From Citreicoccus inhibens (lineage in GTDB: Bacteria > Myxococcota > Myxococcia > Myxococcales > Myxococcaceae): a DNA stretch of 64,000 bases. The notes beneath the pieces were generated by a model, which worked only from the letters and a program-made list of their open reading frames with translations, ran no database searches and had not been told where the DNA came from. Below are positions 1 to 64,000 of this stretch, piece by piece (within the stretch, counting starts at the first letter, position 1; each line of letters starts with the position of its first letter). The stretch spans positions 1-64,000 of the forward strand of contig NZ_JAHNZT010000025.1 of assembly GCF_019039035.1 (NCBI RefSeq). The letters are read 5' to 3'. The position numbers were made by a program, and so were the translations under genes.

Positions 1-1373
1 TTCGCGGGAGGAGGCGTGGGCGCGGCGGGCTTGGCGGGTGGCGGCCGAGCGGCGCTCGCGGGCAGCGCGGCGGGGACCTGCACCTGCGCGGCCGGCGGCG
101 GCTTGGGCGCGGCGGCCTTGGCGTCGCGGGCCTCGTCGCGCAGGCGCTGCTCGAAGCGCGCCCACTCCGTCTTGTAGCTGTCGGGATCCGGGTGGCCGGA
201 CTCGCGGTGCTTCAGCGAGGGGGCCCAGCGCACGGTGTAGGACTCGCCCGCGTGGAAGACCGGCGGCGGCGGCAGGCCGTAGGTGACCGGGTCGAAGAAG
301 GACTCCTCCAGGTCGCCGAAGCCGTACGCCCGCGCCTTGGCGACGAAGTTGGGGATGATGCCGGTGGGCGCGTGGTACCCGAGGATGTGGCCTTCCTCGT
401 CCTTGGTCACGGGCGTGAAGACGAAGATGTCCTGGGTGCGGTAGTCGCCCTTCTCGTTGAGGGGCAGCACCTCCGACAGGGCGCTCGTCTTGCGGCTACC
501 GTCATGGTAGCGCTCGCAGCAGATGATGAAGTTGATGGCGCTGGCCACCTGGGCGCGCACGGCGACCATGGGCAGCTCCACGCCGGACATGAGGCACAGC
601 GACTCGATGCGGCGCAGCGTGTCCGTGGGCGTGTTGGCGTGCGTGGTGGCCAGCGAGCCGCCGTGGCCCGTGTTCATGGCCTGCATGAGGTGGAAGGCCT
701 CGCCGCCACGCACCTCGCCGACCACGATGCGGTCCGGGCGCAGACGCAGCGCCGAGTGGAGCAGGTCACCCATGTCCACCTGACCCTTGCCGAACTTGTC
801 GGCGGGCCGGGACTCGAAGGGGACGACGTGGGTCTGGTTGAGCTGGAGCTCGGCGGAGTCCTCGATGGTGAGGATGCGCTCCTCGTCGGGGATGAGCGAC
901 GAGACGATGTTGAGCAGCGTCGTCTTGCCGGAGCCCGTGCCGCCCGCCACCAGCATGTTCAGCTTGGTGGCGATGCCCGCCTCGATGAGGCGCGCCATGG
1001 GCTTGGTGAGCGACCTGAAGCGCAGCAGCGCGTCAATGGTCAGCTTCTCCTTGAAGAACTTGCGGATGGAGATGGTGGTGCCCTTGCGCGCGATGGGCGC
1101 AATCACCACGTGGATGCGGCTTCCATCCGGGAGGCGCGCATCCAGACGAGGACGCTCCTCGTTGAGCATGCGGCCCACGAACTGGGCCATGTTGCGCGCG
1201 GCGCCCAGCAGGCCTTCCTCCGTGAAGGTCGCCTCGGTGCGCGTGAGCTGGCCCCGGCGTTCAATCCACACATCGGTGGGGCCGTTGATCATGATCTCCG
1301 ACACCGACTCGTCGTCCAGGTATGGGAGGACGGGCTTGAGGAAGGCGCGGAGTGACTCGTTGTACATCGACAT
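1..1373 (-). CDS. CpaF-family secretion/pilus ATPase (3' end outside window)
   Basis: Hexameric cytoplasmic ATPase of the type II/IV secretion superfamily, CpaF/TadA branch, which powers Tad-type pilus assembly or related export. The 457 visible residues contain a Walker A motif GGTGSGKTT (about residues 144-152), the Asp-box region around ILTIEDSAELQL, a Walker B-like RPDRIVVGEVRGGE (about 212-225) and the His-box stretch TGHGGSLATTHANTP (about 236-250). The C-terminus becomes an Ala/Pro-rich low-complexity tail that continues past position 1. The start was taken as the ATG at 1373; a second in-frame ATG lies two codons downstream. It is divergent from the glycosylase gene. No other Tad genes are visible, so the specific machine it serves is unknown. 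Confidence 0.9.
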   Translation of the reverse strand, partial: MSMYNESLRAFLKPVLPYLDDESVSEIMINGPTDVWIERRGQLTRTEATFTEEGLLGAARNMAQFVGRMLNEERPRLDARLPDGSRIHVVIAPIARKGTTISIRKFFKEKLTIDALLRFRSLTKPMARLIEAGIATKLNMLVAGGTGSGKTTLLNIVSSLIPDEERILTIEDSAELQLNQTHVVPFESRPADKFGKGQVDMGDLLHSALRLRPDRIVVGEVRGGEAFHLMQAMNTGHGGSLATTHANTPTDTLRRIESLCLMSGVELPMVAVRAQVASAINFIICCERYHDGSRKTSALSEVLPLNEKGDYRTQDIFVFTPVTKDEEGHILGYHAPTGIIPNFVAKARAYGFGDLEESFFDPVTYGLPPPPVFHAGESYTVRWAPSLKHRESGHPDPDSYKTEWARFEQRLRDEARDAKAAAPKPPPAAQVQVPAALPASAARPPPAKPAAPTPPPA

Positions 1374-1518
1374 GGCGGCGGCAGGTTAGCGCGCCCCGCT
1401 CCCCGAGCCCAAATGTCCGCCGCGGCCACCAGGAGAACCCCCGGGGAAATCGCGCGCGAAAAGAAGCGAGCGGGCAGGTGGGACGGATGCTTCAATGCCC
1501 GCCCCCCTGGAGGAACCC

Positions 1519-2196
1519 ATGCTGGCGGACCAGCTGCCCGATGAGTGGAAACAGCTCCTGAGCGAGGCGTTGGCCTCGCCGTCCTTCGCGAAGCTGGAGC
1601 GCTTCGTGGCCGAGGAGCGCGAGCGCTTCACCGTGTTCCCGCCCGAGGACGAGCTGTTCTCCGCCTTCCGGCTCACGCCGCCGGACGCGGTGCGCGTGCT
1701 GCTGCTGGGGCAGGACCCGTATCACGGCCCGGGACAGGCCAACGGGCTGGCGTTCTCGGTGCATCCGGGCGTCGCGGTGCCGCCCTCGCTCGTGAACATC
1801 TTCAAGGAACTCCACAGCGACGAGGGCGCGCCCAGGCCGCGCGATGGCTCGCTCGTGCCGTGGGCCCAGCAAGGCGTGCTGCTGCTCAACGCCGTGTTGA
1901 CGGTGCGCCAGGCCGAGCCCAACAGCCACGCGGGCCATGGCTGGGAGGACTTCACGGACGCCGTCATCCGCGCGGTGAGCCGTGGGCCGAAGCCCGTGGT
2001 CTTCCTCCTGTGGGGCAAATACGCCCAGAAGAAGGAGCCCCTCATCGACGCGAGCCGGCACGTCATCATCAAGGGGACGCACCCTTCGCCGCTGTCCGCC
2101 AAGAGCGGCTTCTTCGGCAGCCGCCCGTTCAGCACCGTCAACGCAGAATTGGAGAAGCGGGGCCGCGAGCCCATCGACTGGACGCTGCCCTCCTGA
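1519..2196 (+). CDS. ung: Uracil-DNA glycosylase, family 1
   Basis: Removes uracil from DNA as the first step of base excision repair in the cytoplasm. The 225-residue product has the family-1 water-activating motif GQDPYHG (catalytic Asp66) and the leucine-loop motif HPSPLSA (catalytic His188), with the usual length for bacterial Ung. An earlier in-frame ATG at 1495 exists, but a GGAGGA at 1509-1514 sits four bases before the ATG at 1519, which decides the start. It stands alone, divergent from the CpaF-type gene and followed by a 56-bp gap before the TPM-domain gene. Confidence 0.96.
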   Translation: MLADQLPDEWKQLLSEALASPSFAKLERFVAEERERFTVFPPEDELFSAFRLTPPDAVRVLLLGQDPYHGPGQANGLAFSVHPGVAVPPSLVNIFKELHSDEGAPRPRDGSLVPWAQQGVLLLNAVLTVRQAEPNSHAGHGWEDFTDAVIRAVSRGPKPVVFLLWGKYAQKKEPLIDASRHVIIKGTHPSPLSAKSGFFGSRPFSTVNAELEKRGREPIDWTLPS

Positions 2197-2252
2197 GGGC
2201 CGAGCGGGCGGCGGGTGTTCTGGCGCGCCCATGCCGGTTACGCTGTCACGCC

Positions 2253-2897
2253 ATGTCCTTGTCCCGCCGGAGCCCGCCCCTCTTCGAGGAGTCCACCCGC
2301 AAGCGCGCCGCCGAGGTGGTCGCGGCCATCGAGTCCCGGACCTCGGCGGAGGTGGTCATCGCCGTGCGCGCCGCCTCGGGCCACTACCGTCACGCGGATT
2401 ACGTGGCCGGCGCGGCGCTCGCTTTCGTCGCGCTGCTTGGCCTCCTATACGTCCCCCAGGAACTCGCGTTGGAGCTGTTCCCCCTGGGCGTGGTGCTGGC
2501 CTTCGCCCTGGGCGCGGTGGGGTGCGCGAGCCTGCCAGCGCTGAGGAGGAAGCTCGTGTCCCGGACGCTGCAAGAGACCTCGGTGCGCACGGCCGCGAAC
2601 GCGGCCTTCGTTGAGCTGGGCGTGTCGCGCACCTCGCGGCGCACCGGCATCCTCGTGTTCGTGTCGCACTTCGAGCGGCGCGTGGAGGTGGTGGCGGACA
2701 TCGGCGTGGATGCGCAGGCGCTGGGGCCCGAGTGGCGCTCGGTGCTGGACGCGTTGAGCACCGCGGTGGCCACCTCGGCCGCGCCCGAGCCCTTCTTCGA
2801 GGCGCTGCGTCGCTTCGAGCACCCGCTCGCTCGCGTCCTGCCTCGGCTGGAGGATGATGTGAACGAGCTGCCCGACATGCCCGAGGCCGTGGCGTGA
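2253..2897 (+). CDS. TPM-domain membrane protein (TLP18.3/Psb32/MOLO-1 family)
   Basis: The 214-residue protein begins with a segment typical of TPM-domain proteins (residues 10-50, containing SAEVVIAV), followed by two hydrophobic helices (about 50-95) and then the rest of the TPM-like fold, including GILVFVSHFERRVEVV (about 130-146). Its last codons overlap the next gene by four bases, so the two are translationally coupled. TPM proteins are often encoded beside Tim44-like or LemA-type membrane proteins, and that is the arrangement here. The biochemical function in bacteria is unsettled; some members are reported as phosphatases, but no activity is claimed here. The start ATG at 2253 is preceded only by weak ribosome-binding sequence. 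Confidence 0.8.
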   Translation: MSLSRRSPPLFEESTRKRAAEVVAAIESRTSAEVVIAVRAASGHYRHADYVAGAALAFVALLGLLYVPQELALELFPLGVVLAFALGAVGCASLPALRRKLVSRTLQETSVRTAANAAFVELGVSRTSRRTGILVFVSHFERRVEVVADIGVDAQALGPEWRSVLDALSTAVATSAAPEPFFEALRRFEHPLARVLPRLEDDVNELPDMPEAVA

Positions 2898-4477
2898 GGG
2901 CGCCGCGTCGCTCGCTGCGGTGGATGGCGCTGCTCGCGCCCTTGCTCCTGTGCGGCGTTCTGAGCGTGCCCGACGCCGAGGCCCGTCCGGGCGGCGGTCA
3001 CTCGTTCAGTGGCTCGAGCAGCCGGGGTTCCTCGGGCAGCCGAGGCTCGTCCGGTGGGCGGAGCTGGGGCTCGTCGTCCTCCAGCACGCGCATCAGCGTG
3101 GGCGGAGTGTCCGTGGGGACCCACTCGAACAACGGGGATTGGACCTTCCTGCTGTTCGTGTTCGTGTTCTTCATCGCCATCGTGCTCGTGAAGGCGACGC
3201 GAAAGGAGCCGGTGTCCTGGGCCTCGTCGGAGACGCCGGACTATCAGCCGCCGCCGCGCCCGCTGGGCTCGCTGCGCAACAAGCTGGCGAAGCTCCGCAC
3301 GGTGGGGGCGCGCAATTCGGACGGGCACATGGAGCCGTTCGACCCGGACTTCTCCGTCATCCTGTTCGAGGACTTCCTCTCCGCGCTGTATGCGCGCGTC
3401 CACACGGCGCGGGGCGAGGGCCGGCTGGACAACATGTCGGCCTACCTGTCCGAGGCCGCGATGGAGCACTTCTCGCGGATGGGCGAGGTGATGCAGGTGA
3501 AGGCCGTGGTGGTGGGCGCGCTCCACTACCTCTCCGTGTCGGACATCCGCCCGGAGAGCCAGGTCGTCATCGTGAAGGTCCGCTTCGAGGCGAACTACAC
3601 CGAGGTGAACGACGGCGAGCGCGACCAGAGCTGGTACGTGGCCGAGGAGTGGGCGCTGGAGCGAGCCACGTCGGCCCGCTCGCGTCCGCCCGAGGAGGCC
3701 CGTGTCTTCAAGTGCCCCAACTGCGGCGCCGCGCTGGATGCGATGCAGGGCTACACCTGTTCGTACTGCGAGCAGATCGTGAACACGGGCGAGTTCGACT
3801 GGGTCATCACCCAGGTACGAGAGGTGGCGCGCGAGGCGCGAGGCCCGCAGCTCACTGGCACGACGGAGGAGGAGGGCACGCAGCTTCGGACCGTGGTGGA
3901 TCCGAGCGCGCGCGAGGGGCTGCGGGAAATCATGGCCGATGATGGAGACCTCTCGCTCACGAGCCTCCGTCAGCGTGTGCAGTTCATCTTCGATGAAATC
4001 CAGATCGCCTGGTCCGAACTGATATGGGAGCGCTCGCGCCCGTGCGTGAGCGACAACCTCTTCCAGACGCAGCTCTACTGGATGAACGCGTACCGCGCGG
4101 CGGGCCTGCGCAACATCTCCGAGAACGCGCGCATCACCCGCACGGAGTTGGTCCGCGTGACGAGCGACCGCTACTACCACGCGGTCACCTTCCGCGTGTT
4201 CGCCACCGGCCTCGACTACACCGTGCGCGAGGCGAACCGGCAGCAGGTGGTGGGCGGCAGCCGCATGCGCGAGCGCGTGTACAGCGAGTACTGGACCCTC
4301 ATCCGCGGCGTCGGCGTGAAGGGCGTGCCCGCGGATGCGCGGTACTGCCCGTCCTGCGGCGCGCCCCTGTCCATCAACATGGCGGGCCACTGCACGCACT
4401 GCCAGGCGCGCGTGTCCTCCGGCGAGTTCGACTGGGTGCTCAGCCGCATCGAGCAGGACGAGGTCTACCAAGGATGA
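2894..4477 (+). CDS. Tim44-like domain membrane protein with two zinc ribbons
   Basis: A 527-residue secreted or membrane protein. An N-terminal signal peptide (residues 10-30) is followed by a Ser/Gly-rich stretch (about 35-68), a transmembrane helix (about 85-100) and two Tim44-like alpha/beta domains. Each Tim44-like domain is paired with a four-cysteine ribbon: CPNCG...CSYC near residue 275 and CPSCG...CTHC near 490. The phrase SGEFDWV or TGEFDWV follows both ribbons, which suggests the halves arose by internal duplication. It starts with GTG overlapping the stop of the TPM gene, so they form an operon. A role in membrane-protein or cell-envelope homeostasis is inferred from the family only. 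Confidence 0.8.
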   Translation: MRAPRRSLRWMALLAPLLLCGVLSVPDAEARPGGGHSFSGSSSRGSSGSRGSSGGRSWGSSSSSTRISVGGVSVGTHSNNGDWTFLLFVFVFFIAIVLVKATRKEPVSWASSETPDYQPPPRPLGSLRNKLAKLRTVGARNSDGHMEPFDPDFSVILFEDFLSALYARVHTARGEGRLDNMSAYLSEAAMEHFSRMGEVMQVKAVVVGALHYLSVSDIRPESQVVIVKVRFEANYTEVNDGERDQSWYVAEEWALERATSARSRPPEEARVFKCPNCGAALDAMQGYTCSYCEQIVNTGEFDWVITQVREVAREARGPQLTGTTEEEGTQLRTVVDPSAREGLREIMADDGDLSLTSLRQRVQFIFDEIQIAWSELIWERSRPCVSDNLFQTQLYWMNAYRAAGLRNISENARITRTELVRVTSDRYYHAVTFRVFATGLDYTVREANRQQVVGGSRMRERVYSEYWTLIRGVGVKGVPADARYCPSCGAPLSINMAGHCTHCQARVSSGEFDWVLSRIEQDEVYQG

Positions 4478-4546
4478 AGCCCGCCTGATTGGAAGGCGAG
4501 CGGGCGTGGGGCACGGGGCGCGCGGCCTGATACGGTGCCGCGCGCC

Positions 4547-5350
4547 ATGACCGCCGCCTTCCTCGCCGCCACCCTCGTCGAGCCCCTCAACCCGGGGCAC
4601 TACCTCGCGCGCTACACGACCCCTTGGTACCAGGGGAAGGGCGCCTACGGAGGCGTGGTGGCGGGGCAGGTGCTCCGCGCGATGGAGCACCACGTGGCGG
4701 ACGCGGGCCGGCCGGTGCGCTCGTTCACCGCGCACTTCTGCTCGCCCGCGGTGGAGGGGCCCGCGGAGATTCACACCCGGCTGGAGCGCGCGGGGAAGCT
4801 CGTCACGCACGCCACCGCGCGGGCGGAGAACGCGGCCGGCGTGGTGTGCGTGGCCACCGCGACCTTCGGCGGCACGCGCTCGGGCGCGGTCACCTACGAC
4901 GAGTGGGTCATGCCCCAGGTACCTCCGCCCTCGGAGGTGGGGATGGTGCCGGACGACGCGCCCATGCCGGACTTCTGTCGCTTCTTCGAGTACCGCTACT
5001 GCGTGGGCGCGGCCCCGTACTCGGGCGCGGACACGGCGGAGGTGGGCGGCTGGCTGCGGCCTCGCGAGCCGCTGACGCTGGACGCCGCGCTGCTCGTGGG
5101 GCTCATGGACGCGTATCCGCCGTCCGTGCTGTCGCGCGTGGAGGGCTTCCGTCCCGCCGCGTCCGTGGACTTCACCGTCCACTTCTTCCATTCCCTGCCG
5201 CGCGAGGGCCTGCGGCCGGACATGCACTACCTGCGCGTGGGGCGCTCGCGGCAGGCCTCCGAGGGCTACTCGGAGGAGTTCCAGCAGCTCTGGACCGAGG
5301 ACGGCCTGCTGCTGGCCCAGTGCCGCCAGCTGGTGGCGGTGCTCGGCTGA
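4547..5350 (+). CDS. Acyl-CoA thioesterase-like double hotdog protein
   Basis: A 267-residue protein of the TesB/4HBT_3 type, with an N-terminal hotdog half (about 1-120, including the GKGAYGGVVAGQVLRAM helix region) and a C-terminal half (about 140-265) ending in SEEFQQLWTEDGLLLAQCRQL. That last phrase is typical of acyl-CoA thioesterase II-like proteins, where the conserved Gln/Asp near the C-terminus assists hydrolysis of the thioester. It probably hydrolyses acyl-CoA in the cytoplasm; the chain length is not predictable. The ATG at 4547 was preferred over a GTG four codons upstream. It ends almost exactly against the convergent response-regulator gene. Confidence 0.85.
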   Translation: MTAAFLAATLVEPLNPGHYLARYTTPWYQGKGAYGGVVAGQVLRAMEHHVADAGRPVRSFTAHFCSPAVEGPAEIHTRLERAGKLVTHATARAENAAGVVCVATATFGGTRSGAVTYDEWVMPQVPPPSEVGMVPDDAPMPDFCRFFEYRYCVGAAPYSGADTAEVGGWLRPREPLTLDAALLVGLMDAYPPSVLSRVEGFRPAASVDFTVHFFHSLPREGLRPDMHYLRVGRSRQASEGYSEEFQQLWTEDGLLLAQCRQLVAVLG

Positions 5351-5351
5351 G

Positions 5352-5720
5352 TCACGCCGCCGCGGAGTTGAGTTGCTTTTGCAACAGCCGCGTCAACTCC
5401 GCGGGGTCGATGGGCTTGGGCAAGAGCTCCGCGTTGTAGCGGATGGCCACGGACAACAGGTCATCCAGCGCCTCGTGTCCGGTGAGGAAGATGAAGGGCG
5501 CGCGGCAGTCCTTCAACTCGCGCATGGCGATGAGCACGTCGGTGCCCGTCATCCTCGGCATGTTGTAGTCGCAGAGGATGGCGGACACGCTGGCCACGTC
5601 CAGGTCGAAGGCCTCCTCGGGCGTCTGGACCGTGAGGACCTGGTAGCCCGCCTTGCGCAGCAGGTCCCCCACGGTCACGAGGACGAAGACGTCGTCGTCG
5701 ATGATCAACACCGTCTTCAT
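5352..5720 (-). CDS. Single-domain response regulator (CheY-like receiver)
   Basis: A 122-residue stand-alone receiver. The acidic pocket is at residues 8-10 (DDD), the likely phosphoacceptor is Asp51 in the segment AILCDYNMPRMTG, the conserved Thr is in FLTGHE (about 80), and the conserved Lys is in LPKPID (Lys102). There is no output domain, so it must act by protein-protein contact or as a phosphorelay intermediate. It lies 43 bp downstream of the M24 peptidase gene on the same strand and could be co-transcribed with it. No histidine kinase is adjacent, which is common for orphan receivers in myxobacteria. Confidence 0.93.
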   Translation of the reverse strand: MKTVLIIDDDVFVLVTVGDLLRKAGYQVLTVQTPEEAFDLDVASVSAILCDYNMPRMTGTDVLIAMRELKDCRAPFIFLTGHEALDDLLSVAIRYNAELLPKPIDPAELTRLLQKQLNSAAA

Positions 5721-5763
5721 CCGCGTCCCCTCCGGCCGGCTGCGCGTGGGCGCGCGCATCCTA

Positions 5764-7104
5764 TCAGGGCTGGTGGGGGGCGTCCGGCGAGGGGATGAGG
5801 ATGAGGTCCTCCTGGGGCGGGTTGAGGTACTCGGCGCCGGTGTCGGTGACGACCGCCATCTCCTCCACGGAGAGGATGCGCAGCTGATCTGGCTCGCCCA
5901 CCTTCCACGCGAAGAAGCCGTCGAAGGCGAAGACCTGTCCGGGGCGCAGCACGCGCAGCGCCGAGCCCGTGGGCGGCTTGCCCGAGGCCGCGCCGGACAG
6001 CGCCGGCCCCGCGTCATGCGCCCAGTAGCCCACCGGGTGCCCCGTGCCCCACATGACGCCCTCGGAGCCGGCCTCGCGCATCCAGTCGCGCTGGGCCTTG
6101 TCCACGTCGTAGCCGCGCGCGCCGGGCCTCATGGCGGCCAGCGCCACGCGGCTGCCTTTCTTGGACTTCTCCCACCTGGCCAGCGCCTCCTTCGAGGGCT
6201 GGGTCTCGCCCGGGGCCAGGACATAGGCGAAGCGCTGGATGTCCGTGCCCCACGCGCCGCCCACGCGGATGCCGAAGTCCGTCTGGATGAAGTCCCCGGG
6301 CTGGATGACGCGGTCGGTGGCGTTGGAGTGTCCGCGCGTGGGGCCGCTGTTGACGTTGGGGTTCTGGTCCGGCGCCCAGGCGTCACCCACGCCCAGCTCC
6401 GCCATGCGCTGGCGCAGGAAGCGCGCCACGTCCGAGTCGCGCGTCTTGCCCGGCACCACCGCGCGGTACGCCTCTTCCTCCAGCTTCGCGGTGAGGGCGG
6501 CGGCGCGGCGCAGGATGTCCACCTCCTCGGGCAGCTTCACCGCCATCCACTCGCTCACCAGGTCCTCGGAGGACACCAGCCGCTTGCGCAGCGCGGGCGG
6601 CAGCGCCTTCTCCAGCGCCGCCCGCTGCGTGGCGGACAGGCCATCCGCTACCGTGACGGACTCGGACGCGTTGATGGCCACGCGCGCGGACTTCGCCTGG
6701 GCCAATTGCTCGGCCACCTTCGTGTACACGCTCGCGCCGCGCTCGAACGCGATGACCTCGTCGAGCAGGTTCATGTCTCGGAGCGCGACGGCCTCGCCCG
6801 CGGGGGACAGCCCCACGGAGCGCACGCGGTCACCCTCGCGGAAGAAGAGGAACGCGGCGGTGCCTCCCGCGTTCTCGCAGCCCACGTGCGCGGCCAACGG
6901 GTCGTTGTCGTTCTCGCGGCAGATGACCACCCAGGCATCCACCTTTGCCTGCGCCATGGCCGAGGGCAGCAGCTTCTGGATGCGCTCCTTGCGGATGCGT
7001 GGCCAGGCCCCTTCCGCGGCGGGCACCGCGGGCGAGGCCGCCTGGGCCATGGGGGCGGTGAGGAGCAGGAGGGACGGGAGGAGGGCGGACCGTGCACGCG
7101 TCAT
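5764..7104 (-). CDS. Secreted M24-family metallopeptidase (Xaa-Pro aminopeptidase-like)
   Basis: A 446-residue protein with a signal peptide (about residues 1-22, ending AQA) followed by a creatinase-N-like region and a pita-bread M24 domain. Metal-ligand candidates are Asp276 (QTDFGIR), Asp288 (WGTDIQR), His355 (GTGHPVGYW) and Glu414 (SVEEMAV). The position usually occupied by the other metal-binding Glu in M24 enzymes reads VFAFDGF here, with Asp395. Prolidase-like dipeptide cleavage outside the cytoplasm is the likely role. The ATG at 7104 gives a clean signal peptide; longer in-frame starts would bury it. Confidence 0.88.
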   Translation of the reverse strand: MTRARSALLPSLLLLTAPMAQAASPAVPAAEGAWPRIRKERIQKLLPSAMAQAKVDAWVVICRENDNDPLAAHVGCENAGGTAAFLFFREGDRVRSVGLSPAGEAVALRDMNLLDEVIAFERGASVYTKVAEQLAQAKSARVAINASESVTVADGLSATQRAALEKALPPALRKRLVSSEDLVSEWMAVKLPEEVDILRRAAALTAKLEEEAYRAVVPGKTRDSDVARFLRQRMAELGVGDAWAPDQNPNVNSGPTRGHSNATDRVIQPGDFIQTDFGIRVGGAWGTDIQRFAYVLAPGETQPSKEALARWEKSKKGSRVALAAMRPGARGYDVDKAQRDWMREAGSEGVMWGTGHPVGYWAHDAGPALSGAASGKPPTGSALRVLRPGQVFAFDGFFAWKVGEPDQLRILSVEEMAVVTDTGAEYLNPPQEDLILIPSPDAPHQP

Positions 7105-7223
7105 GGATGGGGTCTTCCAGGTGAGGGGAGCCCGGCGATTCTTCCACGAAGGCCCGCGTGCTCGCGCGTGCGCCCCGGAGAGGGGGACAAGCGCTGAATG
7201 AGGGGCTCGCTTAGAGTACGGAC

Positions 7224-8000
7224 ATGGCCAAGAGTTCCCCCCGAAAGAAGTCCTCGGCGAAGGCGAAGCAGGCTCCCGTGAAGAAGAAGGCTCCCGCGAG
7301 GAACGGGGCCGGGACGCGGAAGGCGCCTGTGGCTCGGAAGGCAGCGGCACGAGAGAAGGCCCCTGCGGCTCGGAAGCTGCCCGCGCGCCGGAGCGAGTCG
7401 CCGGTGCTGGAGGCCGAGCCCGTGTTCGACGACGTGCGCGCCGAGCCTCGCGCGCTGCCCTCGGGCGGCGATCTCCCAGGGCGCGTGCTCCCATTCGAGA
7501 TCGACCCCAAGCGCGTGGAGGAGGGCCTCAAGAAGCTGCAAGGGGAGCTGGTCCACTGGGCCAACAAGGGCCGCTACACCAAGGTGCGCTTCAAGTTCCG
7601 GGGCAAGCAGCTGCTGCCCGACCTGCCCTTCGCCGCGGTGGTGGCCGCCGAGGGGCTGACCTTCTACTGGGGCGGAATCCTGCGCATGCTCATCGCCAAC
7701 GTGGTGGGTGGCAGTGTGTTCCAGGTGGAGCTGGTGAACGACGCGGACAAGCGCGTACAGGCTGGCCGGGAGGCCCTGCTGTCCGGCGACATGGACCAGG
7801 CGCTCGCCCTGTTCCGCGAGGCCCTGAACATGGACCGCGACAACGCCGGCGCGCACCTCAACATGGGCGTGGCGCTCAAGCTGAAAGGCGACCGGGATGG
7901 GGCCCTGGCGGCCTTCGAGAAGGCCCGTCAGCAGGACCCCGAGGGGCCCGCCGGACTCGAAGCGGAGCGGCTGGCCGCGCCCCTGCGAAACCCGGCTTGA
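7224..8000 (+). CDS. TPR protein with Lys/Ala/Pro-rich N-terminus
   Basis: A 258-residue protein. Residues 1-60 are very rich in Lys, Ala, Arg and Pro in histone-H1-like repeats (KAPA, KKAPAR), similar to the DNA-binding tails seen on several myxobacterial proteins. A globular middle (about 85-170) of unknown family follows, and then two TPR-like repeats (about 172-240, with ALFREALNMDRDNAGAHLNMG). Nucleic-acid binding through the basic tail combined with TPR protein contacts is a reasonable inference but is untested. It is followed by a clear intrinsic terminator, so it forms a single-gene transcription unit upstream of gyrA. Confidence 0.8.
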   Translation: MAKSSPRKKSSAKAKQAPVKKKAPARNGAGTRKAPVARKAAAREKAPAARKLPARRSESPVLEAEPVFDDVRAEPRALPSGGDLPGRVLPFEIDPKRVEEGLKKLQGELVHWANKGRYTKVRFKFRGKQLLPDLPFAAVVAAEGLTFYWGGILRMLIANVVGGSVFQVELVNDADKRVQAGREALLSGDMDQALALFREALNMDRDNAGAHLNMGVALKLKGDRDGALAAFEKARQQDPEGPAGLEAERLAAPLRNPA

Positions 8001-8022
8001 AACAGGCCGCTCAGGCGTTCAG

Positions 8023-8046
8023 AAAAGGGCCTCCCGGACCCTTTTT
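8023..8046 (+). terminator. Intrinsic terminator after the TPR gene
   Basis: AAAAGGGCC (8023-8031) pairs with GG(A)CCCTTTT around a TCCC loop, with one bulged A, and the hairpin runs directly into TTTTT at 8042-8046. It lies 22 bases after the TPR stop codon and isolates that gene from gyrA. Confidence 0.75.
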
Positions 8047-8102
8047 CGCGCCCCTCCGCCGAGCGGGCGGGCGCGCGGGTCATCACTGCCTTGTTTCCTC
8101 TG

Positions 8103-8131
8103 TTGACGTAGGGAAATCCGGGGGTTACGAA
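8103..8131 (+). promoter_or_regulatory. Probable sigma-70-type promoter of gyrA
   Basis: TTGACG (8103-8108), a 17-bp spacer and TACGAA (8126-8131) fit a housekeeping -35/-10 pair and lie between the terminator of the preceding gene and gyrA. The predicted start of transcription is near 8138. That is before the ATG at 8191 and only a few bases before the alternative GTG at 8143. Confidence 0.5.
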
Positions 8132-8190
8132 CGCTCACCCATGTGACGGCGCCCCGCGCTGCGGCCCCGTCCATCACCCTTCCAGAGCCC

Positions 8191-10980
<2,790 letters not shown>

Positions 10981-11010
10981 GCGCTCCGGCGGTGAGGTGA
11001 GCTGAGTCCA

Positions 11011-11050
11011 GAGGGCTCGGGAGGGAGCGGTGGCTCCCCCTCGGGCCCTC
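11011..11050. terminator. Long hairpin between convergent genes (bidirectional terminator)
   Basis: An 18-base arm (11011-11028) pairs with 11033-11050 around a GGTG loop. Two G-T wobbles and one mismatch interrupt it. It lies between the gyrA stop (10980) and the stop of the convergent gene (11065), so it can end transcripts from both sides. There is no long T-run. Confidence 0.55.
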
Positions 11051-11064
11051 TTCGCATGCGGGGA

Positions 11065-11712
11065 CTACTTGCGCGCGAAGTCCTTGGGCAGCGGGACGCC
11101 GGCGGACTTCTCGTCGAGCCAGGAGATGGCGAGGATCCACCAGCGCGTGCCGTCGTTGAAGAGCTGGAGGCTGTTCACGCCGCGCGAGGTGCTGGGGCCG
11201 TCGAGCGCCTCGCGCGTCTCGTAGGCGCTCAGGACCTGGACGAGGTCGCCGTAGCCCATCGTCTGGCGCGACAGCTCCTTCTCGTAGAAGCCGTGCGTCT
11301 GGAAGTAGCCGGTGCCCCAGGCGATGTACTCCTCCGGGGTGGTGACGGCGGCGTGGAGGCCCGCGCCCGCGGCCTTGCCTCGGCTGACGGGGAGCATCTG
11401 CGCGCCAGGGTGGAAGAGGGAGCGCATCCGCTGCCAGTCGCGCGGCGTGCCCGGCGGCCCGCTGATGACGTCGTAGAGGGCGGCGAGCAGCGCGTCCACC
11501 GTGCGCACGTCCTCGGGCTTCGCGGTGGGGGCGGTGGCGAGCGCGGCCTGGGTGCGCTCGGCGGCGGCCTTGATGGGGTTGCTCTGCGCGGTGTTCTGAG
11601 GCGGGTTCGGCGCGGTGTTCTGCGACGGCGGTGGGGGCGTGGCGCGCGGGGGATCCGCGAGCGCGGGAGCGGTGGCGAGCAGGACGGCACCAGCGACGAG
11701 AGGGCGCAGCAT
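11065..11712 (-). CDS. Secreted NTF2/SnoaL-like protein
   Basis: A 215-residue exported protein. It has a signal peptide (residues 1-19, ending ALA), a Pro/Asn/Gln-rich linker (about 20-50), then an alpha+beta cone-type domain (about 65-210) whose phrases RSLFHPGAQMLPV and SLQLFNDGTRWWILAISW resemble SnoaL/DUF4440 proteins of the NTF2-like superfamily. Members bind small hydrophobic ligands or act as minor enzymes; no catalytic residues can be assigned. The ATG at 11712 gives the cleanest signal peptide. It is divergent from the ABC ATPase gene and convergent with gyrA. Confidence 0.72.
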   Translation of the reverse strand: MLRPLVAGAVLLATAPALADPPRATPPPPSQNTAPNPPQNTAQSNPIKAAAERTQAALATAPTAKPEDVRTVDALLAALYDVISGPPGTPRDWQRMRSLFHPGAQMLPVSRGKAAGAGLHAAVTTPEEYIAWGTGYFQTHGFYEKELSRQTMGYGDLVQVLSAYETREALDGPSTSRGVNSLQLFNDGTRWWILAISWLDEKSAGVPLPKDFARK

Positions 11713-11835
11713 GGCGACTCCGCGACGGCGAGGGGCACGGCGGCCGGGCATTCTGGCACGAGCGTTGGGGACTGGCGCCCGCCACACGGTGGCGCTTTTC
11801 CTGCCCGGAGGGAGGCCGTACTGTGCCCGCCCGCC

Positions 11836-12891
11836 ATGCCCTTGCTCTCGCTCGAGTCCGTGTCCTTGCGTCACCCCGTCACCGGCGCCTCCGCCGTGGA
11901 GGGCGTGTCGCTGACGATGGAGCCGGGGCAGGTCTTCGCGCTGCTCGGCTCGTCGGGCTCGGGCAAGACGACGCTCCTGCGGCTCCTGGCGGGGCTGGCG
12001 CGGCCGGACTCGGGCAGCATCCTGCTCGACGGGCGCGTGCTGGCGGGGCCGGGCGCGTTCATGCCGCCCGAGGAGCGCAGCGTGGGCGCGGCGTGGGGAG
12101 ACGCTCCCGCGACGCCGCAGGTGCCCGTGCAAGCGCACCTCATGGCGAGCCTGGGCGCGCGTCCGCCAGAGGATTCGCTCGTGCGGATCCGCGCGCTGCT
12201 GGAGTTGTTCAACTTGAGCGGGCTGGAGTCGCGTCCGCTCGGCACGCTCTCGCGCGGACAGGCGCGGCGCGTGTCGCTGCTCCAGTCGCTGTTGCCCGGG
12301 CACCGGCTGCTCGTCTGGGACGAGCCCTTCGCGGACATGGACTTCATGCTGCGCGCCCAGGTGCGCGGCGAGCTGCGGCGCGTGCTGGCCTCGCGCGGCA
12401 GCTCGCTCCTCTTCGCCACGCACGAGCAGGCGGACGCGCTGTCCTTCGCGGACCGGCTGGCCGTGCTGCGCTCGGGGACGGTGGCGCAGACGGGCACGCC
12501 CGAGGACGTCTACGCGCATCCGCGCACGGCCTTCGTGGCGTACTTCCTGGGCGGCACCAACCTCTTGCCGGGCACGGGCTTCGGCAACGGCGCGCGCACG
12601 GCGTTGGGCAACCTGCCGCTCGACCGCGAGGCGCGCGGCAACGTGCTCTTGTCCCTGCGGCCCGAGGCGCTGCGGCTGGTGCCGGACACCGACAAGGTCG
12701 CGGTGGGTGGGGCGCTGCGCGCGGAGGTGTTGTCGCGGGCCTTCCAGGGCAGCAGCGTGGAGTTCACCGTGGCGTGCTCGGGACAGGCGCTCCTGGTGCG
12801 CGGCGCGGCGGACCTCCCGTTGCGCGAGGGCAGCCGAGCGCGCCTGGAGGTGGCGGGTCGCGCGGTGGTGTTGGAAGACAGTCCGGAGTGA
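11836..12891 (+). CDS. ABC transporter ATP-binding protein, Fe/spermidine/Mo type, no adjacent permease
   Basis: A 351-residue nucleotide-binding subunit of an importer-type ABC system. Walker A is GSSGSGKTT (about residues 38-46), the signature is LSRGQARR (about 137-144), Walker B is LLVWDEPFADMD with its D-loop, and the switch histidine is in LFATHEQADALS. Residues 240-351 form a TOBE-like regulatory region, as in FbpC, PotA and ModC/CysA subunits. The substrate cannot be named because no permease or binding protein is adjacent. It probably pairs with subunits encoded elsewhere. Confidence 0.87.
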   Translation: MPLLSLESVSLRHPVTGASAVEGVSLTMEPGQVFALLGSSGSGKTTLLRLLAGLARPDSGSILLDGRVLAGPGAFMPPEERSVGAAWGDAPATPQVPVQAHLMASLGARPPEDSLVRIRALLELFNLSGLESRPLGTLSRGQARRVSLLQSLLPGHRLLVWDEPFADMDFMLRAQVRGELRRVLASRGSSLLFATHEQADALSFADRLAVLRSGTVAQTGTPEDVYAHPRTAFVAYFLGGTNLLPGTGFGNGARTALGNLPLDREARGNVLLSLRPEALRLVPDTDKVAVGGALRAEVLSRAFQGSSVEFTVACSGQALLVRGAADLPLREGSRARLEVAGRAVVLEDSPE

Positions 12892-12982
12892 GCCCGGCTG
12901 TCCTCCGGGCGGCCAGACGGCCTACGCTCACCCCTCGGGCACGCGGCGCAATCCTGGGCGCCGCTCATGCGTAGAGGTGGGT

Positions 12983-13279
12983 ATGAACATCGCAGGACTC
13001 CGAGGCATGGGAACCCGCTTCTTCCGCTACGTGCGTGACCCGCGCGTGCCCACCTGGCGGAAGCTCGTCGGCGTGTTGGCGGTGCTCTATTTCCTATCGC
13101 CGGTGGACGCGATTCCGGACTTCATCCCCGTGCTGGGCTGGCTGGATGACCTGGGCGTGCTGTCGGCGGCGGCGCTCTTCGTGGTGCGCGAGGTGCAGCG
13201 CTACCAGCCCACCTCGGAGGTGCAGGCCGAGGTGCTGGATGGCCTCCCGCGCGACGAGCAGGGCCGCACGCGCGTCTAG
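12983..13279 (+). CDS. DUF1232 (YkvA-like) membrane protein
   Basis: A 98-residue protein with the family hallmark YFLSPVDAIPDFIP (about residues 35-48) between two hydrophobic helices, and a DDLG motif at about 53. YkvA/DUF1232 proteins are small membrane proteins of unknown biochemical function. The ATG at 12983 follows a GAGGTGGG ribosome-binding site. The last four bases overlap the convergent gene at 13276. Confidence 0.85.
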   Translation: MNIAGLRGMGTRFFRYVRDPRVPTWRKLVGVLAVLYFLSPVDAIPDFIPVLGWLDDLGVLSAAALFVVREVQRYQPTSEVQAEVLDGLPRDEQGRTRV

Positions 13280-14370
13280 AAGCGGCCCATCACCGCGAGC
13301 CCCGCGCCCGCGCCGCGTCCCAGCCGCGCGGGCGCAATCGTGACGGCGGGGGCCGCGGGTAGGTCGAAGTTGTGGGTCAGCCAGGTGGCCGAGGCCAATC
13401 CCGCCAGGGCCCCCACGCCGCTGCCCACGAGGATGGCGTCGCCGTTGTTCTCGTCGGCGATGAAGAGGAGGCTGGCGCCCAGCAGTCCGCCCAGGATGCC
13501 GCCCGCGTCGATGAGCAGCATGCGGCCCTGAGACACGGGCTCGCTGCGGGACAGCAGCGCCATCCCGATGATTCCCGCCGAGACGACGCCTTGCTCCACG
13601 GCGAAGAACGTCTGGCTGTCTCTCCCATTGATGGTGCCGAGGAACAGGCCGGTGATGACGCCCGCCCACAGGCCGCCGGAGTTGGCCATGGAGACCTGCC
13701 CCGCGCTCGGGTGGAGCTGCGTGGCGATGAAGAGCCCCACGCCGGTGAAGGTCAGCGTGCTGCCCATCACCATGGCCACCCGTGCATCTCCGTGCAGGTC
13801 CATGGACCCCATCGAGGCGAGCCCATAGCCCAGGCCCCACATGGTGCCTGAGTTGATGGCCGCCGCCTGTCCCGCGGTGATGCCGTTCGCGGACCCCAGC
13901 AAGGCGAGGGTGGTCCCCAGTCCGCCGCCGAGCAGGGACACGGCCACGCCCGTCTGCGCATTACAGTTCGCGACGACGCACAGGAGGATGCCCTGGGTGA
14001 TGCCGTGCATGGTCTGGAACACGGTGAGCGAGGCGCGCGCGCCGCCTGAGGGCGTCTCGCGAGACATCTCCATCACGGTGGCCTGGGCCAGCCGCGCGCC
14101 AGGATTGAGGCGCGTCTTCGCGAGCCGGGCCATCTCCTCCGCGAAGGGATGCTGCGGGCACGCGGTCAGCACGTGCTCGAAGAGTTGGAGCGCGTCCACG
14201 TCTCGCCCCTGGGAGAGCGCGTTGAAACCCGCTTCGTACTCGGTCTCCTGCGCGCAGGCGGTCGGGCTGGCGACGAGCGGCGGTGCGGGCAGGGACGGTG
14301 AGGCGGGCGCGGCGTCGGGAGTGGGTTGGAGCGCGCCGAAGGTGAGCAGCAGCACGGGCAGAAGGAGCAT
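13276..14370 (-). CDS. Hypothetical exported multi-pass membrane protein with TPR-like N-terminus
   Basis: A 364-residue protein. An N-terminal signal peptide or anchor (residues 1-17) and a Pro/Ala-rich linker lead to a short TPR-like helix pair (about 42-90, with GFNALSQGRDVDALQLFEHVL). At least six Gly/Ala-rich hydrophobic segments follow (from about 105 to 335), rich in small residues such as GGGLGTTLALLG. No enzymatic motif was recognised. The ATG at 14370 was taken because a GTG four codons upstream would spoil the signal peptide. Confidence 0.65.
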   Translation of the reverse strand: MLLLPVLLLTFGALQPTPDAAPASPSLPAPPLVASPTACAQETEYEAGFNALSQGRDVDALQLFEHVLTACPQHPFAEEMARLAKTRLNPGARLAQATVMEMSRETPSGGARASLTVFQTMHGITQGILLCVVANCNAQTGVAVSLLGGGLGTTLALLGSANGITAGQAAAINSGTMWGLGYGLASMGSMDLHGDARVAMVMGSTLTFTGVGLFIATQLHPSAGQVSMANSGGLWAGVITGLFLGTINGRDSQTFFAVEQGVVSAGIIGMALLSRSEPVSQGRMLLIDAGGILGGLLGASLLFIADENNGDAILVGSGVGALAGLASATWLTHNFDLPAAPAVTIAPARLGRGAGAGLAVMGRF

Positions 14371-14847
14371 GTCTTCCCCCACACTATGCGAAGTGCTGCG
14401 CCGAAGCTTCCATTGGATCCGCGAGATTCAGGTTCTCGGACGGGCGAGGAGGGGACGTCGCCGCGCAGCCGAGGCCCGGCCCGTGTGAAGGCGGCCTGCG
14501 CGCAGGCGAACGTGCCGGTGGACGCTCCGCCCAGCCTCGCGGATGGGCTGGGCGCCCACCTGGAGCCCGACTCGCCCACCGTCCCCCTCGTGATGCGCTA
14601 ATCGTCCACGTTATGCCCAATGGCTGGGCGCAGGACGCGAAAGGCGAAGCGCTCCGCTGAATCCAATTGTCTCAAAACGTTTTGGGTTGTTGGGATTGTG
14701 GTCCAAGCCTTGTCTCGCGCGGTGGTTCGGCCCATGTCTGAGATATTTCTCATTTGAAGAGTAAATGTTGGAAATACTATGTAGTCTTGATTTTCTCGAA
14801 TGAGTCTATTTATGTCTGTCTCCTCATCCCTTGCATGAGGAGGCTCT
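14371..14847. other. Intergenic region with AT-rich control segment
   Basis: About 480 bp without a convincing gene, between two divergent genes. The left part is ordinary high-GC sequence. From about 14640 it becomes clearly AT-rich. This part contains a perfect 12-bp palindrome CAAAACGTTTTG (14673-14684), which could be an operator, and promoter-like elements such as TTGAAG (14754-14759) with TACTAT or TATGTA downstream. It probably holds the regulated promoter of the esterase gene at 14848. Confidence 0.45.
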
Positions 14848-16524
14848 GTGATTCGATGGCAGTTTCCTGTAACGCGGAAGCATGGTTTCGCCGCGCTGGC
14901 CCTGATGTTGGCGGGCTGCGGGACTCCCGATGTGGCGCCCGAGGCGCAGCGACTCGCGTCGAGCAGCTCGGCCCTCTTGGGGCAGCAGGTCGTCATCACC
15001 TCGTCGATGGTCCAGCCCGATGGCGTCCGCCCGACGCTGGGGGCCTACCAGAACCTCTTCGATGAGCAGGCGTTGATTGGCGACCCCCGCGTGGGCTCGA
15101 CCTTCAAGCCCGCCACCACGTGGGGCAACGTCGTCTACAACGAGTCGCAGTACCCCATGGGTTTCGTCATCGACCTGGGCCAGCTCTACGACATCAGCCA
15201 GGTGGGCGTGTTCGACACGTATGACACCGGCACCATCACCTTCGGAACGGGTTCTCCGGGGGCCTGGACCGACCTGCCGGCCATCACCACCAACCAGTGG
15301 GAGACGTGGACGCTGGTGCCCGTGGGGCAGCGCACGCGTTACCTGCACTTCGCGCGCAGCATGTACGGGGCCTCGAACGAGATTGTCGTCTACGGCACCC
15401 CGGCGGGGGGCGCGCCCACCAACCTGCCGCCGACGGCCTTGGCTGGAGCGGACCAGGTGCTGGTGGCGCCCGCGTCGTCCGCGTCATTGACGGGCACCGC
15501 GAGCGACAGCGACGGCACCATCGTTTCGCAGCAGTGGACCCAGGTCTCCGGGCCGAACACCGCGACGCTCACCGGGGCGACCTCGCTGTCCGCCTCCGCG
15601 CTCGGGTTGGTGGTCGGGCTCTACGAGTTCGAGCTGCGCGTGACGGATGACCAGGGCGCCGCGGCGACCGCGCGCACGAAGGTTCGCGTGGACCCTTCGC
15701 CCAACGGGCGCGGCACCACTCAGGAAATCTACAAGTCGAGCACGGCGGGGGTGGGGAACTACGGCCACGTCGTGTATCTGCCGCCGGGCTACGCGTCGGC
15801 CTCGAACTGGCCCATCGTGTTCTTCCTGCACGGCGCGGGGGAGCGCGGCAACGGCACCACCGAGCTGCACAACGTCCGGAACCTCGGGCCTCAGTCCTAC
15901 ATCGACAAGGAGGGGAAGGATTATCCGTTCATCCTCGTGTCTCCTCAGACGGTGGATGGCAACCTCTGGAATGACTACGAGGCCCAGCAGGACCTGAACC
16001 CGTTCATCGAGCGGATCATCTCGACGTACAAGGTGGACCCGAAGCGGGTGTATTTGACGGGCCTCAGCATGGGCGGCGCGGGCACGTTCTCCTATGCGGC
16101 GTATTTCGCGTCGAAGCTGGCGGCCATCGTCCCCATCTGCAATGGCGGCTTCGGGTCCTCGGCGGTGCATGCCCAGGTCATGGTGAGCGCGCAGGTCGCT
16201 GTCTGGGGTTCGCACGCCCGGAATGATCCGCTCTCCTACTCGGGCACGCGCGACTGGTTCACCCAGCTGGGGCTGGCCATGGGCGGCACGGGCACCGTCA
16301 TGGACTCGTACACGTACCCGAACCGCACGCAGACCGCGTTCTTCCGTCCGGCCACGGGCACGTGGGAGTGGGTGGATGGACAGACGGCCGTGGATGCGAA
16401 CGGCCAGCCTGCTTCGCCCCCGGTGCTCTTCACGCTCTACGACGTGGGCGGCCACAGCATCTGGGACAACGTCTACAAGGACCCCAAGGTGTTCAACTGG
16501 ATGCTGTCGCAGCACCGTCCCTGA
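14848..16524 (+). CDS. Secreted lipoprotein esterase: F5/8C-like + PKD/REJ-like + alpha/beta-hydrolase
   Basis: A 558-residue exported protein with a lipoprotein signal ending in the lipobox LAGC (about residues 20-24). Residues 45-185 look like a discoidin/F5-8C carbohydrate-binding fold. Residues 190-285 resemble a PKD/REJ-type beta-sandwich, with SDSDGTIVSQQWTQVSGP. The C-terminal 270 residues are a PHB-depolymerase/feruloyl-esterase type hydrolase with the nucleophile elbow GLSMGG, an oxyanion segment FFLHGAGERG, and a likely catalytic His in VGGHSIWD. It probably attacks ester bonds in polysaccharides or polyesters at the cell surface. The start is a GTG with a strong GAGGAGG site at 14837-14843. 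Confidence 0.85.
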   Translation: MIRWQFPVTRKHGFAALALMLAGCGTPDVAPEAQRLASSSSALLGQQVVITSSMVQPDGVRPTLGAYQNLFDEQALIGDPRVGSTFKPATTWGNVVYNESQYPMGFVIDLGQLYDISQVGVFDTYDTGTITFGTGSPGAWTDLPAITTNQWETWTLVPVGQRTRYLHFARSMYGASNEIVVYGTPAGGAPTNLPPTALAGADQVLVAPASSASLTGTASDSDGTIVSQQWTQVSGPNTATLTGATSLSASALGLVVGLYEFELRVTDDQGAAATARTKVRVDPSPNGRGTTQEIYKSSTAGVGNYGHVVYLPPGYASASNWPIVFFLHGAGERGNGTTELHNVRNLGPQSYIDKEGKDYPFILVSPQTVDGNLWNDYEAQQDLNPFIERIISTYKVDPKRVYLTGLSMGGAGTFSYAAYFASKLAAIVPICNGGFGSSAVHAQVMVSAQVAVWGSHARNDPLSYSGTRDWFTQLGLAMGGTGTVMDSYTYPNRTQTAFFRPATGTWEWVDGQTAVDANGQPASPPVLFTLYDVGGHSIWDNVYKDPKVFNWMLSQHRP

Positions 16525-16683
16525 GCCCGCGTGCCCCGTGGCTCCGGTCCATGTGACGGAGCACCGGTGACATGGGGGCGGCCGCCCGCATGGCCGCCTC
16601 CATGACCCCAGAGAGGCTGTCGTCTTCACGTCAGGGGCTGCCCATATTCATCCGCGTTCTTCACACCCACGGGGGAAGGCGCG

Positions 16684-17700
16684 ATGGCCAGGAAGATGAA
16701 GGCGGTGCAGGTGAAGCAGGCGAAGGGCCCGCTCGAGGTCGTGGAGCGGGACGTCCCCGAGCCTGGCCCCGGGCAGGTGCTCATCGCCGTGGACGCGTGT
16801 GGCGTCTGTCACAGCGACGCCATCACCAAGGAAGGGTGGATGCCCGTGAAGTACCCACGGGTGCCCGGCCATGAAGTGGTGGGCCACATCGACAAGGTGG
16901 GGCCCGGAGTGACGGCGTGGAAGGTGGGCCAGCACGTGGGCGTGGGTTGGCACGGCGGCCACTGCGGCCAGTGCCCCGCGTGCCGCGTGGGCGACTTCGT
17001 CACCTGTGACTTCCAGCAAGTCTGCGGCATCAGCTACGACGGCGGCTACGCCGAGTACATGCTCGCGCCCCAGGAGGCCCTGGCCCGCGTCCCGGACGGC
17101 ATGAAGCCCGAGGACGCCGCGCCGCTCTTGTGCGCGGGCGTGACGACCTTCAACTCCTTGCGGAACATGGGCGCGAAGCCGGGCTCGCTGGTGGCGGTGC
17201 AAGGCATTGGGGGCCTGGGGCATCTGGCCATCCAGTTCGCGCGCAAGCTGGGCTACCGCACCGTGGCCATCTCGCGAGGGGAGGACAAGCGGAAGCTCGC
17301 GCTGGAGCTGGGCGCCCATGACTACATCGACACGGAGAAGGGCGACGTGGCCCAGGCACTCCAGGCCCTGGGCGGCGCGCGCGTCATCATGATGACCGCG
17401 TCGAGCAGCCGTCTGGCGGCGGACCTGATTGGCGGCCTGGGGCGCGATGGCGTCCTGCTCTTGCTGGGCGCGGGCGCCGAGCCCATTCCCGTCACGAGCC
17501 TGCAGCTCATCGCGAAGCGCCAGCGCATCCAGGGGTGGCCCAGCGGCATTCCCCAGGACTCGCAGGACACCATGGCCTTCAGCGCGCTCACGGGGGTGCG
17601 CTCGATGAACGAGGTGTTTCCCCTGGAGCGCGCGGGGGAGGCCTTCGACCGGATGATGAGCAACCATGCCCGCTTCCGAGTGGTGCTCAAGATGCGATGA
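16684..17700 (+). CDS. Zinc-dependent alcohol dehydrogenase (MDR family)
   Basis: A 338-residue NAD(P)-dependent medium-chain dehydrogenase. The catalytic zinc site is formed by Cys42 (GVCHSD) and the GHE motif (about residues 62-64). The structural zinc loop has four cysteines in GHCGQCPACRVGDFVTC (about 98-114). The Rossmann fold shows GIGGLGHLAIQ (about 175-185). The sequence resembles AdhA/YjgB-type broad-range alcohol or aldehyde dehydrogenases. ATG 16684 lies after GGGGGAAGG. It stands alone and is convergent with the VIT/VWA gene. Confidence 0.92.
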   Translation: MARKMKAVQVKQAKGPLEVVERDVPEPGPGQVLIAVDACGVCHSDAITKEGWMPVKYPRVPGHEVVGHIDKVGPGVTAWKVGQHVGVGWHGGHCGQCPACRVGDFVTCDFQQVCGISYDGGYAEYMLAPQEALARVPDGMKPEDAAPLLCAGVTTFNSLRNMGAKPGSLVAVQGIGGLGHLAIQFARKLGYRTVAISRGEDKRKLALELGAHDYIDTEKGDVAQALQALGGARVIMMTASSSRLAADLIGGLGRDGVLLLLGAGAEPIPVTSLQLIAKRQRIQGWPSGIPQDSQDTMAFSALTGVRSMNEVFPLERAGEAFDRMMSNHARFRVVLKMR

Positions 17701-17751
17701 ACCGTGCACGCGGCCCTCGTGCCGGCCGTCAGCGAGGGGGGCGAGGACTCC

Positions 17752-17816
17752 GAGGCGAGCTGGCGGGGACAGCAGGGGAGCACGTCGCTCCCGCTGCTCG
17801 TGCGCCAGCTCGCCTC
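17752..17816. repeat. Perfect 14-bp inverted repeat forming a long hairpin between convergent genes
   Basis: GAGGCGAGCTGGCG (17752-17765) is the exact reverse complement of 17803-17816. The intervening 37 bases contain a further inner pairing (AGCAGGGGAGC with GCTCCCGCTGCT, one bulge), so the whole 65 bp can fold into one long stem or cruciform. It sits between the stops of the dehydrogenase and VIT/VWA genes and could act as a bidirectional transcription end. There is no T-run. Confidence 0.6.
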
Positions 17817-17872
17817 GCGCCGCTCCACTCAAGGCAATACCGCGAGGCCCGTCCCCTCTTGGCGGACACGGT

Positions 17873-20473
17873 CTACCGCGTGGAGAGCGCGTCCACGTGC
17901 TCGCGCAGGGCCACCTCGTTGCCCATCCGGCCGGAGAGGCCGCTGAGCGGCCTGGCGGCCTGCTCGATGCGGCCTCGCGTGCGCGGCCCCGCGGCCACCA
18001 GCCACGCGACGCCCAGCGCGAGTTCCGCCACCTGCGGCTCGCCGCTCAGCTGGGCGACGAGCGCGAGCAGCGCGTCCACCGCCTTCTTCACCTGCGCGCC
18101 ATGCAGCGGGTGTCCGCTGGTGACGCCCTGGCGCAGCAGCTCCAGGAGCACCCGCGCGGTGGCGCGCGCCTGACGCACCGGCTCCGCGCCGCTGCCCGTT
18201 CCGGCCCACAGGCCATTGGCGAGCTGCCGCCCGAGCAGCGCGACCACTCCGTCCTCCAGGCTCGCGCCCTCGCCCCGCGCCAGCGACTCCATCGGCTCGG
18301 AGAGGGCGTCGTCATCGTCCGAGGCCGCTTCCATTGGCGCGGGCCAGGCGGCCTTGTCCTGCGCGAGTGCTCCGGGCGGCGGTCCACCCTTCTTCTTGGA
18401 GAGCAGCTTGGGCGCCTTGCGGGCCTCCTCGAACTGCTCGCGCATGGGCGCGGCGCTCTCCATCTCCATCGCGTCCATCATGGGCGCGGGTGCGCTCGGG
18501 GGCGGCGGCACCGCGGAGAAGCTGCCCGTGATGCGCGCCGGGCTTGGCGCCGCGGGCATCGCCGCGCCCGGAGGCGGTCCACCGGAGAAGGGGCCTCGGC
18601 TGCGCATGCTTCCTCCGCCGCCAATCGCCATGCCGGGGCCTCCGTCGGCGGCCTCGTCCTTCTTCGCGCCGAACATGGCCCAGCCCGCCGGGGCGTGCAC
18701 CGGGACGACGCGCGTCTCGGGCTGCGAGGTGGAGCGGCGCTCCCCCACGCGCTCCTCCACCACCACGAACGAGGTGTGGCGCGTGACAATCTGATGCGCC
18801 AGCGCGAGCTGCACGATGCGCTCCTTCATCGCCTGCGCGCGCCGGCCCGAGAGCACCGCCGCTTCCCAGCCGCGGATGCGCTCGGCGGCCCACAACTTCT
18901 CCACCGCCGGGCGGTCCGACGTGGCCGGCAGGTCCAAGCGCACGGTGAGCGAGAAGCTCTCGCGGCCCGAGCGCCCCTTGATTCGCACCGAGCCGAGGCC
19001 CGGCGCGTCGTAGCGGCCGAACAGCGTCCAGGGCACGCCATCCACGAGCGGGGGCAGGTCCGTGGGAGACAGCTCGTTGGCCTGCACGCCGTCGAACTGC
19101 ACCTCCAGGTCCGTCACGCGCGGCGCGAGCGCCTTGGCGAACTGCGCCACCACCTTGTCGTCGATGCGCTCACCCGGGTGGATGAACTCCACCGCGCCGC
19201 CCGTCTGTCGCGCGAGGTCGCGCAGCAGCGCGTCGCTCACGTTGGTGCCAATGCCAAACGAATACACGCGCGCCGTCTTGCGCGCGCTCAGCACGGCGTT
19301 GAGGATCTCCGCCTCGTTGCCCACCTGTCCGTCCGTGAGCAACACCACCACGCCGTCCGGCACCGCCTTCGTCGCCGCCACCATGGGCGCGAGCAGCTCC
19401 GTGCCGCCATCCGCGTGCAGCCTGGCGACCCAGGCGTCCGCCTCCTCCAGCGTGCGCTGGGTGAAGGGCACGGGCTCGGGCTTGAAGCCGCGGAAGCTGC
19501 TCTGGAAGGCGATGACGTTGAAGCGGTCACCTTCGCGCAGATGGCGCAGGCACAGGCGCAGCGCGGCCTGGGCCTGGGGCAGGCTCTCGCCATCCATGGA
19601 GCCGGAGGTGTCCACCAGGAACACCACCTCCTGGCGCGGCGGCGCGGCGGCGAGAGTCAGCAGGTCCGGCACCACCGTGAGCGCGAACGTGCCGGGGCCC
19701 GGGCCCGAGCGGTGCGCGACGACGGGCGTGAGCATCGCGCTCGCGTCCGGGTGGCGCAGCGTCAGCACGAAGTCGCGGTCCAGCGCCACCTCGCCCTGGG
19801 AGAAGCCCACGCGCACGCGCGTCCCCTCACGGGTGAGCGCCAGCTTGTGTGAGGGGCTCTCCACCACGACCTCGGCGCCCACGTCGACGAGCAGATCCAT
19901 CTTCAGGCCATAGCGGGCATCGCCCACCGGCGGCGTGATGCGGTCCGCGTCCGGCACGCGCGTGGTGGGGTCCGCCACGCCGTGCGCGGTGCGATGCCCC
20001 TGGGTGTCGCCGGGGATGTAGCGCGGCGCCACCAGCGTGGGCAGCATCCAGCGCACGCTGCCTTCTTCGGCGGTGATGGCCTGGAGGAACTCCACCTCCA
20101 CCACCGTCTCCTCGCCGGGGAGCAGGTTGCCCACCTGCGCGGTGAAGACGTTGGGGCGCTCCTCGTCCAGCAGCGCCGCGCCGTGCCCCGAGGTGATGGC
20201 CGAGTCATAGGCGCGGAAGGCCTCCTCGCGCTCCTTCACGATGCCCTCCACGCGGCGCCCGGCGCACGTCATGGAGAAGGCGGTGAGCGTGCCCTCGGAG
20301 GGCAGCGGGAACGTGTACACGGCCTCCACCGGCCTGGACTCCGTGTTGAGGTAGCGCTGGCGCACCCGCACGCGCGCATGGCCTCCGAGCAGCTCGCCCG
20401 TCACCTCGACGCCCTGAAGTGGAACCTGCGCCCCGTCGCGCGTGAACAGCCCGCATCCACACTGCTCGTTCAT
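17873..20473 (-). CDS. VIT + von Willebrand factor A domain protein
   Basis: An 866-residue protein organised like inter-alpha-trypsin-inhibitor heavy chains. A VIT domain (about residues 10-130, with RQRYLNTESRPVEAVYTFPLP) precedes a vWA domain (about 280-460) with the MIDAS metal motif DTSGSMDG (about 287-294) and the later TDG element (LLTDGQVGNE). The C-terminal third has a Pro/Met/Gly-rich linker (about 590-690) and a helical tail. No signal peptide is visible, so it is probably cytoplasmic or non-classically exported. It overlaps the upstream MerR-like gene by four bases, so they form an operon. The role is unknown; these proteins usually mediate metal-dependent protein contacts. Confidence 0.88.
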   Translation of the reverse strand: MNEQCGCGLFTRDGAQVPLQGVEVTGELLGGHARVRVRQRYLNTESRPVEAVYTFPLPSEGTLTAFSMTCAGRRVEGIVKEREEAFRAYDSAITSGHGAALLDEERPNVFTAQVGNLLPGEETVVEVEFLQAITAEEGSVRWMLPTLVAPRYIPGDTQGHRTAHGVADPTTRVPDADRITPPVGDARYGLKMDLLVDVGAEVVVESPSHKLALTREGTRVRVGFSQGEVALDRDFVLTLRHPDASAMLTPVVAHRSGPGPGTFALTVVPDLLTLAAAPPRQEVVFLVDTSGSMDGESLPQAQAALRLCLRHLREGDRFNVIAFQSSFRGFKPEPVPFTQRTLEEADAWVARLHADGGTELLAPMVAATKAVPDGVVVLLTDGQVGNEAEILNAVLSARKTARVYSFGIGTNVSDALLRDLARQTGGAVEFIHPGERIDDKVVAQFAKALAPRVTDLEVQFDGVQANELSPTDLPPLVDGVPWTLFGRYDAPGLGSVRIKGRSGRESFSLTVRLDLPATSDRPAVEKLWAAERIRGWEAAVLSGRRAQAMKERIVQLALAHQIVTRHTSFVVVEERVGERRSTSQPETRVVPVHAPAGWAMFGAKKDEAADGGPGMAIGGGGSMRSRGPFSGGPPPGAAMPAAPSPARITGSFSAVPPPPSAPAPMMDAMEMESAAPMREQFEEARKAPKLLSKKKGGPPPGALAQDKAAWPAPMEAASDDDDALSEPMESLARGEGASLEDGVVALLGRQLANGLWAGTGSGAEPVRQARATARVLLELLRQGVTSGHPLHGAQVKKAVDALLALVAQLSGEPQVAELALGVAWLVAAGPRTRGRIEQAARPLSGLSGRMGNEVALREHVDALSTR

Positions 20474-20973
20474 GGCTTCTCCCTTTCCTGGGACTCTTCG
20501 ATGAAGGCGCGCACCCGCTCCGCGAGCGCCCGAACTCCTGGCTCCGCTCCCTCCGCCAGATGCAGCTCCAGCCCGGGCGCGAGCTCCCAGCGCTGGTAAC
20601 GCATGCCCCCGTCCTTCCGGTCTCCCCGGCGCGGCGGCGCATGCGGCTTGGCCCCCCCCGTCGTCGGAAGCGAGGCGGGGACGTGCGGCGGCGTCGGTGT
20701 CGCGTCTGATTCCGCCAGCGTCCGCAGCCCCTCGGGCGTCAGGCGCGCCAGCTCCGCTTGGATGGCGTCCAGCGGGAGGAAGCGCGCCTGCAACACCCGG
20801 ATGGCCTTGAGCCGCACCAGGTGCTCCTCCGTGTACACCGTGTCCGGCCCTCGGAAGGGCGGCGCGGAGAGCAGGCCGCGCTGGACGTAGTAGCGGACCG
20901 TGCGCGGTGAGACCTCCGCCGCCTCGGCCAGCTCCGCCAGCTTCCACTCCGTCTGTGTCTTGCGCGTGCTCAC
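20470..20973 (-). CDS. MerR-family transcriptional regulator
   Basis: A 167-residue regulator with an N-terminal winged helix-turn-helix of the MerR type (about residues 10-80; SPRTVRYYVQRGLLSAPPF is the recognition region, then LKAIRVLQARFLPLDAIQAEL). A Pro-rich linker and a C-terminal effector/dimer region (about 120-167) follow. No metal-binding cysteines are present, so it is not a metal sensor of the classic kind. The start is GTG at 20973. A -35/-10 pair places the transcription start at or next to this codon, implying a leaderless message. A palindrome overlapping the promoter suggests autoregulation of the MerR-VIT/VWA operon. Confidence 0.85.
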   Translation of the reverse strand: MSTRKTQTEWKLAELAEAAEVSPRTVRYYVQRGLLSAPPFRGPDTVYTEEHLVRLKAIRVLQARFLPLDAIQAELARLTPEGLRTLAESDATPTPPHVPASLPTTGGAKPHAPPRRGDRKDGGMRYQRWELAPGLELHLAEGAEPGVRALAERVRAFIEESQEREKP

Positions 20974-20980
20974 ACCTCAG

Positions 20981-21009
20981 ACACTAGGACTCGACAGTTT
21001 TACTGTCAA
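20981..21009 (-). promoter_or_regulatory. Promoter of the MerR-VIT/VWA operon (probably leaderless)
   Basis: On the minus strand TTGACA (21009-21004) is a perfect -35 element, followed by a 17-bp spacer and TAGTGT (20986-20981) as -10. Only seven bases separate the -10 from the GTG start at 20973, so the transcript should begin at or beside the start codon. Confidence 0.6.
20993..21007. promoter_or_regulatory. Palindromic operator candidate in the MerR promoter
   Basis: GACAGT-TTT-ACTGTC is a perfect 6+6 inverted repeat overlapping the -35 element and spacer. This is the usual place for a MerR-family binding site, so the adjacent regulator is the obvious ligand. Confidence 0.55.
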
Positions 21010-21022
21010 GATGACACTGGCG

Positions 21023-21045
21023 ACTCGCCACGTGGAGTGGCGAGT
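21023..21045. repeat. 9-bp perfect inverted repeat in the divergent intergenic region
   Basis: ACTCGCCAC (21023-21031) and GTGGCGAGT (21037-21045) flank a 5-base spacer. It lies between the MerR promoter and the DUF2721 gene, so it could be an operator or a leader hairpin of the latter. No T-run follows. Confidence 0.45.
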
Positions 21046-21089
21046 TGAGGGCTTGCGAGGGCCTGGGGAGGGGTGGGACAGAGGGGGAC

Positions 21090-21587
21090 ATGGCGGGAAG
21101 CACGGCGGTCGAGCTGATGGACCTGGCGTCGCTGCGACTGATTGGCGCGGCGGTGACGCCGGCGGTGATGGTGTCGGGTTGCGGCATCCTGGCGACGGGG
21201 TTGGACAACCAGATCGCGCGGATGACGGCGCGCATCCGAGACATGGCGCGGGAGTGGCGCTCGCTGCCGGAGGGGCACCCTCGCCGTCAGTTGTTGCGCG
21301 AGGAGGTGGCCATCCTGGACCGGCGCCACGGCATCCTCGCGATGGGGATGAACTGCACCTATGCGGCGCTGTTGTCCTTCGTCGCCACGTCGCTGCTGTA
21401 CCTGCTCAAGCGCGCGGACGTGAACGTCCCGGAGGTCATGCCGGTGCTGACCTTCTCGGTGGGCGTGGGGCTGCTCGGGGTGCTGGCGGTGTTCGCGCTG
21501 GCGTCCTTGCGACTCGGGCGGCGGGCCATCCGCCTGGAGCAGTTGGAGATGCTCAGTGAGGCGCCGGAGGAGCCGCCTCGGAAGTAG
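21090..21587 (+). CDS. DUF2721-family membrane protein
   Basis: A 165-residue protein with three hydrophobic segments: about residues 15-35, 85-110 and 118-145. Between the first two is a charged helical region containing [20 protein letters not shown]. Length and pattern fit DUF2721, a family of unknown function. The ATG at 21090 follows GAGGGGG. Its 3' end overlaps the convergent SPFH gene by 35 bp. Confidence 0.78.
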
Positions 21588-22368
21588 CGGCGCCGTCCTC
21601 GCGTGCGCGGCGCTCCACGGCGGTGCCCAGCGCGTTCATCAGCTCGAGCGGGATGGGCAGGATGGTGTGATTGCCGCCGCCGGTAATCTCCACCAGCGTC
21701 TGGAGATAGCGGAGTTGGAGCGAGGCGGGGTTCCGGCTGAGCACATCGGCGGCCTGCCCGAGTCGCTCGGCGGCCTGATGCTCGCCCTCGGCCGCGATGA
21801 TTTTCGCGCGGCGCTCGCGCTCGGCTTCGGCCTGGCGAGCAATGGCCCGCTGCATCTCCACGGGCAGGTCGATGTGCTTCACCTCCACGTTGGAGATCTT
21901 GATGCCCCACGGGTCGGTGTGCGCGTCGAGCACCTTCTGCAGCTCGCGGTTCACGCGGTCTCGCTGTGACAGCAGCTCATCCAACTCCACCTGTCCCAGG
22001 ATGGCGCGCAGCGTGGTCTGCGCGAGCTGGCTCGTGGCGTAGAGATAGTCCTCCACCTGGAGGACGGCCTTCTCGGCGTGGATGACGCGGAAGTAGACGA
22101 CGGCGCTGACCTTCACGCTCACGTTGTCTCGGGTGATGACGTCCTGGGGCGGCACGTCCCGCGCGACGGTGCGCAAGTCGATGATGACCATGCGCTCGAT
22201 GAACGGGATGAGCCAGCGGAAGCCCGCGCGCTTGAGGCCCACGTAGCGCCCGAGCCGGAACACGACGCCGTTCTGGTACTCATTGACGATCCTCACGCCG
22301 GAGAGGAACAGCAGGAAGAGGAGGCCCAGGGGGATGAGGGTTCCCAGGGCACTGGCCAGTTCGTTCAT
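21553..22368 (-). CDS. SPFH-domain (stomatin/prohibitin-like) membrane protein
   Basis: A 271-residue stomatin homologue. There is one N-terminal membrane segment (about residues 8-26), an SPFH domain (about 28-190, beginning [21 protein letters not shown]), a coiled-coil stretch rich in Ala/Glu/Arg (about 190-225) and a short C-terminal tail. Such proteins oligomerise at membrane microdomains and are commonly encoded with an NfeD-type protease, here the gene immediately upstream with a four-base overlap. The ATG at 22368 gives the expected family length. Confidence 0.93.
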
Positions 22369-23750
22369 GACGGCGCCTCCGCGACGGTGAGAGTCAAGCC
22401 CTGGACCGCGCGCACCACCACGCGGGTGCCGGTGCGCAGGGGCTCGGATGAGATGGCGCGCCAGTGCTCGCCGTGGACGAAGACCTCGCCGCCGTCGGGG
22501 CTCACGGGCGCCAGGGTGGTGCCGCGCTCGCCCACGAGCCCCGCGTCGCCCGCGCGTTGGGGCAGGCGGCGCGTCTGGGCGCCTCGGAAGGCGAGGAACA
22601 CCGCGCCCGCGGCGAGCACCACGGCGGAGGGAATCGCCACCGCCCACGACACGCGGAAGGACGGGTCGAGGAACCAACCCGGCGCGACGCGGTCCACGAG
22701 CAACAGTCCGCCCAACGCGAGCAGCACCGCGCCCGATGCGCCGAGCAGCCCGCTGGTGACGAACAGCTCCGCGACGAGCAAACCCAAACCCGCGAACATC
22801 AGCGCCAACGCACCGGCGCGCACGGGCAACGCCGACGCGGCCATCAACGCGAGCACGAGCGCGACGACGCCCGCGATGCCCGGCGCGAAGGAACCGGGAT
22901 GCGACAGTTCCGCCACGAGTCCGAGCGCCGCGACCAGGAACAGCAGATAGATGGCCACGGGATGGGCGAGCACGTGGACCACCTGTCGGGAGAGGCCGGG
23001 CGACAGCGTGATGACGCGCGCGTCCCGGGTCGCCAGCCGCACGGTGTCTCCACTCGCGACGCGCACGGAGAGGCCGTCGACCTGCGCGAGGAACGCGGCC
23101 ACGGTGGGTGACTCGAACTCCACCACGCGCTGGGCGACGGCGCGGTCGGCGGGAAGGCTGGCGCTGTCGCGCACGGCCGAGGCCGCCCACGCCGCATTGC
23201 GACCTCCCTCGCGCGCGAGCCCCGAGGCGAACGCGGCGGCGTCGTTCTCCAACTTTCGGGCGAGCTGTGTGCCGGCCACCTGTTCTGGGTCCTCGCCCGT
23301 GGGTCCGACGAGCGGATGCGCCGCGCCTACCCGAGTGCCTGGTGCCATGCCCGCGACCTGCGAGGCGAGCGTGATGAAGAGGCCCGCGCTGCTGGCGCGC
23401 GCGCCGGCGGGCCCCACCCAGACGAGCACAGGGACGTTCGACTCCAGGAAGGCGCGCACGATGTCGCGGGTCGAGTCGAGCTCGCCTCCCGGCGTATCCA
23501 GGCGCACGAGCAATGCGGTGGCGCTCAGGGACTCGGCGCGCTTCACGCAGTCGGACAGGTACGCTCCGGCCTCCGTATCCACCACGCCCTCCCAATCACA
23601 CCGGACCACGGGCGGTGCCGCGCGTGCCTCGGGCTGTGCTCGAGGCGCGGAAGGGGCGAGGAGCACGAGGCCCAACAGCCCCAGCACGAGCAGGGCGCCG
23701 CCCCGGAGCGACGACGGGGGGGAGCGCCCGCCGTGCCGGAAGAGGCTCAT
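22365..23750 (-). CDS. NfeD-family membrane serine protease (ClpP-like)
   Basis: A 461-residue long-form NfeD protein. A signal peptide (residues 17-38) is followed by a ClpP-like protease domain (about 48-225), with the nucleophile in RASSAGLFI (Ser121) and a candidate general-base Lys166 in ARKLEND. Four or five membrane helices follow (about 255-385), and a C-terminal OB-fold NfeD domain (about 395-455). In archaeal homologues this enzyme cleaves stomatin, and here the stomatin-like gene directly follows with overlapping stop and start codons. It also overlaps the upstream glycosyltransferase by four bases. Confidence 0.92.
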
Positions 23751-25054
23751 GGGTGTGCCTCCACGGAGGTGACCGGGCTGGGCGTCGTGGGGACGATGTC
23801 GCGTGGCGCGAGCGGGCGCTGCTGGACGAGGTCCTCGAGCAACCGCAAGTCATCCAGGAGGAGCCGCGACATGAGGAAGTGCTCGCGCACGTGCTCTTTC
23901 CCGCGCCGGCCCAGCACGCGGGCCTCCTCGGGTTGGCGCAGGAGGCGGAGCACGGCCTCGGCGCACTCGTCGACGGTGTCCACCAGCACGCCACCGATGT
24001 CGTCTGGGAGCTGCATGGGAATACCGCCCGCGCGGCCGCCCACGACGGGCGTGCCCTTCCACAGCGCCTCGGACACGACGAGCCCGAAGCCCTCGCGCAG
24101 CGACTTCTGCACGACGACGTTGGAGAGGGATTGAAAGGCATTGACCTCGATGTTGCCCACGCCGACCAGGTTGGTGAGGACATGGATGAGCGGGTCTCCC
24201 GCCGTGACGGCGCGGATCTCCTCGTAGACCTCCCAGGCCTCCGGATCATCCAGGGCGAGTGAGCCCGCGAGCGCGAGCTGAAGGTCGGGGACGTGGGGCC
24301 GCACGCGGCGGTACGCGGCGATGACGCCGAGCGGATCCTTCCACGGGTCGAAGCGGCTGACCTGCGTGATGAGGGGCCGGCTGAGCCGCACGCCAATCCA
24401 CTCCAGCACGTGCTTCGCGAGCTGGACGGGCAGGGGCTGGTTCTTCGGACTGAGCGGGTCGATGGCCGGCGGATGCAACAACACCCGCGAGATGGGGAGC
24501 TGGGGCGGGATGAAGTCCGCGAGCGTGAAGATGGCGGCGTCGTAGGCGCGCAGGAACGGCTCGAGGAACTCCCAGAAGAAGGGATTGGGATGCGAGGTGT
24601 CGATGTGACAGCGCCACAGCCAGCGCGCGTTGGCGCGAGGGCACAGCGCGGCGAGCGCGGCCGGTTGCGGGTCGTGGATGATGATGAAGTCGTAGTCGTC
24701 GTCGCAGTAGCCGGCGTTGATCTGCGAGTTGCCCAGGTAGGTGGCCTTCTCCGCCTCGGTCAGCTCTCCGGGGCTGCCTTGCAGTCCGTTGTGGATGCGC
24801 TTGGTGACCTGGAAGAACGCCTCGTCGCCGCGGATGATCTTCCAATCCGCCACCAGCCCCAGGTCGTTGTAGAGCGGCACGAGCGAGCGAAGAATCTCGG
24901 AGACGCCTCCGCCATACGGGGTGGCGTTGACGTGGAGGCATCGGGCTCCGCGCAGCCGTCCCGCCAGTCGGTGCAGCTCATCGAGCTGGGCATCGGGCGC
25001 CACGCCGCGATACGCCTCCAGCGAGCGCTTTCCGACATCGACGAGGTCCAGCAT
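23747..25054 (-). CDS. treT: GT4 glycosyltransferase, trehalose synthase (TreT)-like
   Basis: A 435-residue retaining GT-B glycosyltransferase of family 4. The N-terminal segment [22 protein letters not shown] (about residues 41-62) and the His-containing CHIDTSHPN match trehalose glycosyltransferring synthases, which join an NDP-glucose to glucose. The C-terminal half carries the nucleotide-sugar motif [20 protein letters not shown], with the E-x7-E pair. Trehalose formation in the cytoplasm is the best guess, but substrate use is not proven by sequence. The ATG at 25054 follows AGGAGG ten bases upstream; a longer GTG start at 25102 is less likely. It is first in a three-gene operon with NfeD and SPFH. 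Confidence 0.82.
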
Positions 25055-25273
25055 GGCGAGGCTGCCTCCTGGTGCTGCTTCCGGTTCGAGGCAACGGTGC
25101 ACACGCGGCGCGGAGACTTCCGCAGCGTCGCCGTGACGGGCGGGTGGGCGGCGGACGGAGAGAGGGGATGGTCGCGAGCGCGGGCATCCAGTGGTGGACG
25201 TTGGCGCGCCGGGCGCGTTGCCGGGGGGCGCCTCGCTTCCTAGCGTCCCTCACCATCCGAAGCGGGAGGCTCC

Positions 25274-25483
25274 ATGCGTCGCGCCGTGCTCCTCGTCGCC
25301 TTGTGTCTGGCCGTGTCGCCGCTGGCCTGCAAGACCACCCAGCCGCCGGGCACGCAGAACCAGGAGCCGCTGGAAGGGCCTGACACCGTGCGCGAGCCCG
25401 ACCAGAACGTGCCCGACATCCCTCCCGGGCCCGCCGCGCCCTTCCCCTCGGATGGAGGCAGCGGCCCGCCCAAGCCGCAGTGA
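25274..25483 (+). CDS. Small secreted lipoprotein
   Basis: A 69-residue product with a signal peptide and lipobox (LAC-K, Cys19) followed by a Pro/Gly/Asp-rich, apparently unstructured tail. A GGGAGG ribosome-binding site precedes the ATG. It is divergent from the TreT-like gene. No family was recognised; a surface-exposed disordered lipoprotein is all the sequence supports. Confidence 0.7.
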   Translation: MRRAVLLVALCLAVSPLACKTTQPPGTQNQEPLEGPDTVREPDQNVPDIPPGPAAPFPSDGGSGPPKPQ

Positions 25484-25534
25484 GGCCTGACGCAGCCGCT
25501 TCCCGCGGGCGCGAGGGAAGGGGAGGATGTCCCC

Positions 25535-26455
25535 ATGCCTCCGCGCAAGCTGCTGCGACACCTCGTCTGGCTGGAGTCCTTCGCCGCGGCCGTGGAGGCC
25601 GGCAGCATCGACGCGGCGGCCGAGCACCTGGGGGTGGCGCGCTCGGTGGTGAGCGAGCACATCCGCGCGCTGGAGGAGGCCCTCGCGGACGGCGAGGCGC
25701 TGCTGGAGCGAGGCCCGGGTCGTCGGCTGCAACTCACCGCGCGCGGCGAGCGCCTCTTCGCGGGCACGCAGACGCCGCTGCATCAGCTCGACATGAAGCG
25801 GCTGAAGGACCTGGCCAGCGCCGAGCCCTCGCTGCGGCTGGGCCTCAACCCCACCCTCTCTGGCGCGCTGCTGGGCGGCGTGGCGCACGATGCGGCAGGT
25901 CAGGGCCTCAAGCTGGTGGTGAGCTTCGGTGGACCGCACGAACTCGTGCGGCAGGTGCAAACGCGCCAGCTCGACCTCGCCCTGGACTTCACGCCCCTGC
26001 CGCCGCACGAGGGCGTGGAGTCCGAGTCCCTCCTGCGGATGACCTTCGTGGTCATCGCGGGGCCTGAGTGTGGACTGGCGAGCACCGCCGCCTCGCGCCG
26101 CGCGCTCCATCCGCGCGACCTGCGGGGCCAGCCCTTCGTGGACTGGCTGAGGGATGATCCATACGGCGGGGCGAACAGCGTGCGCTTCGCCTCGCAAGGC
26201 GTGGCGGTGGAAGAGGTGGCGCGGGTGGAGAGCTTCCTCCACCTCTACGAACTGCTGCGCGCCTACCGCGCCTGCGCCATCGCCCCGGACATGCGCCTGC
26301 TCCAGCCGTTTCCCTCGGATCTTCGCGTGTGGCCGCTGCGCGAGGAGGAGCCGCAGGCGGTGGAGGTCGTCGCGCTGTGGCCCGCAGGAGGGCTGGGCCC
26401 GGGGGCACGGGCTGTCCTGGACGGGCTGCGTCATCGCTTGGGAAAACGGCGATAA
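25535..26455 (+). CDS. LysR-family transcriptional regulator
   Basis: A 306-residue regulator with an N-terminal winged helix-turn-helix (about residues 8-70; AAVEAGSIDAAAEHLGVARSVVSEHIRALEE). The C-terminal part is a periplasmic-binding-protein-like effector domain (about 95-300). Upstream GGGGAGG gives a good ribosome-binding site for the ATG at 25535. It lies 98 bp upstream of, and on the same strand as, the aromatic amino acid hydroxylase gene, so that gene may be a target. LysR genes are more often divergent from targets, so this link is weak. Confidence 0.88.
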   Translation: MPPRKLLRHLVWLESFAAAVEAGSIDAAAEHLGVARSVVSEHIRALEEALADGEALLERGPGRRLQLTARGERLFAGTQTPLHQLDMKRLKDLASAEPSLRLGLNPTLSGALLGGVAHDAAGQGLKLVVSFGGPHELVRQVQTRQLDLALDFTPLPPHEGVESESLLRMTFVVIAGPECGLASTAASRRALHPRDLRGQPFVDWLRDDPYGGANSVRFASQGVAVEEVARVESFLHLYELLRAYRACAIAPDMRLLQPFPSDLRVWPLREEEPQAVEVVALWPAGGLGPGARAVLDGLRHRLGKRR

Positions 26456-26553
26456 AACGACGAAGCCGTCGGATTCTGCCGGATTTTCGTTGGCCCCCCT
26501 CATGGCTATACCTCCCTCGTTCAAGCCTTTTGTTGCCGGAGGTCCCAGCCACC

Positions 26554-28128
26554 ATGACGCCCACGGAACGGACGATCGCCAACCTGCCCGCTCACCTTCG
26601 CCGGTATGTGGTGGGGCAGGACTACGCGGCGTACACCCCGCGGGACCAGGCGGTGTGGCGGCACATCCTCGGCAAGCTGCGCGGCCACCTGGCGGACAAG
26701 GCGCACCCCGTCTACCTGGAGGGTTTGGAGGCCACGGGCATCGGGATGGAGTCCATCCCCAGCCTGGATGAGATGAACGAGCGGCTGTCGAAGCTGGGGT
26801 GGGCGTGCGTGGGCGTGCGTGGCTTCATCCCGCCCGCGGTCTTCACCGAGCTTCAGTCGTTGGGCGTGCTGGCCATCGCGTCGGACATCCGCACCCACGA
26901 GCACATCGAGTACACGCCCGCGCCGGACATCGTCCATGAGAGCGCGGGCCACGCGCCCATCATCGCCAACCGCCGCTACGCCGAGTACCTGAAGGCCTGC
27001 GGGCTGGTGGGCTTCAAGTCCATCTCCAGCGTGGAGGACCAGGCGGTCTTCGAGGCGATCCGCAACCTGTCGGTGGTGAAGGAAGACCCCACCGCGAGCG
27101 AGGTCGAGGTGGCGCACGCGCAGGCCCGGCTGGAGGCCGCCAGCGCGAGCCGCCGAGGTGTGAGCGAGGGCACGCGGGCCAGCCGGCTCTACTGGTGGAC
27201 GGCGGAGTACGGGCTCATTGGCGATGTGTCCAACCCGCGCATCTACGGCGCGGGCCTGCTGTCGAGCATCGGCGAGGCGAAGCACTGCCTTACGTCCGCG
27301 GTGCGCAAGCTGCCTTTGAGCGTGGCGTGCGCGGACACGGACTACGACATCACCCGCATGCAGCCGCAGCTCTTCGTCGCGCGCGACTTCGAGCATCTCT
27401 TCGAGGTGCTCTCCGAGTTCGAGTCCTCGCTGGCCTGGAAGCGCGGCGGGGACTACGGCCTCCGCGAGGCGATGCACGCGCGCACCGTCAACCATCTGGT
27501 GCTCGCGGATGGGCGCGAGGTGACGGGCCGGGTGGTGGAGCTGCTCGCGGCGCCGCGCCCGGTGGCGCCCGGACTCTCCACCGCGTTGGCGCGCCTGGAG
27601 GGGCCCGTGGTCGCGTCGCTTCACGGCAAGGCGGTGGGCAAGCCCTGGAATGGGCCCGCGCTGGTGGCCTTCGGCGCGGCGCGTCTCCCGGAGCGAGGGG
27701 CCTTTCGGCTCGCGTTCGACAGCGGTCTGGTGCTGGAGGGCTTCGCGGCGGGCGGCGGAGAAGTGCTCGCGCTGCACGGTCAGCTCGCGGGGCGTCCGCT
27801 GGAGCTGCCGGCGGTGGCGCACCTGTACGTCTCCGAGCGCCTGCCTTCCGTGGCGGGCGGCCCCGCGGACACGGGCGCGTGGGACCAGTGGTTCGGCGAA
27901 CTGGATGCCTTCACCGCCGGGGATGGCGAGGAGCGCGCGCGGGAGCGCAAGGCCGAGGCGCTGTCTCCAGCGCTGGCCACGCTCTACCGCGAGGTGCGCG
28001 AGATGCGTGAGAAGGGTGCGCTGCGCCCCGAGCGGTTGGAGCAGCTCGTTCGCGCCTCGTCGGACTTCCCCTCGGATTGGCTGCTGCTGGCCGAGGTGAA
28101 CGAGCTGCGCGGAACCGCGCGCGCCTGA
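26554..28128 (+). CDS. Aromatic amino acid hydroxylase (phenylalanine 4-monooxygenase-like), long form
   Basis: A 524-residue pterin-dependent, non-haem-iron monooxygenase. The iron triad is visible: His128 and His133 in PDIVHESAGHAPII, and Glu218 in YWWTAEYGLIG. The catalytic domain covers about residues 20-330. About 190 further residues form a C-terminal extension without a recognised domain and with few similarities to classic 260-300-residue bacterial PhhA. Phenylalanine to tyrosine is the default reaction; tryptophan or another substrate cannot be excluded. The ATG at 26554 follows GGAGGT. No pterin-recycling gene is adjacent. Confidence 0.9.
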   Translation: MTPTERTIANLPAHLRRYVVGQDYAAYTPRDQAVWRHILGKLRGHLADKAHPVYLEGLEATGIGMESIPSLDEMNERLSKLGWACVGVRGFIPPAVFTELQSLGVLAIASDIRTHEHIEYTPAPDIVHESAGHAPIIANRRYAEYLKACGLVGFKSISSVEDQAVFEAIRNLSVVKEDPTASEVEVAHAQARLEAASASRRGVSEGTRASRLYWWTAEYGLIGDVSNPRIYGAGLLSSIGEAKHCLTSAVRKLPLSVACADTDYDITRMQPQLFVARDFEHLFEVLSEFESSLAWKRGGDYGLREAMHARTVNHLVLADGREVTGRVVELLAAPRPVAPGLSTALARLEGPVVASLHGKAVGKPWNGPALVAFGAARLPERGAFRLAFDSGLVLEGFAAGGGEVLALHGQLAGRPLELPAVAHLYVSERLPSVAGGPADTGAWDQWFGELDAFTAGDGEERARERKAEALSPALATLYREVREMREKGALRPERLEQLVRASSDFPSDWLLLAEVNELRGTARA

Positions 28129-28156
28129 GCGAGACGCGCGCGGCCCGCTGCCCGCG

Positions 28157-29761
28157 TTACTTCAGGACGGCTTCCTCGAACGCGGCGAGCTGGGACTCCA
28201 GCTTCCACTGGAGGGCGGCGCGCTCGCTGCTGGCGAGCAACGCGGCGCAGTTCGCCGACGGTGCGTTCGGGCCGGGCGTGTCCTGGGCACACGCCTCGAC
28301 GCGCCCGTCGTACTGGCTGCGGGTCTTCCACAGGCTGGCGCCGGGCAGGAAGGCGTGCTCCAGGCTGGTGCGGACCATGGCCTTCAGCGTGCGGTAGTCC
28401 AGGCCCTGATCGCTGACGGCGCGCACGTACTCGTCAGTGATGTTGGTGCGGAAGATGCCCTGGTCATCCGTGGAGAGCGCCACCGGGACGCCGTGGCCCA
28501 GGTAGCTCTTGAGCGGATGGGCCGCGCCGGACTTGCCCAGCAGGATGCTGTTGGACGACAGGCAGATCTCCACCATCACATCCAGGCCGTTCATGTCCCA
28601 GAGCAGGTCCTCGGCGCCGTCGCCGGCGGTCTCGTCGAGGACGTCCGCGCCGTGCCCGATGCGCTCGGCGTGGGCGATCTCCACCGCGTGGCGGATGTGG
28701 AAGGAGAGCTGCCGCTGGCCCTCGGGCGTGGTGGGGAGGACGGCGGGGATGAGCTCGCCGGCGTGGAGGGAGATGTGGACGGTGCGGCGGTTGGCGGTGC
28801 GCTGGTTGAAGCGGCGCAGGACGTCGAGCGCGAACATCTCGTCGTCGTAGAACTTCAATGAGTTGTCATTCTCCTCGGGGGACACCAGGTTGATGCCCAC
28901 GACCTCCGGAGAGACCTGCGCCAGCTCGTACGCGTAGACCCACTGGGCGAAGACATAGCCGCGATCCTGCGTGCGATTGGCGGAGAGCACGAAGCGCGTC
29001 GCCACGTCGCAGCCCGGCTCCGCGGCGGCCGTGCCGCACTTGAGCAGGTCGCGCGCGCCGGTGATGGACTTGGTGATGGACGCCTGCGTGGCCTCCATCG
29101 TGGCGGTGAACACCGGGTCCGCCAGCAGCTCGCCGCGCTTCTTCAGGAGATACGCCTCGTCCCACGGGTCACCCGGCTGGATGTACTTGGCGGCCAGCTT
29201 CCCCACGGTGCTGGAGCTCAATCCCTGGAGCAGCTCCACATAGATTTGATGATTCCGGCCCGCCGTGTTCAGCACGTCCGCGATGGAGTCATCCGTGCGC
29301 GGCTCGCTGAGCACCGCGCCGAACTTCCCGAACGCGTCGAAGAAGTGCTGGTGCCCTTCGAGCAGCGTGCCCTGGAAGCCCTCCATGGACCACGCCTCCA
29401 GGATGTTGCGCTTGAACGTCGCGTCCGTCTGGGTATTGACCATGGACAGCGCGCCCGCCGCGCACGGCGGAGCCGCCGCCACCCACGTGGTGGTGTTCAC
29501 GCAGACGCCGTCCTCGGTGCCCCATTGGATGAGGTTCTCCATCGTCACCGCGCCGGACAGGTGATTGTGGAGGTCCGCTCCCTTGGGCAACTGCACCAGG
29601 AAGTCGCGCAGCGGCGCGGGCTGGTTGCGCAGGGACTCCAGCTTCTGGCCCACGCGCTCCTCGCGAGATGCCTCCGCGGGCGGGGGCGAGGTGGGCTCGT
29701 CCGAGCACCCCACCGCGAGCAATGCCACACACACTCCCCAATGAAGTGCTTTCACCATCAT
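28157..29761 (-). CDS. Secreted lipoprotein adenosine deaminase-like amidohydrolase
   Basis: A 534-residue protein with a lipoprotein signal ending AVGC (Cys19-20), then an adenosine/AMP deaminase barrel. Metal and catalytic motifs are intact: the HxH pair in ADLHNHLSGA (about residue 64), HAGE (catalytic Glu), the IGHGADV histidine and STDD (Asp pair). The length and secretion signal resemble the extracellular ADGF/ADA2 branch rather than cytoplasmic Add. It should deaminate adenosine or a related purine nucleoside outside the inner membrane, possibly for scavenging from lysed prey. The start is one of two adjacent ATG codons after AGGAGA; the second (29758) is equally good. Confidence 0.85.
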   Translation of the reverse strand: MMVKALHWGVCVALLAVGCSDEPTSPPPAEASREERVGQKLESLRNQPAPLRDFLVQLPKGADLHNHLSGAVTMENLIQWGTEDGVCVNTTTWVAAAPPCAAGALSMVNTQTDATFKRNILEAWSMEGFQGTLLEGHQHFFDAFGKFGAVLSEPRTDDSIADVLNTAGRNHQIYVELLQGLSSSTVGKLAAKYIQPGDPWDEAYLLKKRGELLADPVFTATMEATQASITKSITGARDLLKCGTAAAEPGCDVATRFVLSANRTQDRGYVFAQWVYAYELAQVSPEVVGINLVSPEENDNSLKFYDDEMFALDVLRRFNQRTANRRTVHISLHAGELIPAVLPTTPEGQRQLSFHIRHAVEIAHAERIGHGADVLDETAGDGAEDLLWDMNGLDVMVEICLSSNSILLGKSGAAHPLKSYLGHGVPVALSTDDQGIFRTNITDEYVRAVSDQGLDYRTLKAMVRTSLEHAFLPGASLWKTRSQYDGRVEACAQDTPGPNAPSANCAALLASSERAALQWKLESQLAAFEEAVLK

Positions 29762-30018
29762 GTTCTCCTGTTGGGCGGATGGAGCCGCGGGGCCGGCCGC
29801 ATCGTGGCCCCAGGGCGATGCGGCGACCTCTACACCACCAGGACGGTCAATGCTTGTGCAATCGTTGGAAAACGTGAAATCGGCAGGGCGCCGGGTGTTG
29901 GACATCCGTGCCAGGGATTGTCCGCGGGTCGGCAGTCCTCTGCCCGCGGGGGTACCCACCCGGGTGAAGGCATACCTCCATGGGGCGTTGCCCAAGGCCC
30001 GCGCGGACGCGTGGGCGC

Positions 30019-30918
30019 TCAGGTCCCGAACACGTGCGCGCGCGCGGCTTCGGCGATGGCGACGACGGAGGGATGGCGCAGGCGCCGCTCCACGGTGATG
30101 GCGTAGAAGCAGGTCTCGATTTCATCCGTCCGGCCGATGACGGAGACGTTGAGCTGGCGAACCACCTCGGCCTCGGTGATGGAGGGCATGGCGAAGACGC
30201 CGTGCCCTGTCTGCCCGAAGGCCTGGAGCATGGCGCTGTCGTCGAAGTCTCCCGCGATGAGGGGACGCAGGCCCTGTCGCTCGAACCACAGGTCCAACGA
30301 GCGACGCACCGAGGACTCATCCGAGGGCAACAGCACGGGCGCGCCATCGAGCGAGCGCGGAAAGTCATTCTTCAGATGGGCCAGCCCGCTCGCGGCGAAG
30401 AAGGTGACGCCGCACTTGCCCAGCAAGTGGTTGAACGAGCGCACGCTCACGGTCTCCGCGCCCGGCGCGTCCGCGAGCACCACGTCCAGCTCATGCAGCG
30501 CCAGGGAGGCGAGCAACTGCGGCAGCGGCCCTTCGCGGCAGATGACGCGCAGCGAGGGGCCCGCCTCCAGCGCGGGCTTGAGGAGCTGCTCGGCGACCAG
30601 CTTGGGGATGACGTCGAGCAGCCCGACGTTGAGGCGCGCCTGCTGGCCCGCGGGGTGGCCCGCGACCACGTTCTTCAGCTCGTTGCCCAGCCGGAAGATT
30701 TCGTCCGCGTACCGCATGACGGTGCGGCCCACGTCGGTGAGCGCCAGCTTGCGCCCCTGGCGCTCGAACAGCTTGTGGCCCAGCGACTCCTCCAGGAGCT
30801 TGAGCTGGCTGCTGATGGTGGGCTGCGCCAGGTGCAGCTCCTCGCTGGCCTTGGCGATGCTGCCCGCCCGCGCAACCGTCCAGAAATACAGGAGATGGTG
30901 GTAGTTGAGCCAGGACAT
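30019..30918 (-). CDS. LysR-family regulator, NhaR-like
   Basis: A 299-residue LysR protein. The N-terminal MSWLNYHHLLYFWTVARAG is characteristic of NhaR-type sodium/stress activators, and the helix-turn-helix covers about residues 3-62. The effector domain follows (about 90-290). No NhaA antiporter gene is nearby, so what it controls is unknown. A pair of GAATAAC repeats spaced 11 bp apart lies just upstream of its start codon and may be its own operator. It is divergent from the sigma factor gene at 31039. Confidence 0.88.
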   Translation of the reverse strand: MSWLNYHHLLYFWTVARAGSIAKASEELHLAQPTISSQLKLLEESLGHKLFERQGRKLALTDVGRTVMRYADEIFRLGNELKNVVAGHPAGQQARLNVGLLDVIPKLVAEQLLKPALEAGPSLRVICREGPLPQLLASLALHELDVVLADAPGAETVSVRSFNHLLGKCGVTFFAASGLAHLKNDFPRSLDGAPVLLPSDESSVRRSLDLWFERQGLRPLIAGDFDDSAMLQAFGQTGHGVFAMPSITEAEVVRQLNVSVIGRTDEIETCFYAITVERRLRHPSVVAIAEAARAHVFGT

Positions 30919-30925
30919 GACTTAG

Positions 30926-30943
30926 GAATAACCGAAGAATAAC
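30926..30943. promoter_or_regulatory. Tandem GAATAAC repeats upstream of the NhaR-like gene
   Basis: GAATAAC occurs at 30926-30932 and again at 30937-30943, exactly one helical turn (11 bp) apart, in the divergent NhaR-like/sigma intergenic region. Such phased direct repeats are a plausible LysR-type binding site. Confidence 0.4.
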
Positions 30944-31038
30944 GCTCAAACTACCTCATTTTCTCATGGACGCCTTCCTCATATCTCTTGGGCGTTCGCG
31001 CGCAGTGGGGGCGCGGGTGACTTGCAGGAGGTCTGTCC

Positions 31039-31836
31039 ATGGAAGCGGCAGAGGTGAGTGTGACCACGACGAAGTGCCCGATGCAGGGGGGAAGCGGGCC
31101 GCAGGTGGAGGCGCGTGTTCGCGGCCATCTGGAGCTGGTGCAGCGGCTGGCGTGGAAATACCGATGGACGGGGCTCCCGCTGGACGAGCTGGTGGCGGAG
31201 GGGAACGTGGGGCTGATGGAGGCGGCGAGCCGCTTCGAGGACCGGGGGATTCCGTTCGGGGCCTATGCGCAGCAGTGGATCCGCGCGCGGATCCGCGCCT
31301 ACGTGGCTCGCAACTGGAGCGTGGCGGGCGGGCGGGCGCCGTGGGTGGTGTTCCAGCTTCGGCGGGAGCGCGCGCGCCTGGAGGCCCGGTGGGGAGAGGG
31401 GCACCCGGAGGTGGAGAAGCGCCTGGCGGATGTGTTGGGCCGGACGGAGGAGGACGTGGCGCGGGGGGCGGAGGGGCTGGTCAAGGACGTGTCGTTGGAC
31501 GCGCCGGTGGGCCAGGACGGGGAGGTGACACGGCTGGAGCAGCTGATGGCCGAGGACGTGTCGCCGGAGGAGTCGGCGGACCGCACGCGGTGGGTGGCGA
31601 AGCTGCGGGAGAGCGTGGAGGAGGCCTGGCCCGAGTTGGACGCGCGGGAGCGGGCGCTGGTGGAGGAGCGGATGCTGGTGGAGGAGGGGGTGAGCGCGGA
31701 GCTGCTGGCTCGCCGGTTCGGGGTGACGGCGGTGCGCATCCGGCAGATTGAGCAGGCGCTGCGGACCAAGCTGCGGCACCGGCTCACCGCGAGTTGTACG
31801 GCCTGGGACGGTGAGGCGCTCCGGCTGGCGGCCTGA
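31039..31836 (+). CDS. RpoH-like sigma-70 family factor (group 3)
   Basis: A 265-residue alternative sigma factor. Region 2 (about residues 28-100) includes LDELVAEGNVGLMEAASRFE and the region 2.4-like AYAQQWIRARIRAYVARNWS. Region 4 (about 200-255) has the helix-turn-helix LLARRFGVTAVRIRQIEQALRTKLRHRL. The RNW and following layout resemble RpoH and the developmental sigma factors SigB/SigC/SigE of Myxococcus xanthus. It lacks region 1.1 and has a short region 3. AGGAGG at 31026-31031 supports the ATG. No anti-sigma gene is adjacent, so control is probably at transcription or stability. Confidence 0.85.
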   Translation: MEAAEVSVTTTKCPMQGGSGPQVEARVRGHLELVQRLAWKYRWTGLPLDELVAEGNVGLMEAASRFEDRGIPFGAYAQQWIRARIRAYVARNWSVAGGRAPWVVFQLRRERARLEARWGEGHPEVEKRLADVLGRTEEDVARGAEGLVKDVSLDAPVGQDGEVTRLEQLMAEDVSPEESADRTRWVAKLRESVEEAWPELDARERALVEERMLVEEGVSAELLARRFGVTAVRIRQIEQALRTKLRHRLTASCTAWDGEALRLAA

Positions 31837-31859
31837 GGTGGGACTGGGGAGGAAAGAGG

Positions 31860-31888
31860 TTGACGCCGCCAGCGTCTACCTCTACAAG
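31860..31888 (+). promoter_or_regulatory. Promoter of tRNA-Phe
   Basis: TTGACG (31860-31865), a 17-bp spacer and TACAAG (31883-31888) place the transcript start near 31895, about 20 bases before the tRNA. Confidence 0.6.
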
Positions 31889-31914
31889 CGCGGTGCTTCT
31901 CGCAGCCGCGTTTC

Positions 31915-31987
31915 GCCCAGGTAGCTCAGTCGGTAGAGCAGGGGACTGAAAATCCCCGTGTCGGTGGTTCGATTCCGCCCCTGGGCA
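31915..31987 (+). tRNA. tRNA-Phe (GAA)
   Basis: A 73-nt cloverleaf with a 7-bp acceptor stem (GCCCAGG/CCTGGGC), D arm GCTC/GAGC, anticodon stem GGGGA/TCCCC around loop CTGAAAA (anticodon GAA), and T arm GGTGG TTCGATT CCGCC. The discriminator is A at 31987. The CCA end is not encoded and must be added after transcription. Confidence 0.96.
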
Positions 31988-32006
31988 CACAAGTTGGAAA
32001 GTCTTC

Positions 32007-32044
32007 AGGGCTTTGGACCTCTGGTTCAAAGCCCTTTGTTTTTG
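32007..32044 (+). terminator. Intrinsic terminator of tRNA-Phe
   Basis: AGGGCTTTG (32007-32015) pairs perfectly with CAAAGCCCT (32027-32035), followed by TTGTTTTTG. It begins 20 bases after the tRNA. The right arm overlaps the last codons of the minus-strand hypothetical gene. Confidence 0.8.
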
Positions 32045-32694
32045 TCCGCGAGGCGACTGGCGCTTGAGCGGGCCACCCGTGGCGCATCGTCTGGGCCTGG
32101 GGCTTCTGCGGGCCGATGTCGTCGAGGCGGTGTCTCAGGGGCCAGTCCATCCAGGCCCTTCAGCGCATGCGCAAGCCGGGCCTTTGCGAGTGGTGTGGGC
32201 ACACGCGTCTTCCAGGTGCCCAGCTGTCCCAAGGCCACGACCGCCCACGCAATGGCTCGTGGGATGCCCGAGCCTCCTGTATGCCATTGCGCGAACATCC
32301 TCGCGGGATGCACGAGCAGCTCGGGCGAAAGGCCGCACACGCGGCACCACGCCATGGCTGGATCCTTCCTCGGGGATGACATCGAATGCGCCGACATGCC
32401 GTGCGCGAGCAGGACGGCTTCGAGGAAGCATCCACGCGGCGGCGCGCCCGCGGTGGCGCGACCGCTCTCGAAGGCCTCGACGCCTTCGGCGATGCTGGAG
32501 TGCTTCCGCGCAGCGAGGACCGCGGACACCGCCTCGTCATGCGTGAGCCGGAGGCTCGCGTTCGGGTCGAGCCCCACGCCACGAAGCCACTCCACGTCGC
32601 TCCGGGCCGGGGTCCTCGGGAGGTAGACCACGTCGTCTCCGCCGGGGTTGCGCGGCGAGAAGATTCGTTCGAGCAGGGAGACCGCGCGCGCCAC
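32026..32694 (-). CDS. Hypothetical protein, possibly N-terminally truncated
   Basis: The reading frame has backbone-like G/C third positions for most of its length and would give 222 residues from a GTG at 32694. Visible features are a CRVCGLSPELL segment near the middle and a basic, Pro-rich tail whose end falls inside the tRNA terminator hairpin. The frame stays open and protein-like for about 30 codons upstream of that GTG (to a stop near 32790) without an ATG. The gene may therefore have lost its true start, or may use a rare start codon. No family was recognised. It may be a relic rather than a functional gene. Confidence 0.4.
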   Translation of the reverse strand: MARAVSLLERIFSPRNPGGDDVVYLPRTPARSDVEWLRGVGLDPNASLRLTHDEAVSAVLAARKHSSIAEGVEAFESGRATAGAPPRGCFLEAVLLAHGMSAHSMSSPRKDPAMAWCRVCGLSPELLVHPARMFAQWHTGGSGIPRAIAWAVVALGQLGTWKTRVPTPLAKARLAHALKGLDGLAPETPPRRHRPAEAPGPDDAPRVARSSASRLADKNKGL

Positions 32695-32789
32695 GTCATT
32701 AAGGGCCAGCGAGGGGAGCGCCTGGAGGGGGCGCCTCAGAGGGATGCCATGGCACAGCCTATCTGTGCTCCACGGCCCCCGACCTCACG

Positions 32790-32819
32790 GACTCCGAGCC
32801 AAGTGGGGCTCGGAGTCCC
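32790..32819 (-). terminator. 12-bp hairpin after the collagen-repeat lipoprotein gene
   Basis: GGACTCCGAGCC (32790-32801) and GGCTCGGAGTCC (32808-32819) are perfect reverse complements around a 6-base loop. It lies 18 bases beyond the stop of the minus-strand lipoprotein gene. No T-run, so a Rho-assisted or weak terminator. Confidence 0.5.
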
Positions 32820-32837
32820 AGCGTCATGCGAGGCAGC

Positions 32838-33515
32838 TCAGCGACGCTGCTCCAAGTGGAGCGGGCCTTGGAATCCAGCCGGGGGCGTGACCGTGACCTC
32901 GGGCCCCATGGGGAAGGCTTCCATGTCCTCCGTAGGCGGTCTGTTCGCGAAGCTGTAGCACGCCCCGTCGTCTTGCCAGCTCGAACGGAAGGTCCGCATT
33001 GCCCAGACATCCGTCTCTCCGCGCACGCGATACTTGCCCTTCACGGGGAAGGGCATGCGCGGGAGGATGGGGAGCGTCATGTATGGCGTTCCCGTGCAGT
33101 CGCTCGTCTCGAAGTACACCGCCGAGGCAAGGTCGTTGCCGCGGAAGAGGTAGCTCGGGAGGGTCCCCTCGTAGGTAGGCTGACCCGTCTCCTTGTTCAC
33201 CCCCCACCGATAACCTTGATCATCGACGAGATAGGGAGCACAGATGGGCGCGACCACTACCCCCTTTGCGTCCACGTAAACCCACCCGTCGCAGGGTGCG
33301 CTGTTCTTCGATTCACCCGCGGGGCCCGGCGCTCCTGGGGGACCGCGCTCCCCTTGGGGGCCTCTCTCCCCCTGCGGACCCGCCTCGCCCTTCGTCCCTG
33401 CGTCGCAGCCTGTGAACAGCAACATCCCCATGCAGAGACTGCCGACCCACCTGTGTCGCTGTATCCGATGACTGTCTTCTCGGTGCCCGCTGTCTGTCTT
33501 CTGGCTTGAGTTCAC
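32838..33515 (-). CDS. Putative lipoprotein with collagen-like Gly-X-Y repeats
   Basis: The product (about 225 residues from a GTG at 33515) has a basic N-terminus, a hydrophobic segment and a lipobox (FTGC-D, about residue 36). Eight or nine uninterrupted Gly-X-Y triplets follow (GEAGPQGERGPQGERGPPGA and onward), then a globular domain of about 160 residues with four cysteines and no recognised family. Collagen-like stalks on bacterial lipoproteins usually form trimeric rods that display the C-terminal domain at the surface. The start is uncertain: an ATG at 33431 leaves only an eight-residue hydrophobic leader, so the longer GTG form is preferred although its ribosome-binding site is weak. 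Confidence 0.65.
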   Translation of the reverse strand: MNSSQKTDSGHREDSHRIQRHRWVGSLCMGMLLFTGCDAGTKGEAGPQGERGPQGERGPPGAPGPAGESKNSAPCDGWVYVDAKGVVVAPICAPYLVDDQGYRWGVNKETGQPTYEGTLPSYLFRGNDLASAVYFETSDCTGTPYMTLPILPRMPFPVKGKYRVRGETDVWAMRTFRSSWQDDGACYSFANRPPTEDMEAFPMGPEVTVTPPAGFQGPLHLEQRR

Positions 33516-33814
33516 GCGTTGCTCGTTCTCGGAGTGCCTTCGTTCCGGCCCACGGGCCAGGTGAGCAAGGGGCGTGCCTCTTGCTCGCCCCTCGACAGGC
33601 ACTCCTGGCGAGCGCCTCTGTGCGCAACGCCGTGCACGCTGTGCCACAGGGTGTACAGGCACCGTGCAGCACCCCGCGCGGCTCCTGGATGCCGGGCGGC
33701 CGAGAGCATTTGCCTCCCTCCGTCGCATTCGAGCAGGCATACAAACGATGGAGACCCGGGCGACATCTCGTTACGTTGCGCCGTTCTCTCTTTCCCTCGC
33801 TGGACGAAGCGCTC

Positions 33815-34915
33815 ATGCCGACTCTCTTCGACCCCATCACCGTGGGCGACCTGCCGCTCGCCAACCGCGTCGTCATGGCGCCGCTGACGCGCAACCGCTC
33901 GCCCAACGCGATCCCCCCGGACATCGCCGCCACCTATTACGCGCAGCGGGCGACCGCGGGGCTGCTCATCAGCGAGGCCACCGCCATCTCCCATCAGGGG
34001 CAGGGCTACGCGGATGTGCCCGGCCTGTACCACCCCGATCAGCTCGTGGGTTGGCGACGGGTGACGGACGCGGTGCATGAGGCGAAGGGCCGCATCGTCG
34101 CGCAGCTCTGGCATGTGGGGCGCATTTCGCACCACGAGCTTCAGCCGAACCATGGGGCTCCGGTCGCGCCGTCCGCCGTCGTGGCGAACGCCAAGACCGT
34201 GCTGCTTCGGAATGGTGCCGCTGAGTTCGTGCCCACGGCCCTGCCTCGGGCGCTGGAGCTGGCGGAGCTGCCCGGCATCGTGCGGGACTACGCCACCGCC
34301 GCGCGCAACGCGGTGACGCTCGGCGGCTTCGACGGAGTCGAGGTCCACGGGGCCAACGGCTATCTCTTGGATCAATTCCTCAAGAGCGGCTCCAACCACC
34401 GGACGGATGCTTACGGTGGGAGCATCGAGAACCGCGCCCGCTTCATGTTGGAGGTGATGCGCGCGGTCGTGGATGGGATTGGCGCGAAGAAGACCGGCAT
34501 TCGCTTGTCCCCGGTCACGACGGCGAACGACGCGTTCGATTCCAACCCGCAGCCGCTGTTTGAGTACGTCGTGCGCGAGCTGGCGAAGTGGGATCTGTCG
34601 TATGTGCATGTCATCGAGGGCGCGACGGGCGGCCCGCGCGAGCTGCCCGACCGGCCATTTGACTATGCGGCGATGAAGCGGGCGTACCGCGAGGCCGGCG
34701 GCAAGGGCGCGTGGATGGTGAACAACGGCTACGACGGCGCGCTGGCGAAGAAGGCCATCGAGGATGGCGCGGACCTGGTGTCGTTCGGTCGTTCGTACAT
34801 CTCGAACCCAGACCTGGTGCGCCGCCTGCGCGAGGACGCGCCGCTGGCGAAGCTCGACAAGGCCACGCTCTACGGCGGCGGAGCGAAGGGCTACATCGAC
34901 TACCCCACGCTCTGA
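33815..34915 (+). CDS. Old yellow enzyme-family alkene reductase
   Basis: A 366-residue FMN-dependent (beta/alpha)8-barrel ene-reductase of the NemA/OYE type. It reduces activated C=C bonds of enones, maleimides or nitro compounds with NAD(P)H. The FMN-binding N-terminal strand is in LFDPITVGDLPLANRVVMAP. The family motif HGANGYLLDQFLKSGSN with YGGSIENRARF (about residues 180-215) is intact, and the C-terminal FGRSYISNPDLV binds the phosphate. The ATG at 33815 is the natural start; the upstream open frame is not protein-like. Monocistronic. Confidence 0.94.
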   Translation: MPTLFDPITVGDLPLANRVVMAPLTRNRSPNAIPPDIAATYYAQRATAGLLISEATAISHQGQGYADVPGLYHPDQLVGWRRVTDAVHEAKGRIVAQLWHVGRISHHELQPNHGAPVAPSAVVANAKTVLLRNGAAEFVPTALPRALELAELPGIVRDYATAARNAVTLGGFDGVEVHGANGYLLDQFLKSGSNHRTDAYGGSIENRARFMLEVMRAVVDGIGAKKTGIRLSPVTTANDAFDSNPQPLFEYVVRELAKWDLSYVHVIEGATGGPRELPDRPFDYAAMKRAYREAGGKGAWMVNNGYDGALAKKAIEDGADLVSFGRSYISNPDLVRRLREDAPLAKLDKATLYGGGAKGYIDYPTL

Positions 34916-34988
34916 GCACGGGCGCGGTGTCCCCCGAGGTGGTCGCGCCGGGGGGGCACCTGGGCTCGCGGGTGCGCTCCGGGCGTGA

Positions 34989-35610
34989 CTACTTGAGCGT
35001 GTAGCGGATGGTCCGGGTCGTGTTGTTCGTCAGCTTGCCCGCCTTGGACTCCAGGTCGATGCCCTCGCGGGGCGGCGGCAGCGACTGCGCGCTGTCCCCG
35101 ATGCGGACGCTGCACGAGCCCGTTCCGGGGTTGCGCGGATCCGCCCAGTCGAAGGACAGGCTCGTAGACGTGTTCTTCTCCCACGACGTGGAGGCATTGG
35201 CCGCGAGCGTGCCCGTCTTGTCGGCGGAGCCCAGCTCGCCGCTGTACGCGTAGCGTGCCTCCAGCGCCTCGAGGTGCTGGTTCACGCCCTGTCTGGTCGG
35301 GCCGCTCGGCGCTCCCGTCCTCCACCAACTGCTGGACGCTCTCGGAGTAGATGACCTTCCAGCGCTTGCCGAGCATGGTTCCCTTCTTCTGGCTGGCCTT
35401 GTAGACGCCGCGACCGCCGATCTGCTTGTAGTTGGCGAGCATGGCCTGGTAGTCGACGGTCCACTCGACGCCCGTTTCGCCGCCGTCCGCCGCGGTCGAC
35501 TGGAGCCACGAGACGCTCTCCAGGCCGGGCGAGTCCGGCAGCGTCTGATACAGACCCATGGTCCACGTACGACCGGTGTTGTTGATGAAGTCGACGTACA
35601 TCTTGCTCAT
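34989..35610 (-). pseudogene. Frameshifted hypothetical protein (RhiA-like N-terminal half)
   Basis: The start at 35610 opens a frame whose first 98 or so residues (MYVDFINNTGRTWTMGLYQ, later GVEWTVDYQAML) faintly resemble the RhiA family of rhizosphere/quorum-regulated proteins. The coherent protein then continues in another frame (NQHLEALEARYAYSGEL to the stop at 34989). Removing one C from the CCC run at 35314-35316 joins them into a single 206-residue reading frame. The second half contains Ser/Thr-rich strands of beta-sandwich character. Either the gene carries a real one-base insertion or this is a sequencing error. The RhiA link is tentative and rests only on remembered motif resemblance. 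Confidence 0.6.
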
Positions 35611-35728
35611 GGCGTGCTCCTTGTTCCGCGCGACGCGCGGCTCGTGATGGATGGGAATGAGCGCCGCGCCCTGCGTCGGGGCCGCGAGTGCGAAGGGGCC
35701 GCGCTCGAAAGGAAGACGGCCCGAGTCC

Positions 35729-36047
35729 TCACGCGGTTATTTCGTCCACCATTTCCTGCGCATCCGCGCCAAGTCCCGCCGCGAGGCTGCGATAGGCGAG
35801 CATCAAGCGACGGCGCACGTTGACGGGGGTAAGCCCCAACTCACGTGCGATGTCCGCGCTCCCCAGTCCCTGAATTCAGGTCATGCTGCCGCGCATCGAA
35901 GGCCTGGAGTGCTCGGAGCATCGCGATGCTCAGCGCGTCTTCGGCATCGGCCCAGTGTCCCCCCGTTCGCTGGAGACTCAGCTTCAGGAGTTGCGGGCGC
36001 AGCTCGTTCCAAACAGCCCAGAAGCGGTTCGTCGTCGCGTCGTCCAT
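35729..36047 (-). pseudogene. Degraded ECF-like sigma factor gene
   Basis: From the ATG at 36047 the frame encodes about 57 residues like sigma region 2 (FWAVWNELRPQLLKLSLQR, then DAEDALSIAMLRALQAF) and then stops. A different frame immediately beyond encodes a region 4.2 helix-turn-helix, DIARELGLTPVNVRRRLMLA, up to a stop at 35729. The roughly 80 residues expected between region 2 and region 4 are missing, and the two parts are out of frame. The join lies at a 12-bp palindrome CCTGAATTCAGG near 35870. This is a sigma gene broken by an internal deletion. Its parent is not the intact fusion gene at 36920, whose sigma sequence differs. Confidence 0.65.
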
Positions 36048-36919
36048 GGTCCCCCCGGAAGCAGGAAGCGGCGCGAGCCAGCAATGCGCGTGCCTCGGTT
36101 GGGGCGGCCATTCCTATTCATTGCCTGCCAACGTTGATGATGTGGTCGGGGTTGTTTGGGAGTGTGTGTCAACCTTTGACGCGGGTTCACGACTCGGCGG
36201 GTCCGTTTGGGATATGCCGAGTCCTCCAATGCGCCGGATGGGCGATGCGCCGGGTCGTCGGTGCGTGTGGGCTCGGGTCATCGGTCAAGATGGCCCCGCG
36301 TCGCTTGGGCCCTGCGACGTGTCGTCGCTGCGCGGCTCCGGGCGCGAGTCCGACGAGGTCACGGCATGACACATCGCACGCCATGCCATGGGATGCTTGG
36401 AATTTCGGATTGTGGTGGTGTGGCCGGAGGAGCGCAGGAACTCAGTGTATGAGTGCAGACTGGCCTTGCCAGCCAGGAGCGGAGCGCTTCAGCGCTTGCA
36501 GGGCAACGTCCCGGCGATGTTGCGGTGCGCTGGCTTCACGGTAGTCGTGGAGGGTGGCCGCGGCACGGAGATGGCCAAGCTCAGGGGCGATGCCGCTGCG
36601 CTATGACCTGAGTCGGTGCACGTGTATCGGTGATGCGGTGACGAGAGGGGCCCTGGTGGTTGGCTCGAGAGCGCTCGTTGTCCGGTCGTCCCGCCTTGCG
36701 TTCGGCGTCGCGCGTGGATTGAGCTTTGCCAGTTTGGCCTCTTCGAAGTGGCTGCTCTGGCGGGGCGCGGACTCGCCTCGTAGAGGGCGGCGAGTGGTCC
36801 ACTCCACGGGTCTGAAGCGCCCCATTGTGCGGAAGACACCAGGGGCTCACCAGGGCAGGTTCTCTGGGCTGCTCCGGGATGCTCTATGGTGAAGCGAATC
36901 TTGAGCGAAGGCGAGGGAT
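36048..36919. other. About 0.9 kb of lower-GC sequence without a convincing gene
   Basis: Short open frames exist on both strands here, but none has a ribosome-binding site, backbone-like codon use or a recognisable motif. The composition is lower in G/C than the flanks and resembles the following fusion gene. It probably holds the upstream control region of the sigma-fusion/viperin unit and decayed remains of transferred DNA. No terminal inverted repeats or transposase motif were seen. Confidence 0.5.
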
Positions 36920-38188
36920 ATGTCGGGAGCTGGCGAGGTTCGAGCACAGCCGTCTCGGATTCCTGTCTGGCGTTGGCTCATCGCCGCGACGGTGTTGGGG
37001 GTCTTCGTCATCCGCGTCTGTCTCCCCCTGACGGTATTGAGTATTGGGGTGGCGATAGGGTTGGGGGTTCTGGGCGTGGGGTATTCGCTCAATCCCATGG
37101 GAGTTCTCGCTGTCGGCACTTTCGCAGAGATGGCCCAGGTCTTCGCCATGCTTCTGGCATCTGTGCTAGCCATCTTCATTGTCGTCACCGCCAGGAATGT
37201 GGGTCGCGCGCTCCTAGGGAGGGGCACTCCCCCTTCACCTGTCACTCGGCGACCGTGGCTGATGCTGGGGGGCCTTCTCTGGATGGGGTGCTGGCTCAGC
37301 GTTTCCACTGGGGCGGGGCGAGTCATCTCGAACGTGTGGATTGGTGCGGTCGTCATGACCTTCGCGGCGTGGGCTGTCCTGACCGTTGGCGTGCTCCTGC
37401 TGCGCGCTGGTGTGAAAGTGTCTCAGTGGTCGTGGCGGCTTGCTCGCGCATCGCTCGGTGGAACTGGGTTGCTGCTCCTCCTGGCGTGCATCGCGCCAGA
37501 TAGCTGGCTCGAAGCGATGTTCCCTGCCGAGTCCCGGCGCTTCTGGTCCCAACCTGGTGTTTCGGCCCGACTGGCCGATGCCAATTCGTACTCCTGGGAG
37601 GCTGGGCGTGAGGCGCTGCTTGCCACGAGACGACAGGACTCCACACCCCAGGTCGTGGGAGTTGCTGACTTCAAGTCCGAGTCAAGCGCGCTTGGCTCAG
37701 ACGCCTCGGACTGTCTGGAGCAGCGCATCCAGCAAGCTGACTTGATGGAGAAGGCTCGCCGTGTCGCGAGCCGATTCGTGCAGAGCCATGATGTAGAGGA
37801 TGTCGTGCACACGACCCTCATCAGCACCTGCTTGAGAGTTCCTCCTCCTTGGGATTTCGAGCAGTACTTTCTGCGCTCGATCGAGTTCAGTGCCAGGGAT
37901 GAGTTCCGGCAGAGGAGTCGCGCCTGCTGTTTGGAGGAGCGGTCTGAGCCCGTCTGTCCTGTCCGGCAGGATGAGCAGCTCATCTCCGCGGAGGCGCTCT
38001 GTGCCCTCACTTGGGCAAGCTGCCAACTCCCCGTTAAAGAGTGGGAACTTCTGCGAATGCGGTACTACGAGGAGCGGACGGATGTGGAGATTGCGCGGCA
38101 GTTGCACATCACGCCTGTCGCCGTCCGAAAAAGACTCCAGCGCGCCCGGGCGAATTTACGGGCCAAATTTCCCGAGGAATGTCAGTAG
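36920..38188 (+). CDS. Polytopic membrane protein fused to an ECF-like sigma factor
   Basis: A 422-residue protein of unusual architecture. About six hydrophobic helices lie at roughly residues 16-38, 39-57, 69-90, 112-130, 138-162 and 179-193. A polar linker (about 195-265) leads to a sigma-70-like C-terminus. Region 2 covers about 267-335 (RVASRFVQSHDVEDVVHTTL, then FEQYFLRSIEFSARDEFRQR). Region 4 covers about 357-415 (LLRMRYYEERTDVEIARQLH and the recognition helix ITPVAVRKRLQRARANLR). The obvious inference is a membrane-tethered sigma factor, inactive until released by proteolysis or able to act at the membrane. It reads into the viperin gene 80 bp downstream. Base composition is lower in G/C than its neighbours, suggesting transfer. 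GAGGG precedes the ATG. The family was not recognised. Confidence 0.8.
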   Translation: MSGAGEVRAQPSRIPVWRWLIAATVLGVFVIRVCLPLTVLSIGVAIGLGVLGVGYSLNPMGVLAVGTFAEMAQVFAMLLASVLAIFIVVTARNVGRALLGRGTPPSPVTRRPWLMLGGLLWMGCWLSVSTGAGRVISNVWIGAVVMTFAAWAVLTVGVLLLRAGVKVSQWSWRLARASLGGTGLLLLLACIAPDSWLEAMFPAESRRFWSQPGVSARLADANSYSWEAGREALLATRRQDSTPQVVGVADFKSESSALGSDASDCLEQRIQQADLMEKARRVASRFVQSHDVEDVVHTTLISTCLRVPPPWDFEQYFLRSIEFSARDEFRQRSRACCLEERSEPVCPVRQDEQLISAEALCALTWASCQLPVKEWELLRMRYYEERTDVEIARQLHITPVAVRKRLQRARANLRAKFPEECQ

Positions 38189-38200
38189 GTTATGAAATTG

Positions 38201-38217
38201 GGTCACATTTTCTGACC
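38201..38217. promoter_or_regulatory. Small inverted repeat between the sigma fusion and viperin genes
   Basis: GGTCA (38201-38205) and TGACC (38213-38217) flank CATTTTC in the 80-bp gap. It could be an operator or a weak hairpin affecting readthrough into the viperin gene. No T-run follows. Confidence 0.3.
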
Positions 38218-38268
38218 TGGGGAGAGTGGAGCCTTTGAGCGCAGGTGAAGGCGCTCGCTGGAGGCTTC

Positions 38269-39189
38269 ATGAACTCGCTGTCGAGTCCCTCGCATTCAGA
38301 ATCTCCGTCCCTTGGCGCGAAGGTGCTGCCGGCCTCGGTCAACTTCCATCTGTGGGAGCCCTGCAACATGCGGTGCCGGTTCTGTTTCGCGACGTTCAAG
38401 GATGTCCGCGCAGACGTGCTACCCAAGGGCCACCTTCCCGAGCAAGAGGCGTTGCGCTTGGTGGATGTGCTGGCGCATCGCTTCAAGAAAATCACCTTCG
38501 CGGGAGGAGAGCCGTTGCTGTGTCCCTGGCTGCCGGACTTGGCGAAGGCTGCCAAGGCGCACGGCGCCATCACGATGCTTGTGACCAACGGTAGTCAACT
38601 CCGAGCCGACACTATCGCAAGACTGCGCGGTGTCATGGATTGGGTCACGCTGAGCATCGACAGCATCTCGCCCGAAACGCATGTCAAACTGGGGCGAGCA
38701 GTCCAAGGACGCGCACTGTCTCCAGCCGACTACGTCGCCATGGCCGAGGGGGTTCGCGCAGCCGGGATGCGCTTGAAGATCAATACTGTCGTTACCCAGT
38801 TGAACAAGGGAGAGGACCAGACGGAGCTCCTTCGCGCGCTGAGGCCAGAGCGGTGGAAGTTGCTGAATATTCTCCGCGTGGAGGGGCAGAACAGCGGGAA
38901 AGTCGATGGCCTGTGCTGTGACTCCCAGGAGTTCAATGCGTTCGTCGCCCGTCATCGCGCCTTGGAGGGTGATGGCATCGTGCTTGTTCCTGAGGACAAC
39001 GAGGACATGCTCGGCAGCTACGCGATGGTGGATCCAGCGGGGCGCTTTTTCGACAACGCCGAGGGAAAGCACCGCTACAGCGCGCCCATTCTTGCTCAGG
39101 GACTGGACTCAGCGTGGGCCCAGGTCGCCTTCTCCATGGAGCGCTTCGAGCGGCGCGGCGGTCTCTACGACTTCAATGGGAGGCCATGA
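38269..39189 (+). CDS. Prokaryotic viperin homologue (pVip), antiviral radical-SAM enzyme
   Basis: A 306-residue radical S-adenosylmethionine protein. The cluster-binding CX3CX2C is CNMRCRFC (Cys32, Cys36, Cys39) in the viperin-type context VNFHLWEPCNMRCRFCFATF. The SAM motif GGEP is at 79-82, and the viperin-specific C-terminal signature PEDNEDMLGSYAMVDPAGRF is at about 241-260, ending with RRGGLYDFN. Viperins convert CTP, UTP or GTP to 3'-deoxy-3',4'-didehydro nucleotides that terminate viral RNA synthesis; pVips protect bacteria from phage. The exact nucleotide made here is unknown, and no nucleotide kinase is adjacent. GGAGG at 38260-38264 fixes the ATG at 38269 over a GTG at 38245. It follows the membrane-sigma gene on the same strand. 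Confidence 0.93.
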   Translation: MNSLSSPSHSESPSLGAKVLPASVNFHLWEPCNMRCRFCFATFKDVRADVLPKGHLPEQEALRLVDVLAHRFKKITFAGGEPLLCPWLPDLAKAAKAHGAITMLVTNGSQLRADTIARLRGVMDWVTLSIDSISPETHVKLGRAVQGRALSPADYVAMAEGVRAAGMRLKINTVVTQLNKGEDQTELLRALRPERWKLLNILRVEGQNSGKVDGLCCDSQEFNAFVARHRALEGDGIVLVPEDNEDMLGSYAMVDPAGRFFDNAEGKHRYSAPILAQGLDSAWAQVAFSMERFERRGGLYDFNGRP

Positions 39190-39218
39190 TCCGGCCTGCC
39201 GTCCCATTGAAGTGGGCA

Positions 39219-39244
39219 GCCCGCGCGAAGTGAGCGGCGCGGGC
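39219..39244. terminator. GC-rich hairpin after the viperin gene
   Basis: GCCCGCGC (39219-39226) pairs perfectly with GCGCGGGC (39237-39244) around a 10-base loop. It is 30 bases past the viperin stop and just before the convergent thioesterase stop, so it may serve both. No T-run. Confidence 0.45.
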
Positions 39245-39251
39245 GTTGCTC

Positions 39252-39662
39252 TCAAGACGCGGCGGAGACCACGGTTCCTTGGGCGAGGGCGCAGAGCTTC
39301 TCCTCGCCGTTGTTGACCGCGAAGATCTCGCACTGGCAGATGGCTTGCCGCTTCCCGGTTCCCTTCGCCTGCGCTCTGGCGATGAGCAGCGTTCCCACCG
39401 CGGGGCGCAGGTAGTTGATCTTGTACTCGGAGGTGAGCGCGTTGCCTCCCAGCGCCAGCCCTCCGGCGAAGGTGATGGCGTTGTCGGCGAGGTAGCTCAG
39501 CACACCCCCGTGGACGAAGCCGTGCTGCTGCTTCAGGTGATCGACGATGGGCAGCCGGAGCTCCGCCGTACCGGGGCCCGCGCTCGCCAACTGCGCGCCG
39601 AGGAACTGACTGAAGGGCTGGGCGGCGAAGACCTGCCGCGCGAACTCCTGAAGGTCTTCCAT
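39252..39662 (-). CDS. PaaI-family hotdog thioesterase
   Basis: A 136-residue single hotdog-fold protein of the PaaI/4HBT type, which hydrolyses acyl- or phenylacyl-CoA esters in the cytoplasm. The family signature QHGFVHGGVLSYLADNA (about residues 46-62) includes the conserved HGG and the acidic Asp that orients the nucleophile. SEYKINYLRPA (about 78-88) is the second conserved strand. The composition returns to the backbone style, so the transferred region ends before this gene. Substrate unknown. Confidence 0.88.
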   Translation of the reverse strand: MEDLQEFARQVFAAQPFSQFLGAQLASAGPGTAELRLPIVDHLKQQHGFVHGGVLSYLADNAITFAGGLALGGNALTSEYKINYLRPAVGTLLIARAQAKGTGKRQAICQCEIFAVNNGEEKLCALAQGTVVSAAS

Positions 39663-39951
39663 GGGTGTCTTCCTGGTTGAGGGACGCGAAGGCCGGGAGC
39701 ATGGGATGGGCCTCCGCGATTCGAAAGTGGAATGTGGGCGAGGTGACCCTTCAGTCGCTTTCGTTGAGCACGGAACTTGGGGATGGACCTCCCAGGCGCA
39801 TCGGTCCTCCCCTCGGCGGAGGCGCCTGTTGGCGAGCAGCTTCTGCCCATCCCGTGGGGTGGGTCGTCAGCCCGTGACACCATCCCTACGCTGCGCCCCC
39901 GTTCCAGTCGTCATCGCGCAGGCGATGACCGTGCCACCGAACGGGGGAGTC

Positions 39952-40980
39952 ATGCGCATCGCCTTGGGAGTGCTGCTCACGCTGGCGCTCGTCGGATGTC
40001 GTCGAGAGGAGAGCGAACTCCGCACTCAGGCGGAGTGGCTCTGCCACTACAACCAGCTCACGTCGCCGACGCTCGAAGCCTTCCCCGAGGGAGTCCAGCC
40101 CTCGGAGCATCTGCGCCAGGAGGACCTGGAGTTCCTCCAGAAGCATGGGGCCGGAGGCAATCCCATCACTCAGGGCATGAAGGCCGCGCTCGCGCCCGGG
40201 ATGCAGGCGCTCGCCGAGGGGATGTCCAAGCACACGGACTGCGAGGTGACGGTCATGGCCGTGAGTGATGACTCCGCCATGGTTTCGGTCAAGCGCGTCC
40301 ATCCGGATCTCGGGCCCGGGGACTTCTTCGGCAGGCTGGGTGAGTTGACGCAGATGGGCTCGAAGGAGGCTCGCCTCGCTCGTGTCGATGCCTGGGCGCT
40401 GGGGAGCCCACGCCGCGAGACGAACCATGCGCTCTCGTTCGTGCGCACGTCGGACGGCTGGCGCGTTCGGTATGACCTCCAGGCCCAGGCCGAGGAGCGC
40501 AAGCGCGCTCAAGCCGTGGCGGAGCTGAAGTCGCTGACCCAGAAGAAGCTCGCGGCGGAGAAGGCACGCGTGGAGTTGGCGCGCTTCTCGGTGACGCGGT
40601 CGCTATTCCGGAAGGTTGCGGTGCGGTCCGGGGAGAAGAAGCCCCTCATCGATATCTCCGTGAAGAACGACCTGGAGCAGCGCGTCTCTCACGTCGCCTT
40701 CCGAGGTGTCTTGACTGGACCGGCCAGCTCGACGCCCGTGCTCCAAGCGAACTTCGAGTATGCGATTCCTGGCGGCCTGGAGCCGGGCGCGACCGCGGAC
40801 TGGTCGCTGTCCCCCGGGGCTGAGAGTGATTGGGGGCGCGTGGCGGAAGCTCCGGACCTGAAGCTGGCCCTGGAGGTGGTGCGGGTCGACGGCCCCGATG
40901 GCCGCCCGCTCTACTCCACTGAGTTCGGTCCGGCGGACCAGCAGCGCTTGAGCACGCTGGAAGCCCGGTTCAATCACTGA
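39952..40980 (+). CDS. Hypothetical lipoprotein with coiled-coil segment
   Basis: A 342-residue lipoprotein (lipobox ALVGC-R, Cys16). Residues 20-165 form a compact domain of unknown family, a Lys/Ala/Glu-rich helix (about 180-208) is probably coiled coil, and the C-terminal 120 residues look like a beta-sandwich of the kind that binds or caps other envelope proteins (ISVKNDLEQRVSHVAFRGVL). No catalytic residues were recognised. The ATG at 39952 follows GGGGGAG. The 290 bp upstream, divergent from the thioesterase, holds no gene. Confidence 0.72.
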   Translation: MRIALGVLLTLALVGCRREESELRTQAEWLCHYNQLTSPTLEAFPEGVQPSEHLRQEDLEFLQKHGAGGNPITQGMKAALAPGMQALAEGMSKHTDCEVTVMAVSDDSAMVSVKRVHPDLGPGDFFGRLGELTQMGSKEARLARVDAWALGSPRRETNHALSFVRTSDGWRVRYDLQAQAEERKRAQAVAELKSLTQKKLAAEKARVELARFSVTRSLFRKVAVRSGEKKPLIDISVKNDLEQRVSHVAFRGVLTGPASSTPVLQANFEYAIPGGLEPGATADWSLSPGAESDWGRVAEAPDLKLALEVVRVDGPDGRPLYSTEFGPADQQRLSTLEARFNH

Positions 40981-41005
40981 CGGGCGGGTCTCGGCGGTTG
41001 GCCCG

Positions 41006-41392
41006 TCAGGGCTTCGGGTGCCAGTCGTAGCCGCACCAGAAGCACTGGCGGGCCTGCGGCGTTCTGACAATCCGATTGCACTGGCCACAGCGGTTGATGT
41101 GGATGTCCTGGGCGTGCTCCTTGAGCACACGGTTCCGGAAGTTGTGCTCGGCCGCATCGAGTCCACCCGCCAGCGCGGCGTTCACTTCAGGATCGTCCCA
41201 TCCCTCCCATTTCCGCCAGACGCTGTTCTCCGGAGCTGTTGTCCGCGGGAGGGCCGAGCGCCTTCCGTGGATGGACCTGAAGACGCGACGGTCCAGGTTC
41301 GTGGCGAAGCAGTGGTAGTTGTGAAGCACGTACCACGTCAGCTCTTGCTCCTCGTCATACGGACGGGGACTGCGATTGGGGAACTCCGACAT
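41006..41392 (-). CDS. Hypothetical protein with C-terminal zinc ribbon
   Basis: A 128-residue protein. The C-terminal 30 residues carry CGQCNRIVRTPQARQCFWCG, four cysteines spaced as in a rubredoxin-like zinc ribbon. The rest is helical and hydrophilic (EEQELTWYVLHNYHCFATNL) without a recognised family. An open frame extends upstream to 41560, but the sequence there is not protein-like, so the ATG at 41392 was chosen. It is convergent with the lipoprotein gene at 39952. Confidence 0.65.
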   Translation of the reverse strand: MSEFPNRSPRPYDEEQELTWYVLHNYHCFATNLDRRVFRSIHGRRSALPRTTAPENSVWRKWEGWDDPEVNAALAGGLDAAEHNFRNRVLKEHAQDIHINRCGQCNRIVRTPQARQCFWCGYDWHPKP

Positions 41393-41559
41393 GCCCCGTG
41401 TGTAAGGCACGACCCACGTGCAGGCAAGCGGGGTGGATTCGTGGGTCTCCGGGGAAGTCCATGGGTGGGAGTTCGTTGCGGAGCGGACGGCCTTCACTCT
41501 GACGTGGATGGCGCTCCCCCGAGACAGGTAGGGTGCGCCTTCGGAGGAGTGCCCAGGCA

Positions 41560-42102
41560 ATGGACGTGACTGCGGTGGCGGAGTTGGAGAAGGCGGGCGT
41601 GAAGGTGGATGACCCCATGCGCCTGTTCGTTCCCGTGGAGCGGGATGAGCAAGGGCAGGTGAAGACCGTGGGCGACCTCGTCCCCGTGCGCTTCGGAGAC
41701 ACCACCGCCCACGTGTCGCTCCAGCCCATCTCGAAGCTCTGGACCGGGAACAAGCAGCCGCCCAACTTCACCAAGGCGCCACCCCCGGACTACCAGCCTT
41801 TCTTCTTCCTCATCGAGACCACCGCCGCCGCGTTCTGCCGCGCCACCGGCCACGCTGTTCCGGACCAGGAGTTCGAGCAGCTCTTCCGCCACCTGCTCCG
41901 GCGTCCCGACGGTGAGGCGAAGAACCCGCTCTTCTCCCACCTGCGCGCCGCCGCGCGCCTCTACATGTCCCTGCGCGACGTCAGCGAGGCGGAGTTCGAG
42001 GCCGTTGCCCAGCGCCTCCATCAGTCCGCCAAGCACTTCAACACCCACGTCGGCAGCACGAACTACTTCCAGCACGTGCTCCGCGAAGTGCTCGGCGCCT
42101 GA
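41560..42102 (+). CDS. Hypothetical protein
   Basis: A 180-residue soluble protein of unknown family with mixed helical and strand content and no signal peptide, membrane segment or cysteine motif. Notable phrases are PVRFGDTTAHVSLQPISKLW and a helical C-terminal half (EFEQLFRHLLRR, RAAARLYMSLRDVSEAEFEAV). A GGAGGAG at 41543-41549 fits the ATG at 41560; an in-frame GTG at 41533 is the alternative. Codon use is backbone-like, so it is probably a real gene. Confidence 0.6.
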   Translation: MDVTAVAELEKAGVKVDDPMRLFVPVERDEQGQVKTVGDLVPVRFGDTTAHVSLQPISKLWTGNKQPPNFTKAPPPDYQPFFFLIETTAAAFCRATGHAVPDQEFEQLFRHLLRRPDGEAKNPLFSHLRAAARLYMSLRDVSEAEFEAVAQRLHQSAKHFNTHVGSTNYFQHVLREVLGA

Positions 42103-42384
42103 AGTGACGGGGCGGCGAGCCGCCCGCTCGGTGGCCGAGGAAGGGAGTGCATCCCGTTCCCTCCCCCTGCCTCGGCCCCGGCATGCCGTGAGGCCCGTGC
42201 GCGGGCAGGTCCTTCCCGTGGCCGTGCTCGCGCTTCGGGGGCGTGACGGCCCGGCGACGCGACGACCGCTTTGGCTCCAGTTTCCCGCGATGGATGCACG
42301 GCGACTCGCCGTGGGTTCGCGCAAGAGACACCACCCTTCTGTTCCTGATTGCGGCAACCCGCCGAGTCGTGTCTCCCTGCGCCC

Positions 42385-45300
42385 ATGTCTCCGCGTTCGC
42401 CAGCTCGCACGTCATCCTCCGTCTCGACCTGGCTCACCCGTGAGGTGCTGGTCGAGATGCTGGGCCCGGCGCGGCTCTCGACCGCGGAGCTGTACCTGTC
42501 GAGCTATCCCTCGGTCGCTTGGGCGGCGACGGCCCATCGCATCCAGGGGCAGTTCCGCGTCGCGGGGCGCCCGCCGCTCCAGACCGTCGTCTCGAGCGAT
42601 GACCTGGGGCTCGTCTTCGAGTGTCAGTGCGAGGACTATCTCGCGGAAGGGAGCTGTGTTCACGCCGGTGTCCTGGCCCTGCTCTGGTTGCAACGGCACG
42701 CTCGCGCCGCCCCGTCATCGGAGCGGCCGTCGGATGCGGAGTCGTTGACGGCGTGGCTGGAGGCGCGGCACCTGTCTCGCGCCGCTTCGCTGCGGCTCTC
42801 GGTGGTGGCGCCGCACCTGCCTCCCTCGTTCAGTCGGCACCTCACCCATTTCTTCGGTGAGGACAAGGTGGTGACACCGCTGCTGGGGAAGCTCTCCAGC
42901 CGGTACTTCGTGGAGCACAACCTCCCGCCAATCACCCAGGCCGCTTGGGATTGGCTCGACGCCGAGGCCGAGCGCGTGCGGCTCGGTTTGGAGCGGGAGG
43001 CCACGGGCGCTCCTCGCGCTCCACCCACGGACGCGCGGCTGCTCCCTCTGGTGCAGGCGCTCCAGCTTGCTCGGGAGCGGGTGCGCGCGCAGGCCATGCC
43101 GCGCGTCCACGGTCCGCGTCTCTCGGTCGTGCTCCAGGACCGGCCCGTCCGGCTGTGCATCTCCGAGCCCGAGCTGGTGGCCTGGTCGAGTGGCCTTCCC
43201 AGTCATGGCGTGGACCTGCCGGGCTTCGTGGAGGTGAATCCGGTGGGGCTGCTCGACGGTCGCGCGGGGCTCGCGTGTCCTTGCTCTCCTGGCGTCGCCG
43301 AGCCGGCCTGTGTCCACGCGCTGTCTGCCATGGACGCCGTGTTGGACCAGCTCTCTGACCCGAAGGCCGCGGAGAGCAACGCCCGATTGGCCGAGCTGCT
43401 CTTCGTGGTAGCGGGTGATGAGCTGTGGACCGCGTTGGAGCGGACCGCCGTGGCGGTGACCGCGCATGCGCCGGGAACTCGCGCGCTCGATGTCTCGTTT
43501 CGAGTCGAGGGCGGCGCGGATCGCGTCCCCCTGCGCATCAGGGTCTATGTGCACCGCCCGCTGAAGAAGGGCGGGATGTCCGCGGGCGCGCTCCTGGGCT
43601 TGCGAGAGGTCGACGAGGCGCGGGCCGTGCTCACCGGACCCGGAGAGGCGGAGGCGCTCGCGCTCATCCAGGCCGCCGCCTCGATGTCCGCGCGCTTCCA
43701 TGACGCCGCGCACCCCGTGCACGGCTTCTATCTCCAGGCGCTGCGGCTGCTCGCGCGCAATCCTCGCCTCCGCTGGGCGGAAGAACCGGAGGCCCCGCTG
43801 CGAGTGCGCGAGGCCCCGCTGGGCTTCGCCGTGGAGGACGCCGAGGGCACGCTCCGGCTGCGCCCCGCCATCGAGGGCACGGTCGTCGGAATCGACGCCT
43901 TGCAGGCCGCCCCCGAAGACTCCACCTGGCCGCAGCCGTGGCTGCTCATGGAGCCGGAGCTGCCCCGCCTCACGCTCGTGTCCGTGCCTCCCGAGGCGCG
44001 GCCGTTGCTCGACACGCTGCGCACCCAGGGCGCGCGCCTGCCCAGCACCGCGCGTGAGGCGCTGCTGGAGCGCCTCTCCGGACTGGAGGCGCGTTTCGCG
44101 CTGTCGCTGCCCGCGTCGCTGGAGGCCCGCGAGGTCGAGGGGTCGGCCGCGCTGATTGTCCGACTGCGGCCCTCGGGTGAGGCGGGGCTGTCCGGCGGGC
44201 TGTATGTCCAACCGCTCCCGGAGGCTTCGCCGCAGCCGCCCGGCGCGGGGCCCGAGGTGGTGCGAGGATTGCGCGCGCGCCAGCGCGTCATGGTGCGCCG
44301 CGCGTTCGAGCCCGAGCGTGAGCGCGCCGATGACCTCCTCGGACGTCTGGGATTGACCGCGGGGGAGTATGTCTTTCATCGCGACGACACCGAGGCCGCG
44401 CTGACGCTGCTGGAGTCGTTGGAGCCGCTGGCCGACGCGGGCTCGGTGCGCGTCGATTGGGAGGAGCAGGCGTGGTCGGTGGTGCGCTCGCCCGATGCCT
44501 CGAAGCTGCGGGTGGAGGTGGTGCGCCAGAACGACTGGTTCGGCGTGAAGGGTGGGGTGCAGCTCGAGGGGGAGCGCGTGGAGTTGGCGCTCCTGCTGGA
44601 TGCGCTGCGACGCCGTCAGCGCTACGTGCCGCTGGGCCCGGGGCGATGGTTGCGTTTGACGGAGGCCCTGCGCGAGCGGCTCCTGCCCTTGTCCGACCAT
44701 GCGCAGCCGACGCGGCAGGGCGTGGAGGTGAGCGCGGCGGCGGCTCCCGTGCTCGATGCGCTCGCGGAGGCGGGCGCGAGCGTGAAGGCCCCCGCCGAGT
44801 GGCGCACGCTGGCCGCGCGCATCCGCGAAGCCCGTGACCTCAAGGTATCCGTGCCCCGAGGGCTCAAGGCCGAGCTGCGCGACTACCAGCGCGAGGGCTT
44901 CGTCTGGCTGGCGCGGCACGCGGAGTGGGGCGCGGGCGCGTGCCTCGCGGATGACATGGGCCTGGGCAAGACGCTTCAGACGCTGGCGCTGCTGCTGCAT
45001 CGCGCGAGCGAAGGCCCCGCGCTCGTGGTGGCGCCCACGTCCGTGTGTGGCAACTGGGTGCGGGAGGCCGCGCGCTTCGCTCCGTCCTTGCGCTTGCACG
45101 TCTGGCACGAGGCGGACCGCGACACGCTGCCCGCGCAGCTCGGACGCAAGGACGTGCTCGTGATGAGCTACGGCCTGTTGGCGCGCGATGGGGAGCGGCT
45201 GTCGTCGCGGACGTTCGCCACGCTGGTGGTGGACGAGGCCCAGGCCATCAAGAACCCAGACACCGTGCGCGCCCGCGCGGTGCGAGCCGTGAAGGCCCAG

Positions 45301-46260
45301 GCGCGCGTGGCGCTCTCCGGAACGCCCGTGGAGAACCGGCTGGCCGAGCTGTGGAGCCTCTTCCACTTCCTCTTCCCGGGGCTCCTGGGCGGACGCGAGT
45401 CCTTCCGCGAGCGCTTCGCTCAGCCCATCGAGCGCGACCGAGACGCCGAGGTGCGCGCGTCGCTCGCGCGCGTGGTGCGTCCGTTCCTGCTGCGTCGCAC
45501 CAAGGCGCAGGTGGCGCGCGAGCTTCCTCCTCGCGTGGAGAGCGTGGTCCCGGTGACGTTGTCGGACGCGGAGCGGCGGCTCTACGAAGACACCCGATTG
45601 GCCGCGCTGGCGCGCATGGGCGTGGAGACGCCCGGGCAGGACAAGCGGTTCGAGCTGCTCGCCGCGCTCACGCGGCTGCGACTCGCGGCGTGTCATCCGC
45701 GCCTGGTGGACGGTGAGTCAGGGTTGTCTTCCGCCAAGCTGGAGCGGGTGCTGGAGCACGTGGAGGCCCTGCGCGCGGAGGGCGGCCGGGCGCTCGTGTT
45801 CAGCCAGTTCGTGCGTCACCTCTCGCTCGTGCGGGAGGCCTTGCTGTCGCGCGGTTTGTCCGTGCTGTACCTGGATGGACAGACACCGCCCGCGGAGCGA
45901 CAGGCGCGCGTGGACGCGTTCCAGCGCGGAGAGGGCGAGCTGTTCCTCATCTCGCTGAAGGCGGGCGGCACCGGGCTCAACCTCACGGGCGCGGACCACG
46001 TCCTCCACCTGGACCCGTGGTGGAACCCCGCGGTGGAGGACCAGGCGACGGACCGGGCGCACCGCATCGGTCAGACCCGGCCTGTCACGGTGTGCCGGTT
46101 CGTCTCGGAGGGGACCATCGAGGAGGCCATCCTCGCCCTCCACGCGGAGAAGAGAGATCTCGCGGACAGCCTGCTGTCCGAGGCGGATGGCGGCGCGGCG
46201 CTGTCGTCGGAGCAGCTCCTGGCGCTCCTGCGCTTCAGTGGTGACACCGCGCGGGGGTGA
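42385..46260 (+). CDS. SWIM-domain SNF2-family helicase
   Basis: A 1291-residue DNA-dependent ATPase. An N-terminal SWIM zinc finger is visible as Cys80-x-Cys82 and Cys91-x-His93 (FECQCEDYLAEGSCVH). A second cysteine cluster of the same CxC...CxH style lies near residues 297-310 (CPCSPGVAEPACVH). The C-terminal third is a SNF2 motor: motif I ADDMGLGKT (about 855), the DEAQ box, LSGTPVENR, then the helicase-C part with LVFSQFVRHL, SLKAGGTGLNL and the arginine finger region DRAHRIGQT. Such proteins remodel nucleoprotein or transcription complexes. The middle 500 residues have no recognised domain. Starts at 42349 (TTG) or 42385 (ATG) are possible. Confidence 0.9.
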   Translation: MSPRSPARTSSSVSTWLTREVLVEMLGPARLSTAELYLSSYPSVAWAATAHRIQGQFRVAGRPPLQTVVSSDDLGLVFECQCEDYLAEGSCVHAGVLALLWLQRHARAAPSSERPSDAESLTAWLEARHLSRAASLRLSVVAPHLPPSFSRHLTHFFGEDKVVTPLLGKLSSRYFVEHNLPPITQAAWDWLDAEAERVRLGLEREATGAPRAPPTDARLLPLVQALQLARERVRAQAMPRVHGPRLSVVLQDRPVRLCISEPELVAWSSGLPSHGVDLPGFVEVNPVGLLDGRAGLACPCSPGVAEPACVHALSAMDAVLDQLSDPKAAESNARLAELLFVVAGDELWTALERTAVAVTAHAPGTRALDVSFRVEGGADRVPLRIRVYVHRPLKKGGMSAGALLGLREVDEARAVLTGPGEAEALALIQAAASMSARFHDAAHPVHGFYLQALRLLARNPRLRWAEEPEAPLRVREAPLGFAVEDAEGTLRLRPAIEGTVVGIDALQAAPEDSTWPQPWLLMEPELPRLTLVSVPPEARPLLDTLRTQGARLPSTAREALLERLSGLEARFALSLPASLEAREVEGSAALIVRLRPSGEAGLSGGLYVQPLPEASPQPPGAGPEVVRGLRARQRVMVRRAFEPERERADDLLGRLGLTAGEYVFHRDDTEAALTLLESLEPLADAGSVRVDWEEQAWSVVRSPDASKLRVEVVRQNDWFGVKGGVQLEGERVELALLLDALRRRQRYVPLGPGRWLRLTEALRERLLPLSDHAQPTRQGVEVSAAAAPVLDALAEAGASVKAPAEWRTLAARIREARDLKVSVPRGLKAELRDYQREGFVWLARHAEWGAGACLADDMGLGKTLQTLALLLHRASEGPALVVAPTSVCGNWVREAARFAPSLRLHVWHEADRDTLPAQLGRKDVLVMSYGLLARDGERLSSRTFATLVVDEAQAIKNPDTVRARAVRAVKAQARVALSGTPVENRLAELWSLFHFLFPGLLGGRESFRERFAQPIERDRDAEVRASLARVVRPFLLRRTKAQVARELPPRVESVVPVTLSDAERRLYEDTRLAALARMGVETPGQDKRFELLAALTRLRLAACHPRLVDGESGLSSAKLERVLEHVEALRAEGGRALVFSQFVRHLSLVREALLSRGLSVLYLDGQTPPAERQARVDAFQRGEGELFLISLKAGGTGLNLTGADHVLHLDPWWNPAVEDQATDRAHRIGQTRPVTVCRFVSEGTIEEAILALHAEKRDLADSLLSEADGGAALSSEQLLALLRFSGDTARG

Positions 46261-46351
46261 CGCCGCGTGGGAGGGCAGGGGACCAGGCGGGTTCTGGAAT
46301 ATCGTGCGACCTCGCCCGTTCGCGGGCCTCGTCCCCTGCTCAGGAGCAAGG

Positions 46352-47758
46352 ATGTTCCGTCAGCCGTTGTTGTGGTCCGCGTGCCTGTCGTTGCTGGCCG
46401 CGCCCGCCGCCAGCGCCCAGTCAGGCCGGGTTGCCCCCCGGCCTCCCTCGGCCTCCGCTACCCCCAAGCTCGGGGCCGGCGTCGAGGCCCGCACCTTCAA
46501 GAACGGCCTCAAGGTCATCGTCTGGCCGCACCACGACATCCCCAATGCCGCGCTGAACAACTGGTTCCGCGTGGGCAGCCGCAACGAGCGCCCCGGCATC
46601 ACCGGCTTGTCTCACTTCTTCGAGCACATGATGTTCAACGGCGCGAAGAAGTACGGCCCGGGTGAGTTCGACCGCGTGATGGAGGCCAACGGCGGCGCGA
46701 ATAACGCCTTCACCTCCGAGGACGTGACGGTCTACCAGGACTGGTTCCCGGTCTCGGCGCTGCCCGTCATCCTCGACCTGGAGGCGGACCGGCTGCAGAA
46801 CCTCGCGTTCGATCCGCAGGTCATCGAGTCCGAGCGCGGCGTCGTCTACTCCGAGCGGCGCTCCTCCGTGGACAACGACAACACGGGCTCGCTGATGGAG
46901 CAGGTGCAGGCCACGGCCTTCGTCGCGCACCCGTACCAGATTCCGGTCATCGGCTGGCCCTCGGACATCGAGTCCTGGCGCATCGAGGACCTCCAGCGGT
47001 ACTTCAAGACGTACTACGCCCCCAACAACGCCACGCTCGTCATCGCGGGCGACGTGCAGCCCCAGCAAATCTTCGCCCTCATCGAGAAGACGCTGGAGCC
47101 CATCCCCGCGCAGCCCGCGCCCGAGCCCGTGCGCACCCAGGAGCCCGAGCAGCAGGGCGAGCGCCGCGTGGTGGTGAAGAAGTTCGCCCAGTCTCCGCTG
47201 CTCCAGCTCGCGTATCACGGGCTCGCGGCCAAGGACGCGGACTCGGAGGCGCTCGACCTGCTCGTGCGCATCCTCTCGGAGGGGGACTCGTCGCGCCTGC
47301 ATCGGCGACTGGTGGAGGAGGAGCGCGCGGCCATTCGCGTGCGTGGTTCGTTCTCCGGCGGGTTCGACCCGTCGCTGGTGTGGCTGCTGGTGGACGTGCC
47401 GCCCGGTGGCGACCTGGCGCGGGCGGAGGCGCTCGCCACCGAGGAGCTGGCGCGCGTGGCGCGTGAGGGCGTCACGGACGCCGAGCTGCGCAAGGCGCGC
47501 AACATCGCCCTGGCCACCTTCTGGCGCGGCCTGGAGACCAACGACGGCCGCGCCCGCGAGTTGGGCGCCACCGAGACGTTCCGAGGTGACTACCGCCTGC
47601 TCTTCGACACGCCCGCGCGCTACGAGAAGGTGACGCGCGAGCAGGTGAAGAAGGTGGCCGCGCGCATCTTCGACTCGCAGCGCCGCACCGTGGGCTGGCT
47701 GGTGCCCACCGATACGCAGGAAGCCTCCACCCCGGCCGCGAAGGACGCCGCGCGATGA
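46352..47758 (+). CDS. Secreted M16 zinc protease, catalytic subunit
   Basis: A 468-residue inverzincin of the M16B type. A signal peptide (residues 1-22, ending ASA) precedes the zinc motif His88-x-x-Glu91-His92 (SHFFEHMMF), and the third ligand Glu is expected in [13 protein letters not shown]. The C-terminal half carries the usual second M16 domain. Peptidase pairs of this type act in the periplasm as heterodimers. The partner overlaps the end of this gene by four bases. AGGAG precedes the ATG at 46352. Confidence 0.93.
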
Positions 47759-49209
47759 ACTCCTCGACTTGCTTGAAGCCCGTCCTCGCCGCGCTGCTGC
47801 TCGGCGCGCTGCCCACCTGGGCCATGGCCCCCGCCGCTCCCACGGCGGCCACGCCCGCGGCCCGCTCGGGCGTGAAGCTGCCCCAGGCCACCACCGTCAC
47901 GCTGAAGAACGGCGCGAAGCTCATCCTCGTGGAGCGGCGCGAGCTGCCGCTCGTGTCCTTCAGCGCGTGGCTGAAGGGTGGCGCCATCAGCGATCCGGCC
48001 GGCAAGGAGGGCCTGTCCGCGCTCACCGCCGAGCTGCTCCAGAAGGGCGCTGGCGGGCGCGACGCTCGCCAGTTCGCCGAGGCGATGGAGGGCGTGGGCG
48101 GTCAGATGGAGGTCGTCTCCGGCCGCGAGGCGGTCATCCTCTCGGGTGAGTTCCTCGCGCGCGACACCGGCTTGATGGTGGAGCTGCTCACGGACCTGCT
48201 CACCAAGCCGCGCTTCGACGCGAAGGAGCTGGAGAAGACGCGCGAGCGCATGGTGTCTGAGATTGCCTCCAACAAGGACGGCGACCTGCGCAACGTGGTG
48301 GGCACCTACTTCAATGCCTTCCACTTCGCGGGGCATCCGTATGGCAATCCGGTGGGAGGCTCGGAGGCGTCGCTGGCCGCGCTCACCCGCGAGGATGTGC
48401 AGGGGTGGGCTCGGGCTCACCTGGGCGCGGACCGGCTGGTGCTCTCCGTGGTGGGTGACTTCGACGCGCGCGCGCTCGCCGCGAAGCTGGAGGCCGCGCT
48501 CGGGGGCTGGGCACGCGCGGGACAGCCGGCGCCCACGGTGGCGGCCACGACGCCCACGCAGGGGCGCCGCGTGCTGCTGGTGGACAAGCCAGACGCCACG
48601 CAGACGTACTTCTGGATTGGCAACACGGGCATCTCCCGCACGGACAAAGACCGCGTCGCGCTGGAGTTGGGGAACACGGTGCTGGGCGGGCGCTTCACCT
48701 CGCTGCTCAACAGCGAGCTGCGCGTGAAGACCGGCCTCACGTATGGCGCCCGGTCCATCTCGTTCCCGGGCACGCAGCCGGGGCCGCTGGTCATCTCCTC
48801 GTACACGAAGACGGAGACGACGGGCCGCGCCATCGACCTGGCCCTGGACATCCTCGCGCGCTATCGCCAGACGGGCATGGATGACGCCACGCTCGCGTCC
48901 GCCCAGTCGTATGTGCTGGGGCAGTTCCCACCCAAGCTGGAGATGGGGCTCGCCGTGGCCACCAAGCTGGCCGAGCTGTCGTTCTATGGGCTCGACCATG
49001 GCGACGTGGATGATTTCGCCGCCGCCATCTCCGCCTCCACCCGCGACGGCGTGCGCACGGTCCTCCAGCGCGTGCTGCCCGCGCCGGAGAACCTCACCTT
49101 CGTCCTGGTGGGCAAGGCCGCCGACATCCGCGAACTGGCGCGCAAGTACGGCCCCGTCACCGAGATGAAGCTCTCCGACAAGCGCTTCGCCCCGGCTCCG
49201 GCCCGTTAG
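47755..49209 (+). CDS. Secreted M16 protease partner subunit lacking the zinc motif
   Basis: A 484-residue M16B protein with a signal peptide (about residues 1-25). Where active members carry HxxEH it reads [13 protein letters not shown], so it cannot bind the catalytic zinc. It keeps the substrate-holding Arg/Tyr-type region ([15 protein letters not shown]) typical of the non-catalytic partner. Together with the preceding gene, whose stop it overlaps, it should form a heterodimeric protease. A strong terminator lies five bases after its stop. Confidence 0.92.
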
Positions 49210-49214
49210 GTCTT

Positions 49215-49253
49215 GAACAGTCCTCCATGTCCATCTGGAGGACTGTTCACTTT
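49215..49253 (+). terminator. Intrinsic terminator of the M16 operon
   Basis: A perfect 13-bp stem, GAACAGTCCTCCA (49215-49227) with TGGAGGACTGTTC (49236-49248), around an 8-base loop, followed by ACTTT. It starts five bases after the stop codon at 49209. Confidence 0.85.
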
Positions 49254-49348
49254 GCATCTCAGGAAAGGCTCGCGAGGACGTCTTTGCTCGCGAGCTTCGT
49301 GGGGTCGTAAGGACCCGCGAGGCGTGTTCTTCCTTTCCGGGAGGTTGC

Positions 49349-50977
49349 ATGTCGTTGCGTCGGTTGTCGTGGGGGGTGGTGTCGCTGTGCGCCGCGTGGC
49401 TGGGCTGCGCGGAAGGTGAGCCGGGGCTGGAGGGTGGGCCCACGGGTGGAGAGGCCACGCTGAACGCGGATGGGAGTCCCGCGCAGGTGGAGGGGGTGCC
49501 GCTGTTGCCCGGCTGCGGGGACGTGGACGCGGGGGTGCCCGAGGGGGGCACGGTGCTGGTGACTCGCACCACGCGCTTCCACACCGCGGTGGGCGTGGCC
49601 CTGCGGCAGGAGACCGTGGTGCCCGAGTCGGTGGAGTTGCTCATCCCGGAGGGCGTGGGCTTCACCCGCATGTCGGGCACGGCGGTGGAGGGTGGGGGCG
49701 TGCGCTTCACCGGCGTGCCATCGGGCGCGCACTACCTGCGCGCGGGGAGCCTCTACCTCCTGGGAGACGCCACGCACGTGGACCTGGGTGTGAACCGGGT
49801 GGGGCGCTCGGACGCGGTCTACTCCGCGTTCGGCGACGCGCCGGCCCAGGTGAACCTGGTCAACCTGGAGCCGTGGCAGGACTACCGCTCAAGCAACGCG
49901 CCGGGCACCTCGGTGCAGCTCACCTCGGGCGACGTGGACCTGTATGCCCCCTCCGACTTCGGCATGGACACGCCGCCCGCGGGCCAGACGTTTGTCCTCA
50001 GCCGCGACGGCCACATCTTCAGCAACACGGGCTACACGCTGCCGATCTTGGACGCCGACAAGGGCGACCGGCTGTATGTCAATCAACTCAACACGCTCGA
50101 TGCCGGGACCCTGCCGGACGGTGGACCGCTCGCGTACACGTCCGTGGTGAGCAGCGTGCGGATGGGGGCCTTCTCGTTCACGCCGGATGGCACCACGCCC
50201 ATGCCGGTGACGGGGGTGATGCAGCCGGTTCCCCAGAGCGCCTTCTCCCTCGAGTGGCGCCTGCCCGAGTTCACCCAGTGGGCCTCGGCGGTGAACCCGC
50301 AGGCCGTGGCGTCCACGCCGTACCTCAGCGTCTATCCCGTGGTGCACGGCCTTCAGGATGGCTGGGTAGGCTACTCCGGCGAGCTGATGAGCCTGACGAT
50401 GCCGCGCGGGGCGTCGTGGAGCGTGGCGCGCCGGTTGTCCTACGGCAATCCCTATCCATCGAGTTGGGGCGTCATCGGCTCCAGCACCTATTCGTTCCGG
50501 ACGCCGACGCCCGTCATCCTCGAGGGCTCGGGGCAGCCGTATTATCCGAGTGGCACCCTGACCGTCGTCGACACCCTGGACAACTTCATCGCGGGGCCCG
50601 TGGTGCCGCGCATCTCGCCGCCGCGCGAGCTGACCATCGACGGCGTGAGCGCGTACCTGCCTCGCGCCGTGGGTGCCACGAGTCCAGTGCTCTCGTGGCT
50701 TCCTCCTGTGCTCGGTACGCCCACGGCCTACCGCGCGGCCTTCTACAAGCTGTCCGGTACGGACTACCCGCAGGCGCGTCTGCGCGTCGTCGTTCCGGGC
50801 TCGGTCACCCAGTTCCGCCTGCCGCCCAACGTGCTGGAGCCGGGCAGCCTGTACTTCGTGAAGCTGACCGCGGATGGCTCGCCCCACTATGAGCCGTGGC
50901 GCTCGCCGAACGTCTCAGGGGAGCTGTTGCCCATCTTCACGGCGGACACGTTCAGCGCCAGCTTCACCACGCCGTAG
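49349..50977 (+). CDS. Hypothetical secreted lipoprotein
   Basis: A 542-residue exported protein with a lipobox (WLGC-A, Cys20) and then long beta-rich sequence without a recognised domain. Residues 60-290 and 300-540 look like two successive all-beta modules with many Gly, Pro and Thr. The final part (SPVLSWLPPVLGTPTAYRAAFYKL) has a fibronectin-III-like character. No catalytic motif was found. A GGGAGG site precedes the ATG at 49349. A surface or matrix role is possible but unsupported. Confidence 0.7.
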   Translation: MSLRRLSWGVVSLCAAWLGCAEGEPGLEGGPTGGEATLNADGSPAQVEGVPLLPGCGDVDAGVPEGGTVLVTRTTRFHTAVGVALRQETVVPESVELLIPEGVGFTRMSGTAVEGGGVRFTGVPSGAHYLRAGSLYLLGDATHVDLGVNRVGRSDAVYSAFGDAPAQVNLVNLEPWQDYRSSNAPGTSVQLTSGDVDLYAPSDFGMDTPPAGQTFVLSRDGHIFSNTGYTLPILDADKGDRLYVNQLNTLDAGTLPDGGPLAYTSVVSSVRMGAFSFTPDGTTPMPVTGVMQPVPQSAFSLEWRLPEFTQWASAVNPQAVASTPYLSVYPVVHGLQDGWVGYSGELMSLTMPRGASWSVARRLSYGNPYPSSWGVIGSSTYSFRTPTPVILEGSGQPYYPSGTLTVVDTLDNFIAGPVVPRISPPRELTIDGVSAYLPRAVGATSPVLSWLPPVLGTPTAYRAAFYKLSGTDYPQARLRVVVPGSVTQFRLPPNVLEPGSLYFVKLTADGSPHYEPWRSPNVSGELLPIFTADTFSASFTTP

Positions 50978-50987
50978 GCGTCTGGAT

Positions 50988-52211
50988 TCAAGGGGGGCCG
51001 GCCCGCTCCCGCGCGTGGTAGCGGGCCAGGCACTTCTGGTAGCGGGTGTCCACCGAGCGCGCGAACCACGCGGTGGTGCGCTCGGTGCGCAGCTTGGGGC
51101 TCTTCAGCGTCACCTCGGGGAGCTGGGCGTAGGCGGGCGTCTCTCCGGTCCGCCGCGCCGCCGCGCGCTTCACCGCCCGCCACGTGTCGGTGGCCTCGAG
51201 GTCCAGCGTCTTCTCCGTGCGCACGTCGCGGCGCACCTGTCGTTCGGAGAGGTCCGGCGCGAATCGCTGTCGGAAGACGAGCAGGGCGCGCAGGCTCTGG
51301 CTGTCCTCGCTGCGTGGCTCGCCTTGTTTGTCATAGAGCTGGAGGTCGCCATCGGCCGCGAGCGAGATCCCGGTGAGCTGGCTGACCTGGGATTGGAGCG
51401 CCGCGTTGCGCGAGGCATAGACGCCCGCGTTGTAGTCCGCGAAGCGGAAGACGGGCTCCGGGTACGCGGCCTCGAAGCCCAGCAGTCGCGCGGTGCCATA
51501 GCGCACGCCGCCCGCGCGCGTGTAGAGCGACTCGCGGACCGCCACGGGATCCGCGTCCTCTCCTGCCTTCTCCTGCGCGTACTGCACGCTCACCTGCATG
51601 GCGCCCGCGGTGGTGATGGGGTTGAGGTCCTCCAGTTTCTGCGCGCGCAAGAGGCTGCTGGCCAGGTCCGCCGCCGCGAACGTCTTCGGATATGTCTGCT
51701 CTCCATACGCGAGCATGTCCCGGAAGAGGCGATCCAAGTCCCGCTCCGTGCGCAGCGTGCTCAGCCGCGCGTCGAACGTGCGCGTCTGCCCCGGAGCCCT
51801 CGCGGCCAGCACCTCCGCGAGCAGCCGCTTGCCCAGCGGGCCCAACCTGCCGGCTTCCGTCTCCAGGCGCTGGCGCACCAGCTTCGCGAGTCCCGGCACC
51901 GCGGGATCCGCCTGAAAGCCTGACTCCTGCTCGATGATGGCCAGGACCGAACAGATGGCCGGAGGTGATGGCGGGAGCGCCTCGGTTTCCAGCGCCGCGA
52001 GGACATCCGCGGCCCAACCCTCGCGGTCCTTCACGGTGCTGGGAATCAGACCCGCCACCTGCGCGGCGGTGAGCAACGGCGGCGGTGGCACGGAGGGCAG
52101 CGCCACTTCGTGTCGCGGGGCGCACGCCCCGAGCGCGGACAGCAGTCCCAGCAGGGACATCCACGTGCCCGGAGCGCGCCTGATGCGTCGTGTCGCTGTC
52201 ATTCCTTGCAT
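50988..52211 (-). CDS. DUF1615-family lipoprotein
   Basis: A 407-residue lipoprotein whose signal ends in ALGAC (about Cys30). The rest is the DUF1615 region, recognisable from KDREGWAADVLAALE, SVLAIIEQESGFQADP and the Gly/Tyr-rich ADYNAGVYASRNAALQ. That last pattern, with a Glu early on, recalls lysozyme/transglycosylase folds, so a peptidoglycan role is possible. The start is uncertain: ATG at 52211 or 52202, neither with an ideal ribosome-binding site. Confidence 0.78.
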   Translation of the reverse strand: MQGMTATRRIRRAPGTWMSLLGLLSALGACAPRHEVALPSVPPPPLLTAAQVAGLIPSTVKDREGWAADVLAALETEALPPSPPAICSVLAIIEQESGFQADPAVPGLAKLVRQRLETEAGRLGPLGKRLLAEVLAARAPGQTRTFDARLSTLRTERDLDRLFRDMLAYGEQTYPKTFAAADLASSLLRAQKLEDLNPITTAGAMQVSVQYAQEKAGEDADPVAVRESLYTRAGGVRYGTARLLGFEAAYPEPVFRFADYNAGVYASRNAALQSQVSQLTGISLAADGDLQLYDKQGEPRSEDSQSLRALLVFRQRFAPDLSERQVRRDVRTEKTLDLEATDTWRAVKRAAARRTGETPAYAQLPEVTLKSPKLRTERTTAWFARSVDTRYQKCLARYHARERAGPP

Positions 52212-52464
52212 CAACCCAGACCGTCCCGCGCGCAGTCCCTGTGTGCCATGTGACAGCAGATACATCCGCCCGCCGGGCTTCACGTCCACTGGAAATCACC
52301 TGAAACACTTCACAGGAATGTCGCCAAAACGAGCAATTCGAGAAAGTGTCATGATTCGCGCAATGTAGGAGAGAGTGTTTAAATCGACTTTGTCTAAAAA
52401 TCAGTTGATCTACTGTTTTCAGGTGTGTCAGGACTTGGGGGCCGTTCTTCACGGAGGTATTGCG

Positions 52465-54693
52465 TTGGCTCATCGAGTTTTGAAGACGTTTGGCGCGGCT
52501 TGGCTGGGAGTTTCCCTCGCGGCCTGCGGTGCCGCGGACCAGACCGGTGGTGGTAACGAGACCCAGGTTCCTCAGGCTCCGTCGCAGGAGAAGGCGGGCC
52601 AGGACATCCAGTCGACCTTGGAGGCGCTCGGTGGCGCTCAGGTGCTGGGTGTGCACCCGGACGGCATCCCGGACACCATCCGGGGCGAGCTGGGCCGCGT
52701 GGAGCGGACGCTGTCGGTGCTGTCGGTGGGCCAGGCCGCGGCCCCCGTGGTGTCGATGGTGGCGCCGGCCTTCCGGCTGCGCGCGCAGGACATGGTGTTC
52801 CGCAAGTCGCACACGGATGCCCAGGGCAACCAGCACCTGCGCTATCAGCAGACGAAGGACGGCCTGGAGGTCATCGGCGGCGACCTCATCGTCCACGTTC
52901 GCGCGGATGGCACGGTGTACATGGCGAACGGCTCGGCGCGTGACGGCGAGAAGGTGTCGTCGCAGCCGCGCGTTGCCGTCGGTGGCGCTTCCGCCGCCGC
53001 GCTGCGCGCCACGGCGGGCACGAACCTGTCCGTGAAGGGCGAGCCCCGCCTGGTGTACGTGCGCAGCGAGGCGGGCAAGCTCAACCTCGCGTGGGAAGTG
53101 AAGGTCGTGGGCCAGGGCGACGGCATGCCCCTGCGTGACCGCGTGTACGTGAGCGCGCTGGACTCCTCCACGCTGATGCGCGTTCCGGAGATCCACACCG
53201 CGCTGAACCGCCAGGTGTACTCGGCCGGCAACAAGGTCGTGCAGCCCGGTACGCTCAAGCGCAGCGAGGGCCAGGCGGCCACCGGCGACGCGGTCGTGGA
53301 CGCGAACTACGACATGCTGGGCTACACGTACAACTGCTACAAGACGAACTTCAACCGCGACTCGTACGACGGCCTGGGCCACACGTTCGTCAGCACGGTG
53401 CACTACGACTCCGGCTACGTGAACGCGTACTGGGACGGCACCCAGATGGTGTACGGCGATGGCGACGGCGTGAACTCCGGCCCGCTGGGCAAGGACGGCG
53501 ACGTCACCGTGCACGAGCTGACGCACGCCGTGACGGAGAACGAGTCCAACCTCACGTACTCCGGTCAGTCCGGTGGCCTCAACGAGGCCATGTCCGACAC
53601 GTTCGGCGCCTACTGTGAGAGCTGGCAGTCGGGCACGTGGAGCACCAACGCGGACGTGTGGATGGTCGGCGAGGACATCTGGACGCCCGCCACGCCGGGC
53701 GACGCGCTCCGCTACATGAACGACCCGAAGAAGGACGGCGCGTCCATCGACTACGCCTCCGACTACACGTCCAGCACCGACGTGCACTACAGCTCGGGCG
53801 TTCCCAACCTGGCGTTCGCGCTGCTCTCCACGGGTGGCACGCACCCGCGCGGCCGCTCCACCATCGTGGTGCCGGGCATCGGCGTCCAGAAGGCCGGCGC
53901 CATCTGGTACAAGGCCAACACGGACCTGTACTCGGCGAGCACGACGTACCTCCAGGCGAAGACCTGGACCATCCAGGCCGCCGCGGACCTGGGCTATGAC
54001 CAGGCCACGCAGGATGCCGTGAAGGCCGCGTGGGAAGCGGTGGGCGTGGGCGGGGTCGTGGTGCCTCCCGTGACCGTCCCGCTGACCAACGGCGTGGGCA
54101 TGGCGGCGTCGGACAGCACGGGCAACAACAAGTTCTACAGCCTGGTGGTCCCCGCGGGTCAGACGAGCCTGAAGTTCACCATCACCGGTGGCTCGGGTGA
54201 CGCGGACCTGTACGTGCGCTTCGGCTCCGCGCCGGATGCCTCCACGTATGACTGCCGTCCGTACGCCTCCGGCAACGAGGAGACGTGCACCATCACCAAC
54301 ATCCAGGCGGGCACGTACTACGTGATGCTCAACGCGTACTCGACCTACTCTGGCGTGACGCTGACCGGTACGTACGGCGCCACCCCGCTCAACGTGCTGA
54401 TCAACGGCGTGCCGGTGCTCCTGTCCGGCGCCTCGGGCTCCACCGTGAACTACACGATGGCGGTTCCGGCGAGCGTCCAGTCGGTGTTCACCATCTCGGG
54501 CGGCACGGGCGACGCGGACCTGTACGTTCGCTACGGCGCGGCCCCCACCACCACCACGTATGACTGCCGTCCGTACGCCTCGGGCAACAACGAGTCCTGC
54601 ACCATCCCGGCGAAGGCCTCGGCCGGTACGGTGTACGTGATGGTCCGCGGCTACTCGGCGTTCTCGGGTGTGTCGCTGAAGGGCGCGTACTGA
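52465..54693 (+). CDS. Secreted M4 (thermolysin-family) metalloprotease with two PPC domains
   Basis: A 742-residue extracellular zinc endopeptidase. A lipoprotein-like or Sec signal (residues 1-21, LAAC) is followed by an FTP/PepSY-type propeptide (about 60-265) and an M4 catalytic domain with zinc ligands His350, His354 (HELTH) and Glu374 (GGLNEAMSD). The later HYSSGVPNLAF carries the transition-state His. Two C-terminal PPC (prepeptidase C-terminal) domains (about 535-640 and 650-742) are near copies, each with GDADLYVR and YDCRPYASGN; they are often removed after secretion. The start is a TTG six bases after GGAGGT (52453-52458). The AT-rich 180 bp upstream probably holds the promoter. 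Confidence 0.93.
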   Translation: MAHRVLKTFGAAWLGVSLAACGAADQTGGGNETQVPQAPSQEKAGQDIQSTLEALGGAQVLGVHPDGIPDTIRGELGRVERTLSVLSVGQAAAPVVSMVAPAFRLRAQDMVFRKSHTDAQGNQHLRYQQTKDGLEVIGGDLIVHVRADGTVYMANGSARDGEKVSSQPRVAVGGASAAALRATAGTNLSVKGEPRLVYVRSEAGKLNLAWEVKVVGQGDGMPLRDRVYVSALDSSTLMRVPEIHTALNRQVYSAGNKVVQPGTLKRSEGQAATGDAVVDANYDMLGYTYNCYKTNFNRDSYDGLGHTFVSTVHYDSGYVNAYWDGTQMVYGDGDGVNSGPLGKDGDVTVHELTHAVTENESNLTYSGQSGGLNEAMSDTFGAYCESWQSGTWSTNADVWMVGEDIWTPATPGDALRYMNDPKKDGASIDYASDYTSSTDVHYSSGVPNLAFALLSTGGTHPRGRSTIVVPGIGVQKAGAIWYKANTDLYSASTTYLQAKTWTIQAAADLGYDQATQDAVKAAWEAVGVGGVVVPPVTVPLTNGVGMAASDSTGNNKFYSLVVPAGQTSLKFTITGGSGDADLYVRFGSAPDASTYDCRPYASGNEETCTITNIQAGTYYVMLNAYSTYSGVTLTGTYGATPLNVLINGVPVLLSGASGSTVNYTMAVPASVQSVFTISGGTGDADLYVRYGAAPTTTTYDCRPYASGNNESCTIPAKASAGTVYVMVRGYSAFSGVSLKGAY

Positions 54694-54694
54694 C

Positions 54695-54778
54695 AGCGCC
54701 CGCTCCGTCCCTCGGATGGAGTCCAGACACCCGGGTGGCCCTCGTGGCTGCCCGGGTGTCGTCGTTTCAGCGGGCGCT
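54695..54778. terminator. Nested inverted repeats ending the protease gene (and the convergent lipoprotein gene)
   Basis: The inner hairpin pairs GACACCCGGG (54726-54735) with CCCGGGTGTC (54751-54760), extended inward by wobble and GCC/GGC pairs around CTCGT. An outer pair, AGCGCCCGCT (54695-54704) and AGCGGGCGCT (54769-54778), encloses it. A short T-run follows the inner stem on the plus strand. Confidence 0.65.
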
Positions 54779-54798
54779 CAGCGCTTCAGGCGCCGCGC

Positions 54799-55398
54799 TC
54801 AGCGCTCGACCTGGATGTCGCGCGCGATGGCGCGGTCGCCCACGAGCACGAAGCGCGCGCGCACGGACATGCCTCGCGCCAGGCGCTGGCGGTGCACCGG
54901 GCGGCCTTGGTCGAGGACGCGGCTGCGCGCGTCCCACGCCAGTTCGTAGGTGATGCCCTCCCGGTCGTGGACCCGCAGCGCGTGATGTCCGCTGCGCGTC
55001 ACGCGCCCGCGCACCTCGCTGGAGGCGATGACCACCTCGGCCGTGGACCCCGGCGTGGGCTGGGCGGCCAGCGCCGCTCGGGCCGCGCCCTCGAACCAGG
55101 GCTCGTCGTCGCGGGCCTGCACCGCGGCCGTGCCAATCATCACCCGCCCCCCGGACGCCACCGCGGGCGGAGGCGTCCGAGGCGCGATGAGCGGCGGCTG
55201 CTCGGGGGCGCTGGCGCCAGGCGCGACCGGCTTCGCGTCCTCCGCGCTCGCGCGAGGCGTGGGCGAGGCGGTGCCCGGGGACCCCGGGGCGCTCATCTCG
55301 GCGCGCGGTGGCTCCGCGTGTCGCGAGGACCGCCCCTGGCACCCCGGCGCCAGGATGATGAAACCCGCCATGCCCCACCGCACCCAGCTCCTGCCCAT
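54799..55398 (-). CDS. Hypothetical lipoprotein
   Basis: A 199-residue lipoprotein (lipobox APGC, about Cys20). A Pro/Ala/Ser-rich, probably disordered linker (about 22-85) leads to a small C-terminal beta-rich domain (about 95-199) with HALRVHDREGITYELAWDAR and RARFVLVGDRAIARDIQVE. This end resembles an OB-fold-like or DUF5666-type unit, but not clearly enough to name. GAGGGGG precedes the ATG at 55398. Confidence 0.68.
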   Translation of the reverse strand: MGRSWVRWGMAGFIILAPGCQGRSSRHAEPPRAEMSAPGSPGTASPTPRASAEDAKPVAPGASAPEQPPLIAPRTPPPAVASGGRVMIGTAAVQARDDEPWFEGAARAALAAQPTPGSTAEVVIASSEVRGRVTRSGHHALRVHDREGITYELAWDARSRVLDQGRPVHRQRLARGMSVRARFVLVGDRAIARDIQVER

Positions 55399-55463
55399 CG
55401 CGTCCCCCTCGCGTTCCCACGCGCGCGTGCTGCCTGGGGGGATTGCAAGCGGCGTGCAGCCCG

Positions 55464-56282
55464 TCAGGACTCCAGCGCGCGGGCCACGGCGCGCACGCGG
55501 GTGCGCACCTGTTCCCGCGCGGCGAGCAGGGCCTCGGCGGTGGTGGGGGTGTGGCCCAGGCACAGGACGACATCGTCCTCGGGGGCGGCGCGCGCGCCCA
55601 GGGCCGCGTAGTCGAGCGTGCGCGGCACGGGCTCGCCCTCGGTGTCGCGGGTGAAGCGGCCGAACACGGCGGCGCGGGAGTCCTCGCGCGCGGCGGTCTC
55701 CTTCAGCCCGAGCAGCCGGCGCATGGCCTCCAAGGCTTCCGGTCGCGCCAGCACCGCCTCCGGTCGCGCCGGCCCGCCCAGCTCCCACTCGATGAGGCGC
55801 AGGCAGCCGCGCACGAACTCCACGTCGGTGATGACCAGGCCATACACGTACCAATCCGCGCACGCGGCCTGGACCAGCCGCGCCTGGGCATCTGTCAGCC
55901 AGCCGAAGGACGGACAGGTGAAGGTCTCGCAGATGGCGGCGCGGTACACGCCGCAGTCGCGCAGGTCCACGCCGCCGGTCACCTTGGGATGGCCCAGGCA
56001 GCCCACCTGACGGCGGTCATCGTCCAGGAAGCCGAGCAGGGGACACACGCGCACGGCGGGGAACAGCGGCTGCTGGGGCCGGCGCGCGAGCAGCTCCTGG
56101 GCCGCGTCACGGTAGGCGGCGGGCTCTCGGGGCGTGTGGCGCAGCCGCTCCGTCTGGATGGAGAGGTGCTCCGCCAGCATGAAGCGGGAGTGGTCCTGGA
56201 AGTTGTAGAGGCCGCAGCAGGCACCGCATGAGGCGCCCCCTCCGGGCTGACACAGATGGAAGGAGACTGGCACGGGCGGCAT
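55464..56282 (-). CDS. Cysteine-cluster protein of the YkgJ/zinc-iron-chelating type
   Basis: A 272-residue cytoplasmic protein. The N-terminal CGACCGLYNFQDHSRFML, with further cysteines in RVCPLLGFLDDDRRQVGCLGHP, CGVYRAAIC and FTCPSFGW, resembles the cysteine-rich metal-binding domain of the YkgJ (CxxCxxCC) family. It probably binds a zinc or iron-sulfur centre; function unknown. The C-terminal 90 residues are helical and variable. It lies 60 bp downstream of the acyl-CoA dehydrogenase gene on the same strand. Confidence 0.7.
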   Translation of the reverse strand: MPPVPVSFHLCQPGGGASCGACCGLYNFQDHSRFMLAEHLSIQTERLRHTPREPAAYRDAAQELLARRPQQPLFPAVRVCPLLGFLDDDRRQVGCLGHPKVTGGVDLRDCGVYRAAICETFTCPSFGWLTDAQARLVQAACADWYVYGLVITDVEFVRGCLRLIEWELGGPARPEAVLARPEALEAMRRLLGLKETAAREDSRAAVFGRFTRDTEGEPVPRTLDYAALGARAAPEDDVVLCLGHTPTTAEALLAAREQVRTRVRAVARALES

Positions 56283-56342
56283 TGTGGCGGACCGGCGCGG
56301 CGCGCGTGGGAGAATCGCGCGCCCGGGTCATGCGGTGTCGGC

Positions 56343-58148
56343 TCAGAACCACTCGGGCCGCATGCGGGCGTACGAGTCCTCGGCCGTCCGGCACAGCTTC
56401 GCGAGGAGCGCCACGCGGGGCACCTCCACCGCGAACCAGTACTGCGCCGCCGCGAGCTTGCCCTCGTAGAAGTCCTGCCCGTCCGCCCCGCGCTTCAGGC
56501 CCTCGCGCGCCGCCGCGGCCTGGTCCAACCAGCGCCACGCCACCGCGAGCACGCTGAACAGCTCCAGGAAGTCCGCGCTGTGGCGGAGCATGGCCTCCAC
56601 CTCGCCCGCGAGTCCCCGCGCCGCCAGCTCCATCGTCAGCGTGGCGGCCTCGTCCAGGGCGCCCCGGAGCGCGTCGCACCACGCGGCCTCCACGCCCGCG
56701 GCCCGCGCGCGCTCCACCGTGGCGTCCACCTCTTCCTGGAAGGCGCGCAGCGCGGCGCCCTCGCCCGCGATGACCTTGCGCCCCAACAGGTCGAGGCCCT
56801 GGATGCCCGTGGTGCCCTCGTGGATGCTGTTGAGCTTCTGGTCGCGCAGCCACGACTCCGGCGAGTACTCGCTGGAGTAGCCATAGCCGCCGTGAATCTG
56901 CAGGGCGAGCGCGTTGGACTCGAAGCCCTTCTCCGCCGGGAACGTCTTGGCGATGGGGGTGAGCAAGTCCAACAGGCGACTGGCGCGCTCGCGCGTCGCC
57001 GCGTCGGGCGCGTGGCCCGCGAGGTCCGCCTGATACGACGCGGAGAGCAGCAGCGAGAGGCCGCCCTCCACGATGGCCTTCTGCCGCAGCAGCATGCGCC
57101 GCACGTCCGCGTGCTCGATGATGGGCGACTGCGGACGGCTGGCGTCCTTGGCCCAGGCGGGGCGTCCTTGCGGACGCTCGCGCGCGTAGGCCAGTGCCTC
57201 GTGGTACGCGACGGACGCGGTGGCCACGCCGTTGAGGCCCACCATGATGCGCGCCTCGTTCATCATCTGGAACATGCACGCCAGCCCGCGCCCGGGCTGC
57301 CCCACCAGCCAGCCGCGGCAGTCCCCCGCCTCGCCGTAGTTGAGGACGAGGCTGGGCAGGCCGCGCCAGCCAATCTTGTGGATGACGCCCGCCACGCTCA
57401 CGTCGTTGGGCACCAGCGCGTCGCCCTCGGGCCGGCGCGACGGCACCGCGAAGAGCGAGATGCCCCGCGTGCCGCCTTCCGCGCCCTCGATGCGCGCCAG
57501 CGTCAGGTGCACGACGTTCTCGGTGAAGTCCTGGTCCCCGCCGCTGATGAAGATCTTCGAGCCCTGGATGCGCCACGAGCCATCCGGCGCGGGCGTGGCG
57601 CGCGTCTTCACGTCCGCCAGGCTGCTGCCCGCCTGGGGCTCGGTGAGGGCCATGGTGCCGGTCCACTCGCCCCGATACAGGCGCGTCATGAAGGTGTCTC
57701 GCACCCAGGGCGAGCCGAACACCTCGAGCAGGTGCGCCGCTCCCAGCGTGAGGCCCAGATAGCCATACGCGCTCAGGTTGCCGGCCATGAGGTACGCGCT
57801 GGCCACCGCGTGCACGGTGAGCGGCAGGTGCTGTCCGCCCACCTCGGGCGGGCGCGTGGCGGTGAGCAGGCCCAGGTCCACCATGCCGGCGTACAGCGCG
57901 CGCAGGGCGGGGTGCACGCGCACGCGGCCGTGCTCGAAGACGGGCGGTGCCTCGTCCATGGCGCGATACGTGGGATAGAGCTCCGCGCGGGCGAAGCGGC
58001 GCGTGCTCTCCAGCAACAGCGACACCGTGTCGCGCGAGTGGTCCGCGAAGTCCGGCAGGGAGAACAGCCGTGAGACGGCCTGCACCTCGTGGAGCTGGAA
58101 GTCCACGTCGCGGTCCGACAGCAGCGGGTTGGGGCGGGGGGCGCTCAT
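56343..58148 (-). CDS. Acyl-CoA dehydrogenase, long AidB/AcdA-like form
   Basis: A 601-residue flavoprotein of the acyl-CoA dehydrogenase superfamily with an extended N-terminal region (about 1-75) and C-terminal helices (about 470-600), as in the ~600-residue multi-domain ACADs found with fatty-acid oxidation genes. FAD/substrate motifs include [31 protein letters not shown] and the C-terminal [20 protein letters not shown] with the catalytic Glu region. It oxidises an acyl-CoA at the alpha-beta bond and passes electrons to ETF. The ATG at 58148 follows no strong ribosome-binding site. Confidence 0.93.
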
Positions 58149-58158
58149 GCGCCCCGAA

Positions 58159-58389
58159 CTACCAGGACGCGATGGCTTCGTCGAAGTCGAGCGCCACGTC
58201 CACGTCCTCCACGGCGGGGGGCGCCTCTTGGCGCCGAGGCAGCGGCGCGGGTGGCTCCAGGCCACGCCGAGGCCGTGTGCGCCCTCGCACGGCCTTGCCC
58301 CGCGCGGCGCGCGCAGGGACCACGCGAACCCACTGCTGCGAGGGTCCGGACCGCGGACCCCCCGACTGGCGGCTGCCTGCGTACCGCAT
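58159..58389 (-). CDS. Small basic hypothetical protein
   Basis: A possible 76-residue protein starting [15 protein letters not shown] and ending [17 protein letters not shown]. The body is very basic and Pro-rich; the tail is acidic. It sits 10 bp upstream of, and on the same strand as, the acyl-CoA dehydrogenase gene. Such Arg/Pro-rich small proteins are frequent in myxobacteria, but the high G/C makes chance open frames common, so this is only moderately supported. Confidence 0.4.
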
Positions 58390-58603
58390 CGACGCTCGCT
58401 CCCCGGGTGTCCGCGGCCCCCCCGACGAGACCCCCGCTGGACTCAAGGTGTGTCGTGTTCTCTTCCCCGTCCATGTGGGAGGCCGGTGCCAGTGAACACG
58501 CTTTCATCCCCGGGGCCGGTGGGGTGTCGGGTTGCGGACACCGCCGCCCGACGCATCGTTGGAGTCGCGGGGCGATTCGCCGCCGCGTCCAGGAGGTCAG
58601 CGC

Positions 58604-58762
58604 ATGGCCATCATCGGAGCCGCCTTGGTGGGCGTCCTCATCTTCTTCGGGCTCATCGCCGCGGTCATCGTCGGCGGCGTGGCGGGCCACGTGCTGGGGA
58701 AGCAAGCGCGACAGGAACGTGACGCGCGCGAGGCCGAGAAGAACGCGGCGCTGCCGCCGTAG
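58604..58762 (+). CDS. Small single-pass membrane protein
   Basis: A 52-residue protein: one hydrophobic helix (about residues 3-31, Gly/Val/Ile-rich) followed by a charged tail (GKQARQERDAREAEKNAAL). AGGAGG (58591-58596) precedes the ATG by seven bases. Its function is unknown. Confidence 0.65.
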   Translation: MAIIGAALVGVLIFFGLIAAVIVGGVAGHVLGKQARQERDAREAEKNAALPP

Positions 58763-58774
58763 CCCGCGCGGTCG

Positions 58775-59566
58775 CTAGCGCGGCCGAGGGCCGTAGTAGC
58801 GGCGCAGCCAGCGGCTCAGTCCGTCCAGGCCGGGGAACAGCACGCGCTCGGTGACGTTGGCCTGGTCCAGCTTGTCCCGCACCTCCCACTTGAGGGCCGC
58901 CGGGACGACGAGCCGCCGCACGCCCTTCTCCTGGTGCTGGAGGAACTCGTCCAGGCTGGGCCCGGGCGCGTTCATCACGGAGAAGAGGGCGAACTGATTG
59001 ACGATGCGCGCGTCCAGCGACGGCGGCTCGAAGAAGAGGACGAAGGGGTGCCGGGCCAGCCGGTCGAACGAGGTGAGGTCCTCGGCCTCCGCGGCGAGCA
59101 TCTCGGCGGTGAAGACCTCGGCGCCCTCTTGATGGAGCTGCTGGCGCAGGGGGCGGGGGAGCAGGCGGTTCGTCACCCGGTAGTCCACGCACCACACCAC
59201 GCCGTCCACCTCGTAGAAGTCGGGGTCCTCGGTGATGAAGTGCAGCGCGACGTAGGGGCTGAAGGTCCAGTCGAGCAGCCGGGTGGGCAGCCCGTGGTGC
59301 TGCGCCAGCGCGAGCCAGTCCCACAGCGACGAGAGCGGGGCGGTGCCGGGCACGCCGCGCGCGTACTTGCGGAAGGCGCGCAGCAGGTCTCGCTCCTGCC
59401 GGATGAAGGCGCCGCTGCGGTAGAGCGAGGCGGACAGGTCGTGCCGCGCGTCCTTCACGCCTCGGAACACGAAGCTGGAGCGGTAGCGGCCCAGCGGCTC
59501 GTTCCAGGAGTTGGAGAAGAGGGCTTCCTGAAGCTCCAGCCAGGACGTGATGCGCTGCTCTTTCAA
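58775..59566 (-). CDS. FRG-domain protein
   Basis: A 263-residue protein whose N-terminal half is an FRG domain (about residues 8-130), recognised from WLELQEALFSN, the motif SSFVFRGVKDARHDLSASL (containing FRG) and AQHHGLPTRLLDWTFSPYVALHF. FRG proteins are scattered across bacteria, often in mobile or defence-associated settings, and their biochemical activity is not established. The start was set at a TTG codon (59566) because GGGGAGGG lies five bases before it and the longer open frame upstream is Pro/Arg-rich non-protein-like sequence. It directly follows a small Cys-containing gene on the same strand. Confidence 0.82.
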   Translation of the reverse strand: MKEQRITSWLELQEALFSNSWNEPLGRYRSSFVFRGVKDARHDLSASLYRSGAFIRQERDLLRAFRKYARGVPGTAPLSSLWDWLALAQHHGLPTRLLDWTFSPYVALHFITEDPDFYEVDGVVWCVDYRVTNRLLPRPLRQQLHQEGAEVFTAEMLAAEAEDLTSFDRLARHPFVLFFEPPSLDARIVNQFALFSVMNAPGPSLDEFLQHQEKGVRRLVVPAALKWEVRDKLDQANVTERVLFPGLDGLSRWLRRYYGPRPR

Positions 59567-59678
59567 CCGGGCCCTCCCCAGCGCCGAGGGGCGCCGGGGA
59601 GGAGGTTCTTCACGGTCGGCGGGAGGCGCATCGTCCCTCGGCTCCCCTTGCGAGAGCGGGCGAGGCGCCAGTCGCCGG

Positions 59679-59915
59679 TTACGGCCGGCCGGAGTCCGCC
59701 GGCTGGTTGAAGGCGTAGGTGTCCGCGCCCGGTGCCTTGTCCTGGCTGAACAAGGGGCACCTGGCGCAGGTGAAGCTCTCCCAGTCCTCACGCACGGCGG
59801 CGTCCACGCAGCCCCCGTAGAAGCGACAGTGGACGTTGCGGTGCTCCTCGATGGCGAAGGACTCGGCCCGCAGCGGGAGGTGAAACTCGGTGGGACGCGG
59901 CTGTGGACAAGACAT
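59679..59915 (-). CDS. Small cysteine-containing hypothetical protein
   Basis: A 78-residue product with Cys residues in HCRFYGGCVD and TCARCPLFS that could bind a metal. No family was recognised. It begins with ATG at 59915 and lies 112 bp upstream of the FRG gene on the same strand, so the two may be co-transcribed. Confidence 0.6.
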   Translation of the reverse strand: MSCPQPRPTEFHLPLRAESFAIEEHRNVHCRFYGGCVDAAVREDWESFTCARCPLFSQDKAPGADTYAFNQPADSGRP

Positions 59916-60100
59916 GCTGATTCTCGCTAGCCCCCCTCGTGGGTGCTGGCCTCTTCTACCGGCCGGTGCGCCGCGTCATTCCCACGGCGGGCGGCGGTGG
60001 GGCGGCGAGCTCGGGTGCTCGCCCGGGGAGGGTCATCCGTCCCCCAGGAGCGACCGGGCGGGCGGATGAAACCTTCTCGCCGCGCGGCCTTTCCCAGAAG

Positions 60101-61912
60101 ATGCGGCGCGTGAGCTTGTCCGTCCCGACCCCCTCCGTCCCGTCGCCGCGCTGGCTGCGTGCGTTCGCCCTGGCCACCCTGCTCGTGCTGAGCGGGTGTT
60201 CGGCCTTCTCTCGCGCGGTGAAGGAGGGCGACAGCTTCGGCCAGCAGCGCAAGTGGGCGGACGCGGAGGCGGCCTATCTGCGAGCGCTGGCCGCGGACCC
60301 CGCCGCGTCCGAGGTCACCGTGAAGCTGCGCGCGGTGCGCGCCGAGTGGGCGGAGGACGTCCTCAAGGACGCGGAGGCGGCGAGCGGCGCGGGCGACCTG
60401 GCCGCGGCGACCAGGCTGCTGGTGCGCGCGCTGGAGCTGAATCCGGACCAGGAGGCGGGCCGCGCGCGGCTCACCGAGACGCTGGATGCGCGGGTGGCGG
60501 CGGCGCTGGCGATGCTCAAGGCGGAGAAGCTCCAGGACGCGCGGGCGGAGCTGGACGCGGTGCTGGCCGTGTCGCCGGACCACGCGGGGGCGCGCAAGGC
60601 CGTGGACGCGGTGCAGACCGCCTGGGCCAGGCGCTGGTTCACCACCGCCGAGGGCCTGGAGAAGACGGGCAAGCTGGGCAACGCGCTTCTGGCGTACGTG
60701 CGCGCGGACCAGGAGCGCGTGGGCGTGACGGCGGCCCGCGAGCGCGCCGAGGCGGTGCGCCAGAGGCTGCGCGACGAGGTGGCCTTCCTGGTGGTGGCCA
60801 CGCCCGTGGAGGACAAGGCGCAGGCGGCGGACGTGGCGCAGCGGCTGGCCGCGGGGCGACTGGCCGCGATGCTGCCCACGCAGCTCCCGCTGCGCGTGGT
60901 GACGGAGGCGCCGGGCGGGCGCGAGGGCGTGAAGCTGGACCTGACGTTGGAGCGCGTGTTGCCGCTCAAGGCGATGGAGGAGTCGCAGCGCAGCCAGCGC
61001 TACCTGGCCGGCAATCGCTCCGTGCCCAACCCTCGCCGCGCGCAGTTCGAGAACAAGCTGCTGCAGACGGAGCGCGGGTTGGAGGACGTGGAGCGCAAGC
61101 AGGCCGCGGCGCTGCGCGACTACCTGCGCTTCCAGGGCGAGCTGGCCACGCTGCGCGACGCGGCCGAGCGCTGCCGGGAGCGGGAGAAGCGCGAGTGCCG
61201 CAAGGCCCTCCAGGAGTGCGGCGAGGCCGCGCGCGAGGCGCAGAAGCCGGGCAACCTCCCCAGCGAGTGCGAGGCGGCGCGCTGCGCGGGTGGCCAGTGC
61301 TCGCAGGACGAGGGGTTGATGGCGGCGAAGGCGCTGGCCGCCGCCGCGCAGGAGAAGGCGCTCCAGGCCGCGCTGGACAAGGCCGAGCAGCAGCGCTCCG
61401 AGGTGCAGCGCCACCGCGACGCGGTGTACCGCGAGCCCGTCACGGTGGAGGAGCCGATGTACTCGGACTTCGTCTACGACGTGCAGTTGCACCGGCTCAC
61501 CGTCACCGCCACGGTGACGGCGGTGATGCGCGACCTGCTCACGCCCCAGGTGCCCGCGCCCAACACGCAGGACTACGCGGTGGTGAACGAGGACACCGCG
61601 CACAAGGGCTATGACCGCTACGGCGTGCTGGCGGACCCCGTGCAGCTTCGCAGCGAGCTGGAGCTGCGCGTGGAGGTGGGCGACAAGGCCATCGCGGACC
61701 TGGCCAAGCGCGTGAAGGAGCGCTTCGACGTGTACCGGGGCCGGCGCGTGGAGGCCGCGCGCCTGGGCATGGTGCGCCCCGGCGCCGAGGACGTGGTGGA
61801 GACGGCCGTGCGCGCGCTCCTGCTCACCGCCGACGCGCCGCCCACGGACATCCTCCAGCCGGTGGGACGGGCCCGGGGCCTCACTCGCCCCGAGGCCATC
61901 CTCGGACGCTGA
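60101..61912 (+). CDS. Hypothetical TPR lipoprotein with cysteine-rich insert
   Basis: A 603-residue lipoprotein (lipobox LSGC, about Cys33). Residues 35-215 are built from TPR-like helices (KEGDSFGQQRKWADAEAAYLRALAADP). The middle (about 215-320) is an alpha/beta domain. A long Arg/Ala/Glu-rich helical region (about 330-450) contains an unusual cluster of six or seven cysteines (CREREKRECRKALQEC, CEAARCAGGQC), probably disulphide-linked in the periplasm. The C-terminal part is beta-rich. A large envelope-associated scaffold is likely; no enzyme motif is visible. The ATG at 60101 was chosen because it gives a proper lipoprotein signal. Confidence 0.78.
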   Translation: MRRVSLSVPTPSVPSPRWLRAFALATLLVLSGCSAFSRAVKEGDSFGQQRKWADAEAAYLRALAADPAASEVTVKLRAVRAEWAEDVLKDAEAASGAGDLAAATRLLVRALELNPDQEAGRARLTETLDARVAAALAMLKAEKLQDARAELDAVLAVSPDHAGARKAVDAVQTAWARRWFTTAEGLEKTGKLGNALLAYVRADQERVGVTAARERAEAVRQRLRDEVAFLVVATPVEDKAQAADVAQRLAAGRLAAMLPTQLPLRVVTEAPGGREGVKLDLTLERVLPLKAMEESQRSQRYLAGNRSVPNPRRAQFENKLLQTERGLEDVERKQAAALRDYLRFQGELATLRDAAERCREREKRECRKALQECGEAAREAQKPGNLPSECEAARCAGGQCSQDEGLMAAKALAAAAQEKALQAALDKAEQQRSEVQRHRDAVYREPVTVEEPMYSDFVYDVQLHRLTVTATVTAVMRDLLTPQVPAPNTQDYAVVNEDTAHKGYDRYGVLADPVQLRSELELRVEVGDKAIADLAKRVKERFDVYRGRRVEAARLGMVRPGAEDVVETAVRALLLTADAPPTDILQPVGRARGLTRPEAILGR

Positions 61913-61925
61913 CGCTGTCTCGCGC

Positions 61926-63176
61926 TCAGTCCAAGCGCAGGCTCGGCTCGGCGTGCTCGCCTCGCAGGCGCCGACCTCGGGCCCCCGCGATGGCCAGGTG
62001 CCAGCCGGCCGCGCCCAGGCCGAGTGTCAGGCACATGAACCACAGCGTGCCCGAGCCATACCGGCCCAGCGTCCACCCGCCCAGCGCGGGCGCCGCGCAC
62101 GAGGCCAGTCCCCACATCATGTGATAGGCGCCCTGATAGCTGCCGCGAATCTCGGGCGGCGCCAGGTCCGCCACGACGCTGGCGGCCACGGGGGACTGGG
62201 CCATCTCGCCCAGCGTCCAGACCGCCACGGCCATCATCGCCAGCGGCACGTTGGTGGACAGCACGTGCATGCCGTAGCCCAAGCCGGTCAGCGCGGACGC
62301 GATGGCCAGGAGCACGGAGCGGCGGTGGCCGCGCTGGACGCGTCCCACGAAGGGCTGGAGCGTGACGATGAGCACGCCGTTGACGGCGAGCACCGTGCCG
62401 TACTGCGCGGACGTGAGCCCCTTGGCGGCGAGGTCCAGCGGCAGCGCCATCTGGTTCTGATGGAAGAGCATCGCGGTGAAGAAGATGGGCAGGCAGAAGG
62501 CCACGTACACCGGGTCTCGGAACGGGCGCAGCATGGCGGCCAGCGGCGAGCCGTGCGTGTGGCGTTCCTGCTCGCGCACGTGCCGGGGCCGCGTCTCCGG
62601 CACCATGACCCAGATGATGACGCCGTAGAGTGAGGTGGTGATGGCGTCGAGCACGAAGAGGCGCTGGTAGCTCTGGCCCGCCAGGAGGCCGGCCATGGGG
62701 ATGGCGAGCGCGTAGCCCACGTTCACCACCCAGTAGATGAGGCCGTACGCGCGCGGCCGGTCCTCGGGCGGCACCACGTCCGCGACGGTGGCGGACACGG
62801 CGGGACGGTACAGTTCGCCCAGGAGCCCGAGCAGGAAGGCCGCCACGGCGATCTGCCCGGGGGAACGCGAGAAGCCCAAGAGCAGCATGGCGCAGGCGCC
62901 CGCCCACAGGCCGCCCGCGAGGGTGATGCGGCGGCCGAGCCGGTCCGCGAGCGTGCCGCCCAGGGGCGACGCGAGCATGAAGCCGAGCCCGTTGAGCGAG
63001 ACGACGAGTCCCGCCTGCTCGGGGGTGAAGCCGCGCTCGCGCGTGAGGTACAGCGCGAGGAAGGGGATGACGAAGGAGCCCAGCCGGTTGACGAGGGTGC
63101 CTGTCCACAGCACCCAATAGGTGCGGGGCAAGCCCTCCGCGCTCAGGGCGCGAAGTGCTGCGGTGTGGAGTTTCAT
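61926..63176 (-). CDS. MFS transporter (efflux type)
   Basis: A 416-residue major facilitator superfamily protein with twelve predicted membrane segments in two six-helix halves. The loop 2-3 motif GTLADRLGRR (about residues 73-82) is the MFS motif A. The short cytoplasmic centre (PETRPRHVREQERHTHG) separates the halves. The single-substrate drug/metabolite exporters of the DHA type look similar, but the substrate cannot be told. It is divergent from the AEC-family gene. Confidence 0.88.
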   Translation of the reverse strand: MKLHTAALRALSAEGLPRTYWVLWTGTLVNRLGSFVIPFLALYLTRERGFTPEQAGLVVSLNGLGFMLASPLGGTLADRLGRRITLAGGLWAGACAMLLLGFSRSPGQIAVAAFLLGLLGELYRPAVSATVADVVPPEDRPRAYGLIYWVVNVGYALAIPMAGLLAGQSYQRLFVLDAITTSLYGVIIWVMVPETRPRHVREQERHTHGSPLAAMLRPFRDPVYVAFCLPIFFTAMLFHQNQMALPLDLAAKGLTSAQYGTVLAVNGVLIVTLQPFVGRVQRGHRRSVLLAIASALTGLGYGMHVLSTNVPLAMMAVAVWTLGEMAQSPVAASVVADLAPPEIRGSYQGAYHMMWGLASCAAPALGGWTLGRYGSGTLWFMCLTLGLGAAGWHLAIAGARGRRLRGEHAEPSLRLD

Positions 63177-63317
63177 GGGGGGCAGGGAGCGCGCGTGCGG
63201 CGTGCAGCATGCGACAGCGGGCGCGCGGCTCCAAGAGCTTGGGGGTGAGGGTGAACTGGACTTTGTCCGAGAGCTCCACCAGCGTGCGTTGCCGCCGAGG
63301 AGGCACGTCGCCAGGGT

Positions 63318-64000
63318 ATGGGCCAGGTCATCGGGTTGTTGGGGGTGTGTCTGGTGTTGGGGGTGCTGGCGCGCCGAAGTGGTCGCTTCCCCGCCCAGAC
63401 GGCGGGGGCGTTCAATTCCTTCCTGCTCAATGTGTCGTTGCCCGCGTTGGTGCTGCGCGCGGTGCATCGGCTGGCGTTTGATCCGGGTCTTATGGCGGCG
63501 GCCCTGGCGCCATGGCTGGTGTTCCTGGGCGCGGGGCCGTTCTTCCGAGCGCTCGGTGGGCGGCTGGGGCTGTCTCGCGCGTCGGGGGCGGCGCTGGTGC
63601 TGACGGCGGGGCTGGGCAACACGGCGTTCGTGGGTCTGCCCATGGCCGAGGCGCTGCTGGGGCCACCGGGGTTGGCGGTGGCGGTGGTGGCGGATCAACT
63701 CGGCACGTTCCTGGTGCTGGCCACGCTGGCCACGGCCACGGCGGCGCGGGCCAGCGCGCGCTCGGAGCTGACGTGGCGCTCGCTGCTCTTTCGCGTGGCG
63801 ACGTTCCCGCCCTTCGCGTCATTGGTGGTGGCGCTGCTCCTGCGGCCCCTGGCCTACCCGGGCTGGTTGGACGCGGTGCTCCAGCGGCTGGGGGATTTGC
63901 TGACGCCGCTCGCCCTCTTCGCGGTGGGCTTCCAGCTCCAGCTCCGCGGCGTGCGTCAGCGCCTGCCCGCGCTGGCGCTGGGGCTGTCGTACAAGCTCCT
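63318..64000 (+). CDS. AEC-family (auxin efflux carrier) transporter, 3' end outside window
   Basis: The first 227 residues of a transporter of the AEC/PIN-type family (bile-acid/malonate/auxin-efflux superfamily). Five or six membrane segments are visible, beginning GLLGVCLVLGVLARRSGR. FNSFLLNVSLPALVLRAV (residues about 30-48) carries the family Asn/Pro kink, and LTAGLGNTAFVGLPMAEALL (about 95-115) is the repeat-related Asn-Thr/Pro motif. The ATG at 63318 starts the coherent protein. The open frame reaches the window edge without a stop. Confidence 0.87.
   Translation, partial: MGQVIGLLGVCLVLGVLARRSGRFPAQTAGAFNSFLLNVSLPALVLRAVHRLAFDPGLMAAALAPWLVFLGAGPFFRALGGRLGLSRASGAALVLTAGLGNTAFVGLPMAEALLGPPGLAVAVVADQLGTFLVLATLATATAARASARSELTWRSLLFRVATFPPFASLVVALLLRPLAYPGWLDAVLQRLGDLLTPLALFAVGFQLQLRGVRQRLPALALGLSYKL

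What the first reader, a model, noticed from the sequence alone, without database searches (positions are those of the whole stretch)
36920..39189. Membrane-bound sigma factor paired with a prokaryotic viperin: a possible two-gene antiviral system
Seen: a six-helix membrane protein fused to sigma regions 2 and 4, then, 80 bp later on the same strand, an intact viperin homologue. Both sit in a lower-GC segment flanked by gene wreckage. Known: pVips make RNA chain terminators against phage, and ECF sigma factors can be held at the membrane until a signal releases them. Inference: phage or envelope stress may activate the sigma part, which then transcribes the viperin gene (and itself), or protects host transcription from the terminator nucleotide. 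I am not aware of a described sigma-membrane fusion serving a viperin gene.
Basis: partly seen in the sequence, partly recalled or inferred. Interest (0 to 1): 0.92.

Follow-up and report, generated by a model that had tools for sequence, protein, structure and literature searches.

The report
Membrane sigma factor controlling bacterial viperin
In one family of predatory soil bacteria, a gene for an antiviral viperin enzyme nearly always sits directly behind a gene for a membrane-anchored transcription factor, with a conserved promoter-like DNA element between them, which suggests a viperin defence that is switched on by a signal at the cell envelope.

Summary
The pair is real, and it recurs. 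Window 36920-38188 encodes a multi-helix membrane protein fused to an ECF-type sigma domain. Window 38269-39189 encodes an intact prokaryotic viperin (pVip). In 195 Myxococcota genomes, all 13 copies of the membrane-sigma gene lie directly upstream of a pVip on the same strand. They span four genera, with sigma identity to the window down to 31%, and 13 of the phylum's 15 pVips have it.

Two features were added here. First, the sigma-pVip gap holds a strongly conserved element, GGTCACA-N18-GTGGAGC, followed by a hairpin and the ribosome site. An exact match occurs once per genome, at this spot, in 12 of 13 genomes (about 140 Mb); the thirteenth has one mismatch. It is absent upstream of the sigma gene. 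Second, 11 of 13 loci carry a third, overlapping gene for a deoxynucleotide-monophosphate-type kinase, which the window has lost.

Best reading: a signal-gated sigma dedicated to one promoter, driving pVip plus kinase. A real puzzle remains. Charge distribution, strictly conserved even-numbered cysteines and a signal-peptide-bearing relative all suggest that the sigma domain may face the periplasm. Function is untested. This is a new variant built from known parts.

The parts
36920..38188 (+). Membrane-sigma fusion gene (422 aa)
   Evidence: ORF; sigma regions; all 12 full-length copies (this one included) plus one frameshifted copy lie upstream of pVip
36965..37519 (+). N-terminal membrane part (residues ~16-200, 5-6 hydrophobic helices); no Pfam match
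   Evidence: Hydropathy and loop charges; AlphaFold helices; Pfam
37691..37921 (+). Sigma region 2-like domain (residues ~258-334), with C265 and C304
37973..38185 (+). Sigma region 4 domain (residues ~352-422), with C368 and C421
   Evidence: Pfam 2.8e-9; Foldseek match to ECF sigma factors for the M. eversor homologue
38201..38232 (+). Conserved ECF-type promoter-like element GGTCACA-N18-GTGGAGC
   Evidence: Alignment of 13 loci; unique exact match per genome
38237..38256 (+). Hairpin before the ribosome site (GAGCGC-8-GCGCTC), with a different sequence but kept pairing in other genera
38260..38264 (+). Shine-Dalgarno GGAGG of pVip
   Evidence: Sequence, invariant in the alignment
38269..39189 (+). 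Prokaryotic viperin (pVip), 306 aa, CNMRCRFC radical-SAM motif
39186..39233 (+). Apparent scar of the lost kinase start: ATGA overlap kept, then a 15-codon reading frame. In 11 other loci the DNMK-type kinase starts here
   Evidence: Sequence; no kinase found in G000
34972..39250 (.). Segment absent from sister genome G073 (91 bp there)

Best explanation
A regulated antiviral operon: membrane-anchored ECF-type sigma factor -> dedicated promoter -> pVip -> (d)NMP kinase. The sigma gene is transcribed at a basal level from an ordinary promoter. Its product is held inactive through its N-terminal membrane part. A signal at the cytoplasmic membrane or periplasm (possibly redox, through the invariant cysteines, possibly produced by phage infection) activates or releases the sigma domain. 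That domain directs RNA polymerase to GGTCACA-N18-GTGGAGC, so that a short leader with a 5' hairpin, pVip and the kinase are made. pVip then makes a 3'-deoxy-3',4'-didehydro nucleotide that terminates phage RNA, and the kinase feeds nucleotide phosphorylation. Shown: gene order, its conservation, the unique conserved element, hairpin pairing, the kinase, intact pVip motifs. Inferred: that this sigma reads this promoter, that it is gated, the signal, and the antiviral action in these species. In the window strain the kinase is gone, so a host kinase would have to serve.
For: All 13 membrane-sigma genes in 195 genomes lie directly upstream of a pVip over its family cut-off, in 4 genera. The membrane part was not found elsewhere in the phylum: other listed profile matches begin at position 255 or later. 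The 0-mismatch motif GGTCACA-N18-GTGGAGC occurs once per genome, in the gap, in 12 of 13 genomes; the thirteenth has one mismatch there; all other hits have one mismatch and are overall no more common than the reversed control. The first half of the element is almost confined to this site. Spacer length 18 is fixed in all 13. Sigma and pVip distances correlate (r=0.88, Mantel p=2e-4). The third gene is DNMK-like (PF21448, 7e-16), its start overlapping the pVip stop; deoxynucleoside kinases also neighbour pVips on unrelated plasmids. The sigma domain matches ECF sigma factors by profile and fold.
Against: No expression, binding or phage data. Sigma region 2 is weak in the window copy. Predicted topology and cysteine pattern put the sigma domain on the periplasmic side, which conflicts with a simple tethered-sigma model. 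Shared ancestry can explain part of the distance correlation. The window copy has lost the kinase and one cysteine pair, and the G090 copy is frameshifted, so some copies may be decaying.
Confidence: 0.55

Rival explanations
1. The sigma-like domain is on the outer (periplasmic) face and disulphide-bonded. It would be a stored or sensor form that reaches the cytoplasm only after a membrane breach, cleavage or topology switch, or it no longer acts as a sigma factor.
For: Cytoplasmic-looking positive loops at 91-112 (+3 to +5, at most -1) and 163-181 (+2 to +3, 0) put the end of the last helix outside. AlphaFold shows five long helices, with N-terminal arginines before the first. All 12 proteins keep C265, C304, C336, C346, C368 and C421; seven have exactly nine cysteines, all at positions shared by the family. 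C221 and C228 are lost together in the window. Sigma domains here carry 3.6 Cys per 100 aa against 1.0 in 32 control ECF domains. The G068 relative carries a Sec-like N-terminus before the same six cysteines.
Against: HTH and region 2 residues typical of working sigma factors stay conserved, and a unique promoter-like element lies next door, which is pointless if the domain never meets DNA. Topology is from simple charge counts and low-confidence models. Cysteine-based metal sensing by cytoplasmic ECF factors is known in Myxococcus (CorE, PMC8999054).
Confidence: 0.25
2. The gap element is a cis-acting regulator (an operator read by another factor, or a leader hairpin acting on translation). 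The sigma protein serves another promoter, and the genes stay together only by shared descent.
For: The hairpin next to the Shine-Dalgarno is conserved by pairing. A 5-bp inverted repeat GTGAC/GTCAC is present in some loci.
Against: Fixed 18-bp spacing between two near-invariant blocks is ECF-promoter-like. The pair persists while most flanking genes change.
Confidence: 0.13
3. The sigma fusion protects host transcription from the chain terminator.
For: None found.
Against: A promoter-like element between the genes is not needed for this, and other pVips examined do without a sigma neighbour.
Confidence: 0.03

Closest known systems
Prokaryotic viperins (pVip; NF038283, PADLOC pVip and pVip-kinase models)
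   Same: Radical-SAM viperin with its motifs, and a linked nucleotide kinase gene in most loci
   Different: No sigma neighbour in five pVip loci on plasmids of other phyla nor in G165; here a dedicated membrane-sigma gene and a conserved promoter-like element
ECF36 and other ECF sigma factors fused to membrane or anti-sigma parts (ECF36 N-terminal TM + DUF2275; ECF48/52/53 and IutY C-terminal; review PMC8999054)
   Same: One polypeptide with membrane helices and an ECF domain; membrane part N-terminal as in ECF36
   Different: No DUF2275 or zinc-finger match, a different 5-6 helix membrane part, strictly conserved cysteines, a single apparent target promoter
CorE-type metal-sensing ECF factors of Myxococcus (PMC8999054)
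   Same: Cysteines between and within sigma domains of a myxobacterial ECF factor
   Different: No C-terminal cysteine-rich extension and no CXC linker motif; membrane-bound
CarQ-CarR and other ECF/membrane anti-sigma pairs of myxobacteria (own knowledge)
   Same: ECF activity controlled by a multi-helix membrane protein
   Different: Two separate proteins there, one fused protein here; homology not tested

Membership tests
Prokaryotic viperin (pVip) | Score over the NF038283 cut-off (180 bits) | tested here: met
   295.4 bits
Prokaryotic viperin (pVip) | CxxxCxxC radical-SAM motif and viperin C-terminal motifs | tested here: met
   CNMRCRFC, GGEP, NTVVTQLNKGED, PERWK present in the translation
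Prokaryotic viperin (pVip) | Makes ddh-nucleotides and blocks phage | not testable with these tools
   Needs biochemistry and phage assay
ECF (group 4) sigma factor | Sigma2 and sigma4 without sigma3 | tested here: met
   Region 4 over cut-off, TIGR02937 over cut-off, region 2 weak; profile matches SigE and SigW
ECF (group 4) sigma factor | Binds core RNA polymerase and directs transcription | not testable with these tools
   Needs in vitro transcription
ECF36-type TM-fused ECF | DUF2275 domain with 3-4 N-terminal TM helices (PMC8999054) | tested here: not met
   No DUF2275 match at E<=1 in any of nine members
CorE-like ECF | C-terminal cysteine-rich domain and CXC in the linker | tested here: not met
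   Protein ends with sigma region 4; the conserved linker cysteines are about 10 residues apart
DNMK kinase (third gene) | PF21448 over its cut-off | tested here: met
   58.9 and 57.1 bits against 27.1 in two homologous loci; the gene is absent from the window and not found in its genome

The most novel reading that the evidence does not exclude
A sigma-factor domain that is kept in the periplasm in a disulphide-bonded form and is admitted to, or released into, the cytoplasm only when a phage (or other insult) breaches the membrane, there to switch on one promoter: that of an antiviral viperin.
Probability: 0.12. Interest if true: 0.95.

Novelty: new variant of a known kind. Interest (0 to 1): 0.74.

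Why it matters
How bacterial viperins are switched on is, to my knowledge, not established, unlike interferon-driven viperin in animals. A one-sigma, one-promoter circuit wired to a membrane sensor would be a bacterial parallel: a signal-induced viperin-plus-nucleotide-kinase module. It also yields a testable sensor and a clean single-target sigma/promoter pair, and it raises a topology puzzle (cysteine-locked, possibly extracytoplasmic sigma domain) that, if solved, could reveal a new way of gating transcription.

Tried and rejected
Genome-contig scan with P0001 alone found nothing; the alignment query then found 8 named loci. Viral contigs: no close pVip relative. A profile search of the phylum for membrane-part relatives without pVip found only generic sigma domains and the G068 short relative. 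Autoregulation: the motif is not upstream of the sigma gene. Hairpin as an intrinsic terminator: no consistent T-run. Kinase elsewhere in the window's genome: not found, but that search had no positive control. Literature: the one paper holding both 'prokaryotic viperin' and 'sigma factor' is a general review on homeostasis, which was not read further; the original pVip paper is not held. AlphaFold of the full protein is low-confidence (pLDDT 55 and 61), so no contact or disulphide geometry was drawn from it. Origin of 34972-36919: no plasmid match.

Full report
What is there. The window holds two intact genes 80 bp apart on the + strand. The first (36920-38188) has about 185 residues of hydrophobic helices followed by sigma regions 2 and 4. 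The second (38269-39189) is a pVip well above its family cut-off. In sister genome G073 (flanks mostly 91-96% identical) the stretch 34972-39250 is missing, and only 91 bp separate the neighbouring genes. The unit is therefore either an acquisition here or a loss there.

Recurrence. I searched 195 Myxococcota genomes with the first protein and with the pVip family model, and again with a profile of 12 fusion proteins. Every fusion gene, 12 intact plus one frameshifted (G090), sits directly upstream of a pVip on the same strand. Thirteen of the 15 pVips over the cut-off have it. The exceptions are G165, from a distant family, and G068, whose pVip is the most divergent and whose contig ends 312 bp upstream. 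Named carriers are Corallococcus carmarthensis, C. interemptor, C. llansteffanensis, Corallococcus sp. AS-1-6, Myxococcus eversor, M. qinghaiensis, Pyxidicoccus caerfyrddinensis and a Myxococcaceae MAG. The fusion protein is only 31-39% identical between the window and the others, while pVip is 64-72% identical. The pairing has therefore survived long divergence of the sigma protein. Flanking genes differ between most loci, although a thioesterase gene is a shared neighbour in Corallococcus and the window. pVips examined on five plasmids of other phyla have no sigma neighbour, and two of them have a deoxynucleoside kinase. Within the phylum the fusion was found only in the window's own family.

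Third gene. In 11 of 13 loci a gene for a kinase of about 185 residues starts at the pVip stop codon (ATGA overlap in the loci examined). It belongs to Pfam DNMK. The window keeps the ATGA but reads into a stop after 15 codons, and no copy was found elsewhere in its genome (no positive control). G090 also lacks it.

The element between the genes. The gap is the most telling feature. Across four genera it reads TTAyG-N6-GGTCACA-N18-GTGGAGC, then a hairpin, then GGAGG and the ATG. GGTCACA is invariant, GTGGAGC has one substitution in 13 sequences, and the spacer is always 18. The hairpin stem in the window (GAGCGC/GCGCTC) differs in sequence from the usual CCGCC(C)/GGGCGG but still pairs: 84.6% of cells pair, against 28-46% when the partner is slid (the shuffle controls are modest, 19 to 39 of 500 for the covariation score and the cells changed on both sides). 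In the 13 carrier genomes (about 140 Mb) the exact box pair occurs only here. A pattern built on the first half of the element finds this site exactly in 10 of the 13 (a further one with one mismatch) and only one exact match elsewhere. The element is not seen upstream of the sigma gene, where ordinary -10-like sequences are seen instead. Two near-invariant boxes with fixed spacing fit the general ECF promoter plan (own knowledge; inference). If GTGGAGC is the -10 box, the transcript would start just before the hairpin.

Sigma domain and the topology puzzle. Sequence profile and fold comparison agree on an ECF sigma domain, and helix-turn-helix residues are invariant (RKR.QRAR). Yet the cysteines outside the membrane are conserved, in even number: 221/228, 265/304, 336/346, 368/421. 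Seven of the twelve proteins have no cysteine beyond these and C124. The window has lost 221 and 228 together and gained four others. Related ECF domains carry about a third of this cysteine density. Loops at 91-112 and 163-181 are strongly positive, so the last helix should end outside. AlphaFold gives five long helices with moderate to low confidence. A short relative in G068 has a signal-peptide-like N-terminus before a sigma domain with the same six cysteines. I regard this as a real conflict between apparent location and apparent function. It could mean redox or metal gating in the cytoplasm, an unusual topology, or an extracytoplasmic stored sigma domain.

Mechanism. The best-supported reading is a dedicated sigma/promoter pair driving pVip and kinase, gated at the membrane. 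The gene order, the conserved element and its uniqueness are shown. Sigma-promoter recognition, gating, trigger and antiviral effect are inferred.

Comparison. Fused membrane-ECF factors are known (ECF36, ECF48/52/53, IutY; PMC8999054), as are pVips and their kinases (PADLOC models). The review's description of ECF36 (DUF2275) was tested and not met. I found no report of a sigma factor tied to a viperin in the papers held. Hence: new variant of a known kind, with an unusual membrane-sigma protein at its centre.

Noticed in passing
L073 11268-11840 (-) (genome G068): Sigma-like protein with a Sec-signal-like N-terminus and the same six cysteines, followed by TGTCACGAAATTCGGTG (resembling the pVip element) and a small Gly/Ser/Pro-rich ORF of about 44 aa instead of pVip.
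   Followed up: partly
L074 5518-6384 (-) (genome G068): Divergent pVip (224 bits) overlapping a 435-aa gene with no Pfam match; upstream sequence ends after 312 bp.
   Followed up: partly
L075 10464-13258 (-) (genome G165): pVip of a distant Myxococcota family, preceded by a 578-aa protein with no Pfam match.
   Followed up: no
window 34900-35610 (-): An apparently frameshifted gene of no clear family at the edge of the segment absent from the sister genome.
   Followed up: partly
L072 (genome G090), about 9060-10240 (-): Membrane-sigma gene broken by a frameshift and kinase absent while pVip and the element remain: probably a decaying copy.
   Followed up: partly
window 36920-38188: The fusion protein evolves far faster than its pVip (31-39% against 64-72% identity), fastest in the membrane part and the linker after it.
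   Followed up: partly
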